From an uncultured Dysosmobacter sp. (GTDB lineage: Bacteria > Bacillota > Clostridia > Oscillospirales > Oscillospiraceae): 64,000 bases of DNA. Positions within the stretch are counted from its first letter, which is position 1; every line of letters begins with the position of its first letter. The position numbers and the translations under genes were made by a program. The notes beneath the pieces are model-generated. The model had not been told where the DNA came from. It searched no databases and saw nothing but the letters and a program-made list of their open reading frames with translations. The stretch is taken from contig NZ_CANRKH010000010.1 of NCBI RefSeq assembly GCF_947631165.1, positions 28,475 through 92,474 on the forward strand, written 5' to 3'. This document shows, one piece after another, positions 1 to 64,000 of this stretch.

Positions 1-460
1 TCTTCCCGCCGCCGGAGTAGCCGGTGAGGGAAAAGCAGCTCAGAACCGCGTCCTTCGGCAGCAGGCCCATGGCCGTCAGGGGATAGACGATGGAGATAAA
101 GCCCGTGGCGTGACAGCCGGGGTTCGCAACCCGCTTGCTCTTTTTGATAGCCTCCCTGTGGGCCGGAGACAGCTCCGGGAAGCCATAGTCCCAGGCGGGG
201 TCCGTCCGATGGGCGGTGGAGGCGTCGATGATGCGGGTGTTTGGATTCTCCACGAGGGACACCGCCTCGATGGCCGCCGCGTCGGGCAGGCACAAAAACA
301 CGACGTCCGCCGCGTCCATCAGCTTCTTTCGCTCCGCCGGGTCCTTTCGCTTGACCTCGTCGATCAGCAGCAGGTCGATGTCGCTGCGGGCGGCCAGACG
401 GTCATAAATTTGCAGGCCAGTGGTGCCGTCCTTGCCGTCGATATATACTTTGGGTCTCAT
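1..460 (-). CDS. argC: N-acetyl-gamma-glutamyl-phosphate reductase, 3' part outside window
   Basis: NADPH-dependent reduction of N-acetylglutamyl phosphate, third step of arginine (ornithine) biosynthesis, cytoplasmic. My reading of the minus strand from the ATG at 460 gives [20 protein letters not shown], the N-terminal nucleotide-binding start of the short (type 2) ArgC form. Further on it reads [10 protein letters not shown], which carries the catalytic cysteine of the family. The frame stays open to base 1, so about 153 residues are visible and the rest lies outside. GGAGGGCG lies 5 bases before the ATG. The ORF track misses it because it has no stop in the window. It is the third gene after argG and argH on the same strand, only 47 bp from argH, which supports an arginine operon. 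Confidence 0.93.
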
Positions 461-492
461 AATACGCCCTCCGGTTCAGATAGGAATAAAGA

Positions 493-512
493 GATAAGAG
501 ATCTCTCTTATC
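493..512 (-). other. Perfect inverted repeat between argH and argC
   Basis: GATAAGAG-ATCT-CTCTTATC is an 8-bp perfect stem with a 4-base loop; it overlaps the argH stop codon. There is no clean T-run after it, so it may be an RNA processing or partial termination element tuning argC relative to argH rather than a full terminator. Confidence 0.5.
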
Positions 513-1893
513 TTTTATCTCGTTGCTGTATGAACTGCTCAATGGCCCCGATCTGCCTTGTGGTCTCCGCCGCGGCGGGGCCGCCGTAGCTCGCCCGCAG
601 AGCCATGCAGTTCTCCAGGTTCAGCGCGTCGTACACGTCCGCCTCGAACAGGTCCGAGACGGCCTTCAGCTCCTCCAGGGTCAGCTCCTCCAGCGTCTTG
701 CCCTGCTGGGTGCAGGCGGCCACCAGATGGCCCACGGTGGTGTAAGCATCCCGGAAGGGCATGCCCTTCTTGGTGAGATAATCGGCGCAGTCGGTGGCGT
801 TGATGAAGCCTTTCCCCGCCGCCTTGCGCATGTTGTCCGGCAGGACGGTCATGGTGTCGATCATAGCGGCGAACACGGGGACGCACATCTCCACGGTGTC
901 GATGGCGTCGAACACCGGTTCCTTGTCCTCCTGCATATCCTTGTTATAGGCCAGAGGCAGGCCCTTCATCACCGTCAGCAGGCCCATCAGGTCGCCGTAG
1001 ACCCGGCCCGTCTTGCCGCGGACCAGTTCCGCCACATCCGGGTTCTTCTTCTGCGGCATGATGCTGCTGCCGGTGGCATAGGCGTCGTCCAGCTCCACGA
1101 ACTTGAACTCCCAGCTGCACCAGAGGATGACCTCCTCGGCAAAGCGGCTCAGGTGCATCATCAAAATGGACAGGCCGGAGAGCAGCTCCAACGCATAATC
1201 CCGGTCAGACACGCCGTCCAGGGAGTTGCCCATGGGTCCGTCAAAGCCCAGCTCCTTCGCGGTCTGCCAGCGGTCGATGGGATAGGTGGTGCCCGCCAGA
1301 GCGCCGCTGCCCAGAGGGCACTCGTTGAGCCGCCTGGCGCAGTCCTCCAGCCGGGTCACGTCCCGGCGGAACATGGCGGCATAGGCGCACAGGTGCTGGG
1401 CAAAGGAGATGGGCTGGGCCCGCTGAAGGTGGGTATAGCCCGGCATCACGGCGGTCTGGTGCTGCTTTGCCTGACGGCACAGCACCCGCTCCAGCTCCAG
1501 AAGCTGCCCCACGATGACAGGGATCTGCTCCCGGACGTACATCCGGAAGTCCAGGGCCACCTGGTCGTTGCGGCTGCGGGCGGTGTGGAGCCGCTTTCCC
1601 GCGTCGCCGACGCGGGCGGTCAGCAGACTCTCGATGTTCATGTGGATATCCTCATTTTCGGCGGAAAATTCCACCTTCCCCGCCTCAATGTCCTCCAGGA
1701 TGCCCAGCAGTCCCTCGGTGATAGCGGCCACATCCTCTTTGGGGATCACGCCGCAGTCCCCCAGCATCTTGGCGTGGGCCAGGGAGCCGGTGATATCCTC
1801 CCTGTACAGCCGTTGGTCAAAGCCGATGGAGGCGTTCAGTTCATTCACAAGGGCGTCGGTGTCCTTCCCGAACCGCCCGGACCATAGTTTCAT
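508..1893 (-). CDS. argH: Argininosuccinate lyase
   Basis: Cleaves argininosuccinate to arginine and fumarate, the last step of arginine synthesis; cytoplasmic homotetramer of the fumarase/aspartase superfamily. At 461 residues it has the usual length. It carries the family signature GSSIMPQKKNPD, which includes the mobile catalytic loop, plus TARSRNDQ and GYTHLQRAQP near the substrate site. The start MKLWSGRFGK is typical of the family. It lies between argG (350 bp upstream) and argC (47 bp downstream) on one strand. The fumarate it releases is the product/substrate of fumC, encoded just upstream of argG. Nothing is broken or missing. Confidence 0.98.
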   Translation of the reverse strand: MKLWSGRFGKDTDALVNELNASIGFDQRLYREDITGSLAHAKMLGDCGVIPKEDVAAITEGLLGILEDIEAGKVEFSAENEDIHMNIESLLTARVGDAGKRLHTARSRNDQVALDFRMYVREQIPVIVGQLLELERVLCRQAKQHQTAVMPGYTHLQRAQPISFAQHLCAYAAMFRRDVTRLEDCARRLNECPLGSGALAGTTYPIDRWQTAKELGFDGPMGNSLDGVSDRDYALELLSGLSILMMHLSRFAEEVILWCSWEFKFVELDDAYATGSSIMPQKKNPDVAELVRGKTGRVYGDLMGLLTVMKGLPLAYNKDMQEDKEPVFDAIDTVEMCVPVFAAMIDTMTVLPDNMRKAAGKGFINATDCADYLTKKGMPFRDAYTTVGHLVAACTQQGKTLEELTLEELKAVSDLFEADVYDALNLENCMALRASYGGPAAAETTRQIGAIEQFIQQRDKR

Positions 1894-2243
1894 AAAAGGT
1901 TCCTTTCACCGCAGACGCGGGGCGAAGAGGTCGTCTCCGTCCCGCAGTCCGCGTTTTTCTTTTCAAATGGGGCTAAGGGCATGCCCCTGATCTGTTTGCC
2001 AACAGCAAACAGATCCATTCAAATCATTTTCGCCGCGGCATGGGCGGGGCAAAAATCTTCCGGCCGCCTTTGGCGGCGGCACCATTCCTCTCAGGGGGCC
2101 CGCCGCGCAGGCTCGGCGGGGAGAGGAGGAAGAAACGGAGCAGTTTTCCAAGTCCCTCTTCCACCGGGTCTTGGAAAGATAGCGCAGTTTCTTCCGACGA
2201 GGTAAGGGGTGGTCAGGAGGGGAGCCTGCCCCCCTCCCAGGTT
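1894..2243. other. argG-argH intergenic region with hairpins
   Basis: This 350-bp spacer contains no convincing gene. At 1989-2015 there is a perfect 10-bp stem, GATCTGTTTG/CAAACAGATC, with a 7-base loop. Around 2060-2110 there are GC-rich self-complementary stretches (for example CCGCC..GGCGG). ORFs listed here, such as 1963..2295 and 1981..2205, have no ribosome binding site and low-complexity translations. The hairpins resemble the imperfect hairpin chains found in other spacers of this window (5.2, 13.4, 31.4 kb). Confidence 0.5.
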
Positions 2244-3470
2244 TTACAGCTTGCCCTGTTCTCTCAAGGCCAGCACCGTATCGGGCAGGCCCCACAGGTT
2301 GATGAAGCCGGTGGCATTGGTCTGGTCGTAGGCGCTCTCGTTGAAGGTCACCAGCTCCTCGGAGTACAGGCTATCGGGAGAGGTGACGGAGGCGGTGATG
2401 ATGTTGCCCTTGTACAGCTTCAGCTTCACGCTGCCGGTGACATGCTCCTGGGTCTTGTCCGCAAAGGCGCTGAGGGCCTCCCGCAGGGGGGTGAACCACT
2501 TGCCGTTGTAAACCAGATCCGCGAAGTCCACCGCCAGCTTGCTCTTCATGTGGGCGGTGTCCTTGTCGATGGTGATCATCTCCAGGCACTGATGGGCCTT
2601 GTAGAGGATGGTGCCGCCCGGGGTCTCATAAACGCCCCGGTCCTTCATGCCCACCAGCCGGTTCTCTACGATGTCCAGCAGGCCGATGCCGTTCTCGCCG
2701 CCCAGCTTGTTCAGCTTGCGGATGATGTCGCTGGCCTTCATCTTCTCGCCATCAATGGCCACGGGCACGCCTTTTTCAAAGTCCAGGGTGACGTAGGTGG
2801 GCGCGTCGGGGGCGGTGATGGGGGAAACGCCCATCTCCAGGAAGCCGGGCTTCTCGTACTGGGGCTCGTTGGCGGGGTCCTCCAGATCCAGGCCCTCATG
2901 GCTCAGGTGCCACAGGTTCTTGTCCTTGGAGTAGTTGGTCTCCCGGGAGATCTTCAGAGGCACGTTGTGGGCCTCGGCGTAGTCGATCTCCTCGTCCCGG
3001 CCCTTGATGGACCACTCCCGCCAGGGGGCGATGATGGTCATGTCGGGGGCAAAGCGCTTGATGGTCAGCTCGAACCGGACCTGGTCGTTGCCCTTGCCGG
3101 TGCAGCCATGGCAGATGGCGTCGGCGCCCTCGGCCTTGGCGATCTCCACCAGCTTCTTGGCGATGATGGGCCGTGCAAAGGCGGTGCCCAGCAGATACTG
3201 CTCATAGCTGGCGCCCATCTTCATGGAGGGGATGATGACGTCATCCACCATCTCGTCGGTCAGGTCCGCGATATACAGCTTGGAAGCGCCGGTCTTGATG
3301 GCCTTTTCCTCCAGGCCGTCCAGCTCGTCGTTCTGGCCCACATCGCCTGCCACGGCAATGATCTCGGGGTCGTTGTAGTTCTCCTTCAGCCAGGGGATGA
3401 TGATGGATGTATCCAGGCCGCCGGAATAGGCCAGCACGATCTTCTTGATGTCTTTCTTATCCTTTTTCAT
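2244..3470 (-). CDS. argG: Argininosuccinate synthase
   Basis: ATP-dependent condensation of citrulline and aspartate to argininosuccinate, cytoplasmic. The 408-residue protein has the N-terminal pyrophosphatase-type ATP-binding motif AYSGGLDTS at about residues 14-22. [13 protein letters not shown] and [16 protein letters not shown] are further family blocks that bind citrulline and aspartate. The ATG at 3470 follows AGGGAGG at a good distance. It is the first gene of the argG-argH-argC run. Regulation is probably by ArgR, since a palindrome of ARG-box type overlaps the -35 region upstream. Confidence 0.98.
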
Positions 3471-3508
3471 GATGGGGTCCTCCCTAAGTGTTGTTTGATG
3501 ATGGTTGC

Positions 3509-3538
3509 ATTATACGCCTACATTGAATATTTATTCAA
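3509..3538 (-). promoter_or_regulatory. argG promoter with ARG box
   Basis: On the minus strand a -35 TTGAAT (3533-3538), an 18-bp spacer and a -10 TATAAT (3509-3514) precede argG. The palindrome TTGAATATTTATTCAA (3523-3538) fits the ArgR/AhrC operator core TGAAT..ATTCA and covers the -35 element, so bound repressor would block polymerase. The rest of 3471-3774 holds no gene. Confidence 0.8.
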
Positions 3539-3649
3539 CTGTCAACTTGCATAATCTTTTCCATGTCCTTTGGTATTTTTTGCATATATCCACAAATCCA
3601 TTGCTGTCAGTCGTTTTAGCTGTTCCAGTCCCGGCGGCCCTCCCCGATG

Positions 3650-3678
3650 GGCGGCCTGTCCCCCGGCGGCAGGCCGCC
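3650..3678 (-). terminator. GC-rich hairpin downstream of fumC
   Basis: GGCGGCCTG and CAGGCCGCC form a perfect 9-bp stem around an 11-base loop, about 100 bp past the fumC stop and before the argG promoter. There is no T-run, so it is a weak terminator candidate that probably separates fumC from the arg operon. Confidence 0.4.
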
Positions 3679-3774
3679 CTGCATAAAATTCCGCATATAT
3701 TCACATTCACTGTATCGTGTGCATAGTCCGTCCCAGCGTGGGAAAGGACCAGCCCTCCGGCCGCCCTCTCCCAT

Positions 3775-5133
3775 TTACACCATCTTCTCCGGCCGCACCG
3801 TCTCGTCAAATTCCTCCGCCGTCAGCAGGCCCAGGGCCAGCACCGCTTCTTTCAGCGTGGTGCCGTCGTGAAGGGCCTTTTTGGCGCATTTGGCCGCCGC
3901 CTCATAGCCGATCCTGGGCGTCAGGCAGGTCACCAGCATCAGGGAGTTGTGCAGGTTGCGCTCCATCCGCTCAACATCAGGGGTTATGCCCTCCACGCAG
4001 TGGGCCCGGAAGGAATCCATAACATCCGCCAGCAGCCGGGCGGAGAGCTGGAAGTTATATGCCGAAACCGGCAAAAACACATTCAGCTGGAAATTGCCCT
4101 GGCTGGCGGCGAAGCCGATGGCCGCGTCGTTTCCCATCACTTGGACGGCGACCATGGTGACGGCCTCGCACTGGGTCGGGTTCACCTTGCCGGGCATGAT
4201 GCTGCTGCCCGGTTCATTCTCCGGGATGCGCAGTTCGCCCATGCCGCAGCGGGGGCCGCTGGCCTCAAAGCGGATATCGTTGGCGATCTTCATCAGGTTG
4301 GCCGCCAGGGCCTTCAGCGCCCCGTGGGCAAACACCAGGGCGTCCTTGCTGGTAAGGGCGTGGAACTTGTTTTCGTCCGGGGTAAAGTCCAGTCCCGTCA
4401 TCTCCCGGAGCTGGGCGCAGACCATCTCATCGTATCCCTTGGGGGCGTTGAGGCCGGTGCCCACGGCGGTACCGCCGATGGCCAGCTTGGTCAGTTCCGT
4501 CAGGGCCAGACGCAGCATCCGGCAGGGGGCCTCCACCAGCTCCCGCCAGCCGGAGACCTCCTGAGCGAACCGCAGGGGCGTGGCGTCCTGCAAATGGGTC
4601 CGGCCGATGCGGATCAGATCCGGGTATGCCGCCGCCAGCTTTTCAAAAGCCGCCGCCAGCCGCTCCGCCGCAGGGATCACGTCGTTTGCCACGCTCAGCG
4701 CCGCCGCGATGTGCAGGGCGGAGGGAAAGGTGTCGTTAGAGGACTGGGAGGCGTTCACATGGTCGTTGGGATGCAGGGCCACGCCTTTTTCCGCCGCCAG
4801 ATGGGCGATGACCTCGTTGACATTCATGTTGGTCTGGGTTCCGCTGCCGGTCTGCCACACCACCAGGGGAAACTCGCCGTCCCATTTCCCCTCCCGGATC
4901 TCCCGGCAGGCGGCGGCGATGGCCTGGGCCTGCTCCTCCGTCAGCTTGCCTGCCTGTCGGTTGGCCAGAGCGCAGGCTTCCTTCAAATAGGCGAAGGCGG
5001 TGATGATCTCCCTGGGCTGGCGCTGGCCGCCGATCTTGAAGTTCTCAAAGCTCCGCTGGGTCTGGGCGCCCCAGTGGTGGTCCGCCGGAACGGATATCTC
5101 CCCCATGGTGTCATGCTCGATGCGGGTGTTCAT
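3775..5133 (-). CDS. fumC: Class II fumarate hydratase
   Basis: Reversible hydration of fumarate to malate, iron-independent, cytoplasmic tetramer. The 452-residue protein has the superfamily signature [26 protein letters not shown] and [12 protein letters not shown] place the start at the ATG at 5133 ([11 protein letters not shown]) because GGGGGATC lies 7 bases before it. The 11 extra codons in the ORF track have no such site. It lies upstream of argG on the same strand and would recycle the fumarate released by ArgH, but a hairpin and a separate promoter suggest it is not in the same transcript. Confidence 0.97.
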
Positions 5134-5350
5134 ATGGATCGATCCCCCATTTGTACAAAATTTCATTTTATTATATCCGGAAAGACGCCGGGACGCAAGG
5201 GGGATGACTCCTCAGAGCTGATACAAATCACTCATCAAACAATTTCATTGTTTGATTGGGGCCGCTTAAGCGGTACCGGCGGCGAAGCCGCCAGTGATGA
5301 AAGTCCATACTTTTCCTGCGCGGCGCAGACGCGGCGGCGGGATGCGCCGC

Positions 5351-5378
5351 AATAAAAAACTTTTTAAAGTTTTTTATT
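5351..5378 (-). terminator. A/T-only hairpin after the small paralogue gene
   Basis: AATAAAAAACTTT and AAAGTTTTTTATT form a perfect 13-bp stem with a 2-base centre, one base past the stop of the gene ending at 5380. The T-rich arm could act in either direction. Between here and fumC, CAAACAAT-TTC-ATTGTTTG (5236-5254) is another perfect stem; no gene is seen in 5134-5350. Confidence 0.5.
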
Positions 5379-5379
5379 C

Positions 5380-5868
5380 TCAAACAGTATGGTAGGGGGA
5401 AAATCGAAACCGTCCCAATCCCCGCATCTCCAAAAGGCCGGGGACCTCCGTCCCCTTCTGGGCATACCGGACCCGGAATAGCTTTGCCGCCGGGTCATAT
5501 TCCGCCGTGGTGGAGGTAATGCCCCGATTGTCGTGGTTTGGGAGGTTCGAAAGGTCCAAAACGCCTTTCCAGATGGTATCCCCCCGCCGCTGATAGACGA
5601 ACACATTCCGGCGTCCGTCGCCGCCGTACTGGACATTGGCCGCCAGCTCTTCCCTGCCGTCGCCGTTCAGGTCCACAGAGAAATCCTGGGGGCCGTCAAA
5701 GCCGAAGCTCTCCGCGATGGGGAAGGTCTCCTCCTCCGTCACGGCGTAGTAGACCCGCCGCTGCCAAATGGCACCCTGGGTCTGCATGTATCCGTCATAG
5801 CCCAAAATATCAACAAAGGCCGTGCTGTTTTCCGGCAGGTCTGCCGGTGCGGATGGCTGCTTGCTCAT
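5380..5868 (-). CDS. Stand-alone copy of the C-terminal domain of the neighbouring M56 protein
   Basis: The 162-residue protein starts at the ATG at 5868, after GGAGGAGCGC; the longer ORF in the track lacks a site. From about residue 19 to the end it aligns without large gaps to the last ~140 residues of the M56 protein encoded just upstream (5988-9251). Shared blocks include DILGYDG, YYAVT, FPIAESFG and VDLNGDG, then VYQRR. The DLNGDG segment (residues 66-71) resembles a calcium-binding loop of dockerin/FG-GAP type. Unlike the parent domain, which follows a membrane segment, this copy has no visible signal peptide, so it may be cytoplasmic. A terminator-like hairpin separates it from the parent gene. 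Function unknown; local duplication is the simplest origin. Confidence 0.8.
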   Translation of the reverse strand: MSKQPSAPADLPENSTAFVDILGYDGYMQTQGAIWQRRVYYAVTEEETFPIAESFGFDGPQDFSVDLNGDGREELAANVQYGGDGRRNVFVYQRRGDTIWKGVLDLSNLPNHDNRGITSTTAEYDPAAKLFRVRYAQKGTEVPGLLEMRGLGRFRFSPYHTV

Positions 5869-5941
5869 ATGCGCTCCTCCTTCCGGGAGGAAGCCCCTCC
5901 CTCCATCTATCCTATGCGCCGCCAGGGAAAAAGGGGCGGTG

Positions 5942-5982
5942 AAAAGCCCCGGCAAGCGCAAGACGCGTCTGCCGGGGCTTTT
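5942..5982 (-). terminator. Terminator after the M56 gene
   Basis: AAAAGCCCCGGC pairs with GCCGGGGCTTTT around a 17-base loop, 6 bp past the stop of the M56 gene, with T-runs in both directions. It would limit read-through into the small paralogue gene. Confidence 0.75.
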
Positions 5983-5987
5983 GTATG

Positions 5988-8900
5988 TCAGGAATAGGGG
6001 TAGAACTCTTCCATCTGTTCCATGCCCTGGATCTCCGCCACGGCATAGTCCTCCTGCCCTGTTTTGTGATAGTGGATGCGGAACAGGTTCTCCGCCGGGT
6101 CGTACTCCTCCCAACTGGAGCCGATGCCGGTGTATTCGTAGTCCGGCAGGCCCTCCGGCGTCACGCAGCTCTGCCAGATCCCGCCGTCCCGCCGCTGGTA
6201 GACATAGGCCCGCCGCGCGCCGTCGGCGTTGAAGGTCACATTGCACACCAGCTCCTTCTGCCCGTCGCCGTTCAGGTCCACGGAGTAATCTTCACGCCCG
6301 CCCCAGCCGAAGCTCTCGGCAATGGGGAAGGTCCCCTCCGCCGTCACGGCGTAATAGGTCCGCAGGCTCCAACGGTCCCACTGCTCCTGCCAGAGAAAGC
6401 CGTCATAGCCCAGGATGTCCGTGAACGTCTCTGCGGTCTGGACCGGCAGGCTCTCCCCGCCGATCCCCAGCGCATCCAGCAGCAGCGTCATCCCGGCGGC
6501 GCTCTGGCCGCAGGAGCGGACGTACAGCCCGCCTCCGCTCCGATGCTCCGTCCAGGTGAAAGCGGTGCTCTCGGTAAACAGATCCCCGGGCGGGTCATTC
6601 TCTCCGACATAGCTGAACTGTACCGGCCGGCCGTCCACTGTCCAGGAGATGGCCCAGACCTCCTCCGGCAGAAGGGCCGCCAGCAGGCAGGAGGCGTTGC
6701 TCAGCAGTTCCTCGCCGCTGTCGGCGATCCCGCCCAGTGTCCCGGACACCGACAGCTCCAGCACACCGTCCTCTGTCAAGTTCCAGCCGTTCAGGCCGAT
6801 CAGCCGCTCCGGGATGGCCTTCACCAGCAGCGCCGTCTCTCCCCGCAGGGCGAAGAGGGACGCGCCCAGCTCGCTGACCGGCGCTCCGCCGCCGTTCTGG
6901 GGATACAGCGCCTCCAGCAGCGTCTCCACCGCCTGGGGCGAAGCGCCGTAATCCCGGATGCTCCCCGCCAGGCCGTGGGCGTGGAGCCAGGGATCCGTAT
7001 TCCACAGGCCGTCGTTTGGGGTCAGGGCCTGCACGCCGCCGTCGATCCAGTTCCAGGTGGTGGCGGCGTAGTCGTCCAACAGGGCCAGCAGCACCATGCT
7101 GTACCGCCACATCAGGGTGCTCCGCTTTTCCGCCGCCACCGGGGAATCGTAAAACAGCAGGGACAGGTAATTCCCCGCAGCCTCCTGAAGCTCCCAGCGC
7201 CCCAATGGCTCCTCAAAGTCCTCCATGGCGGACAGCAGAGCCTCCGGGTCGCCCCGCCCGGCGTACAGGGTCCGGGCCAGGTCGGCCTCCGCCCCGCTGC
7301 CCCAGTTCAGATATGCCAGCAGCTCCCGCAGGGCCTCCGGGGAGGCGCCGTACCGGCGGATGTCCGTTTCGGACGCCCCCAGCTCCGCCAGGTCCTGGGC
7401 GGCCTCTGCCGCATCCTCCGTGACACGCCACCCCATACCGGTCTCCTGGCTCCCGGTGCGGAGCTTCACATCAAAGATCACCTTGGACACATCCTCCCGC
7501 AGGGCCAGCAGGAGCAGGGCGCAGTTCGCCGCCTGATCGAGATCCCCGGAGGCGGCCTGCTCCGCCATCAGGAAGAGGTCCCCGGTGCCGGGGGACAGGT
7601 AGCAGCGGGTCAGCTGTTCCGGTTCCAGCTCCCAGGGGCACTCCTGAAACAGGCGCGTCACCAGGGTCTCAATGTCCCCGTCCCGCAGGTCGTAAAGGGT
7701 CTGGGCCAAGCCGCCGCTCTCCCGCGCAAACGCCTCTTTCAGCTCCGCCGTCCCCAGCTCGCTGAGCCGCAGGCGCAGGACCACCGCCGTGTCGTTCCGC
7801 AGAAGCTCCTCCATCCAGGTGTCCGTCCCCGGCTGGATGCCGAAGGTATGGAGCGTGTCCTCCGTCAGCGCGGCGGCTGCCACCGCGGTGTCCTCTTCCA
7901 GGGCCACCCGCCCCTTTTCCGTGTTGTCGCACAGGCTGTTCCAGGCCATGCCGCTGTACTGCCGGCCTGACAGCCGCACTCCTATGGAGGCCCCGCCCTC
8001 ACCGCCATCGGCAGCGGCAGCGCCGAAGCTCCACTGGATGCCGTAGCCATCAAAGACCGCCAGCAGTCTGGCAGTGCCCTCCCGGGCAAGGGCCGTTCCG
8101 GACGTGTTTCCGGCGTCCTCCCCCAGGCTCCAGGCTCCCAGCGTTTTCCGCTCCGCCAGTACCCCTCGGTCGTAGATCTCCTGGTACAGCAGGCAGGAGC
8201 GGTACCGCTCCGCCACAGAGTAGGTGAAGGTCTGTTCGCCCTCCTCTCCGGTCTCCGCCAGCCGCACCCATCTGTCCGGCCTGCTCTTCCCGTTGGTGCC
8301 GCAGACCGCCGCCACCAGGACCACCAGCGCCACGGCCAGAAAGACCACCCGGGGCGTCTCCCGCTTCCAGTTCAGCACGTTCTTCACCCGCCGGGAGGCG
8401 TCGTGCTCCCCGAAGGCCAGCACCATGGGGCCCCGGCGGTCCAGGGCAAAGGACACCAGCGACAGGCTGTAGCCCTTCTTCACCTGGTCCCCCAGCCGGG
8501 CCAGCACTGCCTCGTCGCAGCGCATTTCCATGTCCCGGCAAAACAGCCGCCAGCACAGCCACGCGGCGGGATCCCACCAGTACACCGCCAAAATCAGATA
8601 GGCCAGCAGCTTGACCCAGTGGTCCCGCCGGCGGATGTGATACCGCTCATGGGCCAGCACGTAGGTCCGCTGACTGCTGTCCAGGCGGAAGGGGATGTAG
8701 ATGCGGGGCCTCACGAAGCCCATCACAAAGGGGGTCGAGATGCTGCCGCAGGCCCAGATCTCGCCGCCCTCCCACACGGCGGCGGCCATACGCCGCCGCA
8801 GGCGGATATAGCTGACCGCGCTGTAGGCCAGCAGCGCCGCCATGCCAATCAGCCACAGCACCGCCCCGGCCCGCAGGGCGATCTCCCCGGCGGACAGGGC

Positions 8901-9251
8901 CGTCCGGACCGCCTCCGCCCCGCCGCTCTCCAATTCAGGCGCCAGCACCGTCACCGCCGGGGACGGGGAGATGGGCGCCGCCTGCACGGCGGGCAGCGCG
9001 CCGTTCTGCACACTCTGGGTGGCCTCCGCCACGGACTGAAGGGGGCGGAGGTTGAAAATGCTCCAAGGCGAGCGGGAGATGACCGCCTCCGGACACACCA
9101 GCCGGAACCCCACCACGCACCACAGCCAGTAGCTGTATTTTTTCGGCGCCTGCCGCAGCAGGCACCGGGCCAGCAGCACCACCGCCATCACCGGCAGGGC
9201 CGACAGGGCCATGGACAGCAGCTTTTGGAAGATCGCCGTCAGCAGCTCCAT
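5988..9251 (-). CDS. M56-family (BlaR1/MecR1-like) membrane metallopeptidase with large C-terminal extension
   Basis: The N-terminal third (about residues 1-320) is an M56 peptidase. It has membrane segments near 5-35, 125-150 and 303-318, the zinc motif HERYH at 201-205, and a likely third ligand in the EMRCDEAVL segment near 242-247. In BlaR1/MecR1 such a domain cleaves the partner repressor when the outside sensor is triggered. Here the sensor is not a penicillin-binding domain: about 770 residues follow, probably outside the cell. They contain acidic, Leu/Ala-rich segments and end in a DLNGDG-containing domain that is repeated by the adjacent 5380-5868 gene. At 1087 residues it is far longer than BlaR1 (about 600). 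The start is 2 bp after the BlaI-type gene, so the two are co-transcribed. Signal and target are unknown. Confidence 0.85.
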   Translation of the reverse strand: MELLTAIFQKLLSMALSALPVMAVVLLARCLLRQAPKKYSYWLWCVVGFRLVCPEAVISRSPWSIFNLRPLQSVAEATQSVQNGALPAVQAAPISPSPAVTVLAPELESGGAEAVRTALSAGEIALRAGAVLWLIGMAALLAYSAVSYIRLRRRMAAAVWEGGEIWACGSISTPFVMGFVRPRIYIPFRLDSSQRTYVLAHERYHIRRRDHWVKLLAYLILAVYWWDPAAWLCWRLFCRDMEMRCDEAVLARLGDQVKKGYSLSLVSFALDRRGPMVLAFGEHDASRRVKNVLNWKRETPRVVFLAVALVVLVAAVCGTNGKSRPDRWVRLAETGEEGEQTFTYSVAERYRSCLLYQEIYDRGVLAERKTLGAWSLGEDAGNTSGTALAREGTARLLAVFDGYGIQWSFGAAAADGGEGGASIGVRLSGRQYSGMAWNSLCDNTEKGRVALEEDTAVAAAALTEDTLHTFGIQPGTDTWMEELLRNDTAVVLRLRLSELGTAELKEAFARESGGLAQTLYDLRDGDIETLVTRLFQECPWELEPEQLTRCYLSPGTGDLFLMAEQAASGDLDQAANCALLLLALREDVSKVIFDVKLRTGSQETGMGWRVTEDAAEAAQDLAELGASETDIRRYGASPEALRELLAYLNWGSGAEADLARTLYAGRGDPEALLSAMEDFEEPLGRWELQEAAGNYLSLLFYDSPVAAEKRSTLMWRYSMVLLALLDDYAATTWNWIDGGVQALTPNDGLWNTDPWLHAHGLAGSIRDYGASPQAVETLLEALYPQNGGGAPVSELGASLFALRGETALLVKAIPERLIGLNGWNLTEDGVLELSVSGTLGGIADSGEELLSNASCLLAALLPEEVWAISWTVDGRPVQFSYVGENDPPGDLFTESTAFTWTEHRSGGGLYVRSCGQSAAGMTLLLDALGIGGESLPVQTAETFTDILGYDGFLWQEQWDRWSLRTYYAVTAEGTFPIAESFGWGGREDYSVDLNGDGQKELVCNVTFNADGARRAYVYQRRDGGIWQSCVTPEGLPDYEYTGIGSSWEEYDPAENLFRIHYHKTGQEDYAVAEIQGMEQMEEFYPYS

Positions 9252-9253
9252 CC

Positions 9254-9616
9254 TCAGCCCTCCTTATGTGCGTCGATGAGGCGCTTCAGATCCTCCGCTT
9301 CCTCCTCCGTCAGCTTCCGCCCGCTCATGAAGGCGGTGAGAAAGCCCGGCAGGGAGCCGCCGAAGGTGCGGTCCACAAAGTCCCCCGCCGCCTCCGCCGT
9401 CACTGTCTCCCGGGGAGCCAGCACCGTCACAGTGCTGTTTTCATTTTGCAGCAGGCCCCGCCCGCACAGCTTTTTCAGCACGGTATAGGTGGTGGACTTC
9501 TTCCAGCCCAGCCGCTCCCGGCACAGCTCCACCAAATGCCCGGAGCCAACCGGCGCCGCGTTCCACACCACCTGCATAAAACGATATTCGCTGTCACAGA
9601 GATGATACGATTCCAT
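9254..9616 (-). CDS. BlaI/MecI/CopY-family repressor
   Basis: A 120-residue winged-helix DNA-binding protein. Features typical of the family are CDSEYRFMQVVW at the start, the recognition region KKSTTYTVLKKLCGRGLL and a C-terminal dimerisation helix LTEEEAEDLKRLIDAH. Partner M56 proteases inactivate this family by cleavage within the dimerisation part. GGAGGACGCGGA precedes the ATG. It is the first gene of a two-gene unit with the M56 protein, under a promoter that carries two palindromes matching its likely operators, so it probably represses itself. No beta-lactamase or penicillin-binding protein gene lies nearby. Confidence 0.93.
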   Translation of the reverse strand: MESYHLCDSEYRFMQVVWNAAPVGSGHLVELCRERLGWKKSTTYTVLKKLCGRGLLQNENSTVTVLAPRETVTAEAAGDFVDRTFGGSLPGFLTAFMSGRKLTEEEAEDLKRLIDAHKEG

Positions 9617-9631
9617 TCCGCGTCCTCCTTT

Positions 9632-9688
9632 GGTCTATTCTTATCGACCCCACGTTTTGAGTCTACAACAATAGACCAGCTTTGTCAA
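9632..9688 (-). promoter_or_regulatory. blaI-like promoter with two operator palindromes
   Basis: On the minus strand TTGACA (9683-9688), a 17-bp spacer and TAGACT (9660-9665) form a strong promoter. The palindrome GTCTATTGTTGTAGAC (9661-9676) lies in spacer and -10, and a second one, GGTCGATAAGAATAGACC (9632-9649), lies just downstream. The half-site GGTCTAT/GGTCGAT is shared. Two sites of this kind are usual for BlaI-type autoregulation. Confidence 0.75.
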
Positions 9689-9690
9689 GA

Positions 9691-9720
9691 AAAACCGCCG
9701 GAGACAAACATCTCCGGCGG
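9691..9720 (-). terminator. Terminator of the LacI-type gene
   Basis: CCGCCGGAGA and TCTCCGGCGG form a perfect 10-bp stem with a 6-base loop, followed on the minus strand by TTTTT. It lies between the LacI-type gene (ending 9804) and the blaI-like promoter. No gene is seen in 9721-9803. Confidence 0.85.
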
Positions 9721-9803
9721 CGACATTCACTATGCACAAAAAACAGCGTTTTTTCAGGGGCGGCCCCAGCGGCCGGCGGCATGATCCCCGCTGCCGGACC
9801 GCG

Positions 9804-10805
9804 TCACCTTTTCAGGCCATAGGGCTTGTAAGCGGAGGTCAGCACCTTTTCAAACACCGGCGCGTCGGGGTCCTCGATGCGCTTGAGGATCTGCTCTCCG
9901 GCGGCCCGGCCCAGCTCCTCCACCGGCTGGATGATGCAGTCCATCTGGTCGGAATAAAGCTGATAAAAGTTGGAATCATAATCAACGAAGCTGACCAGGT
10001 CGATGTCCTGGGCCAGGCGGATGCCCTTCTCCTGCAAATAGAAGATGGTCTCCGAGGCCATCAGGCCCTGGCAGACGATGATGGCGTCGCAGTTCTGTTC
10101 CAACAGCTCGTCCAGACACTCCTGGGCGCTGTTTTCCATGGAGTTGCCGTAGCGGATCAGGGCGTCCTCCTGAGGCAGGCCGCAGTCTGCCACCGCCTCC
10201 TTGTAGGCGGAGATGCGCTCCTTGGTGGAGGACAGCCGGGGCAGGCCGCCGATGATGCCAACCCGCTTGGCCCCCTTGCCCGCCAAGCGGCAGACGGAAC
10301 GGTAGATAGGCTGGAAATTGGATACGCAGATGGAGGAATAGCGCTTGGTCTCAAAGGTCCGGTCTACCAGCACAGTGGGGAATCCTGCGGGGATCAACGC
10401 GTCGAACCGCTCGAACTCCTCCATGGTGCTGGCCACCAGCACGCCGTCCACCAGGCCAGCCGTCAGCAGGCGGAGGTTCTTCTCCTCCCGTCCGGCATCC
10501 TCCTTGGTATTGGCGATGATGAGGTGATAGCCGTGGGCGGAGAGATAGTTCTCCACCGATTCGATCATGGTGGCGAAAAATTTGTTGGAGATATCCGGCA
10601 CGATGAAGCCCACCGTCTGCTTCCGCCCCGTGCGGAAGCTGCGGGCGGAGGCGTCCGGCGTATACCCCAGCTCCTCGATGGCCTGATACACCTTCTCCTT
10701 GGTCTCGGCGGAGACGTATCGGGTATTGTTGATGGTGTGGGACACGGTGGCGGTGGAGACCCCCGCCAGCCGCGCCACATCACTGATGGTCACTTTCATA
10801 GTCAT
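9804..10805 (-). CDS. LacI/GalR-family regulator, probable regulator of gap
   Basis: A 333-residue regulator with an N-terminal LacI helix-turn-helix (TISDVARLAGVSTATVSHTIN), a hinge helix region near residue 50-60, and a periplasmic-binding-protein-like effector domain to the end. It is divergent from gap with about 296 bp between starts. The sequence CAAAAYGATTACGYAA occurs both at its own promoter and as a perfect palindrome downstream of the gap promoter, so it probably controls both. That resembles the role of CggR in Bacillus, although CggR is of another family. The effector may be a glycolytic sugar phosphate, but this is a guess. The start at 10805 and the next ATG two codons on share one AAAGGA site. 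Confidence 0.93.
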   Translation of the reverse strand: MTMKVTISDVARLAGVSTATVSHTINNTRYVSAETKEKVYQAIEELGYTPDASARSFRTGRKQTVGFIVPDISNKFFATMIESVENYLSAHGYHLIIANTKEDAGREEKNLRLLTAGLVDGVLVASTMEEFERFDALIPAGFPTVLVDRTFETKRYSSICVSNFQPIYRSVCRLAGKGAKRVGIIGGLPRLSSTKERISAYKEAVADCGLPQEDALIRYGNSMENSAQECLDELLEQNCDAIIVCQGLMASETIFYLQEKGIRLAQDIDLVSFVDYDSNFYQLYSDQMDCIIQPVEELGRAAGEQILKRIEDPDAPVFEKVLTSAYKPYGLKR

Positions 10806-10832
10806 TGATTCCTTTGCGCAAACAAACTGGCT

Positions 10833-10886
10833 TTACGTAATCATTTTGCCAAAGACAGTATAGGCCAACTTCCGGCTATCCGTCAA
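10833..10886 (-). promoter_or_regulatory. Promoter and likely operator of the LacI-type gene
   Basis: On the minus strand TTGACG (10881-10886), an 18-bp spacer and TATACT (10857-10862) form the promoter. Just downstream, at 10833-10850, lies GGCAAAATGATTACGTAA, which matches one and a half arms of the gap operator and suggests autoregulation. Confidence 0.7.
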
Positions 10887-10984
10887 GGCCCTTTTCCCCC
10901 CTTTTGTCGAAACTTCTGTGAATTTTGACTGTTTCTTATTAAAAATCCACAATTGAAATTTTCGATTGTTATCTGAAATGACGA

Positions 10985-12115
<1,131 letters not shown>

Positions 12116-12319
12116 TTTGCTCCGCAGGATCGTTTGTTTGATATAGTCAATCCACCAGAAAACCAGCTGCGCTGTTCTTCAAGCGGGCAATGCCCGCTGT
12201 ACGCAAAGCACACGGATGAAATCCAAATCAAGGCCGTTAGACGGCCTGTCACAGCGCAAACGCGCTGCGACATTTGAAAAGCGGTTTTACCACTTCTCAA
12301 TTCATTTGATCATAGTGTC
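12116..12319. other. Hairpin-rich spacer after gap
   Basis: No gene supported. The stretch has several short hairpins: GCGGGCAATGCCCGC, GCCGTTAGACGGC and CAGCGCAAACGCGCTG. The minus-strand ORF 12088..12300 has no ribosome binding site and runs back into gap. It may be a decayed interspersed repeat similar in style to 44.75-44.95 kb. Confidence 0.4.
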
Positions 12320-12357
12320 GCAGCCGTCCGGGCAAAAGCCCGGACGGCTGCGTTTTT
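12320..12357 (+). terminator. gap terminator
   Basis: GCAGCCGTCCGGGC and GCCCGGACGGCTGC form a perfect 14-bp stem with an AAAA loop, followed by GTTTTT. This is a textbook intrinsic terminator for gap. Confidence 0.92.
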
Positions 12358-12446
12358 AGCCCCGCGCCGTGAGAATACCGAGGCGATCTGAGGCAGTCTG
12401 AGGCGGTCTGGGATGGATGGTCCGGCCAGCGTTGGGAATATGGCCT

Positions 12447-12632
12447 TTAAAAATCATGCCGCCCGCCGCAGGAGAGGCCCAGCTCCTCCATCAGGGTGAC
12501 CACCTCTTCGATCTTTTGAAAGCAGTCCTGGTCACTCAGCGCGCCGTCGCTGAGGATCTGCTGGATGCGGCGCAGTGCTCGACTGCTGGCATCCGCTGTC
12601 AGGCAACGGTAAAATTCCTGCTCGCTCTGCAT
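12447..12632 (-). CDS. Small 61-residue protein divergent from Xre-type genes
   Basis: A short ORF with a clear GGAAGGGG site 8 bases before the ATG and a promoter with TATAAT (12667-12672) and a TTGCGT -35 lying inside the first Xre operator palindrome. The protein is acidic and probably all helical (FQKIEEVVTLMEELGL) and ends in CGGRHDF. I do not recognise the family. Its promoter overlaps the operators shared with the tandem Xre-type genes, so it is probably repressed by them. It might be an antagonist or partner of those regulators, but nothing in the sequence proves it. Confidence 0.65.
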   Translation of the reverse strand: MQSEQEFYRCLTADASSRALRRIQQILSDGALSDQDCFQKIEEVVTLMEELGLSCGGRHDF

Positions 12633-12666
12633 AAAATATCCCCTTCCGGTTTATCACATCACCTTG

Positions 12667-12716
12667 ATTATAACATAATTTTCATAAATACGCAAGTGCG
12701 TATACGCAACTGCGAT
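12667..12716. promoter_or_regulatory. Twin 14-bp operators between divergent small genes
   Basis: TACGCAAGTGCGTA (12689-12702) is a perfect palindrome. It is followed directly by TACGCAACTGCGAT (12703-12716), which differs only at the centre and last bases. The first covers the -35 (TTGCGT) of the minus-strand promoter with -10 TATAAT at 12667-12672. Abutting palindromes are typical operators of Cro/CI (Xre) proteins. Confidence 0.75.
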
Positions 12717-12748
12717 AGTTTGGATACCATATCCACGAGGTGATGGAA

Positions 12749-12991
12749 ATGGCTGTCAAGGATGCGGTGGCACAGCGTTTTGCGGAGCTGTGCCGTCAGC
12801 GGGGGATCAAGCTGAATGAACTGGCGGTCCGAGCTGGAACGACCCCTTCCACGGTATACAGCATGATGGACCCGGCGCGCCGGAATGTATCGATCACCAC
12901 CATCAAAATCCTCTGCGACGGATTGGATATTTCTCTGGAAGAGTTCTTCTCCGGCCCGGAATTTGATGATTTGGAACAGGAAATTCAATGA
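12749..12991 (+). CDS. Xre-family DNA-binding protein, first of tandem pair
   Basis: An 80-residue helix-turn-helix protein. The HTH is in KLNELAVRAGTTPSTVYSMM, followed by TTIKILCDGLDISLEEFFSG, a block typical of single-domain Xre regulators. I start it at ATG 12749, the third possible start in the track ORF, because GAGGTG is 6 bases before it. Its stop overlaps an in-frame ATG of the next ORF, and the next gene is its paralogue. Twin palindromes lie just upstream, so it likely controls itself and the divergent 61-residue protein. Confidence 0.9.
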   Translation: MAVKDAVAQRFAELCRQRGIKLNELAVRAGTTPSTVYSMMDPARRNVSITTIKILCDGLDISLEEFFSGPEFDDLEQEIQ

Positions 12992-13014
12992 TCAAGGGTC
13001 ATGGGGGAGTAAAA

Positions 13015-13257
13015 ATGACTGTGACGGACGCGGTAACAAACCGTTTGCTTTCACTCTGCGGCCAAAGAGGCTGGACGATCCACACGCTGGCAATCGTATC
13101 CGGGCTATCTCCATCCACTGTGAAAAGTATTCTGTATGGAAACAGCCGCAATCCCGGCGTTGTCACCATCAAGATCCTCTGCGACGGGCTGGGTATCTCT
13201 CTGGAAGAGTTTTTCTCCGGCCCGGAGTTTGAAAATCTGGAACAGGAGATCCAATAA
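13015..13257 (+). CDS. Xre-family DNA-binding protein, second of tandem pair
   Basis: Also 80 residues, from ATG 13015, which follows GGGGGAG at 5 bases. It is a paralogue of the preceding gene: the C-terminal halves are nearly the same (TIKILCDGL.ISLEEFFSGPEF). The recognition helix differs (SGLSPSTVKSILYGN against AGTTPSTVYSMMDPA), so the two may bind different sequences or have different strengths. Equal length and adjacency indicate tandem duplication after which the DNA-reading part diverged. It is followed at once by an A/T-rich terminator. Confidence 0.9.
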   Translation: MTVTDAVTNRLLSLCGQRGWTIHTLAIVSGLSPSTVKSILYGNSRNPGVVTIKILCDGLGISLEEFFSGPEFENLEQEIQ

Positions 13258-13287
13258 AAAAAGAAGAGCCGCAAGACTCTTTTTTTC
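13256..13287 (+). terminator. Terminator of the Xre pair
   Basis: A-rich arm, AGAG..CTCT core and a run of seven T follow the stop codon of the second Xre gene (AAGAGCCGCAAGACTC then TTTTTTT). The stem is short, so confidence is moderate. Confidence 0.6.
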
Positions 13288-13291
13288 ATAC

Positions 13292-13351
13292 AAAACATAT
13301 CCCCCCATCCGCTCCGCTGGCGAATGGGGGGATAGCCCATTGATCGGATTG
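13292..13351. repeat. 60-bp direct repeat, copy 1
   Basis: The stretch from AAAACATATCCCCCCATCC to CCCATTGATCGGATTG is repeated 223 bp downstream with only a few changes. Inside, CCCCCCAT and ATGGGGGG form a hairpin around GCTCCGC. Between the copies lies a perfect 12-bp hairpin, CCCCGCAAAACC-GAAT-GGTTTTGCGGGG (13355-13382), and an imperfect one near 13398-13425. Confidence 0.8.
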
Positions 13352-13514
13352 ATTCCCCGCAAAACCGAATGGTTTTGCGGGGACCCCAATTTAGAATCAA
13401 ATGGTCAGGCAAAGCCCGACCATTTCAAGATTTTTTCTCCGAAAAAATACTTGTACGCCGCCTGGGCGGCGGCTCGGCCCTGCCTCGCGGACAATCCTCT
13501 TTTTCCCCCCAAAA

Positions 13515-13574
13515 AAAACATATCCCCCCATCCGCTCCGCTGGCGAATGGGGGGCTTACCCATTGATCGGATTG
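13515..13574. repeat. 60-bp direct repeat, copy 2
   Basis: Second copy of the 13292-13351 repeat, again with the CCCCCCAT/ATGGGGGG hairpin and CCCATTGATCGGATTG end. The two copies bracket about 160 bp of hairpin-rich DNA, which could be the remains of a small mobile or duplicated element. No gene is supported in 13288-13660. Confidence 0.8.
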
Positions 13575-13664
13575 TCCATTGGTCCATACCTCATGCTTTC
13601 TCAGGGTCCCGTTCGGATGCCGGGGTCTCGATAAGGGGGTCCGGAAACTCGGTCTCTTCTCCAA

Positions 13665-13850
13665 TACCTAAAACATCAAGGACACGCAGACTTTGCTCTA
13701 GCTGTTGCTAAAACCATGCTCGTGCAGCTCATCATAGTGAGATATGTTTCGTCTTTGGGGGGTCCGAGGCTTCTTTTGTCGCTTTGATGATCTCGATCCC
13801 GAACGGTTATTCTTAAGAGATTCGTGATTCTCTTGAGCTTGCTAGCCCAT
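13665..13850 (-). pseudogene. Decayed small ORF interrupted by TAG codons
   Basis: On the minus strand an ATG at 13850 lies after GAAAGGAG and behind a promoter, so the start signals are intact. Yet the third codon is TAG. The frame then reads QAQENHESLKNNRSG and on through HYDELHEHGFSNS to a second TAG (13698-13700) and a third (13668-13670). There is no TAA or TGA in this frame until 13425. The product between the stops is basic and Ser/Arg-rich; I do not recognise it. The plain reading is a dead gene; read-through of TAG is possible but unproven. Flanking DNA is poorer in GC than the neighbours. Confidence 0.4.
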
Positions 13851-13875
13851 GGGACTCACTCCTTTCTGTGTCTAT

Positions 13876-13904
13876 AATGTACAATATTTCTGGATGGATG
13901 TCAA
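13876..13904 (-). promoter_or_regulatory. Promoter of the decayed ORF
   Basis: TTGACA (13899-13904), a 17-bp spacer and TACATT (13876-13881) on the minus strand, 26 bases before the ATG at 13850. The consensus -35 and the following GAAAGGAG show that a real transcript once started here or still does. Confidence 0.6.
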
Positions 13905-13977
13905 TAGGTTTTGTGATATTTTACTGTTTTCACAACTGTAAATCGTTTTCCCATGTCGATCTGCACAATCCCCCGTT

Positions 13978-15003
13978 TTACCAGGACAGCTCCCGCAGCA
14001 GCGCCGTACAGGACAGCGCCTCCTCCCACTGGAAGGCCCACAGCAGCGCCTCCAGATTCTCTCCGTTGTGCTCGATCTCGCAGCTGAACCGCCGCAGGGC
14101 CTCTGGCAGGCCGCATACCGCCGCCAGACGCTCCACCGTCAGCACGGCGAACGCCACCAACTGGGCACGGGACAGCAGGTCCCCGTCGTTGACGGTCTTT
14201 AATAAGTAGCGGAATGCGAAATAGACGGCGATCCGCTCCAGCAGAGCCTCAGACTGGGGAACAGGGACCGCCGTCTCCGCCTGACGCAGCAGCTCCGGCC
14301 AATCGCCGTCCAAAATCTCCAGCGTCCCTAGAAACCGCAGGCCATGGGGAACTGTCAGCCCCTCCCCTGCCGCCTGCCAGGTCCGCGGGGCCTGCCATAT
14401 CTCCGCCAAGGCAGGCAGATCGGCCTCCCGCTCCTCCTCCAGGGCAAGCTGCGCCTCCCGGGCCAGCAGCAAAAGATCCCGCAGGCGGCGGCGCAGGGGG
14501 ACGCTTCGGTCCGCCAGCATGTCCAGCATCCGGTCCCGCAGCGGCAGCAGGTACGCCAGCCATTCGTCCCCTTCCTCCTCCGGTTCCGCCGTCTCCATCT
14601 CCGCAAAGGTCAGCGGGGCCTCTGTCCCCAGCAGCAGGGCGCCCGCCGCCGGGCAGGAGGCGGACAGCGTGACCTCCCGAAAGGAGCCGTAATCCTCAAT
14701 GAACCGGGGATGCTCCCGGCAGGTGACGCTGGTGGCGTCCTCCCCCAGCTTCCGGTGGATCTCGCAGAGGTTTTCTTCGTCCAGGAAGGGGCAGCGGCCG
14801 CCGTCCAGGGGAAAGCAGAACGCCCCCTCCTCATCTGCTTGTAAAACTGCCCGCAGCTTGTCCCCCAGGGGGCCAGACTCCTCAAAATACCGGCAGGCGG
14901 TCTCCTCGTCAATGACCACCTCCCACTTCTCGCAGCAGGTGTGGGGGCACTCTCCCGCCAGGCAGCAAAAGCTCTCGTAATAGTCCGGCACTCGGTTCAG
15001 CAT
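13978..15003 (-). CDS. FliB-like (flagellin lysine-N-methylase family) cysteine-rich protein
   Basis: A 341-residue protein whose N-terminal third carries conserved cysteines: FCCLAGECPHTCCEKW at residues 12-27, then RCPFLDE..LCEIH and SVTCREHPRF. This pattern is that of the FliB family, annotated as lysine N-methylases of flagellin and probably binding a metal or iron-sulfur centre. The C-terminal two-thirds is helical and rich in Leu and Glu. No flagellar genes lie in the window, so the real substrate is open. It starts 14 bp after the Crp/Fnr regulator stop, so the two probably form one transcript. Confidence 0.8.
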   Translation of the reverse strand: MLNRVPDYYESFCCLAGECPHTCCEKWEVVIDEETACRYFEESGPLGDKLRAVLQADEEGAFCFPLDGGRCPFLDEENLCEIHRKLGEDATSVTCREHPRFIEDYGSFREVTLSASCPAAGALLLGTEAPLTFAEMETAEPEEEGDEWLAYLLPLRDRMLDMLADRSVPLRRRLRDLLLLAREAQLALEEEREADLPALAEIWQAPRTWQAAGEGLTVPHGLRFLGTLEILDGDWPELLRQAETAVPVPQSEALLERIAVYFAFRYLLKTVNDGDLLSRAQLVAFAVLTVERLAAVCGLPEALRRFSCEIEHNGENLEALLWAFQWEEALSCTALLRELSW

Positions 15004-15017
15004 GTATAACGCTCCTT

Positions 15018-15689
15018 TTAGTCACCGTGCTCCGCAGGCCGGAGCAGGCAGAAATGATTTTTGCGGAATTCCAGTACGCCCTCGTCCCGCAGCCCACCCA
15101 GGGCGGCGGACATGGCGCTGCGGTCCACCGCCAGATAGTCCGCCAGCTGCTGGCGGTCCAAGGGAATATCAAAGGCCGCTCGGCCCGCCGCCAGAGCCTG
15201 GGCGGACAGGTAGCTCAGCAGCTTTTCCCGGGTCGTCCGCCGGGCCATATGGCGCATTTTGCGGGTCAGCTGCAAATTTTTCCCCGCCAGCAGGGAAAGC
15301 AGGTTGGCCGTCAGCCGGGCTTCGCCCACCGTGCCCGCCTGCGTCCCGGCCATGGGCTCGGCCCGCAGGAACAGCGCCGTCACCTCTGCCGCCGCCAGGG
15401 CGGAGACCTCCAGCGACTCACCGCTGAGGGCGTAGGATTCCGCGAATACATCCCCCGCCTCCGCCAGCCCCACGATGCCCCGATTGCCCCAAAAATCCTC
15501 CCGGACGATGTGGACTGTGCCGGACAGCACCAGCCCCAGCCGGTCCGTCCGCTCCCCCCGGCGGAGCAGCAGCTCTCCCTTCCGGCAGCGCCGCTCCCTG
15601 GCCTCCAGTCGGGCCAGCAGCGCCGGCAGCTCCTCAGACGGAATCCCTCGGAATAGGGGCGATCCGGTGAGCAAGGGTGAAATTTCCAT
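15018..15689 (-). CDS. Crp/Fnr-family transcription regulator
   Basis: A 223-residue regulator from ATG 15689, which follows AGGAGG at 5 bases; the longer track ORF begins inside the promoter. The N-terminal half is a cyclic-nucleotide-binding-like beta barrel (LLLRRGERTDRLGLVLSGTVHIV). The C-terminal winged helix reads DRQQLADYLAVDRSAMSAALGGL. There is no FNR-type cysteine cluster (only two scattered Cys), so it does not sense oxygen by a 4Fe-4S cluster as FNR does. It is divergent from the ferredoxin genes and upstream of the FliB-like gene. The layout suggests control of both, perhaps through the 15775-15795 palindrome. Confidence 0.93.
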   Translation of the reverse strand: MEISPLLTGSPLFRGIPSEELPALLARLEARERRCRKGELLLRRGERTDRLGLVLSGTVHIVREDFWGNRGIVGLAEAGDVFAESYALSGESLEVSALAAAEVTALFLRAEPMAGTQAGTVGEARLTANLLSLLAGKNLQLTRKMRHMARRTTREKLLSYLSAQALAAGRAAFDIPLDRQQLADYLAVDRSAMSAALGGLRDEGVLEFRKNHFCLLRPAEHGD

Positions 15690-15774
15690 AAACGCCTCCT
15701 GGTTTTGTTGGAAATACAACAGACTTTTTTCTTTGATTATAGAATACTGTATCCAGAAACGCAACAGCGAATTG

Positions 15775-15795
15775 ACTGGACAGTCTCTGTCCAGT
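15775..15795. promoter_or_regulatory. Palindrome between the Crp/Fnr gene and ferredoxins
   Basis: ACTGGACAG-TCT-CTGTCCAGT is a perfect 9-bp inverted repeat in the 158-bp divergent region, 53 bp before the ferredoxin start. It is a good candidate operator for the adjacent Crp/Fnr protein. Confidence 0.55.
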
Positions 15796-15847
15796 CCGAC
15801 GATACCCTTTGTTCGCTGAGGATGAAATACAAAAAAGGAGAAACACT

Positions 15848-16558
15848 ATGGTACGGAGGATCATTCACATCGATCAGGAGAAATGCAACGGCTGCGGCGC
15901 CTGCGCCGCGGCCTGCCACGAGGGAGCTATTGGCATGGTGGACGGCAAGGCCGTCCTGCTGCGGGACGACTACTGCGACGGCCTGGGGGACTGCCTGCCC
16001 ACCTGCCCTACCGGGGCCATTACCTTTGTGGAGCGGGAGGCAGCGGCTTATGACGAGGCGGCGGTGCTGGCCAAGAAAGCGGCAGCTTTGAAGGATTCCG
16101 CCCCGGTGCGGACACCGCCCTCCGGCGGATGTCCCGGCAGCATGGCCCGTGCTCTGGAGCATGCCGCCGCGCCCGCGCCCGGCAGCGGAGCCGTCTCCCG
16201 CCTGATGCAGTGGCCGGTGCAGATCAAGCTGCTGCCCATCCAGGCTCCCTTTTACGACGGCGCCCGGCTGCTGATCGCCGCGGACTGCACCGCCTTCTCC
16301 CGGGCGGACTTCCACGAGCGCTTCATGCGGGGCCGCATCACCATGATCGGCTGTCCCAAGCTGGACGAGGGCGACTACGCAGAAAAGCTGACGGAGATCC
16401 TCCGCCGCAACGACATCCGGGAGGTCACCATCGTCCGCATGGAGGTTCCCTGCTGCGGCGGACTCCAGCGGGCGGCAGAGACCGCCCTGCGGCAAAGCGG
16501 CAAGTTCATCCCCTGGCAGGTGGTGACACTGGGCCGGGATGGAAATATATTGGAGTGA
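15848..16558 (+). CDS. 4Fe-4S ferredoxin-type protein with C-terminal cysteine domain
   Basis: The 236-residue protein begins at ATG 15848 after AAGGAG. Its first cluster motif is complete (CNGCGACAAAC, near residues 13-23). The second reads CDGLGDCLPTCP, in which the second cysteine of the usual CxxCxxC is leucine, so that cluster may be incomplete or ligated otherwise. Farther on come GGCPGS, IGCPKLDEG and VPCCGGL, extra cysteines in a domain of unknown role. It is probably an electron-transfer protein acting with an unknown oxidoreductase. It is followed 17 bp later by a small ferredoxin, and divergent from a Crp/Fnr regulator, which suggests redox-responsive expression. Confidence 0.88.
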   Translation: MVRRIIHIDQEKCNGCGACAAACHEGAIGMVDGKAVLLRDDYCDGLGDCLPTCPTGAITFVEREAAAYDEAAVLAKKAAALKDSAPVRTPPSGGCPGSMARALEHAAAPAPGSGAVSRLMQWPVQIKLLPIQAPFYDGARLLIAADCTAFSRADFHERFMRGRITMIGCPKLDEGDYAEKLTEILRRNDIREVTIVRMEVPCCGGLQRAAETALRQSGKFIPWQVVTLGRDGNILE

Positions 16559-16574
16559 CCTGGAGGTATCCATC

Positions 16575-16757
16575 ATGAAAGCGACTGTCAATGAGAACTG
16601 CATCGGCTGCGGCCTGTGCGCCGGCACCTGCCCGGAGGTCTTTCAGATGGGCGATGACGGCTTCGCCCACGGAAGTGAATTCGGCGCGGAGCTGCTGGAC
16701 AGCGCCCAGGAGGCCCGGGACGGCTGCCCCGTGTCCGCCATCAGCATCGAAGAATAA
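16575..16757 (+). CDS. Small single-cluster ferredoxin
   Basis: A 60-residue ferredoxin from ATG 16575, preceded by GGAGG. The motif CIGCGLCAGTCP puts cysteines at 9, 12, 15 and 19, with a further one at 51 in DGCPVSAI. This is the pattern of monocluster 4Fe-4S (or 3Fe-4S) ferredoxins. It is rich in Asp/Glu, as usual for soluble electron carriers. It lies 17 bp after the larger ferredoxin-type gene and shares its terminator, so the two are an operon. Confidence 0.93.
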   Translation: MKATVNENCIGCGLCAGTCPEVFQMGDDGFAHGSEFGAELLDSAQEARDGCPVSAISIEE

Positions 16758-16762
16758 GCACG

Positions 16763-16800
16763 AAACCGGAGCACAGGCCATCTTGCCTGTGCTCCGGTTT
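16763..16800 (+). terminator. Terminator of the ferredoxin operon
   Basis: AAACCGGAGCACAGGC and GCCTGTGCTCCGGTTT form a perfect 16-bp stem with a CATCTT loop, 5 bp past the ferredoxin stop. Confidence 0.85.
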
Positions 16801-16804
16801 CCGC

Positions 16805-16832
16805 AAAAAAGCAGGGGCGGCAGCCCCTGCTT
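16805..16832 (-). terminator. Terminator of the germination protein gene
   Basis: On the minus strand AAGCAGGGGC-TGCC-GCCCCTGCTT is followed by TTTTTT. It sits 5 bp past the stop of the minus-strand gene ending at 16838, so back-to-back terminators separate the two convergent units. Confidence 0.88.
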
Positions 16833-16837
16833 CATTT

Positions 16838-18256
16838 TCACGTATTGTCCCGGCTGATAGGCTCCCGGATCAGCAGCCGCCGCAGCGCCTTGCCGTTGAA
16901 GGGAATCAGGGGATAGAGATAGCCCTTTCCCACCAGCGGCTTGGTGGTGGCCAGCAGCGCCAGGATGCCCAGGGTCCCCAGCACAAAGCCCCAGACGTCG
17001 AACATCGCCGTCACCACCAGCAGCACGACCCGCAGCAACTTGAAGGCGTAGCCCATCTCATAGCTGGGCTGTGCAAAGCCCGCCACGGACACGAAGGCCA
17101 TATATACCAGCACCTCCGGCCCCAGCCACCCCGCCTGGACAGCGAAGTCGCCCAAAATCAGCGCCCCCAGCATGGAGAAGGAGTTGGACAGGGAGTCCGG
17201 CGTATTCAGCGACGCCAGCTTCAAAACGTCGATCAGAAATTCCACCACCAGCAGCTGGCTCAGCAGTCCCAAGGACGCCGGCTCCGGCGAGGAGAGGAAC
17301 TCCAGCCATTCCGGCAGCCGCCCCGGCTCGCTGACCATCAGATACCAGGCGGGGGTTATGAACAGGGAGATGAGAAACACCACGATCCGCAGCAGCCGGA
17401 GATAGGTCCCCACCAGCGGTGGGAAATAAAATTCGTTGGCCTCCTGGGTAAAATCAAAAAAGGTGGTGGGCAGGATCATCACCGAGGGGGAGTTGTCCAC
17501 CATCAGCACGATGTTGCCCTCCATGATGCTGGCGGCGGCACTGTCGGGCCGCTCGGTGTAGCGAACCTTGGGGAAGGGATTGTACCACTGCTTGGGCCGG
17601 ATGGCCTCCGCCACGCTCTCCTGGGACATGGAGAGGGACTTCACATCGATGGACTGCAGCTTCTCCCGCACCTGGGCCAACAGCTTCTGGTCGACCCGGT
17701 CGTCCAGATAGCACAGCACCGCGTCGGTGTGGGAGCGGGTCCCCACCTTGTGGCCCTCCATGGTAAGATGGGGGTCCCGGATGCGGCGGCGCAGCAGGGC
17801 CATGTTGGGCACCACCGCCTCGACGAAGCCGTCGTGGGCGCCCCGCAGCACCTTGCCGTCCATCGGCTCCCCCACGCTGCGGGCGGGATAGTCCTTGCAG
17901 TCCATCAAAATGCCGCCGGCCATGCCCTCCAGCAGCAGCAGGCTCTTGCCCAGCAGCACCGACGTCACGATATCGTCCACATCAAAGCTGACGTTGGTCT
18001 CGGAGAAGGTGACAAACCGGTCCGCGAAGGCCTGGGCCTCCGTCACCGTGGCCAGGTCCTCCGGCTTCAGCGCCAGCCAGAAGGCCCCCATCCGCTCCAG
18101 GGTCTCGTCCTTGCCATAGCCGTCGATGACCCACAGCCTGGCCCGGCGGCCGCCGATCAGATAATCCCGGCTCACCACGTCGCAGCTCCGGCCCACGCCC
18201 AGCAGGCCGTCGAACCGGCGCACATTGTCCATGTGATCCTTTGAGAGTTGTTCCAT
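16838..18256 (-). CDS. Spore germination protein, GerA/SpoVAF family
   Basis: Membrane protein of the GerA A-subunit family, found in the inner spore membrane, where it takes part in nutrient-triggered germination or its amplification. The 472-residue form starts at ATG 18256 after GGAGGTGGAGC. Residues 1-240 are a soluble domain with GGRRARLWVIDGYGKDE, ETNVSFDVDDIVTSVLLGKS and the block YTERPDSAAASIMEGNIVLMVD. After that come about five membrane segments (starting LLRIVVFLISLFITPAWYL). The N-terminal region looks more like SpoVAF than a typical germinant receptor. No GerB or GerC partner lies next to it, which also fits a SpoVAF-type role. It implies a spore-forming host. Confidence 0.88.
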   Translation of the reverse strand: MEQLSKDHMDNVRRFDGLLGVGRSCDVVSRDYLIGGRRARLWVIDGYGKDETLERMGAFWLALKPEDLATVTEAQAFADRFVTFSETNVSFDVDDIVTSVLLGKSLLLLEGMAGGILMDCKDYPARSVGEPMDGKVLRGAHDGFVEAVVPNMALLRRRIRDPHLTMEGHKVGTRSHTDAVLCYLDDRVDQKLLAQVREKLQSIDVKSLSMSQESVAEAIRPKQWYNPFPKVRYTERPDSAAASIMEGNIVLMVDNSPSVMILPTTFFDFTQEANEFYFPPLVGTYLRLLRIVVFLISLFITPAWYLMVSEPGRLPEWLEFLSSPEPASLGLLSQLLVVEFLIDVLKLASLNTPDSLSNSFSMLGALILGDFAVQAGWLGPEVLVYMAFVSVAGFAQPSYEMGYAFKLLRVVLLVVTAMFDVWGFVLGTLGILALLATTKPLVGKGYLYPLIPFNGKALRRLLIREPISRDNT

Positions 18257-18351
18257 GCTCCACCTCCGTCGATGCCCTCCGCAAACGGGGACGGAGCTAG
18301 TATGTGCCGGAAATGGGCGGCATATCCATCTTTCCCGGCGCAGCAAAGAAG

Positions 18352-18379
18352 AAGGCCCGGACAAAAGTCCGGGCCTTTT
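18352..18379 (-). terminator. Terminator of the surface-protein gene
   Basis: AAGGCCCGGAC-AAAA-GTCCGGGCCTT is a perfect 11-bp stem followed on the minus strand by TTCTTCTTTG. It lies 29 bp past the stop of the surface-protein gene. Confidence 0.8.
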
Positions 18380-18407
18380 GGCTGTTTATTTGTCCGCTAT
18401 TGGGAGA

Positions 18408-20345
18408 TCAGATCTCCTGCTCCCGCTTTTTGTTGGAGCACAGGACCCAGGCCAGAGCCAGGCCGGAAGCGGCCAGGGTCAAGGCCCACAGGGCGCTCAT
18501 ATCGCCGGTCTGGGGGATCTCGGACAGAGGCACTTCCTCCTCCGGCAGCTCCTCCAGGGGGATCTCCTCCTCGGGCGCTTCTTCCAGAGGCGTTTCCTCC
18601 TCCGGCAGGTCGGTCAGGGGCACGTCGGGATCGGGCAGTTCAGGATCGGGGTCTGGATCGGGATCTGGATCGGGATCAGGATCGCTGCCACCGCCGCCCC
18701 CGCCGGAGGGCGTGTTCTCTTTCCACTGGGCGATCAGCGTCACATCACTGGTCATTTTCAGCGGGCTATTTCCGTCAACGGGTTTTCCCTCGCTGTCGAC
18801 CCAGCCGGTAAACGTAAATCCGTCCCGTGCAAATTCGGCATCTTCCGCGCCGCCGAGCACGGTATGTTCGCCGTCGGCAACATATTTGCCGCCGTCGTAC
18901 TGGTTCCCATTGCCGTCAACGTAGGTGACGGTGTACACCGCGCCGGAGGTCACCGCCGTGCCGTCAGTCAGTTTCGTCGCGAGTCTGCTGTTCTCGTTGA
19001 AACGCGGGGTGATTGTATTAACAACGCCAGAACCCCATGCACCGCCGTCAATGTAGCCCGCCTGATAGCGATAACCGTCCTCCTTGTCTTCGCTCGGCAC
19101 ATCCATGCCTTGAACATTGGAGATGGTGACCGACGAGGCGACGCCGACAACAAGCAGATCATTACCGGCCTTGCCGGCCGTGTTTCCATAGAGGCTGCCG
19201 CCGGTGACCGCAACTGTGGCTTCATTGACTCCAATACCGCCGCCGCCAGTCACAGCAGTATTTTTGGTGATTGTTGTATCTGTGATCGTAGTCGTGCCCT
19301 CTACGGCATAAATGCCGCCGCCCGTATGCGTAACGAGGCTGCTGTTTGCTTCGTTTCCAGTGATCTCACTGTTCTCGATCGTCATGTTGCCGCCATTGGT
19401 AATGCCGCCGCCGCAGCTTTCCGCCACATTGCCGGAAATGGTAGAGTCTGTGATCGTCACTGTGCTGTCCGCACCGTTATTACTAGTGGAATCGTTATAC
19501 ACACCGCCGCCGAAATGCGCCGCTGTGTTGTTTGTGATCTCTGTACCATCGGTGATCGTCACAGAGGAGCCGCCATAGTAGCTGTTGCCAGTCACATGGA
19601 TGCCGCCTCCGTCGCCTTCGTTGCCTCTTTGGGCCGTATTCTCGGAGATCACGCTGTCCTTGACCTCCAGCGTTCCATTGTATACCGAAATGCCGCCGCC
19701 ATTTTTCGCTGCATTGTCAGTGATCGTAACATTCTCCACGGTGACATCGCTTCTGTCCACCATGATACCGCCACCGCCGCCATTTTGCGCTGTGTTGCCA
19801 GTGATCGTAACATTCTGCACAGTGGCTTCGCCCTCGCTCACATAGATGCCGCCACCGCCGGTGTTGGTGCCGCCATTTGTCGCAGTGTTTCCAGTGATCG
19901 TAACATTCTCCACGGTGACATCGCTCTTTATCACTTTGATGCCGCCGCCAGAGTATGCGTTGCCGCCGGTGATCGTGCCGTTTACAGCCGTTTCATTGCC
20001 ATCAGCATCTATCGCTTTCGCGCTGCTGGTGATGGTCACTTCGGCGCCGTCCTTCACTGTGATGACGCTCTCCTTTTTATCCTCATCGCCGCTCAGGGTA
20101 TGACCGTTCAAGTCCAGCTCAATGTCCTTCTCTTTAATGGTAACATTGGCCGTCTCATCGCTGGTCAGGGTGACGGACTTCTCCGCGTAGTCGATCGCAT
20201 CCTGAAGCTTTTCGTCCGCGAACTCCTTCTCACGCTCCGTGTCCTTATCCGCGATCGACGCCGCCAGCGCGGCGCCCGAGATGTTTACCGCCACTGCCGC
20301 CGACAGCGCCAGCGACAGCAGCTTCCGCAGTGTTTTGTTTGCCAT
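18408..20345 (-). CDS. Sortase-anchored beta-helix surface protein
   Basis: A 645-residue secreted protein. Residues 1-29 are a signal peptide (KLLSLALSAAVAVNISGAALA). The middle (about 60-400) has many imperfect repeats of the TVENVTITGNTA / GGGI type, as in right-handed parallel beta-helix adhesins and pectate-lyase-like folds. A short FTGWVDSEGKP block near 500-535 resembles Listeria-Bacteroides (InlB-type) repeats. A DPDP repeat and a Pro/Glu-rich spacer follow, then IPQTG at about 610-614, a hydrophobic stretch and NKKREQE. That is the layout of a cell-wall sorting signal with an LPxTG variant. AAGGAG precedes the ATG. Expression is probably controlled by the c-di-GMP-I riboswitch in its leader. 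Confidence 0.9.
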   Translation of the reverse strand: MANKTLRKLLSLALSAAVAVNISGAALAASIADKDTEREKEFADEKLQDAIDYAEKSVTLTSDETANVTIKEKDIELDLNGHTLSGDEDKKESVITVKDGAEVTITSSAKAIDADGNETAVNGTITGGNAYSGGGIKVIKSDVTVENVTITGNTATNGGTNTGGGGIYVSEGEATVQNVTITGNTAQNGGGGGIMVDRSDVTVENVTITDNAAKNGGGISVYNGTLEVKDSVISENTAQRGNEGDGGGIHVTGNSYYGGSSVTITDGTEITNNTAAHFGGGVYNDSTSNNGADSTVTITDSTISGNVAESCGGGITNGGNMTIENSEITGNEANSSLVTHTGGGIYAVEGTTTITDTTITKNTAVTGGGGIGVNEATVAVTGGSLYGNTAGKAGNDLLVVGVASSVTISNVQGMDVPSEDKEDGYRYQAGYIDGGAWGSGVVNTITPRFNENSRLATKLTDGTAVTSGAVYTVTYVDGNGNQYDGGKYVADGEHTVLGGAEDAEFARDGFTFTGWVDSEGKPVDGNSPLKMTSDVTLIAQWKENTPSGGGGGGSDPDPDPDPDPDPDPELPDPDVPLTDLPEEETPLEEAPEEEIPLEELPEEEVPLSEIPQTGDMSALWALTLAASGLALAWVLCSNKKREQEI

Positions 20346-20382
20346 CTTACATTCTCCTTTTAAAAAATTTTAAAAATCGAAT

Positions 20383-20470
20383 GAAATCGGCAGCCGGGCT
20401 GGCCTGGCGGTCTCCCGCTTTAGCCCCCTTAGCTTTGCGTGCCGGGGATTTCCCCCGGTTTGCCATTTCG
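20383..20470 (-). ncRNA. c-di-GMP-I (GEMM-I) riboswitch
   Basis: On the minus strand the leader of the surface-protein gene reads GGCAAACC, a GAAA-capped CCGGGG/CCCCGG stem, then ACGCAAAGC, then GGGGGCTAAAG, and ends with GCCAGCCCGGCTGCCGA. These are the conserved blocks of the GEMM-I aptamer, in the right order and spacing. The closing stem is GAAAT..GGCA with TGCC.GATTTC. The base matching position 20 of the Vc2 aptamer is G, which in known examples favours c-di-GMP over cGAMP. It ends 37 bases before the start codon. No clear terminator lies between, so control may act on ribosome access or mRNA stability. Confidence 0.88.
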
Positions 20471-20717
20471 TTTCCTTCATATGCGGCTCCCCGCACGTGG
20501 TCAGATCTTTTCTGCCATGTTACACATGGCAGAAGAAAAGGGTGCCCTTTTCTTGCGCGCTTGTTTGGCCGCCCGCAGTGCGCCGTCCCTGCTCCGCGGT
20601 CTGAAACATGATAACAGCCTCTTCTCACTCCTTTCTCTCCAAACTTCCAATCAAGCTGCGGCCCCATATCTTATGGCCGCGAAGTTCTCTTCTTCTGATT
20701 GCAGGGTTATTATAGCA
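20471..20717 (-). promoter_or_regulatory. Promoter and long leader of the surface-protein gene
   Basis: An extended -10 TGCTATAAT lies at 20709-20717 on the minus strand. Between it and the riboswitch is about 240 bases of leader with two hairpins: AGAAAAGGG/CCCTTTTCT near 20540-20558 and TTCTGCCATGT/ACATGGCAGAA near 20508-20535. A 29-codon ORF starts after AAAGGAG but I cannot support it as a gene. Confidence 0.55.
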
Positions 20718-20839
20718 CATGTCGGTTACAAATACGGTTACATTTTCCTATTTTTTCTTCATAGTTCAATAAAAAATACACACAAAATATGCCAACACAT
20801 TTTTACATATTTTATAAGAATTTCACAACCAGAAAATGA

Positions 20840-20868
20840 AAGGCCCGGACTTTCGTCCGGGTCCTTTT
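20840..20868 (+). terminator. Hairpin in the 20.7-21.0 kb spacer
   Basis: AAGGCCCGGAC-TTTC-GTCCGGGTCCTTTT is a stem nearly identical to the terminator at 18352-18379, with one G-U pair. No gene lies beside it on the plus strand; the region 20718-20975 holds no gene and is AT-rich. Confidence 0.5.
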
Positions 20869-20975
20869 GCTCCGCAGCTCCTGGAGATGTGAAAATATCC
20901 ATTACGAAACGGCATACTTTTGTCTGATATTCCGCTTTGTTGTCACTTTTGCGGATCTTTGTGCCGGAGCGCGCC

Positions 20976-21007
20976 AAAAAGCCGCCTGCCGAAAGGCAGG
21001 CGGCTTT
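20976..21007 (-). terminator. Terminator of the pho operon
   Basis: AAAGCCGCCTGCC-TTTC-GGCAGGCGGCTTTTT on the minus strand, 10 bp past the stop of the phoR gene; a perfect stem with a T-run. Confidence 0.92.
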
Positions 21008-21016
21008 CCTGTGGAT

Positions 21017-22675
21017 TCAACTCCTCGCCAGGGGAAAGGTCACGGTAAAGGCGCTGCCCTTGCCCGGCTCACTTTCCAGGGCCACTCTGGCTCCCAGATA
21101 AGCCGCGCCGTGCTTCACAATGGAAAGGCCCAGGCCCGTCCCCCCGCCGGAGTGGCTTTTGTCGGCCCGGTAGAACCGTTCGAATACCCGCTCCCGCTCC
21201 TCTGGCGGGATGCCCACACCGGTGTCCCGAACGGAGAGGACGGCCCCCTCCGGCCCATTCTCCACAGTGACGGCCACCGCACCGCCCTGCCGGTTATAGG
21301 CTACGGCGTTGTCGCAGAGGTTGTACACGATCTCCTCCACGATCTGCGGCACGCCCCAGACCGGCGCGGGACCGCCCTCCAGGGTCATGGTCACCTGACG
21401 CCGCTCCGCCGCCGGGGCCAACTGCTCCAGCACGCGGGCGGCCTGGCTGTATAGGTCCACCGCCTCCCAGCTCCCGGCGAATCCGCCCTCGTCCAGGCGT
21501 GAGAGCTGGATGATATCGTCCACCATGTCAATGAGCCGCTGGGCCTCCCGGCGGATGTTCCCGGCGAAATGGGGAATGTCTGCCTCCCGCACCATGCCGT
21601 TTTCCAGGATCTCCGCCGTACCCAGGATGGTGGTCAGGGGCGTTTTCAGCTCGTGGGACACGTTGGCGGTGAATTCCCGCCGCAGCGCCTCCCGCCGCTC
21701 TCTCTCCGTCACGTCCAGAATGACCAGCACCGCGCCGGAGGGTGCGCCGTCCCGCTCCGCGGGGCTGGCGAACACCTGGCGGCAAACGCCGTCCCGGTCC
21801 AGCAGCGTCTCCCAGGCCCGGCCCGCCAGGGCCTCCTCCACGCAGCGGCGGAAGCCCGCCTCCCGGTCCAGCGCCAGCACGCTCTCCCCCAGCGGCGTCT
21901 CCTCTGCCCCCAGCAGCTCCAGGGCGGCCTTGTTGCAGGACAGCAGCCGGGTATCCCGGTCGATGACCAGCAGGCCCTCCTGCATGTGCTCCGTAATGGT
22001 GTTGAACTCCTCCCGCTGCCGCACCAGGTCCGCCATCTGCCGCCGGATGCGGCGATTCTGGTCCCGGAGCTTCCCCACCAGAGGGGCCAGCTCCTCATAG
22101 GCCGTCTCCCCGCCGGGGTCCTCGGGGTCGATGGCGTTGATAGGGGCCACCAGCCGCTGGGCGACCCGCCCCGCCAGCCACAGCGCCAGGCAGAGAGCCA
22201 GCGCCACCATCAGGAATACCGGCCGCAGTGCCTGCAACACCATCATCCACACGGAGTCCTGATCCTCCGCCAGCCGCAGCACCGTGCCGTCGGACAGCCG
22301 CAGGGCGTAATACGCCGTCTTTTGGCCCAGGGTATCGGACCGGCGGACAGCCGTTCTGCGGCCCAGCAGCAGTGCGTCCCGGACCTCCGTCCGGTCAGCG
22401 TGGTCCCCCATGCCGGCGGAGTCCTCCCAGTTGTCAAACAGCACCGCGCCATTGCTGTCGATCCAGGTGATCCGCTTGATCTCCGGCAGGCCGCCGGTGA
22501 GATAGGCTCCGCCGTGGATCTCTATGCCTCGGGCGATATATGCGGCGCTCTGGGCCAGTTCCTCTGTCACCCGTTCCTCGAAGAAGTCGTGAAGAACCCA
22601 CACGATCAGCACCAGGCTGGCGGCCTCCACTGCCAGCGCCACCGCCAGGATGGCTCGGAAGATATGCCGTTTCAT
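21017..22675 (-). CDS. phoR: Phosphate-sensing histidine kinase PhoR
   Basis: Membrane sensor kinase that phosphorylates PhoB under phosphate limitation. The 552-residue form starts at ATG 22675 (MKRHIFRAIL) after GGAGG; its start overlaps the phoB stop by 4 bp. Residues 1-35 and about 155-185 are membrane segments flanking an extracytoplasmic loop, followed by HAMP, a PAS domain (TEHMQEGLLVIDRDTRLLSCN), HisKA with ANVSHELKTPLT and HATPase with NAVAYN, DTGVGI and GTGLGLSIV. It is the last gene of pstSCAB-phoU-HD-phoB-phoR. PhoU and Pst probably signal through it. Confidence 0.95.
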   Translation of the reverse strand: MKRHIFRAILAVALAVEAASLVLIVWVLHDFFEERVTEELAQSAAYIARGIEIHGGAYLTGGLPEIKRITWIDSNGAVLFDNWEDSAGMGDHADRTEVRDALLLGRRTAVRRSDTLGQKTAYYALRLSDGTVLRLAEDQDSVWMMVLQALRPVFLMVALALCLALWLAGRVAQRLVAPINAIDPEDPGGETAYEELAPLVGKLRDQNRRIRRQMADLVRQREEFNTITEHMQEGLLVIDRDTRLLSCNKAALELLGAEETPLGESVLALDREAGFRRCVEEALAGRAWETLLDRDGVCRQVFASPAERDGAPSGAVLVILDVTERERREALRREFTANVSHELKTPLTTILGTAEILENGMVREADIPHFAGNIRREAQRLIDMVDDIIQLSRLDEGGFAGSWEAVDLYSQAARVLEQLAPAAERRQVTMTLEGGPAPVWGVPQIVEEIVYNLCDNAVAYNRQGGAVAVTVENGPEGAVLSVRDTGVGIPPEERERVFERFYRADKSHSGGGTGLGLSIVKHGAAYLGARVALESEPGKGSAFTVTFPLARS

Positions 22676-23346
22676 CTCTGGTCCTCCGGACTGATCTTGT
22701 AGCCGTAGCCCCGGACGGTCTCGATGCAGGCTCCCGCATCTCCCAGCTTCTGCCGCAGGGTGCGGATATGTACGTCCACGGTGCGGCTCTCGCCGGTGAA
22801 GGCATAGCCCCACACATCCTGGAGCAGCCGCTCCCGGGTCAGGACCTTTCCCTGGCTCTTCAGCAGCAGGCAGAGCATCTCGAACTCCTTTTGCGTCAGT
22901 GCCACAGGCCGGCCGTCCGCCTCCACGGTGTGGCGGCCTGGGTCCACTGTCAGGCGGCCGCAGCGGTATGCCGCCGTCTCCGGGGCCGTCCGCCGCAGCA
23001 GCGCCCGGATGCGGGAGAGCAGCTCCAGCATCCCGAAGGGCTTGGCCACATAGTCGTCGGCCCCGGCGTCCAGGCCCAGCACCTTGTCATACTCGGTGCC
23101 CCTGGCCGTCAGCATGATGACCGGCAGAGCGGCGGTAACGGGATCGGCCCGCAGCTTTTTCAGCACGGACAGGCCGTCCTCCTCCGGCAGCATGATGTCC
23201 AGCAGCGCCAGCGCGGGGAGCCGGTCCGTCATGGCGGTCCAGAATTCCGAGGGGCGCTCAAAGCCCCGGGCCTCCAGGCCCTGGGCGTTCAGTGTGTAGA
23301 TCACCAGATCCCGAATACTGGGATCGTCCTCCAGTAAATAGATCAT
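22672..23346 (-). CDS. phoB: Phosphate response regulator PhoB
   Basis: An OmpR/PhoB-type response regulator of 224 residues. The receiver has the acidic pair LLEDDPS, the phosphorylation site in LLDIMLPEEDG and the conserved lysine in YVAKPF. The C-terminal winged helix reads ALTQKEFEMLCLLLKS and ends in TVDVHIRTLRQKLGD and RGYGYK. It activates the phosphate regulon by binding direct repeats such as those found before pstS. It overlaps phoR by 4 bp and follows the HD-protein gene by 22 bp. Confidence 0.96.
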   Translation of the reverse strand: MIYLLEDDPSIRDLVIYTLNAQGLEARGFERPSEFWTAMTDRLPALALLDIMLPEEDGLSVLKKLRADPVTAALPVIMLTARGTEYDKVLGLDAGADDYVAKPFGMLELLSRIRALLRRTAPETAAYRCGRLTVDPGRHTVEADGRPVALTQKEFEMLCLLLKSQGKVLTRERLLQDVWGYAFTGESRTVDVHIRTLRQKLGDAGACIETVRGYGYKISPEDQR

Positions 23347-23368
23347 CCTTGCCTCCTGTTCAGGCGCA

Positions 23369-24028
23369 TCAGATCAGCTGCTGTTCGTTGATCATCAGCT
23401 TGAATTGCAGCCCCAGCTTTTCCGCCGCCTTGCGGCAGAGGATCATCCGCTGCATGAATATCTCAAAGTAGTCCATCACGGAGCCGTACTTGGTATCGAC
23501 CGACAGCTTCAGCTTGATGAGGGTGTGCTCCTCGTTGATCTTCAGCACGGACTTTTTCACCGAATAATTGACCCGGTCGTGGATATCGAAGGTGGTGGGG
23601 TCCTGGTTCCGGACCCGGCTGCGGCGTACGTCGGACTTGTCCGCCAGGATCAGCGCCGCCGCCACGGCGTTCACCGGCAGGCCGGTGCCCTCATCGTGGT
23701 TGCCGATGGCGGTGACGATGGTGGCGATCTCCTCCGGGCAGCAATCCATGTGGTCCAGGATGCGGAAGGCCATCACTGCCCCGGATTGGGAGTGGTCGAT
23801 GCGGTTCACCAGATTGCCGATATCGTGGAGATAACCGGCGATCTTGGCCAGCTCCACCGTTCGGGCCGGATAGCCCAGGGTCTCCAGGATATAGCCCGCC
23901 TTCTCCGCCACCGCCGTCACATGGGCGAAGCTGTGCTCCGTGAAGCCCAGGGCGATCAGAGATTCGTCCGCCCGCTGGATATAGACCCGGACGGCCGGGT
24001 CGTTTTTCACCTGTTCATAGGTCAGCAT
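23369..24028 (-). CDS. HD-domain phosphohydrolase in the pho operon
   Basis: A 219-residue protein from ATG 24028, where AGGAGG lies 8 bases upstream; the track ORF begins in the preceding hairpin. Metal-binding residues of the HD superfamily can be seen: H36 in SFAHVTAV, H68-D69 in GYLHDIGN, a further His-Asp in AIGNHDEG and Asp in LADKSDV. The motifs suggest hydrolysis of a nucleotide or other phosphate ester. I cannot name the substrate. It is placed between phoU and phoB and so is likely co-induced by phosphate starvation. HD proteins are not part of the classical Pho operon, so this gene deserves notice. Confidence 0.88.
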   Translation of the reverse strand: MLTYEQVKNDPAVRVYIQRADESLIALGFTEHSFAHVTAVAEKAGYILETLGYPARTVELAKIAGYLHDIGNLVNRIDHSQSGAVMAFRILDHMDCCPEEIATIVTAIGNHDEGTGLPVNAVAAALILADKSDVRRSRVRNQDPTTFDIHDRVNYSVKKSVLKINEEHTLIKLKLSVDTKYGSVMDYFEIFMQRMILCRKAAEKLGLQFKLMINEQQLI

Positions 24029-24057
24029 AAGCTCGTCCTCCTGTTCAGAACTGTTTT

Positions 24058-24094
24058 GGGGCGGCGCGGGCCGGGGCAAGGCCCGCGCCGCCCC
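24058..24094 (-). other. Strong hairpin between phoU and the HD gene
   Basis: GGGGCGGCGCGGGCC and GGCCCGCGCCGCCCC form a perfect 15-bp stem with a 7-base loop. On the minus strand it is followed by AAAACAG, with no T-run. It may stop 3' decay or partly reduce transcription, giving more Pst and PhoU than PhoB and PhoR. Confidence 0.7.
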
Positions 24095-24110
24095 GGCAGA
24101 TGTCCGCCCC

Positions 24111-24758
24111 TCAATTATTGGAGGGGTGAACGCCTGTCAGGGCATACTCCACCCACTCCGCCACATTGGTGGCGTGGTCGCCGATGCGCTCCAGATACTT
24201 GGCCACCATCAGCAGGTCCAGGCCCTGGCCGCCGTAAGCGGCATCGGCGGCGATCAGGGCGATCAGTTCCGCCTTCACCTGATCGAACAGGGCATCCACC
24301 TCGTCGTCGGCGGCGCAGACCTGGCGAGCCAGGTCCAGGTCCCGCTTCACGAAGGAGTCCACGCTGTCCGTTACCATGGAGATCACCGCCCGGGCCATGT
24401 CCGGGATGTGGGAGACGCAGCTGTCCGGCGGCAGGCGCACATGGGCCGTCAGCTCCGCGATGTCCGCCGCCTGGTCGCCGATGCGCTCCAGGTCCGAAAT
24501 CATTTTCAGCGCCGCCGAGATGTTCCGCAGGTCCCGGGCCACCGGCTGCTGCCGCAGCAGCAGCTTCAGGCAGAGGTTCTCCACTTCCCGCTCCGCCTGA
24601 TCCAGCTCCCGCTCCTTCTCCATAGCGGTCTCCGCCAGGGCGCGCTGGTCCTTCAGCAGGGCCTCCGCCGCGGCGGAGATGGCCTCCTCGCACAGCGCGC
24701 CCATGCGGATCAGCTCCACGTGCAGCCGTTCCAGCTGCTGGTCAAACCGGTCCCTCAT
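24111..24758 (-). CDS. phoU: Phosphate uptake regulator PhoU
   Basis: A cytoplasmic, all-helical, 215-residue protein made of two PhoU three-helix repeats. Each carries the metal-contacting motif: ISDLERIGDQAADIAE in the first half and LERIGDHATNVAEW in the second. PhoU lowers Pst transport and keeps PhoR in its inhibiting state when phosphate is plentiful. It begins one base after pstB, so the genes are tightly coupled. Confidence 0.97.
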   Translation of the reverse strand: MRDRFDQQLERLHVELIRMGALCEEAISAAAEALLKDQRALAETAMEKERELDQAEREVENLCLKLLLRQQPVARDLRNISAALKMISDLERIGDQAADIAELTAHVRLPPDSCVSHIPDMARAVISMVTDSVDSFVKRDLDLARQVCAADDEVDALFDQVKAELIALIAADAAYGGQGLDLLMVAKYLERIGDHATNVAEWVEYALTGVHPSNN

Positions 24759-24759
24759 A

Positions 24760-25515
24760 TCAGCCGAACCTCCCTGTGATATAGTCCTCTGTGCGCTTGT
24801 CCTTCGGATCGGAGAACATCTGCTCCGTCCTGCCGAACTCCACCAGCTCCCCCAGCAGGAAGAAGGCGGTGTTGTCGGAGACCCGGGCAGCCTGCTGCAT
24901 GTTATGGGTTACCATGACTACAGTATACTGGTTTTTCAGCTCCGCCGCAAGGTCTTCGATCCTAGAAGTTGAAATAGGGTCTAAAGCGCTGGTGGATTCG
25001 TCCATCAGCAGCACCTCCGGCTCCACCGCCAAGGCCCGGGCAATGCACAGCCGCTGCTGCTGCCCGCCGGAGAGGCCTAGGGCGCTCTTTTTCAGCCGGT
25101 CCTTTACCTCGTCCCAGATGGCGGCGGAGCGGAGGGCGCTCTCCACAATCTCGTCCAGCTTCACTTTGGAGCGGACGCCGTGAGTCCGGGGACCGTAAGC
25201 CACGTTGTCATAGATGCTCATGGGGAAGGGGTTGGCCTTCTGGAACACCATGCCCACCCGCTTGCGCAGCCAGGTGGCGTCCACATTGGGACCATAGATG
25301 TCCTGGCCCCGGTAATTCACCGTGCCGGTGATGCGGACAGAGGGGATCAAGTCGTTCATGCGGTTCAGCGTCCGCAGGAAGGTGGACTTGCCGCAGCCGG
25401 AGGGGCCGATAAAGGCCGTGATCTCGTGCTCCGGAATGTCAATGCTCACGCTGCGGAGGGCCTGGTTCTGCCCATAGTACAGGTCCAGGTTTTCCACTTG
25501 AATAATCGTCGGCAT
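24760..25515 (-). CDS. pstB: Phosphate ABC transporter ATPase
   Basis: The ATP-hydrolysing subunit of the high-affinity Pst importer. The 251-residue form starts at ATG 25515 ([10 protein letters not shown]) after AGGAG; the GTG at 25533 in the track overlaps the pstA stop and has no site. Motifs: Walker [10 protein letters not shown], signature LSGGQQQR, Walker B EVLLMDES, switch histidine in MVTHN. The block [11 protein letters not shown] is characteristic of PstB. It follows pstA by 14 bp. Confidence 0.98.
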
Positions 25516-25529
25516 GGAAGATTCTCCTA

Positions 25530-26378
25530 TCACTTTTTCAATTTCCTGCCCGCGAAGTTGGAGGCCAGGTTGATGAGGAACGTCATCACCATCAGAATCG
25601 CCGCAATGGCAAAAGCCACGCCCGTCTCACCCCGCTCGTTGGCATAGACGTACAGCGCCACGGTCAGCGTAGCGGAGGAGGACTCCATGGCTCCGCTAAA
25701 GCTATTGAGGATCAGGCCGAAGCCAGCAGTAAACAGCAGGGCCGCGCTCTCACCCACGATACGGCCGACGGCCAGGATGCAGCCGGTGACGATTCCGTCC
25801 ACGGCGTTGGGCAGCACCACGGTGCGGACCATGTGCCACTTTCCCGCTCCCAGGCTCAGGGCGCCCTCCCGATAGGACTGGGGCACGGTCTTCAGGCTCT
25901 CCTGGGTCGTGCGGACGATGGTGGGCAGGACCATGATGACCAGGGTCAGGCCGCCGGCCTTGATACCGGCCTGCCAGCCCACCAGCTGCAGAAAGAACAG
26001 CATGCCTACCAGGCCGAAGATGATGGAGGGAATGCCCGTCAGCGTCTCGGTGGCAAATTCGATGACCGCCACCAGCCGGTGGTTCGCAGCATACTCCGTC
26101 AGGTAGACGGCGGCGCCCACGCCCAGGGGCAGGACGATGGCCATGGCCACGACGATGATATAGAGGGTGTTGAGGATATTGGGCAGGATGCCGATGGTAT
26201 CCTTGATATAGCTGGTCTGGCTGGTCAGCAGCTCCCAGGTGATGTTGCCGAGTCCGCGGTAAAAGATATAGCCGATCAGGAACATCAATAGGGCGCAGGT
26301 CAGTCCGGCACAGAGCCACAGCAGACCCCGCAGGCCCCTGTCGTAGACCCGGCGGCGCAGGGACAGCTTCTGTTCCAT
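25530..26378 (-). CDS. pstA: Phosphate ABC transporter permease PstA
   Basis: An integral membrane subunit of the Pst importer, 282 residues with six predicted membrane helices. The first is [21 protein letters not shown]. The cytoplasmic coupling loop reads [23 protein letters not shown], the EAA-type motif contacting PstB, and SIIFGLVGM is a typical PstA block. The ATG follows GGAGG and lies 3 bp after the pstC stop. Confidence 0.97.
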
Positions 26379-26381
26379 AGG

Positions 26382-27371
26382 TCAGTCCTCCTTCCTGTTC
26401 TTGATGAACACGTTCAGCAGCACGTTGATGAGCATGATGAACAAAAACAGCACCAGGCCGATGGAGTACAGGGCGTTCCGCTGAAGGCTCCCGTAGGATG
26501 CGTAAGACATCTCCGAGGCAATGGCCGTGGTCAGGAAGCGGACGGAGGTAAACAGGCCCGGCATGTTGGCCACGTTGCCGGAGACCATGATGATGGCCAT
26601 GGCCTCGCCGATGGCGCGGCCCACGCCCAGCACCACTGCCGTTGCCACGCCGCTGCTGGCGGCGGGCAGGGACACCCGAAAGTAGGTCTCGATCCTGGTG
26701 GCGCCCAGGGCCAGGGACGCCTCCTCATACTCCCGAGGCACGGCCCGAAGGGCCGTTTCAGACACATTGATGATGGATGGCAGGATCATGATGGCAAGCA
26801 CCAGAATGGCAGCCAGCAGGCAGGCGCCGGAGCTGAGGCCAAACAGGCTGCGGATGGCGGGCACCAGCACGATCATGCCCACCAGGCCGTACACCACGGA
26901 GGGAATGCCCGCCAGCAGCTCCACGGCGGTCCTGATGACCCGGGCGGCCTTGGGCGGCGCCACCTTTGCCAGAAAGACGGCGGTCATCAATCCCACAGGC
27001 ACACCGATGATCACGGCACCCGCGGTGCCGTAGACGGAGGTCAGGATAAAGGGCAGGATACCGTAGGACGCCTCCACAGTGGTGGCGGTGGGAGCCCAGA
27101 CCTGTCCAAAGAGGAAGTCCGCCAGGCCGATCTCCCGGATGGCCGGCAGGCCGGAGACGATCAGGTAGATGCTGATGAACAGGACAAAGGCCACAGCCAC
27201 GACGCCGCACAGCAAAAACAGCAGGTGGAAGAACAGTTCCATGACCTCCCTGCCGTTCCACGTCTTCTTTGGCGCGGAGCCGCGGTCTTTGCGGCGGTTT
27301 TTTTCTCTTTCAGCTGACGGCCGCCCCGGCATGGGGCCGGACCAGGTATTTTCCATTTCCATGATTTCCAT
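26382..27371 (-). CDS. pstC: Phosphate ABC transporter permease PstC
   Basis: An integral membrane subunit, 329 residues. The first 45 are a basic cytoplasmic tail (REKNRRKDRGSAPKK) before six membrane helices. The EAA-type loop reads EYEEASLALGATRIETYFRVSLP and SVVYGLVGM is shared with PstA. Start choice is uncertain: AAGGAG is very close to the ATG at 27371 and 11 bases from the ATG at 27362; either gives almost the same protein. It lies 85 bp after pstS. Confidence 0.96.
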   Translation of the reverse strand: MEIMEMENTWSGPMPGRPSAEREKNRRKDRGSAPKKTWNGREVMELFFHLLFLLCGVVAVAFVLFISIYLIVSGLPAIREIGLADFLFGQVWAPTATTVEASYGILPFILTSVYGTAGAVIIGVPVGLMTAVFLAKVAPPKAARVIRTAVELLAGIPSVVYGLVGMIVLVPAIRSLFGLSSGACLLAAILVLAIMILPSIINVSETALRAVPREYEEASLALGATRIETYFRVSLPAASSGVATAVVLGVGRAIGEAMAIIMVSGNVANMPGLFTSVRFLTTAIASEMSYASYGSLQRNALYSIGLVLFLFIMLINVLLNVFIKNRKED

Positions 27372-27456
27372 GTCTCCTTCTGTCTGCGGGAATAGCCTCC
27401 CCCCAGCTCCTTGTCATTCGTGGGTGGAGGCCGTCCCCAAGGGGGTGTGTTCGTGA

Positions 27457-28296
27457 TCATTTCGCGACGGGCACCGCGCCGGCGGCACGGATCAGATCGT
27501 TTGCGGCGGCGGAGGTGGCGAAGCTGAGGAATGCCTGGGCCTGAGCGCTCAGGTCCGCACCCTCCTTGGTGACCAGAATGAAGGGACGCTGGATCTCATA
27601 GCTGCCATCCAGCACGGTGTCCTCGGTGCAGGTCACGCCGCCAACAGTAACAGCCTTGACCGTATCCTTCAGGGCGGACAGAGAGGCGTAGCCGACAGCG
27701 TTGGGATTGCCGGCAACAGCCTCAATGACAGCGCCGGTGGAGGTCAGCTCCTGGTCCAGTTTGCATGCGTCCTTGGTGCCGGTAATGGACTCAAAGCCGT
27801 CCCGGGTACCGGAGCCAGCCTCACGGCCGATGCAGGAGATGGTGCCGGCATCGCCGCCCGCCTCGCTCCAGTCGGTGATCTCACCGGTGAATATCTTAGC
27901 GATCTGCTCCACAGTCAGGTCCTCCGCCTTGCAGGCGGGGTTGACGATGACGGCGATGCCGTCCAGAGCCACGGTGGTACCCACCAGGCCGGAGTCTGCT
28001 TCCTCGTCCTTCAGGGCGCGGGAGCTCAAGCCGATGTCGGCGCTGCCGTTGGAGGCAGCCTCGATACCGGCGCCGGAGCCGGTAGCGTCATAGGTGACGG
28101 TCACGCCGCTGTTGTCAGCCATAAACTGCTCGCTCAGGGCGCCGATGACTTTCTCCATAGAGGTGGAGCCGTTGGTGGAAACAGCGCCGCTCAGCTGTGT
28201 CTCGGCGGACTGCTCCCCGGTTTCGGAAGAACCGCAGCCGGCCATCAGAGACAGGGCCAGGATCAGGATCAGCAAAATAGCACATGCTTTTTTCAT
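27457..28296 (-). CDS. pstS: Phosphate-binding lipoprotein PstS
   Basis: The extracytoplasmic phosphate receptor of the Pst importer. The 279-residue protein has a lipoprotein signal peptide ending LMAGC, so Cys 21 is probably lipidated. The phosphate-binding loops are visible as NGSTSMEKVIG, IGLSSRALKDEE and REAGSGTRDGFE. It is the first gene of the operon, after AAAGGAG and a leader of about 160 bases. A Pho box lies in its promoter. Confidence 0.97.
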   Translation of the reverse strand: MKKACAILLILILALSLMAGCGSSETGEQSAETQLSGAVSTNGSTSMEKVIGALSEQFMADNSGVTVTYDATGSGAGIEAASNGSADIGLSSRALKDEEADSGLVGTTVALDGIAVIVNPACKAEDLTVEQIAKIFTGEITDWSEAGGDAGTISCIGREAGSGTRDGFESITGTKDACKLDQELTSTGAVIEAVAGNPNAVGYASLSALKDTVKAVTVGGVTCTEDTVLDGSYEIQRPFILVTKEGADLSAQAQAFLSFATSAAANDLIRAAGAVPVAK

Positions 28297-28457
28297 CGCT
28301 TGTCTACTCCTTTGATTTCAATATGTCTTTGGCAGGGCATCACAACGGCGATCAAAATTCGTTCCTCCGAAATGGAGATCATTTCTTTGGGTCCGCGGCT
28401 CTTTTGTCCGCGCAGCCGGGTTTGGATCGCCCCTGCCACGTCCTTGCTGCAGTTGAT
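28297..28457 (-). other. Structured leader of pstS
   Basis: About 160 transcribed bases precede pstS. Distant arms are complementary: GGCAGGGGCGATC near 28410-28438 pairs with GATCGCC and CCCTGCC near 28333-28357. A small hairpin, CTCCATTTCGGAG, lies between. This gives a closed stem-loop leader. I do not recognise it as a known riboswitch. Confidence 0.45.
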
Positions 28458-28513
28458 AGTATAAACAGCCCTGCGTAAAATCTGTCACCCGGCCCTTGTA
28501 AAGTCTAGGTAAA
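28458..28513 (-). promoter_or_regulatory. pstS promoter with Pho box
   Basis: On the minus strand TGACAG (28482-28487), 18 bp and TATACT (28458-28463). Upstream TTTACC-TAGAC-TTTACA (28497-28513) is a pair of direct repeats 11 bp apart, as in Firmicute PhoP/PhoB boxes. A further TTTTAC at 28475-28480 is in the same 11-bp phase. Confidence 0.8.
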
Positions 28514-28547
28514 AAAGTTTTCCATCGGATTTTTTTAAACAAGTATG

Positions 28548-28580
28548 AAAAATCCGCCCGAAGCGCTTGCTCCGGGCGGA
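28548..28580 (-). terminator. Terminator of the dicarboxylate symporter gene
   Basis: TCCGCCCG and CGGGCGGA form the stem around an 11-base loop, followed on the minus strand by TTTTT; it lies about 40 bp past the symporter stop. Confidence 0.88.
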
Positions 28581-28622
28581 AATGTTCTTTTATGATCTAT
28601 GATATAGACATGGATACCGCAA

Positions 28623-29816
28623 TTACAGGGCGGGAGTCTTGAGATCCTCGTTCCGGATACCGTGCTTTTCGGCGTAGCCGGTGAGCATCAAAGTCAGTGC
28701 GCCGTCGCCAGTGACGTTGCAGGCGGTGCCGAAGCTGTCCTGCAGGGCGAAAATGGCCAGCATCAGGGCGGTGCCGTCGTTCTTGAAGAGCAGCACGCCA
28801 GTGATGAGGCCCAGGGATGCCATCACCGTGCCGCCGGGAACGCCGGGGGCGCCAATGGCGAAGATGCCCAGCAGCAGGCAGAACAGGATCATAGTACCCA
28901 CGCTGGGGATAGCACCGTACAGCATCTTGGCAATCGTCATGCAGAAGAACACCTCCGTCAGCACGGAGCCGCACAGGTGGATGTTGGCAAACAGAGGAAT
29001 GCCGAAACTGACCATATCCTTCCGCAGCACTTCGCTCTTGCCGGCACAGTCCAGGGCCACCGCCAGCGTGGCGGCGGAGGACATGGTGCCCACGGCGGTA
29101 AGGTAGGCGGGGCCATAGTGCCGCAGCACCTCCCAGGGGTTTTTGCCGGAATAGGCCCCAGCCAGCAGATACAGCACCGCCAGCCAGATATAATGGCCCG
29201 CCATCACGATGAGGATGATCTGGAGGAAGGCCGGGAGCTGGCGGGTTATCATGCCCTGATAGCTCAGGTTGCAGAAGGTGGCGGCGATATAGAAGGGCAG
29301 CACGGGAATGATGATCTTGCCCACGATGTCCAGCACGATGTTCTGGAACTCTGCAAGCAGGTCGATGGTCCTGCCGGACTTGGTCCAAGTGGCCGCCAGA
29401 CCCAGCAGCACCGACAGCACCAGGGCGCTCATCACCGGCATGATCTGAGGAATGTCAAGCTGGAACACCACGCCGGGCAGCTCCTTCAGACCCGCCACGC
29501 TGGTGTCGATAGACAGATGGGGGATCAGGGCATAGCCTGCAGCAGTGGACATGAACGCCGCGCAGATGGAAGAGACATAGGCAATGGCCACTGCGACCCC
29601 CAGCAGCCGGGAAGCGTTGGCCCCCAACTTCGTGATGGACGGCGCGATGAAACCGATGATGATCAGCGGCACGCAGAAGGTGATGAGCTGGCCCATGATG
29701 TACTGCAGGGTGACGACCACCTTCATCACGCTCTCTGGAAATACCAGGCCGCAGATGATGCCCACGGCGATGCCCAAAAGCAGCCGGAACGGCAGACTGT
29801 TGCATAATTTTTTCAT
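28623..29816 (-). CDS. Sodium:dicarboxylate (DAACS) symporter
   Basis: A secondary transporter of the dicarboxylate/amino acid:cation symporter family (GltP/SstT/DctA fold), 397 residues. The N-terminal half has six helices. The C-terminal transport core has the serine-rich hairpin TMSSAATLAVAL, then GAPGVPGGTVMASLG and the substrate-site helix FGTACNVTGDGALTLML. The likely substrates are acidic or small neutral amino acids, or C4-dicarboxylates; the sequence alone does not decide. It is a single-gene unit with its own promoter and terminator. Confidence 0.93.
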   Translation of the reverse strand: MKKLCNSLPFRLLLGIAVGIICGLVFPESVMKVVVTLQYIMGQLITFCVPLIIIGFIAPSITKLGANASRLLGVAVAIAYVSSICAAFMSTAAGYALIPHLSIDTSVAGLKELPGVVFQLDIPQIMPVMSALVLSVLLGLAATWTKSGRTIDLLAEFQNIVLDIVGKIIIPVLPFYIAATFCNLSYQGMITRQLPAFLQIILIVMAGHYIWLAVLYLLAGAYSGKNPWEVLRHYGPAYLTAVGTMSSAATLAVALDCAGKSEVLRKDMVSFGIPLFANIHLCGSVLTEVFFCMTIAKMLYGAIPSVGTMILFCLLLGIFAIGAPGVPGGTVMASLGLITGVLLFKNDGTALMLAIFALQDSFGTACNVTGDGALTLMLTGYAEKHGIRNEDLKTPAL

Positions 29817-29891
29817 AATACCCTCCCAAAAACAGATCCGCCCGCCGGACGGCGGTGCGGCGGGCGCCCCCTCTCCGGTACGTCCGGCTCT

Positions 29892-29920
29892 ATCTTAAAC
29901 CCTCCGCCGCCGAAAGTCAA
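29892..29920 (-). promoter_or_regulatory. Promoter of the symporter gene
   Basis: TTGACT (29915-29920), a 17-bp spacer and TAAGAT (29892-29897) on the minus strand, about 75 bp before the start. The rest of the 29817-30077 spacer holds no gene. Confidence 0.75.
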
Positions 29921-30077
29921 CGCATGGACGGCCCTTTCCCTTTTTCCCAGGCAAAGGCGGCGCGGCGGGAACAGGCGCTCCACCGCCGGCGTCCTCGATC
30001 GCCGTTTTTTGTATTGTTATATTTTTACAAAGTTGAATCGATTTCGTCATTATTTTTCCGTTTTTATAAGAACCTTA

Positions 30078-30106
30078 TTGACGGTTAAGTCCGGTTCTGC
30101 TATGAT
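30078..30106 (+). promoter_or_regulatory. pfkA promoter
   Basis: TTGACG (30078-30083), a 17-bp spacer and TATGAT (30101-30106). The following leader of about 115 bases has a hairpin GGGTCCGC..GCGGAC and a second GTCCCC..GGGAC, then GCTTTTTTATT; this could act as a weak attenuator. Confidence 0.8.
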
Positions 30107-30226
30107 GGACCCGAGTTCTGGCCCACAAGGGTCCGCCTGACAGCGGACAGACCCGCTGGATGGTCCCCGCTGCCACGGGACGCGGTCAAATTGCTTTTTT
30201 ATTGGGACTTGGAAGGAAGGACAGCT

Positions 30227-31237
30227 ATGGAGAGACAGGTCAAGCGTATCGGCGTTCTCACCAGCGGCGGCGACGCCCCCGGCATGAACGCGGCGGTCCG
30301 GGCCGTTGTGCGGACCGCCATCAACCACGGGATCGACTGCGTCGGCATCCGCCGGGGCTGGAACGGTCTCATCAACAGTGATTTTATCCCCCTGGACGCC
30401 CCCAGCGTCAGTCACATCATCAACAAGGGCGGCACCATGCTGTACACCGCCCGCAGCGAGGAATTCCGCACCGCGGAGGGCCGGGCCAAAGCCCTGGCCA
30501 CCTGCAAACTGCTGGGACTGGAGGGCATCGTGGCCATCGGCGGCGACGGCACCTTTCAGGGCGCTCTGGCCCTGAGCCGCCAGGCCGCCCAGGCGGGCAG
30601 CCGGCTGCAGGTGGTGGGCATCCCCGCCACCATCGACAACGACATCGGCTGCTCCCACTATACCATCGGCTTCGACACCGCCTGCAACACCGCCGTCGAG
30701 TGCATCGACAAGCTGCGGGACACCATGCAGTCCCACGAGCGCTGCTCAGTGGTGGAGGTCATGGGGCGCCACGCCGGATATCTGGCGCTGTACGTGGGCA
30801 TCTCCATCGGCGCCACCGCCGTGCTGATCCCAGAACATGAAGTGGACTTTGACCGGGATGTGACGGAGAAGATCCGCCGCGCCCGGCTGGCAGGCACCAC
30901 CCACTACATGGTGGTGGTGGCCGAGGGCGCCGGCAGCGCCTTCCGCATCGCGGAGCGCATCAAAGAGGAGACCGGCATGGATCCCCGGGTCACCGTGCTG
31001 GGCCACATCCAGCGGGGCGGGACCCCCACCGCCCGGGACCGGGAGACAGCCAGCCGCATGGGCTACGAGGCCGTCATGTCCCTGGCCCAGGGCCGGGGCA
31101 ACCGCATCATCGCGACCCAGGACGGCCGTATCGTGGACCTGGACATGGAGGAGGCCCTGGGCATGGTGAAGCACTTCCAGATGGACCGCTACGAGGTGCT
31201 GGAATCCCTGGCCAATACCCGCAGCACCCCCCTCTGA
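30227..31237 (+). CDS. pfkA: 6-phosphofructokinase
   Basis: ATP-dependent phosphorylation of fructose 6-phosphate, committed step of glycolysis, cytoplasmic. The 336-residue form starts at ATG 30227 after GGAAGGAAGG; the track start is inside the leader. Motifs: LTSGGDAPGMNAAVR at the nucleotide site and IGGDGTFQGA, where Gly rather than Asp points to ATP and not pyrophosphate as donor. PATIDNDIG carries the catalytic aspartate and VEVMGRHAGYLAL contacts the sugar phosphate. It is monocistronic with its own terminator. Confidence 0.97.
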   Translation: MERQVKRIGVLTSGGDAPGMNAAVRAVVRTAINHGIDCVGIRRGWNGLINSDFIPLDAPSVSHIINKGGTMLYTARSEEFRTAEGRAKALATCKLLGLEGIVAIGGDGTFQGALALSRQAAQAGSRLQVVGIPATIDNDIGCSHYTIGFDTACNTAVECIDKLRDTMQSHERCSVVEVMGRHAGYLALYVGISIGATAVLIPEHEVDFDRDVTEKIRRARLAGTTHYMVVVAEGAGSAFRIAERIKEETGMDPRVTVLGHIQRGGTPTARDRETASRMGYEAVMSLAQGRGNRIIATQDGRIVDLDMEEALGMVKHFQMDRYEVLESLANTRSTPL

Positions 31238-31271
31238 GCCTACATAATCCCGTACTCTCAATAGACAAAGA

Positions 31272-31310
31272 CCCCTGACACAGGCAAGCTTCCTGCGTCA
31301 GGGGCTTTTT
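31272..31310 (+). terminator. pfkA terminator
   Basis: CCCCTGACACAGG and CCTGCGTCAGGGG form a 13-bp stem with one mismatch and a 7-base loop, followed by CTTTTT, 34 bp past the stop. Confidence 0.9.
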
Positions 31311-31666
31311 ACGCTGTCTGCGCTATTTGGACCACGATGCTGCACGGCAAAGGGTTTTCATACAGCAATTCGTTTTGCCGGAATTCACTTCCGGCAAAAC
31401 ACCTCTGCCCGCCGCGGCGGCACGTCCGCGGTGCGAGGAGGCAGATGATCTCGCCTGCCCACCATCAGACCAGCCGATTCCCGGCCCTTATTGGGCCGCC
31501 AATCGGGGCGCTCCTGCTCACCGTCAGGCCAACCGATCCCCGTGTGCTTCGCACCCGCCGATCGGGGCCTATCCTCGAATTTGCCTCGCTTTATCTGCCA
31601 CTGGCAGCGCTTCGGCAAATCCTCGATGACCGGCTCGCTTCATCCGCCGCAGGCGGCGCTTCGCCG
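31311..31666. other. Hairpin chain between pfkA and the pyrophosphatase gene
   Basis: No gene is supported. GTTTTGCCGGAA-TTCAC-TTCCGGCAAAAC (about 31370-31398) is a perfect 12-bp hairpin. Further GC-rich hairpins follow (GGCCCTTATTGGGCC, GCCGCAGGCGGC). The stretch CCGATCCCCG / CGATCGGGG is repeated in both orientations. ORFs drawn here have low-complexity translations and no ribosome binding sites. Confidence 0.5.
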
Positions 31667-33283
31667 TCATCCCCACAATGCCGACAGCATGGGGATGACC
31701 TGCTTCTTCCGGCTCATGATCTTGGGCAGGAAGGCGGCATTCTCCTTGTCGTTTTTGATGTTGAAGGCCTGCCGGATGGTGTCCTCGTCGCCCACGTACA
31801 GCAGCTGCGTGCCCTCCAGCAGCACGTCGGTGATCATCAGCACCACCGTGTCCAGGCCCCGTTTCTTCCGGTTCTCCCGCATGCTGGCCAGGAACTCGTC
31901 CTTCCGGGCCAGCAGCCGGTCGGAGTCCATGCAGGTGATCTGGCTGACCGCCAGGTTGTGGCCCGCAATGTGGAATTCCTTGTAGTCCGTGCTCAGCATG
32001 GCGTCCACCGTCTTGTCGTCGCCGCAGGCGGCGGAGAAGATGGCCTTTCCCAGCTCATCCAGCGACTCGTTGGCGATGCGGGCCATACGGTTGGCCATGT
32101 CGATATCCCGCTGGGTGCAGGTGGGCGATTTGAACATGACCGTGTCGGACACGATGGCGGCGGTCATAAGGCCCGCCATTTTTGCGGTGGGCATCAAGCC
32201 CTTCTCCTGATACATCTCGGCCACGATGGTGGTGGTGCTGCCCACCGGCTCATTGCGGACATAGATGGGATTCTTGGTTTCGATGTCCGCCAGCCGGTGA
32301 TGGTCCACGATCTCCAGGATCTCTGCCTGGTCCAGGCCGGGAACAGACTGGGCCTGTTCGTTATGGTCCATCAAGATCACCTGCTTCCGGCGGGGGCGCA
32401 GCAGGTGATAACGGGACAGCATCCCCACGACCCTCTCCTCATCATCCAGGATGGGATAGGCCCGGAAGCGGCTCTCCAGCACGGTGTTCTGCACATCGTC
32501 GATATAGTCGTCCAGGTGGAAACTCACCACCTCGCCGCTCTTGCAGATGCGGGCGATGGGCAGGGCGTGGCAGATCAGGTGCACCGCCTGATACGCGTCA
32601 AAAGGTGTGGATATGATGCAGGTCTGGGTCTCCTGCTCCAGCAGCGCCTGTTCCACCTCCGCCTGACAGACGATGACGCAGCTGACCTTCAGGTCCAGCG
32701 CCCGCCGGATCATCTCCGGCTGGTCGCCGCAGACCACCACACTGTTGGGGTCGGAAAACAGCAGGTTCTCCCGCCCCGCGGGCAGGGCGATGGTCACCTC
32801 GCCGGAGATCTCCTCCTGCTCGGGGCTGACACAGTTCAAAATGCGGCCCTCCAGAACGGACAGCAGGTTGTACACCGGCACCTCCCGCACCATGGGGTCC
32901 CGGACGGAAGTCATATCGTAGTTGGCCACGTCTCCGGCGGACAGCATCCCGTACAGAGTCCCGTCCTCGTTGGTCACCGGCATCACGGAGATCTTATCCG
33001 CCTGCATGGTCTGCCAAGCACGGCTGATAGTGGCGGCGGCAGACAGAGTGGACGGCGTGTCGTAGTCCAGGTCCCGGACCTGCGTGCGGACATTGTTGAT
33101 AAGCTGGGGCGCGCGGAAGCCGAAGCGGTCCAGCACGATCTGGGTCTCGTCGCTGATCTGGCCCAGGCGGGCGGCGTGATATTCCCGGTGGCCCAGCGCG
33201 TTTTTCAATGCGGCATAGGCCATGGCGGATACGATGGAGTCGGTATCCGGGTTGCGATGCCCGGTGATATAAACGTTGTCCAT
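31667..33283 (-). CDS. Manganese-dependent inorganic pyrophosphatase with CBS-DRTGG insert
   Basis: Family II (DHH) pyrophosphatase that hydrolyses PPi in the cytoplasm. The 538-residue form starts at ATG 33283, preceded by AAGGAG. The N-terminal DHH part has the metal motif TGHRNPDTDSI; IVDHHRLAD carries the DHH motif. Between them lie two CBS halves (KISVMPVTNEDGTLYGMLS; FRAYPILDDEERVVGMLS) and a DRTGG-like region. The C-terminal DHHA2 part is near GLDTVVLMITDVLLEG. In related enzymes the CBS insert binds adenine nucleotides and inhibits or activates. Plain family II enzymes are about 310 residues, so the extra length is the regulatory insert. Confidence 0.94.
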   Translation of the reverse strand: MDNVYITGHRNPDTDSIVSAMAYAALKNALGHREYHAARLGQISDETQIVLDRFGFRAPQLINNVRTQVRDLDYDTPSTLSAAATISRAWQTMQADKISVMPVTNEDGTLYGMLSAGDVANYDMTSVRDPMVREVPVYNLLSVLEGRILNCVSPEQEEISGEVTIALPAGRENLLFSDPNSVVVCGDQPEMIRRALDLKVSCVIVCQAEVEQALLEQETQTCIISTPFDAYQAVHLICHALPIARICKSGEVVSFHLDDYIDDVQNTVLESRFRAYPILDDEERVVGMLSRYHLLRPRRKQVILMDHNEQAQSVPGLDQAEILEIVDHHRLADIETKNPIYVRNEPVGSTTTIVAEMYQEKGLMPTAKMAGLMTAAIVSDTVMFKSPTCTQRDIDMANRMARIANESLDELGKAIFSAACGDDKTVDAMLSTDYKEFHIAGHNLAVSQITCMDSDRLLARKDEFLASMRENRKKRGLDTVVLMITDVLLEGTQLLYVGDEDTIRQAFNIKNDKENAAFLPKIMSRKKQVIPMLSALWG

Positions 33284-33357
33284 AAGCGGTCTCTCCTTCA
33301 TGTGGTTCTCAACCCATTATGCTTTCCCAAAACAGCTTTGTCAACGGCCTGAGCCGT

Positions 33358-33393
33358 GAAAAACATCCGCGGAAACGATTGCCTCCGCGGATG
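33358..33393 (-). terminator. Terminator of the M24 peptidase gene
   Basis: CATCCGCGGA and TCCGCGGATG form a perfect 10-bp stem, followed on the minus strand by TTTTTC, about 35 bp past the peptidase stop. Confidence 0.88.
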
Positions 33394-33426
33394 CCCTCAG
33401 AAAAATTTCCCCTGAAGCCCTGCTTC

Positions 33427-34500
33427 TCACAGGATCAGCAGCTCCTTCGGAGCCTGTGTGATGTTCCGGCAGCCGCTCTCCGTCAGCACGATCACATCCT
33501 CGATGCGGACCCCCAGCTTTCCCGGCAGATAAATGCCCGGCTCCGCGGAGATCACCGCGCCGGCGGGCAGGGGCTTTTCGTTCATGGGGGAGGCGTTGGG
33601 AGCCTCGTGGATCTCCACGCCCACGCCGTGGCCAAAACTGTGGCCGAAATACGCGCCGTAACCAGCATCGCTGATGACGGCCCGGGCAGCGCCGTCCACT
33701 TCCCTGCCCGTGGCGCCGGCCCGGGCAGCGGCGATGCCCGCCAGCTGGGCCGACAGAACGGTTTCGTAAACGCGCCGCATCTCCTCCGTGGCAAAGCCCA
33801 CCGCCACGGTGCGGGTCATATCGGAGCAGTAGCCGTGATAGACGCAGCCGAAATCCATGGTGACGAATTCTCCACGGCCAATGGGCCGCTCCGAGGGAAC
33901 GCCGTGGGGCAGGCTGCCGTTGGGTCCGGAGACCACGATGGGATCGAAGGACATATCTGACGCGCCATAGTGGAGCATCAGGTACTGGAGCCGGGCGGCG
34001 ATCTCCTTTTCCGTAACGCCGGGGCGGATCTCCTTCAAAATGTCCGCCAACGCCTTCTCCGCGATCCGCTGGGCGGATACCAGCGCCTCCAGCTCCTCCT
34101 CGTCCTTCACCGCCCGCAGCTGCCACAGCAGCTCCGTGGCGGGGACCAGCTCACAAGAGAGGGCTTTTTTGTACCGCTCATAGTCACAGACGCTCATATA
34201 GGCGTCCTCGAAGCCCATGCGCCGGACCTGCTGCTCCTGGACAGCCTCCTGGATCAGCGCGGCATATCCCCGCCCGTGACCGGTCTCCCGCAGCTCCGCG
34301 CCCGTCAGGCAGCGGGCCGCCGCCTCCGTATAACGGGAGTCGGTGAAATAATAGGCCTTGTTCCGGGTCACCAGCGCCACGCCGTCAGTGCCGGTGGAAT
34401 GAAATCCGGAGGCGTAAAACCGGTCTGCCTCGCCAGTCAGCAGCATGGCGTCCAAGCCATGGGCCTCCAACTGTGAGGCGATCTTGGCAAAATGGTCCAT
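33427..34500 (-). CDS. Xaa-Pro aminopeptidase-like M24 peptidase
   Basis: A 357-residue cytoplasmic metallopeptidase of family M24, which cleaves N-terminal residues before proline or acts on small peptides. The N-terminal creatinase-like domain covers about residues 1-125. The catalytic pita-bread fold has metal ligands in MDFGCVYHGYCSDMTRT (two Asp), GHGVGVEIHEAP (His), SAEPGIYL (Glu) and GVRIEDVI (Glu). The length matches PepQ/YpdF-type enzymes rather than the longer PepP. It has its own terminator; pyrG lies 129 bp upstream. Confidence 0.93.
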   Translation of the reverse strand: MDHFAKIASQLEAHGLDAMLLTGEADRFYASGFHSTGTDGVALVTRNKAYYFTDSRYTEAAARCLTGAELRETGHGRGYAALIQEAVQEQQVRRMGFEDAYMSVCDYERYKKALSCELVPATELLWQLRAVKDEEELEALVSAQRIAEKALADILKEIRPGVTEKEIAARLQYLMLHYGASDMSFDPIVVSGPNGSLPHGVPSERPIGRGEFVTMDFGCVYHGYCSDMTRTVAVGFATEEMRRVYETVLSAQLAGIAAARAGATGREVDGAARAVISDAGYGAYFGHSFGHGVGVEIHEAPNASPMNEKPLPAGAVISAEPGIYLPGKLGVRIEDVIVLTESGCRNITQAPKELLIL

Positions 34501-34629
34501 ACAGTCATCCTTTCAAACAATGCAGAATGAGAAATGAGGAATTCGGAGCAAACGTATCCGGCTTTGCCGGACAGATCCATCTTCATTCCGCCCGAACAAA
34601 TTCAATCCCTGCGCCTCTCCTGTTTATTT

Positions 34630-36234
34630 TTATGCTTCACTTTTCTCCGCCGCCGCTCTCACGAACCCATAAAACAGCGGATGCGGCCTATCCGGCCGGC
34701 TCTTGAACTCCGGATGGAACTGGGCGGCCACGAACCAGGGGTGGTCCGGCAGCTCCACGATCTCCACCAGACGGTCGTCCGGAGACAGTCCCGCCAGCAC
34801 CAGGCCATGGGCCTCCATATCCGCCCGGAACTCGTTATTGAACTCATAACGATGACGGTGGCGCTCGGAGATCTCCGCCGCGCCGTACAGCTCCCGGCTG
34901 CGGGTCCCCTCCTTCAGCACGCAGGGATACCGGCCCAGCCGCATGGTGCCGCCCTTCTCCGTCACGTTCACCTGATCCGGCATCAGGGCGATGACCGGGT
35001 GTTTCGTCGTCTCCGAGAACTCGGCGGAGGCGGCGTCCTCATAATCCAACACATGGCGGGCAAACTCGATGACCGCCATCTGCATCCCCAGGCAGATGCC
35101 GAAATAGGGGACATTGTTCTCCCGGGCATAGCGGCAGGCGGCGATCATGCCCTCTGTACCGCGATACCCGAAGCCGCCGGGCACCAGCACGCCGGTGCAG
35201 CCCGCCAGCTTTTCTGCCGCGTTCTCCTCCGTCACGCCCTCGGAATCGACCCATTCGATCTCCACCACGGCGTCGTTGGCGGTGCCGGCATGGTTCAAAG
35301 ACTCCACCACGGAGAGGTAGGCGTCGTGGAGCTGGGTATACTTGCCCACCAGGGCGATATGGACCTTTTTGCGGGCGTTTTTCTCCCGCTTTACCATGGC
35401 GCTCCACTCCCGCAGGTCCGGCTGGTGGGTTATCAGGCCCAGCTTGCGGCAGACCACCTCGTCCAGGCCCTCCCTGGCCATCAGCAGCGGCACCTCATAG
35501 AGGGTCTCCGCCGTGGTGTTCTGGATGACGCAGTCCGGCTGGACGTTGCAGAACAGGGCGATCTTTTTCCGCACATCCTCGGTAATGGGAACGTCGCAGC
35601 GGCAGACCAGCACATCCGGCTGGATGCCCAGGCTCAGCAGCTCCTTGACGGAGTGCTGAGTCGGCTTGCTCTTCAATTCCCCCGAGCCGGGGATCTGGAC
35701 AATGAGGGGCACATGGATGAACAGCACGTCGCCCCGGGGCCGTTCCGACGCCACCTGGCGGATGGCCTCCAGGAAGGGCTGGGACTCGATATCGCCCACG
35801 GTGCCGCCGATCTCGCAGATGACCACGTCCACATCCTCGCTGGCCATGGCGTAGATGCGGTCCTTGATCTCCTGGGTGATGTGGGGGATGATCTGCACCG
35901 TGGCCCCCAGGTAATCGCCCCGGCGCTCCCGGTTCAGCACGGACCACCAGACCTTGCCGGAGGAGATGGAGCTGTTGCCGGACAGATCCTCGTCCACGAA
36001 CCGCTCATAATGGCCCAGGTCCAGGTCCGTCTCCGCGCCGTCGTCGGTGACGAAGACCTCGCCATGCTGATAGGGGCTCATGGTTCCCGGGTCCACATTG
36101 ATATAGGGATCGAATTTCTGATTCCGCACCCGGACCCCCCGCTGCTTCAGCAGCCGGCCCAGGGACGCCGCGCAGATCCCCTTGCCCAGGCCGGACACCA
36201 CGCCGCCGGTGACAAACACGAACTTTGTTGACAT
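34630..36234 (-). CDS. pyrG: CTP synthase
   Basis: ATP- and glutamine-dependent amination of UTP to CTP, cytoplasmic. The 534-residue form starts at ATG 36234 ([11 protein letters not shown]), giving the usual length; the track adds about 120 codons of leader. The synthetase domain begins with [17 protein letters not shown] and includes [12 protein letters not shown]. The C-terminal glutaminase has [10 protein letters not shown], the nucleophile Cys in GICLGMQM and the HPEF triad part. The leader carries a terminator-like hairpin, so expression is probably controlled by attenuation, as for pyrG in other Firmicutes. Confidence 0.98.
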
Positions 36235-36303
36235 ACCGCTCACCTTACCTTTACACACAACAGTTTTTCCCGAGAGACGATCTGTACGCATAAAATGGAC
36301 AAA

Positions 36304-36352
36304 GCGGTGCCCTTTTGAAAACAAAAAAGCACCGCCAGACCATTTTGCGGTG
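36304..36352 (-). promoter_or_regulatory. Attenuator-like hairpins in the pyrG leader
   Basis: On the minus strand CACCGC (36347-36352) pairs with GCGGTG (36330-36335), followed by CTTTTTT: a terminator about 90 bases before pyrG. The same GCGGTGC can instead pair with GCACCGC (36304-36310), downstream of the T-run. The two structures exclude each other, as expected of an attenuator. Confidence 0.65.
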
Positions 36353-36472
36353 AAAAGTCCCAGCCTCTTTCGGGACTCTTCGCTGCGATCCGCGGTGTCG
36401 CTCGTCTGTTCGATTGTCGCCCTGCGGCTCACGCCGCAAACCGCCGCCGAAGCGTTTCCAAAATACTTTCCC

Positions 36473-36501
36473 ACTATACCACCCCGTTTTTTTCTTGTCA
36501 A
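36473..36501 (-). promoter_or_regulatory. pyrG promoter
   Basis: TTGACA (36496-36501), a 17-bp spacer and TATAGT (36473-36478) on the minus strand, preceded by TGG. The transcript would begin close to GGGAAAG and have a leader of about 235 bases. In Bacillus, pyrG leaders start GGGC and sense CTP by repeated G addition; here the start is GGGA. Confidence 0.8.
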
Positions 36502-36644
36502 TGATTCTCTTTTTCCCCCTCTCGTCCCCGCCGCATTTTGCCGGGACCGCCGGGGCCATGTGCGGCAGTCGTTTTCCGCCCCCTTTCCCGCCAAACTGTG
36601 ACTGTTGCCATGGACACGGCAATTTATTTTGTAAAAAATGACGA

Positions 36645-36673
36645 TTGACTTTATTCCTTTAAAGCTGTATGTT
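36645..36673 (+). promoter_or_regulatory. Promoter of the leader-peptide and ABC importer unit
   Basis: TTGACT (36645-36650), a 17-bp spacer and TATGTT (36668-36673). It is the only promoter I see for the three-gene transporter unit that follows. Confidence 0.75.
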
Positions 36674-36715
36674 GTAAAAGTACTAAAGTCCAGCCGGCAG
36701 AAAGGAGTTCCCGTG

Positions 36716-36823
36716 ATGCGTCATACCGTCGTGTTGTCCCTGCGGCCCGCCCCGGGCTCCTATTACTTTATGAAGGTCCGCTACGCGGGCCGTTTTGAGC
36801 GTACCGAAAAGCTGTCCGGCTGA
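36716..36823 (+). CDS. Possible 35-residue leader peptide before the ABC importer
   Basis: A short ORF with AAAGGAG 8 bases before ATG 36716. The peptide runs [20 protein letters not shown] and on to FERTEKLSG, with three Tyr and one Phe in the middle (SYYFMKVRY). A terminator hairpin follows 20 bp after its stop. In the peptide region GGGCCG (36787-36792) is complementary to the 5' arm of that terminator (CGGCCC), so an antiterminator could form if ribosomes stall. The layout is that of an aromatic amino acid attenuator, but no homologue is known to me; the ORF could also be a plain small gene. Confidence 0.5.
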
Positions 36824-36843
36824 AGCATGACCGCCGTATGAAG

Positions 36844-36876
36844 AGCGGCCCTGTCTCACGGACGGGGCCGCTTTTT
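36844..36876 (+). terminator. Terminator or attenuator before the substrate-binding protein gene
   Basis: AGCGGCCC pairs with GGGCCGCT, with TGTC/GACG extending the stem, followed by TTTTT. It stands between the short ORF and the transporter genes, so read-through or antitermination is needed for transporter expression from the 36645 promoter. Confidence 0.8.
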
Positions 36877-36916
36877 ATAATATCTTGCAAATTATAAACA
36901 TAAGGAGATCTGAACG

Positions 36917-37936
36917 ATGAAAAAGAAGCTGCTTGCACTCATTCTGGCAGGCATCATGGTCCTGAGCCTGGCCGCCTGCGGCGCCAAGGACGAGCCTGCC
37001 CCCGCCGAGGACCCCAAGGAGACCGAACAGCCCGCCGAGCCCGCTGAGCCTGCCGCCGAGACCTACACCGTGGGCATCTGCCAGCTGGCCCCCCACCCCG
37101 CTCTGGACGCCGCTACTGAGGGCTTCCAGGACGCGCTGAAGGAAGCCCTCGGCGACGCCGTGGAGATCAAGGTGGACAACGCCGCCGGTGAATCCGCCAC
37201 CTGCGCCACCATCATCAACGGCTTTGTGTCCTCTGACGTGGATCTGATCATGGCCAACGCGACCCCCGCCCTGCAGGCCGCCGTGTCCGCCACCAGCGAT
37301 ATCCCCGTGCTGGGCACCTCCGTGACTGAGTACGGCGTGGCCCTGGGCATCAGCGACTTCTCCGGCACCGTGGGAACCAACGTGTCCGGCACCAGCGACC
37401 TGGCTCCCTTGGATCAGCAGGCCGCCATGGTGAAGGAGTGGTTCCCCGACGCCAAGACCGTGGGTCTGGTGTACTGCTCCGCCGAGGCCAACAGCCAGTA
37501 TCAGGTGGACAACGTGCAGAAGTACCTGGAGGATCTGGGCTTCACCTGCGCTCAGTATCCCTTCTCTGACACCAACGACATGGCCTCCGTCGTCCAGAAC
37601 GCCGCCGATAACAACGATGTTCTGTATGTCCCCACCGACAACACCTGCGCCAACAACACCGGCGTGATCGACAATATCTGCCGTCCCGCCAAGGTCCCCG
37701 TCATCTGCGGCGAAGAGGGTATCTGCGGCGGCTGCGGCGTGGCGACCCTGTCCATCAGCTACTATGATCTGGGCGTCGCCACCGGCAAGATGGCCGCCAA
37801 GATCCTCACCGGTGAGTCCAATGTGTCCGAGATGCCCATTGAGTACGCGCCCCAGTTCACCAAGAAGTACAACGAGGCGATCTGCTCCGACTTGGGCCTG
37901 CCCGTACCCGAGGGCTACGAGGCCATCGCACAGTAA
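36917..37936 (+). CDS. ABC importer substrate-binding lipoprotein (TrpX-like family)
   Basis: A 339-residue lipoprotein with a signal peptide ending LSLAAC, a Pro/Glu-rich linker (about 25-47) and a type I periplasmic-binding fold. The start of the domain, YTVGICQLAPHPALDAATEGF, and the blocks MANATPALQAA, VLYVPTDNT and PVICGEEGIC mark the family often annotated as tryptophan/tyrosine (TrpX) importers. Real substrates in the family vary, so this is only suggestive. AAGGAG precedes the ATG. It is the first of three genes with permease and ATPase. A terminator follows it, so the permease and ATPase are probably made at lower level. Confidence 0.9.
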   Translation: MKKKLLALILAGIMVLSLAACGAKDEPAPAEDPKETEQPAEPAEPAAETYTVGICQLAPHPALDAATEGFQDALKEALGDAVEIKVDNAAGESATCATIINGFVSSDVDLIMANATPALQAAVSATSDIPVLGTSVTEYGVALGISDFSGTVGTNVSGTSDLAPLDQQAAMVKEWFPDAKTVGLVYCSAEANSQYQVDNVQKYLEDLGFTCAQYPFSDTNDMASVVQNAADNNDVLYVPTDNTCANNTGVIDNICRPAKVPVICGEEGICGGCGVATLSISYYDLGVATGKMAAKILTGESNVSEMPIEYAPQFTKKYNEAICSDLGLPVPEGYEAIAQ

Positions 37937-37953
37937 TTCCCCTTTATTTCCTC

Positions 37954-37994
37954 AAAAAAGCGGCGAAAAAGGCTTCCCTTTTTCGCCGCTTTTT
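37954..37994 (+). terminator. Hairpin terminator between binding protein and permease genes
   Basis: AAAAAGCGGCGAAAAAGG and CCCTTTTTCGCCGCTTTTT pair almost perfectly around CTT. Such a terminator after the first gene is a common way to make more binding protein than membrane components. Confidence 0.85.
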
Positions 37995-38040
37995 GCTATA
38001 CTATTGAAGACTATCGACTTTTGAGGGGGAACACACAACT

Positions 38041-39015
38041 ATGATGGATTTCATCAACGCACTGCCGGGGGCCGTCTCCCAGGGATTGATCTGGGGCATC
38101 ATGGCCATCGGCGTCTATATCACCTATAAGATCCTGGATATCGCGGATCTGACCGTGGACGGCTCCTTCTGCACCGGCGCGGCGGTTTTCGTGGTGCTGT
38201 TCACCGGCGGCATGAACCTGTGGCTGGCGCTGCTGGCCGCCCTGATCGCCGGTATGCTGGCTGGTCTGGTCACCGGACTGCTGCACACCTTCTGCGGCAT
38301 CCCCGCCATCCTGGCCGGCATCCTGACCCAGCTGAGCCTGTGGTCTGTGAATATGGCCGTCATGGGCATGAAGGCCACCGTGGCCATCAACGTCACGACC
38401 CCGGAGATGCTGGACAAGCTGCTGGTCTCCCTGCGGTTCGTGAAGGATGTGTCCAACGGGACCCGTCCCTTCTACCGCCACCCCATTTTTGTGGTGGGCC
38501 TGCTCACCGTGGCCGTCATCGCCGTCCTGTACTGGTTCTTCGGCACCGAGCTGGGCTGCTCCCTGCGGGCCACTGGCTCCAATCAGAACATGGCCCGCGC
38601 CCAGGGCATCAACACGAACGTGGCCAAGGTGCTGGGCCTGGTGCTCTCCAACGGTCTGGTCTCCCTGTCCGGCGCTCTGCTGGCCCAGTATAACAGCGCC
38701 AGCGAGATCAATATGGGACGCGGCGCCATCGTCATCGGCCTGGCCGCCGTCATCATCGGCGATGTGATCTTTTCCAAGATCTTCCGCAACTTCGCCCTGA
38801 AGCTGCTGAGCGTTTCCATCGGCGCCATCATCTACTACATCGTCATCCAGGCGGTGCTGGCCATGGGCCTCAACGCCAACTACCTGAAGGCGCTGTCCGC
38901 CATCGTGGTGGCCATCTTCCTGTCCATCCCCTACTGGAAGGGCAAGTACATCCACACAAAAGCGGCTGTCCCCGCCCAGGCGGGAGCCAAGATGGGAGGC
39001 GATCTCAATGCTTGA
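38041..39015 (+). CDS. ABC importer permease (TrpY-like)
   Basis: A 324-residue integral membrane protein of the branched-chain-type permease superfamily, with about eight or nine hydrophobic segments. Typical blocks are LIWGIMAIGVYITYKILDIADLTVDGS at the start and GTELGCSLRATGSNQNMARAQGI, which is the cytoplasmic coupling loop, then SNGLVSLSGALLAQYNSASEINMG. It overlaps the ATPase gene by 8 bp. AGGGGG lies before the ATG. Confidence 0.93.
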   Translation: MMDFINALPGAVSQGLIWGIMAIGVYITYKILDIADLTVDGSFCTGAAVFVVLFTGGMNLWLALLAALIAGMLAGLVTGLLHTFCGIPAILAGILTQLSLWSVNMAVMGMKATVAINVTTPEMLDKLLVSLRFVKDVSNGTRPFYRHPIFVVGLLTVAVIAVLYWFFGTELGCSLRATGSNQNMARAQGINTNVAKVLGLVLSNGLVSLSGALLAQYNSASEINMGRGAIVIGLAAVIIGDVIFSKIFRNFALKLLSVSIGAIIYYIVIQAVLAMGLNANYLKALSAIVVAIFLSIPYWKGKYIHTKAAVPAQAGAKMGGDLNA

Positions 39016-39802
39016 CGTCAAGAATATCTACAAGACCTTCAACGCCGGTACGGTCAATGAAAAGACGGCTTTGAAGGGCGTTTCCCTGCATCTGGACCCC
39101 GGCGATTTCGTCACCGTCATCGGCGGCAACGGTGCGGGCAAATCAACCCTGCTGAACGCCGTGGCCGGTGTGTGGCCGGTGGACGCCGGCACCATCTCCA
39201 TCGGCGGCGTGGACCTGACCCACATGCCGGAGCACAAGCGGGCCAAATACATCGGCCGGGTGTTCCAGGACCCCATGATGGGCACCGCCGCCACCATGCA
39301 GATCGAGGAAAACCTGGCTCTGGCGGCCCGCCGGGGCAAGAGCCGCAGCCTCCGCGCCGGCATCACCAAGGCCGAGCGGGAAGAATACATCGAGCGGCTG
39401 AAGATCCTGGACCTGGGCCTGGAGGACCGGCTCACCAGCAAGGTGGGCCTGCTGTCCGGCGGCCAGCGCCAGGCCCTGACGCTGCTGATGGCAACCCTCA
39501 TCAAGCCCCAGCTCCTGCTGCTGGACGAGCATACTGCCGCCCTGGACCCCAAGACCGCCGCAAAGGTGCTGGACGCCACGGACCGCATCGTGTCCAAGGA
39601 CAGCCTGACGACCCTGATGATAACCCACAACATGAAGGACGCCATAACCCACGGCAACCGCCTTATCATGATGTATGAGGGCCGCATCGTCATCGACGTT
39701 TCCGGCGAGGAGAAGAAAAAGCTGACGGTTCCCCAGCTTCTGGAGCTGTTCAGCAAGGTCAGCGGGAGTGATGAGGCTGACGACAAACTGCTGCTCTCCT
39801 GA
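39008..39802 (+). CDS. ABC importer ATPase (TrpZ-like)
   Basis: The 264-residue ATP-binding subunit for the preceding permease. Walker A GGNGAGKST, signature LSGGQRQAL, Walker B LLLLDEHTA and switch His in MITHN are all present. The Walker B glutamate is followed by His, as is common in this subfamily. Start at ATG 39008 after GGGAGGCG, inside the end of the permease gene, so translation is coupled. It is the last gene of the unit. Confidence 0.95.
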   Translation: MLDVKNIYKTFNAGTVNEKTALKGVSLHLDPGDFVTVIGGNGAGKSTLLNAVAGVWPVDAGTISIGGVDLTHMPEHKRAKYIGRVFQDPMMGTAATMQIEENLALAARRGKSRSLRAGITKAEREEYIERLKILDLGLEDRLTSKVGLLSGGQRQALTLLMATLIKPQLLLLDEHTAALDPKTAAKVLDATDRIVSKDSLTTLMITHNMKDAITHGNRLIMMYEGRIVIDVSGEEKKKLTVPQLLELFSKVSGSDEADDKLLLS

Positions 39803-39887
39803 ACGCCGCTGACCGGGGCCCCGCACAGCGGGTCGCGCCGGGCCATCGCTTTCCGCAGCTCTGATTCCTTGAAAGCTCCGCAATATA

Positions 39888-40051
39888 AGAACCTGTACCA
39901 ATAGGTGCAGCACACCGTCTGAGCGGTCCTTTTCCCGCCGCTCTGCGTTGTTTCTCCTTGGAATACTTCAAGTATTCCTGCGTCAAAACGCCTTGATCGG
40001 CAGAAAAATTCCTCTCCCATCCGGCGTTCCTCCCCTATTGGTACAGGTTCT
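39888..40051. mobile_element. MITE-like element, 164 bp with 18-bp terminal inverted repeats
   Basis: The ends AGAACCTGTACCAATAGG (39888-39905) and CCTATTGGTACAGGTTCT (40034-40051) are perfect inverted repeats of each other. The inside has GGAATACTTCAAGTATTCC, a palindrome, and no ORF. A second, diverged copy in the opposite orientation lies at 57471-57635, and a relative with other ends at 43091-43250. Size, ends and lack of genes fit a miniature inverted-repeat element. It fills most of the 322-bp spacer between the importer and DegV genes. Confidence 0.85.
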
Positions 40052-40124
40052 AAAACTGCAAAAACGGGCGCTGCCATTGGCAGCGCCCGCCTCTATTATG
40101 TGCCGCTTGCGCACGGCATGTCTC

Positions 40125-40973
40125 TCAATAGCCGATGATAAGTCCCTTTTCCATGGCGTAAAAGCTGGTCAGGCCCCGACAGGGAATGACCTCCACACTC
40201 TTTACCGGCAGGTCCTTCAGAATCTGATCCCGCAGCTTCATGGCGCTAACGGAGTTCTCGCAGTGGGAGATGACCACCTCTGCGCCGGAGCAGTCCTTGC
40301 TGCCGCCCATCAGGGCCGTGATGGCTCTATAGGTCTTGACCTCGCCCCGGGCCTTGTCGGCCACATGAATGGTCCCTTGGGGCGTGGCGTCGGCGATGAC
40401 ATGGATGCCCAGCGAGTGCAGCAGCGTGCCCACCAGCGGCCGCATCCGACCGTTTTTGATAAGGTTGTCAAAATTCTCCAGCGTAAAGCAGGTCCGCAGC
40501 GCCGCCTGATACAGCCGCAGCTGGGCACAGATCTCCTCAAACCGCTCTCCTGCGGGGTCTGCTTCCATCAACTCCCGAGCCTTGCGGATCAGCAGCACCA
40601 TAGCTCCGGCGGTAGCCTTGGAGTCGATGACGCAGATCTCCTTTTCCGGATGCTCCTCCAGCGCCATTTCCCGTCCCATCACGGCGGCGTTGTAGGTGCC
40701 GGAGAGGTTGGAGGAAATGGTGAAGCAGACCGTCTTATCCCCTTTCTCAAAGGCTCTGGCAAAGGCGGCAGGCGAGGGACACGCCGTGGAGGAAGCGGTC
40801 TTTTCCGCTTCCATGGCCGCAAGCAGCTCCGGGATGTTCAAATCGTCGTTGTCCACGAATTCCCGATCGCCCACCTGCAGCCGCAGGGGGACCGTCTCAA
40901 ACAGCACGCTTCCGCCGGGATAATCCCGCATCCGCAGATCACAACTGCTGTCGCTCACAATATTCCAGATCAT
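40125..40973 (-). CDS. DegV-family fatty-acid-binding protein
   Basis: A 282-residue cytoplasmic protein of the DegV/FakB family, which binds a fatty acid and presents it to a kinase for use in membrane lipids. Conserved blocks: the N-terminal IVSDSSCDL, SSTACPSPAAFARAFE, TISSNLSGTYNAA (fatty-acid head-group contact), VIDSKATAGAM and FTLENFDNLIKNGRMRP. No fakA (kinase) is nearby. It is a single-gene unit with its own promoter. Confidence 0.93.
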   Translation of the reverse strand: MIWNIVSDSSCDLRMRDYPGGSVLFETVPLRLQVGDREFVDNDDLNIPELLAAMEAEKTASSTACPSPAAFARAFEKGDKTVCFTISSNLSGTYNAAVMGREMALEEHPEKEICVIDSKATAGAMVLLIRKARELMEADPAGERFEEICAQLRLYQAALRTCFTLENFDNLIKNGRMRPLVGTLLHSLGIHVIADATPQGTIHVADKARGEVKTYRAITALMGGSKDCSGAEVVISHCENSVSAMKLRDQILKDLPVKSVEVIPCRGLTSFYAMEKGLIIGY

Positions 40974-41013
40974 ACGCTTCTCCTTATAACGTGGTTTTTA
41001 ATACTATATTTGT

Positions 41014-41042
41014 ATCATACAATGTTCTGTACTGTTTGTCAA
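41014..41042 (-). promoter_or_regulatory. degV promoter
   Basis: TTGACA (41037-41042), a 17-bp spacer and TATGAT (41014-41019) on the minus strand, followed by A/T-rich dyads (GATACAAATATAGTATT) that may be an operator. Confidence 0.8.
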
Positions 41043-41150
41043 TGTCAAAAGTGGCTCTTTCCGCTGAAACCGGAAAAAACAAACAGCTCTGCCGGATCTC
41101 TCCCTCCACAGGACCGCGGGAGCCGGAGCGAGACCGCCGAAACGCAGGAC

Positions 41151-41211
41151 TTGACAACGCCCCGCGGCTGTGCTATTTTAAAAAAGTTCTTTGAAAAACC
41201 ATTTTTGCAAA
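41151..41211 (+). promoter_or_regulatory. Promoter and possible operator of marR-MATE
   Basis: TTGACA (41151-41156), a 17-bp spacer and TATTTT (41174-41179). Just after it TTTGAAAAAC-CATTTTTGCAAA (41190-41211) is a near palindrome placed where a MarR protein would repress its own operon. Confidence 0.7.
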
Positions 41212-41234
41212 AACTATCTGAGAGGACCGTTTTC

Positions 41235-41684
41235 ATGTCCACCAACTATACACGCCTGCTGCAATTTTTTCAGCAATTCGGAAAATTCTATACCCATCAG
41301 TTCTCCCCCTTTTTAGACCGCACCGGTCTTTCCATGCGGGAGGTCCATGTGCTTTTGTTCCTGGTCAATAATCCCGCCTACGATACCGCCCGGGATGTGA
41401 CAGAGTTCCGGGGATTGTCCAAGTCTCAGGTCTCCCAGGCGGTGGAGCTTTTGACGGCGGAGGGCTTCCTCCGCCGGACGCCAGACCCGCAGGACCGGCG
41501 GATCGTCCGTCTCTCCATCACGGAGGCCGGCAGACCGCTGGCCCGGGAGTGTCAGGAAATCCAGGCGGCCTGCGGCAGGCGGCTGCTGGAGGGCCTGTCC
41601 CCGGCGGATACGGCCCAATTTCTCACATATCTGCAAACCGTGCTGGACAACGGCGCGCAGCTGGCAGAGGAGGCGTCTCTATGA
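41235..41684 (+). CDS. MarR-family regulator
   Basis: A 149-residue winged-helix protein from ATG 41235, preceded by GAGAGGA. The 578-residue ORF in the track is an accidental extension through the MITE and antisense of degV. The DNA-binding core is TEFRGLSKSQVSQAVELLTAEGFLRRTPDPQDRRIV, with the wing residues DRR typical of MarR. It overlaps the MATE gene by 4 bp (ATGA) and probably represses the pair until an inducer drug or metabolite binds. Confidence 0.95.
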   Translation: MSTNYTRLLQFFQQFGKFYTHQFSPFLDRTGLSMREVHVLLFLVNNPAYDTARDVTEFRGLSKSQVSQAVELLTAEGFLRRTPDPQDRRIVRLSITEAGRPLARECQEIQAACGRRLLEGLSPADTAQFLTYLQTVLDNGAQLAEEASL

Positions 41685-43060
41685 AACAGCAAAGTGCGGA
41701 TCTGGGCCACGGCCCTGTAGGCAGGCTCCTGTTCTCCTTGGCGCTGCCCACCATCACCTCTCAGCTGGTCAACATGCTCTACAACCTGGTGGACCGGGTC
41801 TACATCGGCCACATGCAGCCGGTGGATACCGTCGGCTCCCTGGCCCTTACCGGTGTGGGCGTGTGCCTGCCCATCATCATGATCATCTCCGCCTTCGCGG
41901 CGCTGCTGGCCATGGGCGGCGCGCCCCGGGCCTCTATTCAGGAAGGGCGGGGCGATCCCCAGGCAGCCGAACGCATCATGGGCAACAGCTTCACCCTGCT
42001 GCTGATCGTCTCCATCGTGCTGACGGTTCTGTTCCAGGTCTTTGCGGAACCGCTGCTGCTGACTTTCGGCGCCAGCGAAAATACCATTAGCTACGCTCTG
42101 TCCTATATGCGGATCTATACCCTGGGAACGCTGTTCGTGCAGATGACCCTGGGCATGAACGCCTATATCACCGCCCAGGGCTTCACCACTGTCAGCATGA
42201 AGACCGTTTTGATCGGCGCCGGTCTGAACACCGTGCTGGACCCCATTTTCATTTTTGCGCTGGACCTGGGCGTGCGGGGGGCGGCGCTGGCCACCATTCT
42301 CTCTCAGGCGGTGTCCGCCGTATGGGTCCTGCGGTTCCTGCTGGGGCCTCAGACCCATTGGCGTCTGCGGAAGGAGTATCTGCGGCCCGTACCGTCGGTA
42401 TTCCTGCCCTGTCTGGCCCTGGGCTTGGCGCCGTTCATCATGCAGTCCACAGAGAGCCTGATCGCCGTGTGCTTCAATTCCTCCCTGCTGAAATACGGCG
42501 GTGATATCGCCGTAGGCTCCATGACGGTGCTGAGCAGCATCATGCAGTTTGCCATGATGCCTCTCCATGGATTGACCCAGGGCGCACAGCCCATCATCAG
42601 CTACAACTTCGGCGCCCGGAACGCCCGCCGGGTCCGGGACGCATTCCGGTGCCTGTTACGCTCCTGCGTGATCTATTCCCTGACGCTGTGGGCGCTGGTA
42701 CAGCTTTTCCCCCGCCTGTTTGTTCTGATTTTCAACAACAATCCCACGCTGGTGGATTATGCCGCCTGGGCTTTGCGGATCTACATGGGCGCCACAGGCA
42801 TCTTCGGCGTCCAGATCGCCTGCCAGCAGACCTTCATCGCGCTGGGCAACGCCAAGACCTCCCTGTTTCTGGCGGTCCTGCGGAAGATCATCCTGTTGAT
42901 CCCCCTTATCTATATCCTGCCCCTCTTCTTCGCAGACAAGGCCTTTGCCGTGTTTCTGGCAGAACCTATCGCGGACCTGCTGGCGGTCTGCACCACCGCC
43001 ACCATGTTCTCCTTCCAGTTCAAGCGCAGCATGGCGGAGCTGGAGCAGCAGGTATCCTAA
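41681..43060 (+). CDS. MATE-family efflux transporter
   Basis: A 459-residue membrane protein of the multidrug and toxin extrusion family with twelve predicted helices. The N-terminal half begins LLFSLALPTITSQLVNMLYNLVDRVYIGH, as usual for the family. The second half repeats the pattern with MQFAMMPLHGLTQGAQPIISYNFGARN. It uses a sodium or proton gradient to export cationic compounds. GAGGAGG precedes ATG 41681 inside the marR gene, so the two are translationally coupled. A strong terminator follows. Confidence 0.95.
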   Translation: MKQQSADLGHGPVGRLLFSLALPTITSQLVNMLYNLVDRVYIGHMQPVDTVGSLALTGVGVCLPIIMIISAFAALLAMGGAPRASIQEGRGDPQAAERIMGNSFTLLLIVSIVLTVLFQVFAEPLLLTFGASENTISYALSYMRIYTLGTLFVQMTLGMNAYITAQGFTTVSMKTVLIGAGLNTVLDPIFIFALDLGVRGAALATILSQAVSAVWVLRFLLGPQTHWRLRKEYLRPVPSVFLPCLALGLAPFIMQSTESLIAVCFNSSLLKYGGDIAVGSMTVLSSIMQFAMMPLHGLTQGAQPIISYNFGARNARRVRDAFRCLLRSCVIYSLTLWALVQLFPRLFVLIFNNNPTLVDYAAWALRIYMGATGIFGVQIACQQTFIALGNAKTSLFLAVLRKIILLIPLIYILPLFFADKAFAVFLAEPIADLLAVCTTATMFSFQFKRSMAELEQQVS

Positions 43061-43090
43061 AAAAGCACCCCCGGCAGGGGGTGCTTTTTT
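43059..43090 (+). terminator. Terminator of the marR-MATE operon
   Basis: AAAAAAGCACCCCC-GGCA-GGGGGTGCTTTTTT is a perfect stem directly at the MATE stop codon. Confidence 0.93.
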
Positions 43091-43250
43091 AGGAACCACT
43101 GAATAAATTCCCGCATACGTCTTGGCGGCATCCATTTGACTTCGTTAAAAAATTTTGAAATACGTTCAGTATTCCTGCACCTTTTGCCTTGTCAGATGAA
43201 AAAGCCCGTCAATCCGCATACCGCATACTTGGATTTAATCAGTGCTTCCT
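43091..43250. mobile_element. MITE-like element overlapping the end of the permease gene
   Basis: The ends AGGAACCACTGAATAAATTC and, read inward on the other strand, AGGAAGCACTGATTAAATCC match at 17 of 20 positions. The core GAAATACGTTCAGTATTCCTGC, then TTTTGCCTTG and GAAAAA, resembles the core of the 39888-40051 element, although the ends differ. The right end covers the last five codons and the stop of the nucleobase permease gene, and the left end abuts the MATE terminator. Confidence 0.65.
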
Positions 43251-44596
43251 TCATTCTCCTTCGGCAGGATCAGATTCAGCAGCACCGCCATCAAAGTAGC
43301 GATGACCACCGGGGATTTGCCGAAGATCATGGTAACGGCCTCCGGGAACTGGCTCAGCGCAGCACTGGCCTGGGAAATCCCCACGCCCAAAGCGGCGGAC
43401 AGCCCTACAATGGTGGTGTTTCGGGCGGTCAGATCCTGAGAGGCGATGAGCTTCATGCCGGTCATGGCGATGGTGGAGAACACGGTGATGGTGGCTCCGC
43501 CCAGCACGCACTGGGGGATGGTGGTCAGCACCGCCGCGAATTTGGGCGACACTCCCGCCAGCAGCAAAAAGCCGCCGGCCAGGGTAAACACCGTCCGGTT
43601 CACCACCTTGTTGGTGGTGACGATGCCCACGTTCTGGGAGTATGTAGCTGTGGGCAGGCCGCCGAAGATGGCCGCCAGGATATTGCTGGCACCATAGGCG
43701 ATGATGCCGCCCTGCAGCTCGCTGTCTGTAGGGTCACGGCTCAGGCCGCCCACAGTGGTGGCGGTAAAATCGCCGATGGCCTGCACGGCGTTGATGGCAA
43801 ACAGCAAGCCCACCGCCACGCAGCTGGGTACGTCAAAGGTGACGCCGAAATGCAGCGGCCGGGGCAGAGAGAACCAGGCCGCCGTCCCCACGTCGGCAAA
43901 GCTGACCATGCCGAAGCACAGGGCCACCGCATAGCCCGCCAGCATCCCCAGCAGGATGGAGGCCAGCTTGCACACGCCCCGTCCGTGGTGGTTCAGCACC
44001 ATCACCGCCGCCAGCGTCAGCACCGCCACCAGCCAGTTCTGCCAGGAGCCGTAGACCAGCGCCTCGGGCAGTCCTTTGGCCGTCACGGCCTCATAGGTGT
44101 TGCCGGTGCCTCCCGCCATGTAGTTGATGGCTGTGGGATACAGAGACAGACCGATGGTAAACACCACCGTGCCAGTGATGACCGGAGGAAAGAGCAGGCG
44201 GATCTTCTTCACGAACAGGCCCACCAAAACGGCCACCACACCGCCCACCAGCATGGCTCCCGCGATGGCGGACACCCCACCGCCGGATGCGGCGATGGCC
44301 TGCATACTGGGCACATAGGCGAAGCTGACGCCCAGGATCACCGGCAGGCCGGAGCCAAACCAGCCTCCGATGGGATACAGCTGCAGCAAAGTCGACACGG
44401 CGGACATCACCAGAGACGCCTGGATCAGCAGGACCCGGTCCGCCTGGCTGAGGCCCACGGCTCCGGCGATGATGATGGGCGGCGTCACACAGCCTACGAT
44501 CATAGCCACCAGATGCTGAAGGGCCAGGGAGATAGACACGCCCATGGGCGGGCGTCCGTGGAATTGGAACAGCAGATCCTGTGCGCGGGTCTTCAT
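43235..44596 (-). CDS. NCS2-family xanthine/uracil (nucleobase) permease
   Basis: A 453-residue sodium or proton symporter for purines or pyrimidines, from ATG 44596 after GGAGG. The 20 extra residues in the track ORF lie in the promoter. Typical NCS2 blocks: ALQHLVAMIVGCVTPPIIIAG near the start, VQAIGDFTAT with the conserved substrate-binding region, and FGGLPTATYSQNVGIVTTNKVVNRTV. I cannot tell xanthine, uric acid or uracil apart. The final residues EGSTD and the stop are encoded by the end of a MITE-like element, so the original C terminus may have been longer. No purine riboswitch is seen upstream. Confidence 0.94.
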   Translation of the reverse strand: MKTRAQDLLFQFHGRPPMGVSISLALQHLVAMIVGCVTPPIIIAGAVGLSQADRVLLIQASLVMSAVSTLLQLYPIGGWFGSGLPVILGVSFAYVPSMQAIAASGGGVSAIAGAMLVGGVVAVLVGLFVKKIRLLFPPVITGTVVFTIGLSLYPTAINYMAGGTGNTYEAVTAKGLPEALVYGSWQNWLVAVLTLAAVMVLNHHGRGVCKLASILLGMLAGYAVALCFGMVSFADVGTAAWFSLPRPLHFGVTFDVPSCVAVGLLFAINAVQAIGDFTATTVGGLSRDPTDSELQGGIIAYGASNILAAIFGGLPTATYSQNVGIVTTNKVVNRTVFTLAGGFLLLAGVSPKFAAVLTTIPQCVLGGATITVFSTIAMTGMKLIASQDLTARNTTIVGLSAALGVGISQASAALSQFPEAVTMIFGKSPVVIATLMAVLLNLILPKENEGSTD

Positions 44597-44635
44597 AGAG
44601 CAGGCCTCCTTACAGCGGAATTTGTCACTGCCATC

Positions 44636-44663
44636 ATCATAGCACAGTTTTATCAAAAAGCAA
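44636..44663 (-). promoter_or_regulatory. Promoter of the nucleobase permease gene
   Basis: An extended -10 TGCTATGAT (TATGAT at 44636-44641) with TTGCTT (44658-44663) 16 bp upstream on the minus strand. Confidence 0.6.
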
Positions 44664-45054
44664 ATAAAATTTTAGACTATCTGTTAAATTTTTTGGTCAA
44701 AGGAATCATTCTCTCATGCGCACAGCCGTAGACGATATTGTGCGGTGTTGCCTAAAATCTCCATCACAGGGGACCATCTGAATACGGCATTTCAGGCAGT
44801 CCCTTGGTCAAATCCCAAAAAGCCCCCGGGCGGCAACCCGCTGCCCTGTCTCGCAGTGCGGCAAGCAATGCAGTGTTGCCTTTCGTTTGCATGCAGAACA
44901 AGCATCTGCCAATACCTTTTTGCATGAAATTCTGTAGAGATACTCCCAGTGCGAATGCTCAGGTGCGGTAAAGTATCACAAGAAAAGTTTGTCGAATTGA
45001 CAGCTACCCCGCTATTCCGATTAGCCATTTCAAGTATAGATTTTTATAAATACC
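44664..45054. other. Spacer with repeat-like sequence before the SUKH gene
   Basis: No gene is supported. The part 44750-44940 is GC-richer, with hairpins (CCCGGGCGG..CCCGCTG, GCAATGCAGTGTTGC) and a minus-strand ORF without a ribosome binding site (44792..45028). The part from 44940 on becomes AT-rich like the following gene. Confidence 0.4.
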
Positions 45055-45083
45055 TTGAAACCAAGTCCAATTACCGCTATAAT
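45055..45083 (+). promoter_or_regulatory. Promoter of the SUKH-type gene
   Basis: TTGAAA (45055-45060), a 17-bp spacer and TATAAT (45078-45083), 25 bp before the ATG. Confidence 0.82.
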
Positions 45084-45107
45084 GAAAACAAGCTATAGAG
45101 GGAAATT

Positions 45108-45593
45108 ATGTTAGCTGCAATTATTGATAAAATACGCTTAGATGCTAACTGTGTCGTATATGCGCCAGCCAAACTTCCGAGCGTTCTTGAAAAATTTGCA
45201 ATACCAGATGATGTTATGGAATTCTATCGCCTCTGTGGTGGTATGGAAATCTATTGTAAGAGCAGTTTGGGATTTAGAATTATGCCAGCAGACAAAGTGA
45301 TGCCAGTCAATCCCTTAATCATTGGCGAAATGTATGAAGAAGATATTTCTTCTAATTGGTTTGCCATCGCACAAGATGGAAATGGAAACTACATCTCTAT
45401 TGATTTTAGCAGAGGTACAAAAAACGGTTTTTGTTATGACAGTGCGATTGACCGCCACGGTCTTGCTGGTGATTGCGCTATTGTTGCAAAATGTTTTACT
45501 GATTTATTAACAAATCTTTATGCAAGCAAAGGCCAGTCAATTTATTGGACAGAACCGGATTTTCAATACTTAGGTGATGCCTATGATGAGTGA
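45108..45593 (+). CDS. SMI1/KNR4 (SUKH)-type protein
   Basis: A 161-residue protein with the SUKH fold pattern: LPSVLEKFAIPDDVMEFYRLCGGMEIY near the start, then WFAIAQDGNGNYISIDFS and FCYDSAIDRHG. In bacteria such proteins often serve as immunity proteins against polymorphic toxins, or bind other partners. No toxin gene lies beside it. GAGGG precedes the ATG. The gene and the DNA before it are much richer in A/T than the neighbours, with AT-ending codons, which points to recent horizontal transfer. It is a lone gene with its own promoter. Confidence 0.75.
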   Translation: MLAAIIDKIRLDANCVVYAPAKLPSVLEKFAIPDDVMEFYRLCGGMEIYCKSSLGFRIMPADKVMPVNPLIIGEMYEEDISSNWFAIAQDGNGNYISIDFSRGTKNGFCYDSAIDRHGLAGDCAIVAKCFTDLLTNLYASKGQSIYWTEPDFQYLGDAYDE

Positions 45594-45759
45594 CGGATTT
45601 ATAAGAGCAAGATTCGACCCGTGGCCCAAATTTCGCCTTCCTTTCTCTTTGCTCCGCTGGTCAATCTTACTGGGGCTGCACCCCCAAACCCGCCTTTGAC
45701 CGGCGCGGAGCGCCGGTGCTGCGGCCTGCCGCGCCGAAAAATTTTATCAATCTACCTTC

Positions 45760-45800
45760 GCCCGGAGATTGCATTTTTGCAAATTCTCCGGGCTTTCTTT
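45760..45800 (+). terminator. Terminator in the spacer after the SUKH gene
   Basis: GCCCGGAGA and TCTCCGGGC form the stem, TTGCA/TGCAA extends it inside, and TTTCTTT follows. A second perfect hairpin, GGAGGAACTTC-CTTAC-GAAGTTCCTCC, lies at 45868-45894. No gene is seen in 45594-45968. Confidence 0.7.
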
Positions 45801-45968
45801 CTGTGCGCTGCGCAAATGGGCAGGGCTTTGAAGCGCCGCACTCAAACCACGATTGGCCGAAAAAACAGGAGGAACTTCCTTACGAAGTTCCTCCCAAGGG
45901 TCGGTTTTTCGTTCGTTATGACCGGATAACTTGCCATTTAATAAAATGGTGATCGACGCTATAAAGTC

Positions 45969-46958
45969 TCAAGGGATATACTGTGCCTCAAAGCTCCCAT
46001 GCTCCCCCACAGAGAACGCCAGCGCCCGATGGGGCGGCAGGTCCCGGCCGGGGAGCCGGGGGCAGTCGGAAAAGTACAGCTTTGCGCCGTATTCCTCCAT
46101 CAGCCGCAGCGTGTCGGGATGGGCGCTGTCGTAGCGCCGGTCGCTGGAGGCGCAGCAAACCACTGCCTGGGGCCGGACAGCCTCCAGCAGCGCCCGGTCC
46201 GCGCCGTCCCGCTGGCCGTGGTGGCCCACCTTGAACAGGTGCGCTTCCAGGGCAGCGGGGTCGATCCCGCCGTAGCCATGACAGTTGGTGTCGCCGGGCA
46301 GCAGGATGCGGGTCCCTTGGTAGTCCAGCAGCAGCATCAGGCTGAAATTGTTCATCCGGGCGTCCAGCACCGACAGGCTCCGCCGGAACTCCGTCTGGTC
46401 TGTCTCCGCGAAGGTCTCCCGGCAGAGCCGGCGCAGCTCCTCCCGGGCTTTGGCGCCGGGAGCCAGGACCTGAAAGGTCAATCCTCCGCAGAGACGGCCG
46501 GAATCTCCGGCCTTCATGGCCCTGACCTGGCCGCCCTCCGCCTCCACCAGCTCCACCAGGGTCTGGCAGTCGTTCAGGGCGCGGATGAACTTGTCCTGAG
46601 AGGGTGTTTGGGCAAGTCCGGCGTCCAGCTGGCGCATCACATCCCGGCAGAACGCCGGCGGCAGAAGCTGCCACAGGCCGGCGGGCGGAAACCGCTCCGC
46701 CACGGGCAGCATGCCGCAGATGTGGTCCTCGTGGATGTGTGTGCTCACCATCAGGTCGATGTGGTCCAGCGCCTGATCCGCCAGATAATCCGCCAGCGGC
46801 GTCCTTCCAGTGGCGCGGTCCGCGTATTCCCCGGCCTCGCCGCTGCCGCCGTCGATCAGCATCACAAAGACGCCGCCGGGGAAACGGGGATCGGGGCATT
46901 CCAGCAGGATCGCCTCGCCGTAGCCCACATTGACGAAGGTCAGTTTCATTTTATCCAT
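45969..46958 (-). CDS. ComEC/Rec2-type metallo-beta-lactamase-fold hydrolase
   Basis: A 329-residue stand-alone MBL-fold enzyme. The metal site is STHIHEDHICG near residue 75; DGGSGEAGEYA and LLPGDTNCHGYGG are further fold motifs and VGHHGQRDGA fits the ComEC C-terminal domain family. There is no membrane segment, so it acts in the cytoplasm. The start is probably ATG 46958, four bases after the stop of the sugar permease gene, with translation coupled to it. It is the last gene of the ABC importer unit. In that place it may hydrolyse something brought in by the importer, but that is inference. Confidence 0.88.
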   Translation of the reverse strand: MDKMKLTFVNVGYGEAILLECPDPRFPGGVFVMLIDGGSGEAGEYADRATGRTPLADYLADQALDHIDLMVSTHIHEDHICGMLPVAERFPPAGLWQLLPPAFCRDVMRQLDAGLAQTPSQDKFIRALNDCQTLVELVEAEGGQVRAMKAGDSGRLCGGLTFQVLAPGAKAREELRRLCRETFAETDQTEFRRSLSVLDARMNNFSLMLLLDYQGTRILLPGDTNCHGYGGIDPAALEAHLFKVGHHGQRDGADRALLEAVRPQAVVCCASSDRRYDSAHPDTLRLMEEYGAKLYFSDCPRLPGRDLPPHRALAFSVGEHGSFEAQYIP

Positions 46959-46962
46959 ACAC

Positions 46963-47862
46963 TCAGCCCATCGCACGCTTGATGTAAAAGCTGGAGAGGA
47001 TCAGCACCAGCAGCGTCATCACGATGGCGCCGGCGCTGCCAAAGCCGAAGTCCAGCGAGCTGATGCCGTAATTATACAGGTATTGCGTGATCGTGGCCGT
47101 GCTGTTGGCGGGACCGCCGCCGGTCAGCAGGTTCACCTTGTCGAACAGGCGGAAGCTGTCGATGGTCCGCAGCAGGGCGCACAGGGCCAGGCTCCCCTTG
47201 ATGTTGGGGATGGTGACGTAGAACAGCGTCTTGACGGCATTGGCCCCATCGATGCGGGCTGCCTCATACTGGCTCTGCGGCACCGATTGGAGGGCGGCGT
47301 ACAGCAGCAGGAACACGAAGGGCGCGCTCTGCCATATATCGATCAACAACAGCATCCCGAAGGCCGTGTGGATATCGGAAAACCAGTTGTATACCGGCAG
47401 ATTCAGGGCTTCCAGCACCTGGTTGACGATGCCGTAGTTGGGAGAGAGCATCATCCGCCAGCTCAGCGCCACGGTGACGGTGGGAAGCAGGTAAGGCAGC
47501 AGCAGTAAGGTCCGCATCGTTTTTTGGCCCCGGGTCAGGCTGTTGACAACCAGCGCCATGAAAAAGCCGATGAGCATCTCAAAGACCACCGCCAGGATGG
47601 TGAACTTCACGGTGTTCAGCACCGCCTGACGGAAATAGGGATCCTCCAGCAGGTCTGTGTAATTCTGCAGGGCGATGAAGGACGCGGGGGTCCGCAGATT
47701 CCGCAGCAGATTGTAGTCAGTGAAGCTGTAAAACAGGGTAAACAGCAGGGGGTAAGCCGTCAGCACCAGCAGGACCAGCATGGTGGGGGAGATCATCCGA
47801 AGGCCGAACCGCCGTGCGTTGTCACTGGTCGTATGCAGTTTTTCCACGTTATGTCTTTTCAT
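46963..47862 (-). CDS. Sugar-type ABC importer permease (MalF/UgpA-like)
   Basis: A 299-residue membrane subunit with six helices. The first is ISPTMLVLLVLTAYPLLFTLFYSF, and the EAA loop EAARIDGANAVKTLFYVTIP is complete. It belongs to the CUT1 class that imports oligosaccharides, glycerol phosphate and similar compounds. It lies between the binding-protein gene and the MBL hydrolase. No ATPase is encoded here, so a shared ATPase (MsmK/UgpC type) from elsewhere must serve. Confidence 0.94.
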   Translation of the reverse strand: MKRHNVEKLHTTSDNARRFGLRMISPTMLVLLVLTAYPLLFTLFYSFTDYNLLRNLRTPASFIALQNYTDLLEDPYFRQAVLNTVKFTILAVVFEMLIGFFMALVVNSLTRGQKTMRTLLLLPYLLPTVTVALSWRMMLSPNYGIVNQVLEALNLPVYNWFSDIHTAFGMLLLIDIWQSAPFVFLLLYAALQSVPQSQYEAARIDGANAVKTLFYVTIPNIKGSLALCALLRTIDSFRLFDKVNLLTGGGPANSTATITQYLYNYGISSLDFGFGSAGAIVMTLLVLILSSFYIKRAMG

Positions 47863-47973
47863 ATGGTACCCTCACAGGTTGGAAGGTTGCGGCGCCGGGG
47901 ACGGTGCCGTTTGGAAGGGGCCGGGGCGCCTTGCGGCGTCCCGGCCGCGCTCAGGTCAGATCAATGCTGTGTC

Positions 47974-49230
47974 TCAGCCCATCAGCTTTTCCAGCTGGGT
48001 CTGGGCGTCGGCCAAGCCCTGGTCCACAGTCTTTACGCCGTTGACAATATTGTCCATCTCGGTGCCCAGGGTGGTGTAGAACTGGGTCCACTCAGCGATG
48101 ACGGGGCGGTACATACCGCTCTCCAGCGCCTTGCAGACGACCTCATACTGGGGATAGGTGGCCAGGACCTCGGGGTCCTGCAGGCTGGAATACCGGCAGG
48201 GCACGCCGCCGTCAGGCACGGTGGCCTTCTGCACGTCGGCGTCCATCAGATAGGCCAGCAGCTCCGCGCCCAGCTCCTTGTTCTGGCTGTTGGCGGGCAC
48301 GCCGATGGTCCAGATGCCGTACACGTTGGAGTTGTATGCCTCAGCACCGGCGGTAGCGGCGCCGGACAGGGCGATGTAATCAGCGGTGGAATCAGCGGTG
48401 GGCGTGTACCAGCCGGGCCAGCCAATGCCCATGGTGCCGGCGCCGGTGTCCACAGAGGCGATCAGGTCATCCTTCACCTGGGCCTCGCCGGTGGCGATCA
48501 GCTCCAGATAGTAGTTCATGGCGGCCTTAAACTCGTCGGTGTTCACGGTGGGCTTGTTGTTCTCATCAATGACCCAGCCGCCGAAGGACAGCAGGATGGG
48601 CAGGAAGTCCACCACCAGGTTGTTCTGATTGTCGCCGCGGTAAATGAAGCCCTTCTTGCCGTCGGCCTGGGCCTTCTTGCAGATGGTCAACAGGTCGTCC
48701 AGGCTCTTGATGCCATCGGCCTCATAGCCGGCGGCCTCCACATTGGCCTTGTTGTACATCAGCACGGTCACATTGCCATAATAGGGCGCCAGATACAGGT
48801 CGTCGCCCACATAGCAGATGCTGGTGGTGGCGGGGATCACGTCGTCGTCCAGTGCATAGCCCAGCTCGGTCAGGTTGGCCAGAACGCCGTTCTCGGTGAA
48901 CTCGGCCATCCAGGAGCCGTCCACCATGCACAGGTCATAGGTGCCCTTGGCGTTGATGGCGTCCAGGGCGATGCCGGAATACAGGTCGCCCTCGGAGAGC
49001 TCCTGCACCTCGCAGGTGACGTTGTGCTCCTTCTCAAAGTCGGGCAGGCATTTCTTGATGACATCGGCATAGGTGCCGGCGCGGAGGATCAGGGTCATCT
49101 TGGTGGGCGCGGCGGGCGCTTCGGTGCCCTCGGAGGGCTTGGGGTCCTCAGCAGGCTTTTTGTCGCCGCCGCAGGCGGCCAGGGACAGGACCATGACAAG
49201 AGCCAGGATCAACGCTAACAGCTTTTTCAT
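47974..49230 (-). CDS. Extracellular solute-binding lipoprotein, family 1
   Basis: A 418-residue receptor for the flanking importer permeases. The signal peptide ends in LSLAACG, so it is lipid-anchored. It has the family 1 pattern: an acidic linker, then a two-lobed domain with YDLCMVDGSWMAEF, YLAPYYGNVTVLMYNK, TMGIGWPGWYTP and WTIGVPANSQNKE. Substrate not readable from sequence. It lies between the two permease genes; a short spacer with CCTCC-rich sequence separates it from each. Confidence 0.93.
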   Translation of the reverse strand: MKKLLALILALVMVLSLAACGGDKKPAEDPKPSEGTEAPAAPTKMTLILRAGTYADVIKKCLPDFEKEHNVTCEVQELSEGDLYSGIALDAINAKGTYDLCMVDGSWMAEFTENGVLANLTELGYALDDDVIPATTSICYVGDDLYLAPYYGNVTVLMYNKANVEAAGYEADGIKSLDDLLTICKKAQADGKKGFIYRGDNQNNLVVDFLPILLSFGGWVIDENNKPTVNTDEFKAAMNYYLELIATGEAQVKDDLIASVDTGAGTMGIGWPGWYTPTADSTADYIALSGAATAGAEAYNSNVYGIWTIGVPANSQNKELGAELLAYLMDADVQKATVPDGGVPCRYSSLQDPEVLATYPQYEVVCKALESGMYRPVIAEWTQFYTTLGTEMDNIVNGVKTVDQGLADAQTQLEKLMG

Positions 49231-49275
49231 TTCTTTTCCTCCTAATCTGATTGTCGCTCTTCTCTTCTATTTTTG

Positions 49276-50115
49276 TTACTCTTTGACAGCGCCGCTTGAC
49301 AAGCCAGAGATCAAGTAGTTCTGCGCAAAGATCACAAACAAGGTGATGGGGATGACGGAGATCACGCCTCCGGCGGCCACCAGGCCGAAGTTGGTCAGGC
49401 TGTCCTCCGTATTCAGCAGCGCCAGGGCCAGGGGCACGGTGTTGTTGGCGGGGCTGCGGGTAAAGATCACGGTGTAGGTGTACTCATTCCAGGCATACAT
49501 GAAGGACAGCATGGCCACCGCCGCGATGCCCGGTGCCACCAGGGGCAGCACGATCTTGCGGAAGAGCTGCCACTCCGTGGCGCCATCCACCTTGGCGCTT
49601 TCCTCGATCTCCTCCGGCAGGTCCTGGAAAAAGCTGATGAGGAACCAGATGATCAGCGGCACATTGATGAGCACACAGGCCAGCATCACCGGCAGCTTGG
49701 TGTTCAGAATCCCCACCTTGTTGAACATGATGTACAGCGGAATGGTGAACGCCACCGGCGGCAGGACCCGCACCAGCAGGACCCAATAGGTCATGGGCTT
49801 CTTCAGGCCGAAGCGGAACCGCCGCCGGGCCAGGATATAGGCCGCGCAGATGCCCACCGCCAGAGAGATCACCAGCGAGCCGAAGGTAGTCTGCAGACTG
49901 TTGACGATAGCCTGCCCAAAGCCCTCGTCGGTAAAAAGCTGCATGAAATGCTCCATGGTCAGCGTCTGGGGCAGCAGCGGGATGTGTCCCCGCATCTCCT
50001 CTGTGGGCCGGATGGCCATGGCCGCCAGCCAGTAGATGGGAAACAGGGAAACCACCAGCATCACGGCGCAGATCACGGCCTTCACCACGGCCATCACTTT
50101 CTTTTTGGTTTTCAT
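49276..50115 (-). CDS. Sugar-type ABC importer permease (MalG/UgpE-like)
   Basis: A 279-residue membrane subunit with six helices; the EAA loop is EIEESAKVDGATEWQLFRKIVLPLVAPG. GGGAGGAGCTCC precedes the ATG. It is the first structural gene after the LacI-type regulator. The 129-bp gap contains direct repeats of Pho-box type, and a TATACT near 50155-50160 could be a -10. Confidence 0.95.
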   Translation of the reverse strand: MKTKKKVMAVVKAVICAVMLVVSLFPIYWLAAMAIRPTEEMRGHIPLLPQTLTMEHFMQLFTDEGFGQAIVNSLQTTFGSLVISLAVGICAAYILARRRFRFGLKKPMTYWVLLVRVLPPVAFTIPLYIMFNKVGILNTKLPVMLACVLINVPLIIWFLISFFQDLPEEIEESAKVDGATEWQLFRKIVLPLVAPGIAAVAMLSFMYAWNEYTYTVIFTRSPANNTVPLALALLNTEDSLTNFGLVAAGGVISVIPITLFVIFAQNYLISGLSSGAVKE

Positions 50116-50202
50116 GGAGCTCCTCCCTCTCGTCTTGTTCTCACGGCTCTCTCAGTATAGCGGCCTCCGCCGCCCCGGGATAGCAGGCTCTTGCAAAAAA
50201 TA

Positions 50203-50219
50203 CGTAAAACATCGGTAAA
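50203..50219 (-). promoter_or_regulatory. Pho-box-like direct repeat before the sugar-type importer
   Basis: On the minus strand TTTACC-GATGT-TTTACG has the same spacing and nearly the same sequence as the pstS box (TTTACC-TAGAC-TTTACA). It lies between the LacI-type gene and the first permease gene. Confidence 0.5.
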
Positions 50220-50244
50220 GTATACCCCGGCGGGGAAGGCGCGC

Positions 50245-51237
50245 TCAGGCGGAGCCCCGCACCTTCAGCTCCGTGGGCACCACGGTGACCCGGGGGATGT
50301 CCTCCTCCCCGTCCAGCAGGGCTTTCAGCCGCTCCATGCACAGCTCTCCCATCCGGCGGCAGTCGATATGCACAGAGGTCAGGGCCGGCTCCAGCATGGT
50401 GCAGATGGAGGAATCGTCGAAGCCCACCACCGCCAGATCCTCCGGCAGCCGCAGGCCCATCCGCCGGGCCGCCTTGATGGCCCCGGCTGCAATGACATCG
50501 TTGGCCCCCAAAATGGCCGTGGGCCGGTCCGGCAGGGCCAGCAGCTCCGCCGCCGCCTGGGCGGCCTGCTCCACATCGGGGTTGCACATCTTCACGCCGG
50601 AGGCATCAACCCGCAGGCCATGCTCCGCCATGACTTCCAAAAAGGCGTTGTACCGCGCGCCGGCCACATAGGGCTGCAGCCGTCCGGCCAGCATAGCGAT
50701 CCGGCGGTGGCCCCTGCTCAGCAGATAGGTCACAGCCTGGCGGACGCCCTCCCGCTCGTCAGAAATCACGCAGGGCAGCTCCAGGCCCGCCAGCCGGTGG
50801 TTCACCAGCACCACCGCCACCTTCTGGCTCTGCAGCTCCGTCACCAGCTCCGCCGGGGCGTTGCCCCCCAGGATGACCCCCTCGATCTGCTTGCTCTGGG
50901 CCGTGCCCACGGTGACCCGCCAGTCCTCCGCGTTGGAGATCAACAACTGATAGTCTGAGCGATAGGCCTTCCCCATGATGCCCTCGCAGATGGCGGCATA
51001 AAACTCGTCCAGCAGCGTCGCGTCCTTTTTGCAGATCAGGTAGGCGATCTTGTCGGTCCGCTGCCGGGCCATGGCCCGGGCGATGGCGTTAGGAGAATAC
51101 CGCAGCACCTCCGCCGCCTCGTAGACCTTCCGGCGGGTCCCCTCCCGCACCTGCTCCGGGTTGGAAAAGGCCCGGGAGACCGTGGCCGTGGAGACGCCCG
51201 AAAGCCTGGAAACGTCATAAATCGTGGGATTTTCCAA
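50245..51237 (-). CDS. LacI/GalR-family regulator of the sugar-type importer
   Basis: A 330-residue regulator. I place the start at a TTG codon at 51237 (MENPTIYDVSRLSG), because AGGAGG lies 8 bases before it; the ATG in the track lies within the operator. The N-terminal HTH is TIYDVSRLSGVSTATVSRAFS, followed by the hinge and a sugar-binding-type effector domain (ILGANDVIAAGAIKAARRMG, VVGFDDSSI). It lies directly before the importer genes on the same strand. Its own leader carries TGTAAG-CA-CTTACA, a probable operator. Confidence 0.93.
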   Translation of the reverse strand: MENPTIYDVSRLSGVSTATVSRAFSNPEQVREGTRRKVYEAAEVLRYSPNAIARAMARQRTDKIAYLICKKDATLLDEFYAAICEGIMGKAYRSDYQLLISNAEDWRVTVGTAQSKQIEGVILGGNAPAELVTELQSQKVAVVLVNHRLAGLELPCVISDEREGVRQAVTYLLSRGHRRIAMLAGRLQPYVAGARYNAFLEVMAEHGLRVDASGVKMCNPDVEQAAQAAAELLALPDRPTAILGANDVIAAGAIKAARRMGLRLPEDLAVVGFDDSSICTMLEPALTSVHIDCRRMGELCMERLKALLDGEEDIPRVTVVPTELKVRGSA

Positions 51238-51260
51238 GAAAAACGCCTCCTTTTCCCAAT

Positions 51261-51276
51261 ATGTAAGCACTTACAT
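51261..51276. promoter_or_regulatory. Likely operator of the LacI-type regulator
   Basis: ATGTAAGCACTTACAT, an 8-bp inverted repeat, lies 24 bp before the TTG start. A half site, CTTACATTTT, occurs again near 51444. The remaining 51277-51562 holds no gene and is AT-rich. Confidence 0.65.
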
Positions 51277-51562
51277 TTTCATGTAAAAGAAAACACATAT
51301 TCCGTTGAATACGCTCAAATCTCTGTTTTCTGTCTTTAACTTACCACCATTTTCACAAAAGCGCAACCCTTGAATTGCATTTTTGTATAAAACATGCTGA
51401 TTGCAACAGTTTTATTTGTCTATTGTGCTTAATTTATGAAACCGCTTACATTTTGACGCTTGTGCTGCTGCACTTTGTCGCCCCCTACCGCTGGACAGGA
51501 AAGAATTGGTGTTTTCCTGCATCTGCGGCGTGGCGAAGAGCATTCTCCCCTCCCCGCCGCAG

Positions 51563-51592
51563 AAAAACCGGACGGGAAAATTTCCCGTCCGG
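51563..51592 (-). terminator. Terminator of the two-component/ABC exporter unit
   Basis: CCGGACGGGAAA and TTTCCCGTCCGG form a perfect 12-bp stem with a 1-base centre; TTTTT follows on the minus strand. It lies about 80 bp past the FtsX-type permease stop. Confidence 0.85.
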
Positions 51593-51673
51593 CTCAGTTT
51601 TCCGAAAAACGTTTTTTAAAAAGGAGCTGTGCATTGCAGCGGGAAAGCCTGGGACCGCAAGCCGGTTCACCGC

Positions 51674-54388
51674 TTACGCCTCCGCCTCCCGGAGCCGCTC
51701 CACGATGGTGGACCGGGCGATGACCCGGTACACCAACAGCGGCACCACGGCCCCCAGGACCAGGAACACCGGCAGCACCAGCAGCACCGGCAGGACGGTG
51801 AACCGGTAGGTGAAAAACCAGAACAGATTGCCGACCACGCTCCCCGTCAACGGCCCCAGCAAAAGGCTCAGGACCAGGGAGAGGGCCATGGCCAGGAGGG
51901 TATAGTACAGTCCCTCGTACACCAGCATGGTTTTCAGCTGCTTCCCCGTCATGCCCACGGACTGGAGGACGGCCAGTTCCCGCTTCCGGGTCAGGATGCC
52001 TGTCAGCACGGCGTTGACGAAGTTCAGGACCCCCACCAGGCCGATGATGAAGCTCAGCACGCCGCCCAGGGTCAGGAACATCCCCCGGAAGCCCTCGAAC
52101 TCGTCCACGTAGGTCTGCCTGCTCTCGTAGCCGTAGAGGGGCTGGACGGTCTCGGTGTAGTCCGCCAGGAAGCCCTCCATGGCATTGTTGGATACCTCGG
52201 TGGTGTTGAAGGGGTAGATCATAATGAGATCTGTGCCGGTGTCCTGCTTGAACCGCTCCGCCCCCAGGATATAGTCGTCTGCCCCTGTGACCCCATACCG
52301 GAAAGACAGGGCGCTGGGTACCGTCACCAGGGCGCAGACGGTGTAGTTCTTCTCCTCATAGACCTTGGGGCAACGATAGAAGGTGTCAGTCTCATCCCGG
52401 CTGAACCGGGCGCCCACCTCCTCGCTGGAAAGCTCTTCTCCCGTTTCCCGGTCCAGATACATCCACTCGGACACGTAGCGCAAGGTCACGGTGTCTCCGA
52501 TCCTGGCCCAGGCGGTGTTGGGGCGCAGGTTTCCGTAGTCGTCCACGCCGCCCACGGCAGCGATGGCGTTTTGCGTGGGGTCCTTCAGCGGCTCCAAATC
52601 CCCCTCGATGACGGTCAGCTTGCTCAGGGGGAAGGCCTCCATGCCGTAGAGCAGGGCGTCCGCCACTACCCGCCCGTCGGGCAGGTGCTCGGCGTAATCC
52701 ACCTGGCTCTGGGCGGCCTCGTCGCCGAATCCCATCCACGCCTGCTTCAGCCAGTCCTGGGCGACGAACTGCTGGACGTTCCAGGTCAGGGCGTACACCC
52801 GGCCCGATTCGGTAATGCCGCTCTGGGCGTCGATGTCGGCGATGACCTCCTCCGGGACGGCGTTGTCGGCGGAACGGAAGTTGCCGCTGCCCGCCACAAA
52901 CTGGTCGGCGTGGCCCAGGATGAAGTCGGTGCACACGAAATTGGACAGATACTTGTCCATATCGAAACCGTTGGTGAAGGTCCAGGTCAGTGTCATCAGC
53001 ACCACCGCCAACGTCAGGGACACCACGGTCACAACGGTTTTGCTTTTGCTGCGGCCCAGGTTGGCCCAGGCCATCCGGGGCAATGACGCACCCTCCGCCG
53101 CCTTTTTCACAGCCCGCTTTCCGGCGGCCTTCTTTTTGCTTGATGCCTGGCCGCCCTCGGTGTAGCGGAGGGCCTCCACCGGAGAGACCTTGGCGGCCAT
53201 CCGGCCGGGACGGCGGCAGGACAGGAACACCGTCCCCAGGGAGAACGCCGCCGCGCCCAGGAAGATCCAGGGGTTGAAGGAGACAAAGGCCCGCTTATAG
53301 CTGAGGCGGGCCATGATGACAGGCGTCAGGCCGTTGCCGATCACAAAGCCCAGCAGCAGCCCGAGGGGGATACCGATGCAGCTCAGCAGCAGGGCCTGCT
53401 GGCGGATGATCCGTTTCAGCTGCCGCCCTGTGGTACCGACGGTTTTCAGCAGACCGTAGAACCGGATGTCGTTGGTGACAGAGATCTGGAACACGTTGTA
53501 GATGATCAGATATCCGGTGAAGACGATCAGCAGCAGGAGCGCAATCACGGTGACAGCCGTCTGGACGTCAAAGCCGCTGGTGATCCGGGAACCGGTGTGG
53601 GCCCAGCTGACGCCGATCTTCAGGTAGTTCTCCTTGCCGGGTTCCTCATTTTGGTAGCCGTGGTTTTCCAGCACGGTCTCCAGGTTCTCCCGGATGTGCA
53701 GTGCGTTTTTGAAATTCACGTCCAGGGTCCACTTGCCGGTCATGGTGGGCACGTCTGCCTCCGACAGGGCCACAAGCTTCTTCGCGGCGGACTGGGGCAG
53801 GAGGACATGGTTGGCCACCACGGCATTGTCATACTCCCACCAGCCGGACAGGGTAAACGTGCGCTCCACGACTTTTCCATCGCCCACATCGCAGTCGATG
53901 GTGATGGGCAGGGCTATTTTCGCCCCCACCTCCGGCTCCACTCCCAGCAGGGCCAGGATGTGGGTGTCGGTGGCCATCTCGTCGGTGCCCTCCCGGGGCA
54001 GGGTCCCCTCCACGACGTCGCAGAAGAAGTGGGGCGCGCCGTGGGGCTCGATGTAGCTGACCTCCACGTGGGACTTGTTGAAGGGCGGCTCCGTGAGCAT
54101 CCCCACAAACAGCCTGGCCCAGGAATCCACAACCAGGGGGTCACTGCGAAATTCTTCCGCCTGCTCCCAGGTGACTTCCTTGATGGCCCCGTGGCCGTCG
54201 CCGCCCATCTGGCGGAAGTTCTCCTGCTGGTAGGAGTAGTTGATGGAGGCGGCGATGGTGAAGAGGGACGTAAACAGAACCGTCGTCAAAGCGATGGCCA
54301 GCACCGCGACGATGTTCCGGGTCCGGGCCGCCCCCATGGAGCGGAAGCCCAGGCGCCGGACGCATTTGCCGTTGGATACCTTCAGCAT
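51674..54388 (-). CDS. MacB/FtsX-type ABC transporter permease
   Basis: A large membrane protein, 904 residues from ATG 54388 (the GTG at 54397 in the track overlaps the ATPase stop). It has one N-terminal helix (NIVAVLAIALTTVLFTSLFTI), a big outside domain, three helices near 265-385, a Lys-rich cytoplasmic linker, another helix, a second outside domain of about 300 residues and three final helices. The block NFVNAVLTGILTRKRELAVLQSVGMTGKQLK is typical of FtsX-like domains. Such permeases export lipids or peptides or sense antibiotics. Together with the ATPase and the upstream two-component genes it fits a cell-envelope stress or peptide-resistance module. Confidence 0.92.
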   Translation of the reverse strand: MLKVSNGKCVRRLGFRSMGAARTRNIVAVLAIALTTVLFTSLFTIAASINYSYQQENFRQMGGDGHGAIKEVTWEQAEEFRSDPLVVDSWARLFVGMLTEPPFNKSHVEVSYIEPHGAPHFFCDVVEGTLPREGTDEMATDTHILALLGVEPEVGAKIALPITIDCDVGDGKVVERTFTLSGWWEYDNAVVANHVLLPQSAAKKLVALSEADVPTMTGKWTLDVNFKNALHIRENLETVLENHGYQNEEPGKENYLKIGVSWAHTGSRITSGFDVQTAVTVIALLLLIVFTGYLIIYNVFQISVTNDIRFYGLLKTVGTTGRQLKRIIRQQALLLSCIGIPLGLLLGFVIGNGLTPVIMARLSYKRAFVSFNPWIFLGAAAFSLGTVFLSCRRPGRMAAKVSPVEALRYTEGGQASSKKKAAGKRAVKKAAEGASLPRMAWANLGRSKSKTVVTVVSLTLAVVLMTLTWTFTNGFDMDKYLSNFVCTDFILGHADQFVAGSGNFRSADNAVPEEVIADIDAQSGITESGRVYALTWNVQQFVAQDWLKQAWMGFGDEAAQSQVDYAEHLPDGRVVADALLYGMEAFPLSKLTVIEGDLEPLKDPTQNAIAAVGGVDDYGNLRPNTAWARIGDTVTLRYVSEWMYLDRETGEELSSEEVGARFSRDETDTFYRCPKVYEEKNYTVCALVTVPSALSFRYGVTGADDYILGAERFKQDTGTDLIMIYPFNTTEVSNNAMEGFLADYTETVQPLYGYESRQTYVDEFEGFRGMFLTLGGVLSFIIGLVGVLNFVNAVLTGILTRKRELAVLQSVGMTGKQLKTMLVYEGLYYTLLAMALSLVLSLLLGPLTGSVVGNLFWFFTYRFTVLPVLLVLPVFLVLGAVVPLLVYRVIARSTIVERLREAEA

Positions 54389-54393
54389 GGCCC

Positions 54394-55065
54394 TCACCCC
54401 CGGACCACGATCCGGCCGTCCTCGATGCGGATGATCCGGTCGGCCATCTGGGCGATCTCCTCGTTGTGGGTTATCATCACGATGGTCTGGACGAATTTCT
54501 GGCTGGTGATCTTCAGCAGGCTCATGACATCCTGGCTGGTCTTGCTGTCCAGGTTCCCGGTGGGCTCGTCCGCCAGGATGATGGCGGGCTTTGCCGCCAG
54601 CGCCCGGGCGATAGCGACCCGCTGCTGCTGGCCCCCGGAGAGGTTGTTTGGCAGGTTCTGGAGCTTGGATTCCAGGCCCAGCGTCTCAATGATCTGGTCC
54701 ACGTGGGCCTTGTCCACGCTGCCGCCGTCCAGCTGGATGGGCAGCATGATGTTTTCGTACACGTTCAGCACCGGGACCAGGTTGTAGTTCTGGAACACGA
54801 AGCCGATCTTCCGGCGGCGGAAGATGGTCAGCTCCTCGTCCTTCAATGAGAAGATGTCCTTCCCGTCCACCGTCACGGTGCCTCCGGTGGGACGGTCCAG
54901 CCCGCCCAGCATGTGGAGCAGGGTGGACTTCCCGGACCCGGAGGTGCCCACGACGGCAACGAACTCGCCCTTCTCCACCGTCAGATCCACACCGTCCAGC
55001 GCCCGGACCTCCGTATCCCCGGAGCCGTAGGTTTTCCGCAGGTCCTTGGTTTCCAAAATGGTCAT
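54394..55065 (-). CDS. MacB/LolD-type ABC ATPase
   Basis: A 223-residue ATPase partner of the FtsX-type permease. Motifs: Walker A GTSGSGKST, Q-loop FVFQNYNLVP, signature LSGGQQQR, Walker B AIILADEPTGNLD and switch His in MITHN. TGNLDSKTSQDV is typical of the MacB/LolD subfamily. It ends 6 bases before the permease ATG; GGAGGTATTGAAAC precedes its own ATG. A hairpin (AGTCTGTACTGCC/GGCAATACAGACT, 55089-55118) lies just upstream and may reduce transcription from the DUF4304 gene. Confidence 0.96.
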   Translation of the reverse strand: MTILETKDLRKTYGSGDTEVRALDGVDLTVEKGEFVAVVGTSGSGKSTLLHMLGGLDRPTGGTVTVDGKDIFSLKDEELTIFRRRKIGFVFQNYNLVPVLNVYENIMLPIQLDGGSVDKAHVDQIIETLGLESKLQNLPNNLSGGQQQRVAIARALAAKPAIILADEPTGNLDSKTSQDVMSLLKITSQKFVQTIVMITHNEEIAQMADRIIRIEDGRIVVRG

Positions 55066-55088
55066 GTTTCAATACCTCCACAGGGAAA

Positions 55089-55118
55089 AGTCTGTACTGC
55101 CTTTCGGCAATACAGACT
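55089..55118 (-). other. Hairpin upstream of the ABC ATPase gene
   Basis: AGTCTGTACTGCC-TTTC-GGCAATACAGACT, one mismatch in 13 bp, then TTTTCCC on the minus strand. A second dyad, CTGAAATCT/AGATTTCAG (55148-55176), overlaps the stop of the DUF4304 gene. Either may be a partial terminator. Confidence 0.5.
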
Positions 55119-55172
55119 GTACCATACGAATCTTTCCACAATCTTTCTGAAATCTAACAGTGTTGAAAGATT

Positions 55173-55760
55173 TCAGCGGAGCAGGGCCTCCATGTAACGG
55201 TCCACCGGGGAAAAATCCATCTCCCGGTTCTCCGACAGATACGCCTGATAAAACTCTCCGGCCCTGGGAAGATCCCCCAGCTTGACCATGCAGTAGCATT
55301 CCAGAAGGTCGTAGGCCTTTCGCCATAAAATCGGAGCGATGGGCATCATGGGTGACAGCTCCGAAAAGTCCTTGCCGGCAATCGCGTCATACGACCCCCA
55401 GAGATCCAGCCAGCGCTCCACCGCCGGGAGGCTGGCGGCAATTTCCTGAACCGTGTTTGGATCATGGATCGGGGCGAGCGACTTCCTGAACATCTCAGTT
55501 GGCGCGATCTCCTCAAGCCTCCGCCGTATGACGCACTCGTGTTCCCGCGGTCTCTCAAGGAACTCCAGCCTTCCAGGAACCAGGGACGGCAGGCCCACCG
55601 GATGGAGCCCCATGTTGATAAAGAAATAGTCCCCATAGGCGCCGTGCTGAAAATGGATCAGCTTGTAAAAGCCATCCTCGATCTTCCAAAAGGAGCTTCG
55701 CGTTTTCCTGTAGCCATACTGGGCGATCTCGCCCCTTACCGCGTTGAGCAAGTCTTTCAT
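55173..55760 (-). CDS. DUF4304-family protein
   Basis: A 195-residue protein from ATG 55760 with AAAGGAACAG before it. The pattern KTRSSFWKIEDGFYKLIHFQHGAYGDYFFINMGLHP is that of the DUF4304 family, soluble proteins of unknown function, some found beside toxin or defence genes. It lies between the sensor kinase and the ABC exporter on the same strand, 60 bp after the kinase gene. It may be an unrelated insertion or an accessory to this module; nothing in the sequence decides. Confidence 0.78.
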   Translation of the reverse strand: MKDLLNAVRGEIAQYGYRKTRSSFWKIEDGFYKLIHFQHGAYGDYFFINMGLHPVGLPSLVPGRLEFLERPREHECVIRRRLEEIAPTEMFRKSLAPIHDPNTVQEIAASLPAVERWLDLWGSYDAIAGKDFSELSPMMPIAPILWRKAYDLLECYCMVKLGDLPRAGEFYQAYLSENREMDFSPVDRYMEALLR

Positions 55761-55820
55761 TTCTGTTCCTTTCCCCATACAAAAAAGGCTTTCCCTGCGC
55801 CGCTTGACCGCGCCCCGACG

Positions 55821-56726
55821 TTAGCCCCTCGGCAGGTACAACGAGAACTTCGCACCCTTCCCCGGCTTGGAAAATACTTTGAGATACCCGCCCTGGCCCT
55901 CGGCGATCTGCCGGGCCAGGTACAGCCCGATGCCTACCCCCGGCTCCTGGGCCACGGCGGCGGAGCGGTAGAACCGCCGGAACACCCTGGCCTGCTCCTC
56001 CTCCGGGATGCCGGGGCCGGTGTCAGTGACGTTGATCCGGCAGAACAGCTCGTAGGAGACGGCTTCCACCGTAACGCTTCCCCCGGCGGGGGTGTACTTC
56101 ACCGCGTTATCCAGCAGGCAGCACACCGCCTCCCCCGTCCACTTGGCGTCGAACACCGCCGACGCGTCCGTGGGGCGGATGGTCAGCGTAATCCCCTTCT
56201 CCGCCGCCCTGGTGGCAAACTGGGTCACAGCCTCCTTCAGCATAGGGGCCAGGGGGCCTTCCGCGGGATGCAGGGCCAGCACGCCGGTCTCCAGCCGGGA
56301 GGTCTTGACCAGCGCTTCAATAAGGGCGCGGAGCTTTTCCGTTTGATCTTCCAGGGCTGTGACACAGGTGCGGCTCTCCTTCGGCAGGGCCTGCTCCTCC
56401 AATAGCTGGGCGTACAGCAGGATGTTGGCGATGGGCGTTTTCGTCTGGTGGGAGATATCGGCGATCAGCGTCTTGATCTTGTCCTTTTCTTCCGCCACGT
56501 TTTTGGCGGAGATGGCAGAGGCGGAGAGATAGTGGGCCAGCTTGGTCTCCACCGCCGACAGGCGGCTCTCGTCAAACCGGGATTCTTTGAACTCCCCCCG
56601 GATGGCCTCGTCCAGCATCCGTTCCAATCCCCTCAGCGTCCGCCGCAGCCGCCAGCGGTCCCAGAACATCACGAGCAGCGCCGCCAGGACCGCGGCGGTC
56701 AGCACGATATATCCTGTTTTCGTCAT
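55821..56726 (-). CDS. Sensor histidine kinase of the exporter module
   Basis: A 301-residue kinase. A single N-terminal membrane segment (about 5-22) has almost no outside part, as in intramembrane-sensing kinases of antibiotic-resistance modules. HisKA contains LIADISHQTKTPIANIL, with the phospho-His; HATPase has LLDNAVKYTP, VTDTGPGIPEEE and GVGIGLYLARQI. It begins 1 base before the response regulator stop ends the upstream gene. It probably senses the state of the FtsX-type transporter. Confidence 0.94.
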   Translation of the reverse strand: MTKTGYIVLTAAVLAALLVMFWDRWRLRRTLRGLERMLDEAIRGEFKESRFDESRLSAVETKLAHYLSASAISAKNVAEEKDKIKTLIADISHQTKTPIANILLYAQLLEEQALPKESRTCVTALEDQTEKLRALIEALVKTSRLETGVLALHPAEGPLAPMLKEAVTQFATRAAEKGITLTIRPTDASAVFDAKWTGEAVCCLLDNAVKYTPAGGSVTVEAVSYELFCRINVTDTGPGIPEEEQARVFRRFYRSAAVAQEPGVGIGLYLARQIAEGQGGYLKVFSKPGKGAKFSLYLPRG

Positions 56727-56727
56727 G

Positions 56728-57405
56728 TCACTTCACCGCCCAGGTGTAACCGATGCCGTACACCGTCTTCAGATACTGGGGCTTGGAGGGGGTGTCCTCC
56801 AGCTTGTCCCGCAGCCGCTTCACCGTGACGGACAGCGCGTTCTCGTCCACGTACTCCGCCCCATCGGACCAGACCCGGTCCAGCAGCGTCTCCCGGGGCA
56901 GCGTCGTTCCCCGGTTTTCCACCAGAACCCGCAGCAGCCTCTGCTCCGTCTTGCTCAGCTCCACCGGGACGCCGTGCTTCCGGAACTCCATCCGGTCAAA
57001 GTCAAAGGAAAAGCCCGCCAGCTCCAGCGCGCCCGCCTGGGGCAACGTGCCCCGCCGCAGCTGGGCGTTGACCCTGGCCCGCAGGACGGCCAGCGAGAAG
57101 GGCTTGGTGATGTAATCGTCCGCGCCGGACTCCAGACCCACTACGATATCCGTCTCCATGTCGTTGGCAGTCAGCAGGATGACAGGCACGGCACTGGTCC
57201 GCCGGATCTGGCGCAGCAGGTCCAGCCCGCTGCCGTCCGGCAGATTGACGTCCAGGATCAGCAGGTCAAAATCCCCCGCCTCCAGCGCCTGCCGCCCTTG
57301 GAGCAGATTTTCACAGCGGGTCACAGCGGCGCTCCCGCTGTCCAGCGCCAGACAGATCCCCCGGCCCAGCGCCCCGTCATCCTCCAGCAGCAAGATCTTT
57401 TTCAT
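56728..57405 (-). CDS. OmpR-family response regulator of the exporter module
   Basis: A 225-residue response regulator. Receiver: LLEDDGA acidic pair, phosphorylation Asp in LLILDVNLPDGSG and Lys in YITKPF. The winged helix includes VELSKTEQRLLRVLVEN and NALSVTVKRLRDKLED. AAGGAGGGG precedes the ATG. First gene of the unit response regulator, kinase, DUF4304, ABC ATPase, permease. Confidence 0.95.
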   Translation of the reverse strand: MKKILLLEDDGALGRGICLALDSGSAAVTRCENLLQGRQALEAGDFDLLILDVNLPDGSGLDLLRQIRRTSAVPVILLTANDMETDIVVGLESGADDYITKPFSLAVLRARVNAQLRRGTLPQAGALELAGFSFDFDRMEFRKHGVPVELSKTEQRLLRVLVENRGTTLPRETLLDRVWSDGAEYVDENALSVTVKRLRDKLEDTPSKPQYLKTVYGIGYTWAVK

Positions 57406-57470
57406 GCGGCGTCCCCTCCTTTTTTGTCAATATACCACAGTCCGGCGGACAAGGTGTGAAAATTTCTTTA

Positions 57471-57635
57471 AGAACCCGTATCAACAAGCGAAGGATGCCG
57501 GATGGGCGAGGGATTTTTTCCACCAATGAAGGCGTTTCAGCGCAGGAATACTTCGTGTATTTCAAAAAGAAACAACGCGGAGCGGCGGGGAAATGCCCGC
57601 CCAGACAGTGTGCAGCGTCTATCGATACCGGCGCT
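57471..57635. mobile_element. Diverged second copy of the MITE-like element
   Basis: Read forward it aligns end to end (165 bases) with the reverse complement of 39888-40051. Shared blocks include AGAACC, ATGCCGGATGGG, CGCAGGAATACTT, AACAACGCGGAGCGGCGGG and ending in TCTAT.GATAC. The terminal inverted repeats have decayed. The rest of the 57406-57790 spacer holds no gene; the plus-strand ORF 57502..57993 runs through the element and lacks a site. Confidence 0.8.
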
Positions 57636-57790
57636 AAGCCCGCTGACGCCTCCGGAACGCCGTTCTGTTCTGTATGATCCCGGTATCCTACACTGCACGC
57701 ACTGCAAAATCTCCGTCTCTCAACATGCCGGAAAAGGTGCTGCGCAAATGGCTGTCAAGCTGACCGCGTTGGAATACGCACCACTGAGAA

Positions 57791-57826
57791 AACGGCCTCT
57801 CCCCAATTGGGAGAGGCCGTTTTTTG
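57791..57826. terminator. Bidirectional terminator after the hybrid kinase gene
   Basis: AACGGCCTCTCCC and GGGAGAGGCCGTT pair around CAATT with a T-run on the plus strand and TTTTC on the minus strand. It lies 100 bp past the hybrid kinase stop. Confidence 0.75.
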
Positions 57827-57926
57827 ATTTGGATCTGCAGGTGCCGTCGCTTGGCTGCCGGCAAGGGCCGCCCCCCGTTTACGGGGCTTCATCCCCATGC
57901 GTCCTGTGGGGAACTGGCTGTCCGGT

Positions 57927-60473
57927 TCAATCGTCCAAATATCTCTTCAGGACCCGGACGACCTCCTTAATGTCAATGGGCTTTGCCACATGAGCGTTCA
58001 TGCCGTGCTCCAAGCACCGCTGGATATCCTCGGAATAAGCGTCCGCCGTCATGGCTACGATGGGCAGGCCGGCGTCGGGCCGGTCCAGCGCCCGGATGGC
58101 GTCGGCCGCCTCGTAACCGTTCATCACCGGCATGCGGATATCCATCAGAATGGCGTCGTAATAGCCTGACGGAGACTGCTGGAACATATCCAGACAGATC
58201 TGGCCGTTCTCTGCCCACTCCAGCTCCAGCCCCATGCTTCCCAGCAGTTCGCGGGAGATCTCCCAGTTCAGTTCATTGTCCTCCGCCACCAGCAGCCGCT
58301 TGTTGGAGAACTCCGGCTCAGCGGCCTTCTTCTTTATCTCCTGCGGCTCGATCTCGCCGGCATAGGGCTTCAGGCCGTAATACAGGGTCGAGCGGAACAG
58401 GGGCTTCATCAGGAAGCCGCTGATACCCGCCGCGCGGGCCTCCTCTTCGATCTCGCTCCAATCGTAGGCCGATATCAGCAGGATGGGCACGTCATCTCCC
58501 AGCTGCCGCCGCAGCTCCCGAGCGGTCTCGATGCCGTCCATCTCAGGCAGCTTCCAGTCCAGCAGGATAACGTGATAATCATTATGGATCTTGTGGTGCT
58601 GGGTCACCATCTTCACGGCGCTCTCGCCGTCCAGGGTCCATTCCGCCCGAATGCCGATAGAGCGCAGCGAGGCTGTGGTGCTCTCGCACAGCTGCTGGTC
58701 GTCATCCACCACCAGCATGGTCCAGTCGGGCAGGATCATATCCTCTTCCCGTTCCTCAGCCCGCTCCAGATCCAAAACCACCTGGAACTCGGTGCCTTTG
58801 CCCTGCTGGCTGGCCACAGTGATCTCACCGCCCATGGCGTCCACGATGTACTTGGTGATGGCCATGCCCAGACCGGTGCCCTCGATCTTATGGACCCGCT
58901 TGCTGTCCTCCCGGGTAAAGGACTCGAAGATGTGCTCCCGGAACTCCTCGGACATGCCGATGCCGGTGTCCTTCACATGGATGCGGATGCGGACGTGATC
59001 TTCCCCCTTGGGCGATGTTTCCTCATGCAGGGCCACCTCGATAGCGCCGCCCTCGGGCGTAAACTTGATGGCGTTGGACAGCAGGTTCAGCAGGATCTGG
59101 TTCAGCCGCACACTGTCGCAGTGCACATTCTCCGACATGATGTTATAGATGGAGATGTTGAAGTTCTGGCGCTTGGCCTTGATCTGAGGCTGAACGATGC
59201 TGACGATACTATCCATGACCTCCCGCAGGGAGACCAGCTCCACATTCAGGGTCATCTTTCCGCTCTCGATCTTGGACATGTCCAGCACATCGTTGATGAG
59301 ACCCAGCAGATGCTTGCTGGACAGAGCGATCTTCCTCAAACACCTGCCCACCTGCTGGGAGTCATCGACGTGGGCCGTGGCAATGGCTGTCATGCCCACG
59401 ATGGCGTTCATGGGCGTGCGGATATCGTGGCTCATGTTGGAGAGGAATTCGCTCTTAGACCGGCTTGCCTGCTCTGCCGTTCGCCGGGCCTCCTCCAGCT
59501 CCGCCATCTGTTCCCTGTTCATGCGGAAATATTCCAAGAACACCGCCAGCAGCACCAGCAGGATCACCGTGCAGCCTCCCAGTGCTGCCAGAAGAGACCG
59601 GCTCCCCAAAGTCTCCACCGATTCGTTCAGTGCACCGTAGGGCATGAGTGTGATCAGATACCAAACGGAGTTGGGCAGAGGAGATGCGTACATATGACGG
59701 CGCTCGCCCTCAAACTGGATCATGGTGGAATAATCGTTTCCTGCGGCCATAGCCGCTTTCAGCTCCTTGATGTACTCCTCGTTGGTCCTGCCGTCCACCT
59801 CATCGTAAACGGCCTGGACACGCTCGAAATAATTGTCCCGGACCGCGTCGGAATTGCGAACCACAAAATCGCCGTCCTTGCGGATGACAAAAGAGTAGAT
59901 CAGAGAATCCTCTTCCTCCAGGGAAAGCGTTTCCGCGATATAGCTGATGGGCAGCTCACCTACCAAGGCGATGCAGTCCTCCAAGCCCGGGACCTGGATG
60001 CTGGCAGGTACGCAGATCAAAGAAACCCGCTCTCCGGTGCCGTTAAGCCCCACAGCAATCCGATCCTCGCCGCTTTCCATGACCCGCAGGAAGGCTTCCG
60101 GACTGGAGTTCTCCAACTGGCTGCCATAGATCATCTCCATGCTGCCGTCTTTATAGCAATAGGCCATGGATGCATATCCCCTAGCCTCCCCGTTATAAGC
60201 GAGCCACTCCCGCAGCGCATCCTTACCGCCGCGGTACGCCGGCGGAATATCCTCGGTCAGGGCCCTCATCTGGCTCAGGCGGTGATCGGTGATAGAGCCG
60301 AAGTGCATGGAGATCCGGTTGTTCATGCTGGACATATAGATATTGCCCAGCTGCGTGATGGTCTGCTCGTTCTGCCGGTTCAGATAGATCGCCAGCGCCG
60401 CGAAAACCGCGATACAGACGACACAGACAGCGGCCAGGCTGCCGATCAGGAAATGTTTGATCTTGTTCTGCAT
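57927..60473 (-). CDS. Hybrid sensor histidine kinase with two receiver domains
   Basis: An 848-residue membrane kinase from ATG 60473, one base after the HPt gene stop. Membrane segments at about 8-28 and 290-312 enclose an outside sensor domain of dCache type. HisKA has SNMSHDIRTPMNAIVG and the HATPase has NLLSNAIKFTPEGG and GTGLGMAITKYIV. Two receivers follow. The first has VVDDDQ and LLDWKLPEMDG, the second VAEDNELN and LMDIRMPVMNG, with Lys in MKPL and AKPI. Phosphate probably passes to the separate HPt protein and on to an unknown regulator. No output gene is adjacent. Confidence 0.94.
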   Translation of the reverse strand: MQNKIKHFLIGSLAAVCVVCIAVFAALAIYLNRQNEQTITQLGNIYMSSMNNRISMHFGSITDHRLSQMRALTEDIPPAYRGGKDALREWLAYNGEARGYASMAYCYKDGSMEMIYGSQLENSSPEAFLRVMESGEDRIAVGLNGTGERVSLICVPASIQVPGLEDCIALVGELPISYIAETLSLEEEDSLIYSFVIRKDGDFVVRNSDAVRDNYFERVQAVYDEVDGRTNEEYIKELKAAMAAGNDYSTMIQFEGERRHMYASPLPNSVWYLITLMPYGALNESVETLGSRSLLAALGGCTVILLVLLAVFLEYFRMNREQMAELEEARRTAEQASRSKSEFLSNMSHDIRTPMNAIVGMTAIATAHVDDSQQVGRCLRKIALSSKHLLGLINDVLDMSKIESGKMTLNVELVSLREVMDSIVSIVQPQIKAKRQNFNISIYNIMSENVHCDSVRLNQILLNLLSNAIKFTPEGGAIEVALHEETSPKGEDHVRIRIHVKDTGIGMSEEFREHIFESFTREDSKRVHKIEGTGLGMAITKYIVDAMGGEITVASQQGKGTEFQVVLDLERAEEREEDMILPDWTMLVVDDDQQLCESTTASLRSIGIRAEWTLDGESAVKMVTQHHKIHNDYHVILLDWKLPEMDGIETARELRRQLGDDVPILLISAYDWSEIEEEARAAGISGFLMKPLFRSTLYYGLKPYAGEIEPQEIKKKAAEPEFSNKRLLVAEDNELNWEISRELLGSMGLELEWAENGQICLDMFQQSPSGYYDAILMDIRMPVMNGYEAADAIRALDRPDAGLPIVAMTADAYSEDIQRCLEHGMNAHVAKPIDIKEVVRVLKRYLDD

Positions 60474-60474
60474 A

Positions 60475-60750
60475 TTACTCTCCCTCACATTCCTCTTGAA
60501 AGGTCCGGATCGCCGCCGTCACGGCGAGGTGGTCGGCCCGCACCTGCTCCAGCAGCGTGTCCGCCTCCGGCGTCCAGCCGTGGTGCAGCGCGTCGGACAG
60601 GCGGCTGCTGGACTTCCCCAGCCGGGTGAAGCGCAGATTCTGGCACACGCCCTTGATCGTATGGGCCGCCCGAAACGCCTCTTCATAATTTTTCTCCGCC
60701 ATGGAGGTCCGGAGCAGGCCGCAGCTCTTGTCCTCCAGGAATTTCAGCAT
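60475..60750 (-). CDS. HPt phosphotransfer protein
   Basis: A 91-residue histidine phosphotransfer protein with the phospho-His at residue 30 (FRAAHTIKGVCQNLRF). The track start at ATG 60750 gives a protein shorter at its N terminus than usual for the family, and there is only a weak site before it. Codons before the ATG (LARKF) still look like HPt sequence but a TGA comes soon after. So either the family's first helix is lost or a frameshift lies near 60770. It is the first gene of a two-gene unit with the hybrid kinase, the natural partner for its receivers. Confidence 0.85.
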   Translation of the reverse strand: MLKFLEDKSCGLLRTSMAEKNYEEAFRAAHTIKGVCQNLRFTRLGKSSSRLSDALHHGWTPEADTLLEQVRADHLAVTAAIRTFQEECEGE

Positions 60751-60796
60751 GAATTTCCGCGCCAGCCGGCCGCAGCGCCAGCATCAATTCAACCCA

Positions 60797-60825
60797 AGTA
60801 TAGTATAGATACCAGCCTTTTTCAA
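60797..60825 (-). promoter_or_regulatory. Promoter of the HPt-hybrid kinase operon
   Basis: TTGAAA (60820-60825), a 17-bp spacer and TATACT (60797-60802) on the minus strand, about 45 bp before the HPt ATG. Confidence 0.78.
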
Positions 60826-60895
60826 GAGGACTCCGCCACAAAAGCTGTTTTTACAGTGCTTCCGGCTGCTTTTTGCCATCTGCTCCGCCCAAGCC

Positions 60896-61855
60896 TCATC
60901 TGCCCAGCTTCGCCACGATCTCCCGGGCCTTGACCACCTCCCGGACGTGGCTCTCCACCGTAGTGCAGCAGCCACCTACAGCGCTGGCGCCGGCCCGGAT
61001 GTAACGGCGGGCATAATCGCCAAAGGTCACGCCGTCCCTCTGGCCATGCCAGGTCTTGGTCACAGGGTCATAGACCTCGCCGCTGTTGGGATAAACGGCG
61101 ATGGGCAGGCCGGTTGCCGTTTTCAGTTCTCCGATCAGCCTCTCCACCAGTTGGGGCGCCGTGCAGTTGACGCCGATCATCCGCAGATGGGGATACCGCT
61201 CCGCCGCCAGCGCCTTAGCGCAGTCCGCGAGAAGGTCTCCCTCGCAGATATGCCGCCCGTCCTTGCAGACAAAGCTGATCCAGTAATCTGCCCCCAGCGA
61301 CTCGGCGATCCCTGCGGCGATCATGGCCTCTTTCAAGGATGGCTGGGTCTCGATCAGCAGCAGGTCCGCGCCGGCATTCCACAGCAGCTCCATCCGCCGC
61401 CGGTGGAACTCCTTCAGCGCCTGGTCGGAGATCCCGTAATTTCCCCGGTACTCAGAGCCGTCCGCCAGATAAGCTCCATAGGGGCCGACGCCCGCCAGAC
61501 ACAGGGGATAGGCCCGTCCGGCGGCCCGCCCCTCATCGGCCCACCAGGTCTCCCGGGCCTCCAGCATCAGTTCCACAGAGCGGACGATCATCCGTTCCGC
61601 TTCTTCACAGGAGCAGCCCTTATTCATCAGGCCGGGGATCGTGGCCTGATAGCTGCATGTGATGCCGCAGTCGGCTCCCGCCCGGAAATAGCGCAGGTGT
61701 ACCTCCCGCACCAGCTCCGGCTGCTCCGCCAAAGCCTTGGCGGTCCACAGGCTGTCCCGCAGGTCACAGCCCAACTGCTCCAGCAGCGTGGACATAGACC
61801 CGTCGATCACCAGAACACCGGTTTTCTTCAATGTCTCCTGTAATGATACCCGCAT
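60896..61855 (-). CDS. Homocysteine S-methyltransferase-family protein
   Basis: A 319-residue zinc-dependent methyltransferase of the MmuM/BHMT family, which moves a methyl group from S-methylmethionine, betaine or similar donors to homocysteine. It starts at ATG 61855 after AAGGAG. The N-terminal VLVIDGSMSTLLEQLG and the zinc cysteines GVNCTAP and GGCCTT are all present. It starts 3 bases before the stop codon of the AGCS transporter ends, so the two are coupled. The pair suggests uptake of the methyl donor or a related amino acid by the symporter and its use here. Confidence 0.92.
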   Translation of the reverse strand: MRVSLQETLKKTGVLVIDGSMSTLLEQLGCDLRDSLWTAKALAEQPELVREVHLRYFRAGADCGITCSYQATIPGLMNKGCSCEEAERMIVRSVELMLEARETWWADEGRAAGRAYPLCLAGVGPYGAYLADGSEYRGNYGISDQALKEFHRRRMELLWNAGADLLLIETQPSLKEAMIAAGIAESLGADYWISFVCKDGRHICEGDLLADCAKALAAERYPHLRMIGVNCTAPQLVERLIGELKTATGLPIAVYPNSGEVYDPVTKTWHGQRDGVTFGDYARRYIRAGASAVGGCCTTVESHVREVVKAREIVAKLGR

Positions 61856-61856
61856 G

Positions 61857-63290
61857 TCAAATCTCCTTTGCTTTTTCATCCACCGTGCCGTAGACCACCG
61901 GCTCCGGCTCCTCGCCCCGCTCCTGGGCCGGTATGAAGCGCTCCCAGAAATCCCGTACCAGGCGGAAGATCTCCTTCTGCTTGCTGTAAATAAAGATGAG
62001 CGTAATGATGATGTAAATGGCGGAAAGGATGTCCGTCATGGCCCACAGGGAGTCGGCCTCAATGTTGTAGAACAGCACACAGGGCAGCATGTAATACACC
62101 ATATATACCCATGTGGCCTTCCGGTTGAGCCGGGTATCGCCAAACACATAGTTGACGGACTTCTCACAGCTGTAATACATGCCGATGATGGTGGTCCACA
62201 CCAAAAACGCCAGAGCCACTGCCATGAACCAGCCGCCGAACTTTCCGTACGCCACCTTGAATGCCACGGTGGTCAGCTGCGCGCTGTCCACGCCGGGATA
62301 ATCCACATACACATTGGTCAGGATCAGGGACAGCGCGGTGACGGAGCAAACTACGATAGTGTCCAGAAACACCTCGCCCCAGCCCCAGGACGCCTGCCGG
62401 ACGGGATGGTCCGTCTTGGCGGAGGCGTGGGCCACGATGCCGTAGCCGGTGCCTGCGTCGTTGGAATACATGCCCCGGGCCACGCCATAGCGGATGGCAT
62501 CCCGCACGGTGGCCCCGGCAAAACCGCCGATGCCCGCCATGGGAGTAAAGGCACTTTTGAAGATCAACGCGAAGGCAGCCGGCACGGCGGACAGGTTCAT
62601 CAGCATGATGCCCAAGCCCCCCGCCACATACAGCAGCGCCATAAAGGGAACCACCTTTTCCATAATGGCGGAGATCCGCTTCAAGCCGCCGGCGATGGTG
62701 ATAAAGCAGGTGATGCCCAGCACGCTGACGGACACCAGCGGGTCGATGCCGAAGCCCTCCTGCAGCGCGCCGGTAAAGGATTCCGTCTGTACACAGCAGG
62801 TCCAGGGTCCCAGCAGGCAGCAGGCCACGCCCAGTACCATGGCCCCCTTTTTCCATCCCAGAGCGTTTTTCATCACGAAGGAACGGTCGCAGAGGTACTC
62901 GTCAATGGACTCGCTGTACTTCACCCGGTAGCGCTGGCCCAAAATGATCTCACACGCCTTGGTGGACATGCCCAGCAGAGCCGTGACCCACATCCAGAAC
63001 ACCGCGCCGGGGCCGCCGGAGACGATGGCGGTAGCCACGCCGCCGATATTGCCCACGCCGATGGTGTTGGCCATGGCCGTGCAGGCCGCCGCAAAGCCGG
63101 AGACCGTGCCGGTGCCCTCGTCCTTCTTGAACATCTTCCCGAAGGTATTTTTAAAGTTGAAGCCGATCTTGCGGAAGTTGTAGCGGAAGCCGAACCGGAT
63201 GCTGAGATAGAGTCCTGTGCCTACCACCGCCACGGTCATTGGCGTCCCCCACAAAAAATTGGATATCGCATTGAGAATTTCCAGAAACAT
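61857..63290 (-). CDS. AGCS-family sodium:amino acid symporter
   Basis: A 477-residue membrane protein of the alanine/glycine:cation symporter family. It starts at ATG 63290 after AAAGGAGG. Signature blocks: GTGTVSGFAAACTAMANTIGVGNIGGVATAIVSGGPGAVFWMW and GYGIVAHASAKTDHPVRQ. About eleven helices are predicted. Members move Ala, Gly and sometimes Gln or Met with sodium. Coupling to a homocysteine methyltransferase-like gene makes a sulfur amino acid or methylated donor a possible substrate here. Confidence 0.94.
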   Translation of the reverse strand: MFLEILNAISNFLWGTPMTVAVVGTGLYLSIRFGFRYNFRKIGFNFKNTFGKMFKKDEGTGTVSGFAAACTAMANTIGVGNIGGVATAIVSGGPGAVFWMWVTALLGMSTKACEIILGQRYRVKYSESIDEYLCDRSFVMKNALGWKKGAMVLGVACCLLGPWTCCVQTESFTGALQEGFGIDPLVSVSVLGITCFITIAGGLKRISAIMEKVVPFMALLYVAGGLGIMLMNLSAVPAAFALIFKSAFTPMAGIGGFAGATVRDAIRYGVARGMYSNDAGTGYGIVAHASAKTDHPVRQASWGWGEVFLDTIVVCSVTALSLILTNVYVDYPGVDSAQLTTVAFKVAYGKFGGWFMAVALAFLVWTTIIGMYYSCEKSVNYVFGDTRLNRKATWVYMVYYMLPCVLFYNIEADSLWAMTDILSAIYIIITLIFIYSKQKEIFRLVRDFWERFIPAQERGEEPEPVVYGTVDEKAKEI

Positions 63291-63344
63291 ATGTGTTCCT
63301 CCTTTTCTTTCGCGTGAAAGCCACACGCCGCTTTCACCCTGCAT

Positions 63345-63373
63345 ACCATACCACAGCCGCGGTGCTTTGTCAA
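63345..63373 (-). promoter_or_regulatory. Promoter of the AGCS-methyltransferase operon
   Basis: TTGACA (63368-63373), a 17-bp spacer and TATGGT (63345-63350) on the minus strand. The leader has a hairpin, GTGAAAG/CTTTCAC, at 63314-63337. I see no SAM riboswitch or T-box. The rest of 63374-63501 is AT-rich without genes. Confidence 0.82.
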
Positions 63374-63501
63374 TTTACATTGATAAAGGGCGGTGCAACT
63401 TTTCCCCGTTCACGCCAGAAAAGTTTTTTGAGTTTTTTCCGAAATGTCAAGACAAAATTACAAAAAGTCTTAAAAAATTTTTATAAGCGGCGAAAAAGAC
63501 A

Positions 63502-63530
63502 GGGGCGGCCAGGCGGCTGCCCCCGTTTTT
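63502..63530. terminator. Terminator-like hairpin downstream of the transposase gene
   Basis: GGGGCGGC and GCTGCCCC form the stem (one G-U pair), with CGTTTTT on the plus strand and TGTCTTTTT on the minus strand. It lies about 100 bp past the transposase stop; it may end that transcript. Confidence 0.55.
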
Positions 63531-63628
63531 GTGCTGTCCCGCTCCGGGTGTGGCCAAAAAACGGCGCAGAAAACCGGGCCGGCCTCCGGGTGCGGCTCCG
63601 GCCTCTCCCCGTGGCCTGTTCTCCATGG

Positions 63629-64000
63629 TCAGGCCGCCACGGTGGTGTATTCGTCAAAAAGCATTTGCGGGGTTTTCCAGCCCAGGATCCGGCGCGGGTA
63701 GTTCGCCAGCCACGCCTCCGCCTCCGCCACCTCTGACGCGGATATAAGATCAAAGTTTGTCCCCTTTGGGAAAAACCGTCTAATAATCCGGTTCATGTTC
63801 TCATTGGATCCTCTTTCATAGGCGGAATATGGATGGCAGTAATATACCTTTGTGCGCGGCCTCCGCGCCCGCTTGGATTTCTCCATTCCCCGGCAGTCCT
63901 GAAACTCGCAGCCATTATCCACTGTTATGGTCTGGAATATGTCCCGGAACTTTGCCCCCAGGCGGCGCTCCAGACGGTCCAGGACCCGGACCACGCTTTC
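63629..64000 (-). CDS. IS30-family transposase, C-terminal part (cut by window edge)
   Basis: About 123 residues of the C-terminal catalytic region of an IS30-type DDE transposase. ITVDNGCEF carries the second Asp and GSNENMNRIIRRFFPKGTNF the final Glu region. PRRILGWKTPQMLFDEY is the usual end of the family. The frame stays open to base 64000, so the ATG at 63994 in the track is internal and the gene continues outside. I could not find the right or left inverted repeat of the insertion sequence inside the window. It marks the start of a mobile element at the right border. Confidence 0.92.
   Translation of the reverse strand, partial: ESVVRVLDRLERRLGAKFRDIFQTITVDNGCEFQDCRGMEKSKRARRPRTKVYYCHPYSAYERGSNENMNRIIRRFFPKGTNFDLISASEVAEAEAWLANYPRRILGWKTPQMLFDEYTTVAA

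Follow-up and report, generated by a model that had tools for sequence, protein, structure and literature searches.

Here, we identify a c-di-GMP-I riboswitch ahead of a gene for a sortase-anchored adhesin and consider it likely to turn on translation of that gene. We suggest that, when ligand is absent, the post-aptamer strand UGCC-G-AUUUCAUUC would pair onto the Shine-Dalgarno (SD)/start region GAAUGUAAGAUGGCA and that this OFF helix would conceal the AUG together with some of the SD. When c-di-GMP is present, the aptamer would hold the post-aptamer strand, with the UGCC cytosine touching the ligand, and AUUUC would enter P1 by pairing with GGAAACG; the start region would be freed and the adhesin translated. 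What would allow the start region to be masked in this way is its imitation of the aptamer's 5' strand (GAAAUGGCAAAC vs GAUGGCAAAC). Because the masking helix and the ligand-bound aptamer need the same tail bases, masking and ligand binding would exclude each other and, therefore, c-di-GMP should switch translation on. We infer the direction of this control in vivo and the size of its effect.

A class I aptamer in the leader of an adhesin gene

The adhesin gene and its leader lie on the minus strand of the window, i.e., the whole 64-kb stretch of DNA that was analyzed, and comprise the following features.

20724 to 20742, minus strand: tandem direct repeat TGTAACC-GTAT-TTGTAACC, putative activator box of the promoter (genome and genus pattern matches)
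20709 to 20714, minus strand: -10 element TATAAT with TG one base upstream (TGCTATAAT), presumed promoter (sequence; layout repeated after the box elsewhere)
20533 to 20554, minus strand: hairpin H1, AAGAAAAGGG-CA-CCCTTTTCTT (fold, shuffles)
20510 to 20534, minus strand: hairpin H2, TTCTGCCATGTGTAACATGGCAGAA, abutting H1 (fold, shuffles)
20481 to 20496, minus strand: hairpin H3, GUGCGG-GGAG-CCGCAU, just upstream of the aptamer (sequence and fold)
20469 to 20475, minus strand: P1 5' strand GGAAACG, predicted partner of the tail in the ligand-bound form (constrained fold; cognate pairing beats swapped)
20386 to 20474, minus strand: c-di-GMP-I aptamer (RF01051)
20378 to 20392, minus strand: switching strand, UGCC (20392-20389) plus GAUUUCAUUCG, predicted to pair with the P1 5' strand or the SD/start region
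20354 to 20359, minus strand: SD, AAGGAG (sequence)
20340 to 20353, minus strand: start region AAUGUAAGAUGGCA, mimic of the aptamer 5' strand (GAAAUGGCA), masked in the predicted OFF helix (MFE fold); AUG at 20345-20343
18408 to 20345, minus strand: adhesin CDS, with signal peptide, beta-helix-like repeats, Flg_new/List_Bact_rpt, an Asp-Pro and Glu/Pro-rich stalk, and an IPQTG anchor

By its sequence, the aptamer is certain to be a c-di-GMP-I (RF01051) member. The Rfam scan proposed in the preliminary description placed RF01051 at 20474 to 20386 on the minus strand with 70.1 bits, well over the cut-off of 35, and E = 1.1e-11; this was the sole match at the gathering threshold on either strand of the window. 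The alignment covers model positions 1 to 87 of 87 with zero non-canonical pairs, and the conserved blocks that had been named are present, the core retaining the G at model position 11, the GAAA loop, ACGCAAAGC, and the GCC at the 3' end. Thus, the scan confirms, at full length, the proposal of a c-di-GMP-I riboswitch in the leader of a surface-protein gene; the span first given, 20383 to 20470, marks the right site but is 3 to 4 nt off and came without the strand. We take the G at model position 11 to be Vc2 G20 and the cytosine in UGCC (20392-20389) to be the equivalent of the ligand-contacting Vc2 C92, and the ligand-contact roles of the core residues are assigned by analogy with Vc2. For the window aptamer, we infer both the identity of the ligand and its affinity.

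The gap from the aptamer to the ATG is 40 nt. The gene encodes a protein of 645 aa with a hydrophobic N-terminus and all features of a sortase anchor, i.e., a signal peptide, an LPXTG-like motif, a transmembrane segment, and a basic tail; as read from the translation, the C-terminus consists of IPQTGD, the transmembrane segment, and KKREQE. NCBIfam LPXTG_double scores 43.4 bits on the protein, just below its cut-off of 48, and the genome has three sortases (PF04203 matches). The sortase-type adhesin noted earlier behind the riboswitch is, thus, upheld. The protein also contains a List_Bact_rpt domain, repeats of the TITGNTA..GGGI kind, and an acidic/proline-rich stalk. The beta-helix proposed for it agrees with seven weak Chlam_PMP repeats and with a single-sequence AlphaFold model in which strands repeat at residues ~140 to 390 and for which the best PDB fold matches are nearly all parallel beta-helices; however, TM-scores are low and the pLDDT is 53.5 (low confidence), and we, therefore, regard a parallel beta-helix as probable rather than proven. 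A sequence search found no solved homologue of the adhesin.

A 106-aa ORF at 20347-20667 (minus strand) spans the entire leader and aptamer and ends just before the ATG. It was rejected as a gene and is probably spurious: it has no Pfam match, and similar read-through frames occur at other aptamers (L002, L003). Just upstream of the adhesin gene, at 21017-28296 (minus strand), the window contains a PhoR/PhoB-like two-component pair and, after it, genes resembling phoU and pstBACS.

Two predicted helices compete for the aptamer tail

We assign the window to Oscillibacter (GTDB sense, Oscillospiraceae). RF01051 is carried by 39 of 86 genomes of this genus and by 79 of 251 genomes of a family sample. 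The leader set comprises 149 non-identical leaders sorted into three kinds; 47 are window-like (type A), and nearly all of these visibly precede signal-peptide proteins. L003, L074, and L133, in which aptamer ends or starts do not fit the scheme, were left out of the tests described below.

In the MFE fold of the window leader, the post-aptamer strand UGCC-G-AUUUCAUU is paired with the start region GAAUGUAAGAUGGCA (z = -3.3), and prediction recovers the same masking helix for most type A leaders. By best-duplex prediction, the masking helix and P1 use common tail bases in 43 of 44 leaders, with a median of 15 pairs per leader in the masking helix vs 9.5 in P1; the AUG is paired in 44/44 leaders, and 34/44 have two or more paired SD bases. 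When P1 and the aptamer were enforced in constrained folds of the window leader, the openness of the AUG rose from 0.32 to 0.71-0.74 and that of codon 2 from 0.22 to 0.57, and the SD was barely altered (0.51 to 0.45-0.47), so that opening is limited to the AUG/codon-2 region. Reaching the ON fold carries a penalty of 8-9 kcal/mol when neither tertiary contacts nor ligand are modeled; such a penalty would be compatible with a very tight ligand but does not constitute proof. In the window leader, the masking helix is bulged, and the P1 helix is short and contains an A-A mismatch.

The leader, thus, contains a helix that covers the SD and/or AUG and is exclusive with P1, which is the arrangement of a sequester/anti-sequester pair. 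The preliminary description had seen no obvious terminator between aptamer and gene and had considered the mode of control not apparent. A terminator scan of the leader likewise found no intrinsic terminator between the aptamer and the ATG; by contrast, the covarying SD/AUG helix exclusive with P1 now makes translational ON control the best-supported mode.

The masking helix covaries, and tails fit their own starts better than others

Covariation in the masking helix was observed across 44 leaders from several Oscillospiraceae genera. First, the base after the tail UUUC changes in step with the base before the start-region GAA: UUUCG/CGAA occurs in 12 leaders, UUUCA/UGAA in 9, UUCCG/CGGA in 4, and UUUCU/AGAA in 1, while the remaining rows of this count are mostly regular-expression parsing failures or G-U pairs, with a few true misfits. 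The pairs were counted by anchoring; a MAFFT alignment had shifted the tail blocks. Second, tails pair with their own starts at -17.1 kcal/mol on average vs -14.6 kcal/mol with swapped partners, and 0/5000 permutations were as good (n = 38). This advantage was still at 0/5000 with 22 tails (70% identity thinning) and 12 tails (60%) but weakened to 44/5000 with 5 tails, a set small enough to cost power, in permutations that take no account of phylogeny. The P1 side covaries more weakly (0-1/5000 at 85% thinning and about 40/5000 at 70% and 60%). Third, the window tail pairs with its own start at -16.7 kcal/mol, and none of 197 other starts with an SD, taken from 400 kb of this genome, was as good (mean -7.8, sd 2.6). 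L023, L144, L152, and L134 fit the scheme poorly.

It could be argued that there is no switch and that an intact aptamer merely adjoins a start whose complementarity to the tail is a by-product, arising because the signal peptide begins Met-Ala-Lys and the aptamer ends in the conserved GCUGCC. The products indeed begin with signal peptides, mostly MAK/MAN, and the codon-2 GCA, which is partly a signal-peptide habit, supplies part of the pairing. Ten background ATGGCA starts paired with the window tail at a mean of -10.3 and at best -16.2 kcal/mol, and the window start was still better. The inner helix without UGCC/GGCA also covaries (0/5000), including the SD-flanking bases, which encode nothing. 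We consider a by-product highly improbable.

Relation to described c-di-GMP switches

A translational switch of the opposite sign, in which bound ligand would trap the SD/start region, has precedents among class I RNAs. The ligand-bound form is described as masking the RBS in Vc2 of V. cholerae (a title cited in PMC11218506) and traps the RBS and AUG in Bc1 of B. thuringiensis (PMC11218506); moreover, class I switches are OFF switches in C. difficile (PMC6200980). The window leader shares with Vc2 and Bc1 the class I aptamer, a dynamic P1, and, as predicted here, control at the level of the RBS (PMC9262584, PMC11218506). However, these RNAs are described as masking the RBS with ligand, while the window leader is predicted to unmask, and the UGCC and UUUC that the ligand-bound aptamer needs are consumed in the masking helix. 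An OFF switch is, in our assessment, unlikely.

The preliminary description had pointed to C. difficile as the parallel for riboswitch control of sortase-type adhesins. This holds insofar as c-di-GMP controls sortase-anchored adhesins there, and ON control of sortase-dependent surface proteins is what we predict here; however, the ON switches before CD28310 and CD32460 belong to class II (PMC6200980), while the window aptamer belongs to class I. Bc2 upstream of cap in Bacillus thuringiensis is a closer precedent than C. difficile. Bc2 belongs to class I and acts as an ON switch for a collagen adhesin of the LPXTG kind (PMC4933901), and the window leader resembles it in having a c-di-GMP-I aptamer, a predicted ON response, and an LPXTG-type surface adhesin. 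They differ in that Bc2 acts via antitermination, whereas the window leader has no terminator downstream of the aptamer and is predicted to mask its own start region. Vc1 upstream of gbpA in V. cholerae is likewise a class I ON switch before an adhesin/colonization factor and without a terminator; no anti-SD was identified for it, and its mechanism was not settled (PMC4744006), while the window leader has a predicted anti-SD/anti-start helix. Finally, tandem c-di-GMP-I riboswitches have been described (PMC9481103) and occur in the genus of the window as well; by contrast, the window leader has a single aptamer.

A promoter box and hairpins upstream of the aptamer

The pattern TGTAACC-N4-TTGTAACC has three matches with at most one mismatch in its own genome, one upstream of each type A leader, and the reversed pattern has none. 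In the 86 genus genomes, the box has 31 matches vs 14 for the reversed pattern, and 20 of the 31 have a same-strand aptamer 51-250 or 525-571 nt downstream. In the window, transcription would start at about 20702; a sigma-70 scan, which requires a -35, did not report the TATAAT promoter. The longer spacing class has room for a gene of ~141 aa and contains one where read (L014). This unknown protein (..WQGSVQWLEGRQEESFRSVLELLLLMNS..), encoded between promoter box and riboswitch at L014:1038-1463, has no match in Pfam, NCBIfam, or PHROGs, and a similar frame can be seen to end ahead of many other genus leaders.

The abutting hairpins H1 and H2 occur in 14 of 46 type A leaders vs 0.1 expected from shuffles and in 0/83 of the remaining kind. 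In 13 of these leaders, 33-55 nt separate the pair from the aptamer downstream, and in the remaining one the distance is 25 nt; the H1/H2 sequences vary among leaders with pairing retained. Elsewhere, 400 kb of the genome contains ten abutting hairpin pairs, several of them in apparently coding or repeat-like DNA. By eye, H3-like GC hairpins with purine-rich loops are present at many leaders. At a relaxed threshold, Rfam returned only sub-threshold chance matches on the upstream hairpins. Two candidate functions were rejected: CsrA could bind H3 at its GGA loops, but a search of the genome found no gene for CsrA; and the known LoaP-type antitermination hairpin is a UNCG hairpin (PMC12691694), which the H1/H2 loops do not match. 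Tentatively, and with considerable doubt, we suggest that H1+H2 followed by H3 could be an undescribed structured RNA element that, together with the TGTAACC box, forms a dedicated multi-layer adhesin control unit in Oscillospiraceae. If so, this element might, e.g., alter the elongation or stability of long adhesin mRNAs.

These hairpins also bear on whether control is transcriptional, with termination at the terminator-like H1, or by Rho when the mRNA is untranslated, and with an aptamer tail that merely tunes. At several leaders, H1 has a GC core and a U-rich 3' arm, and antitermination ON switches are known (Bc2, PMC4933901; pilM, PMC9262584). However, H1 lies upstream of the aptamer and, hence, is transcribed ahead of the sensor, the terminator scan did not call it, and the H1+H2 pair is absent from 32 of 46 type A leaders. 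Overall, there seems little chance that control is exerted at this level.

Two other intergenic stretches of the same genome, L170:7216-7380 and L178:10440-10615, contain four to five consecutive hairpins each. They have some sequence in common (TTCAT..., GCGCTT.GCGCA, TTGACT) and no Rfam match.

Other copies in the genome and related leaders

The genome has four RF01051 matches, three of which lie about 25-50 nt before surface-protein genes beginning MAN/MAKK. These three type A leaders precede the window gene, a Cna_B protein with IPKTG (L003), and a VWA/SLH protein (L002). The VWA/SLH protein is split into frames of 118 aa and 1349 aa (L161:6306-10710), which reflects an assembly error or a true frameshift. 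The G at model position 11 is found in 44 of 47 type A leaders; in two of the three adhesin aptamers of the genome (L002:1501-1592 and L003:1501-1598), it is replaced by A. An A at the Vc2 G20 position is linked to cAMP-GMP binding. Consistent with a supply of ligand, the genome also encodes c-di-GMP enzymes: one is a response regulator-HD-GYP-GGDEF protein whose GGDEF motif is intact, and another has the composition GGDEF-GGDEF-EAL.

The fourth copy, L004, has the type B architecture. By pattern, type B comprises 20 leaders (L004:1450-1601 and 19 related loci), mostly with tandem aptamers, in which the tail CUUUGCRUCCGA...GCAAAGAAAGGA (by pattern, CUUUGCRUCC...GCAAAGAAAGGA) lies beside the SD; L100 among them is probably of the terminator type. 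That CUUUGCGUCC of type B exactly complements GGACGCAAAG of the aptamer core suggests a different switch design. Many leaders outside types A and B have terminators.

Implications for adhesin control in gut Oscillibacter

A literature search that covered few subscription journals found no published class I ON switch that unmasks a start codon and no c-di-GMP paper on Oscillibacter, and a search for start-codon/aptamer mimicry found nothing. We, therefore, file the window leader as RF01051 with a putative new expression-platform variant. In the literature searched, the solved class I ON switches act by antitermination, and the adhesin switch without a terminator, Vc1-gbpA, lacked a mechanism. 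The covariation described here offers a specific platform for translational ON control, one whose coding start would mimic the aptamer's own 5' strand. In common gut Oscillibacter, adhesins as diverse as those with VWA, Cna_B, MucBP, SLH, and Big_2 would then belong to a single c-di-GMP regulon that has a promoter box of its own.
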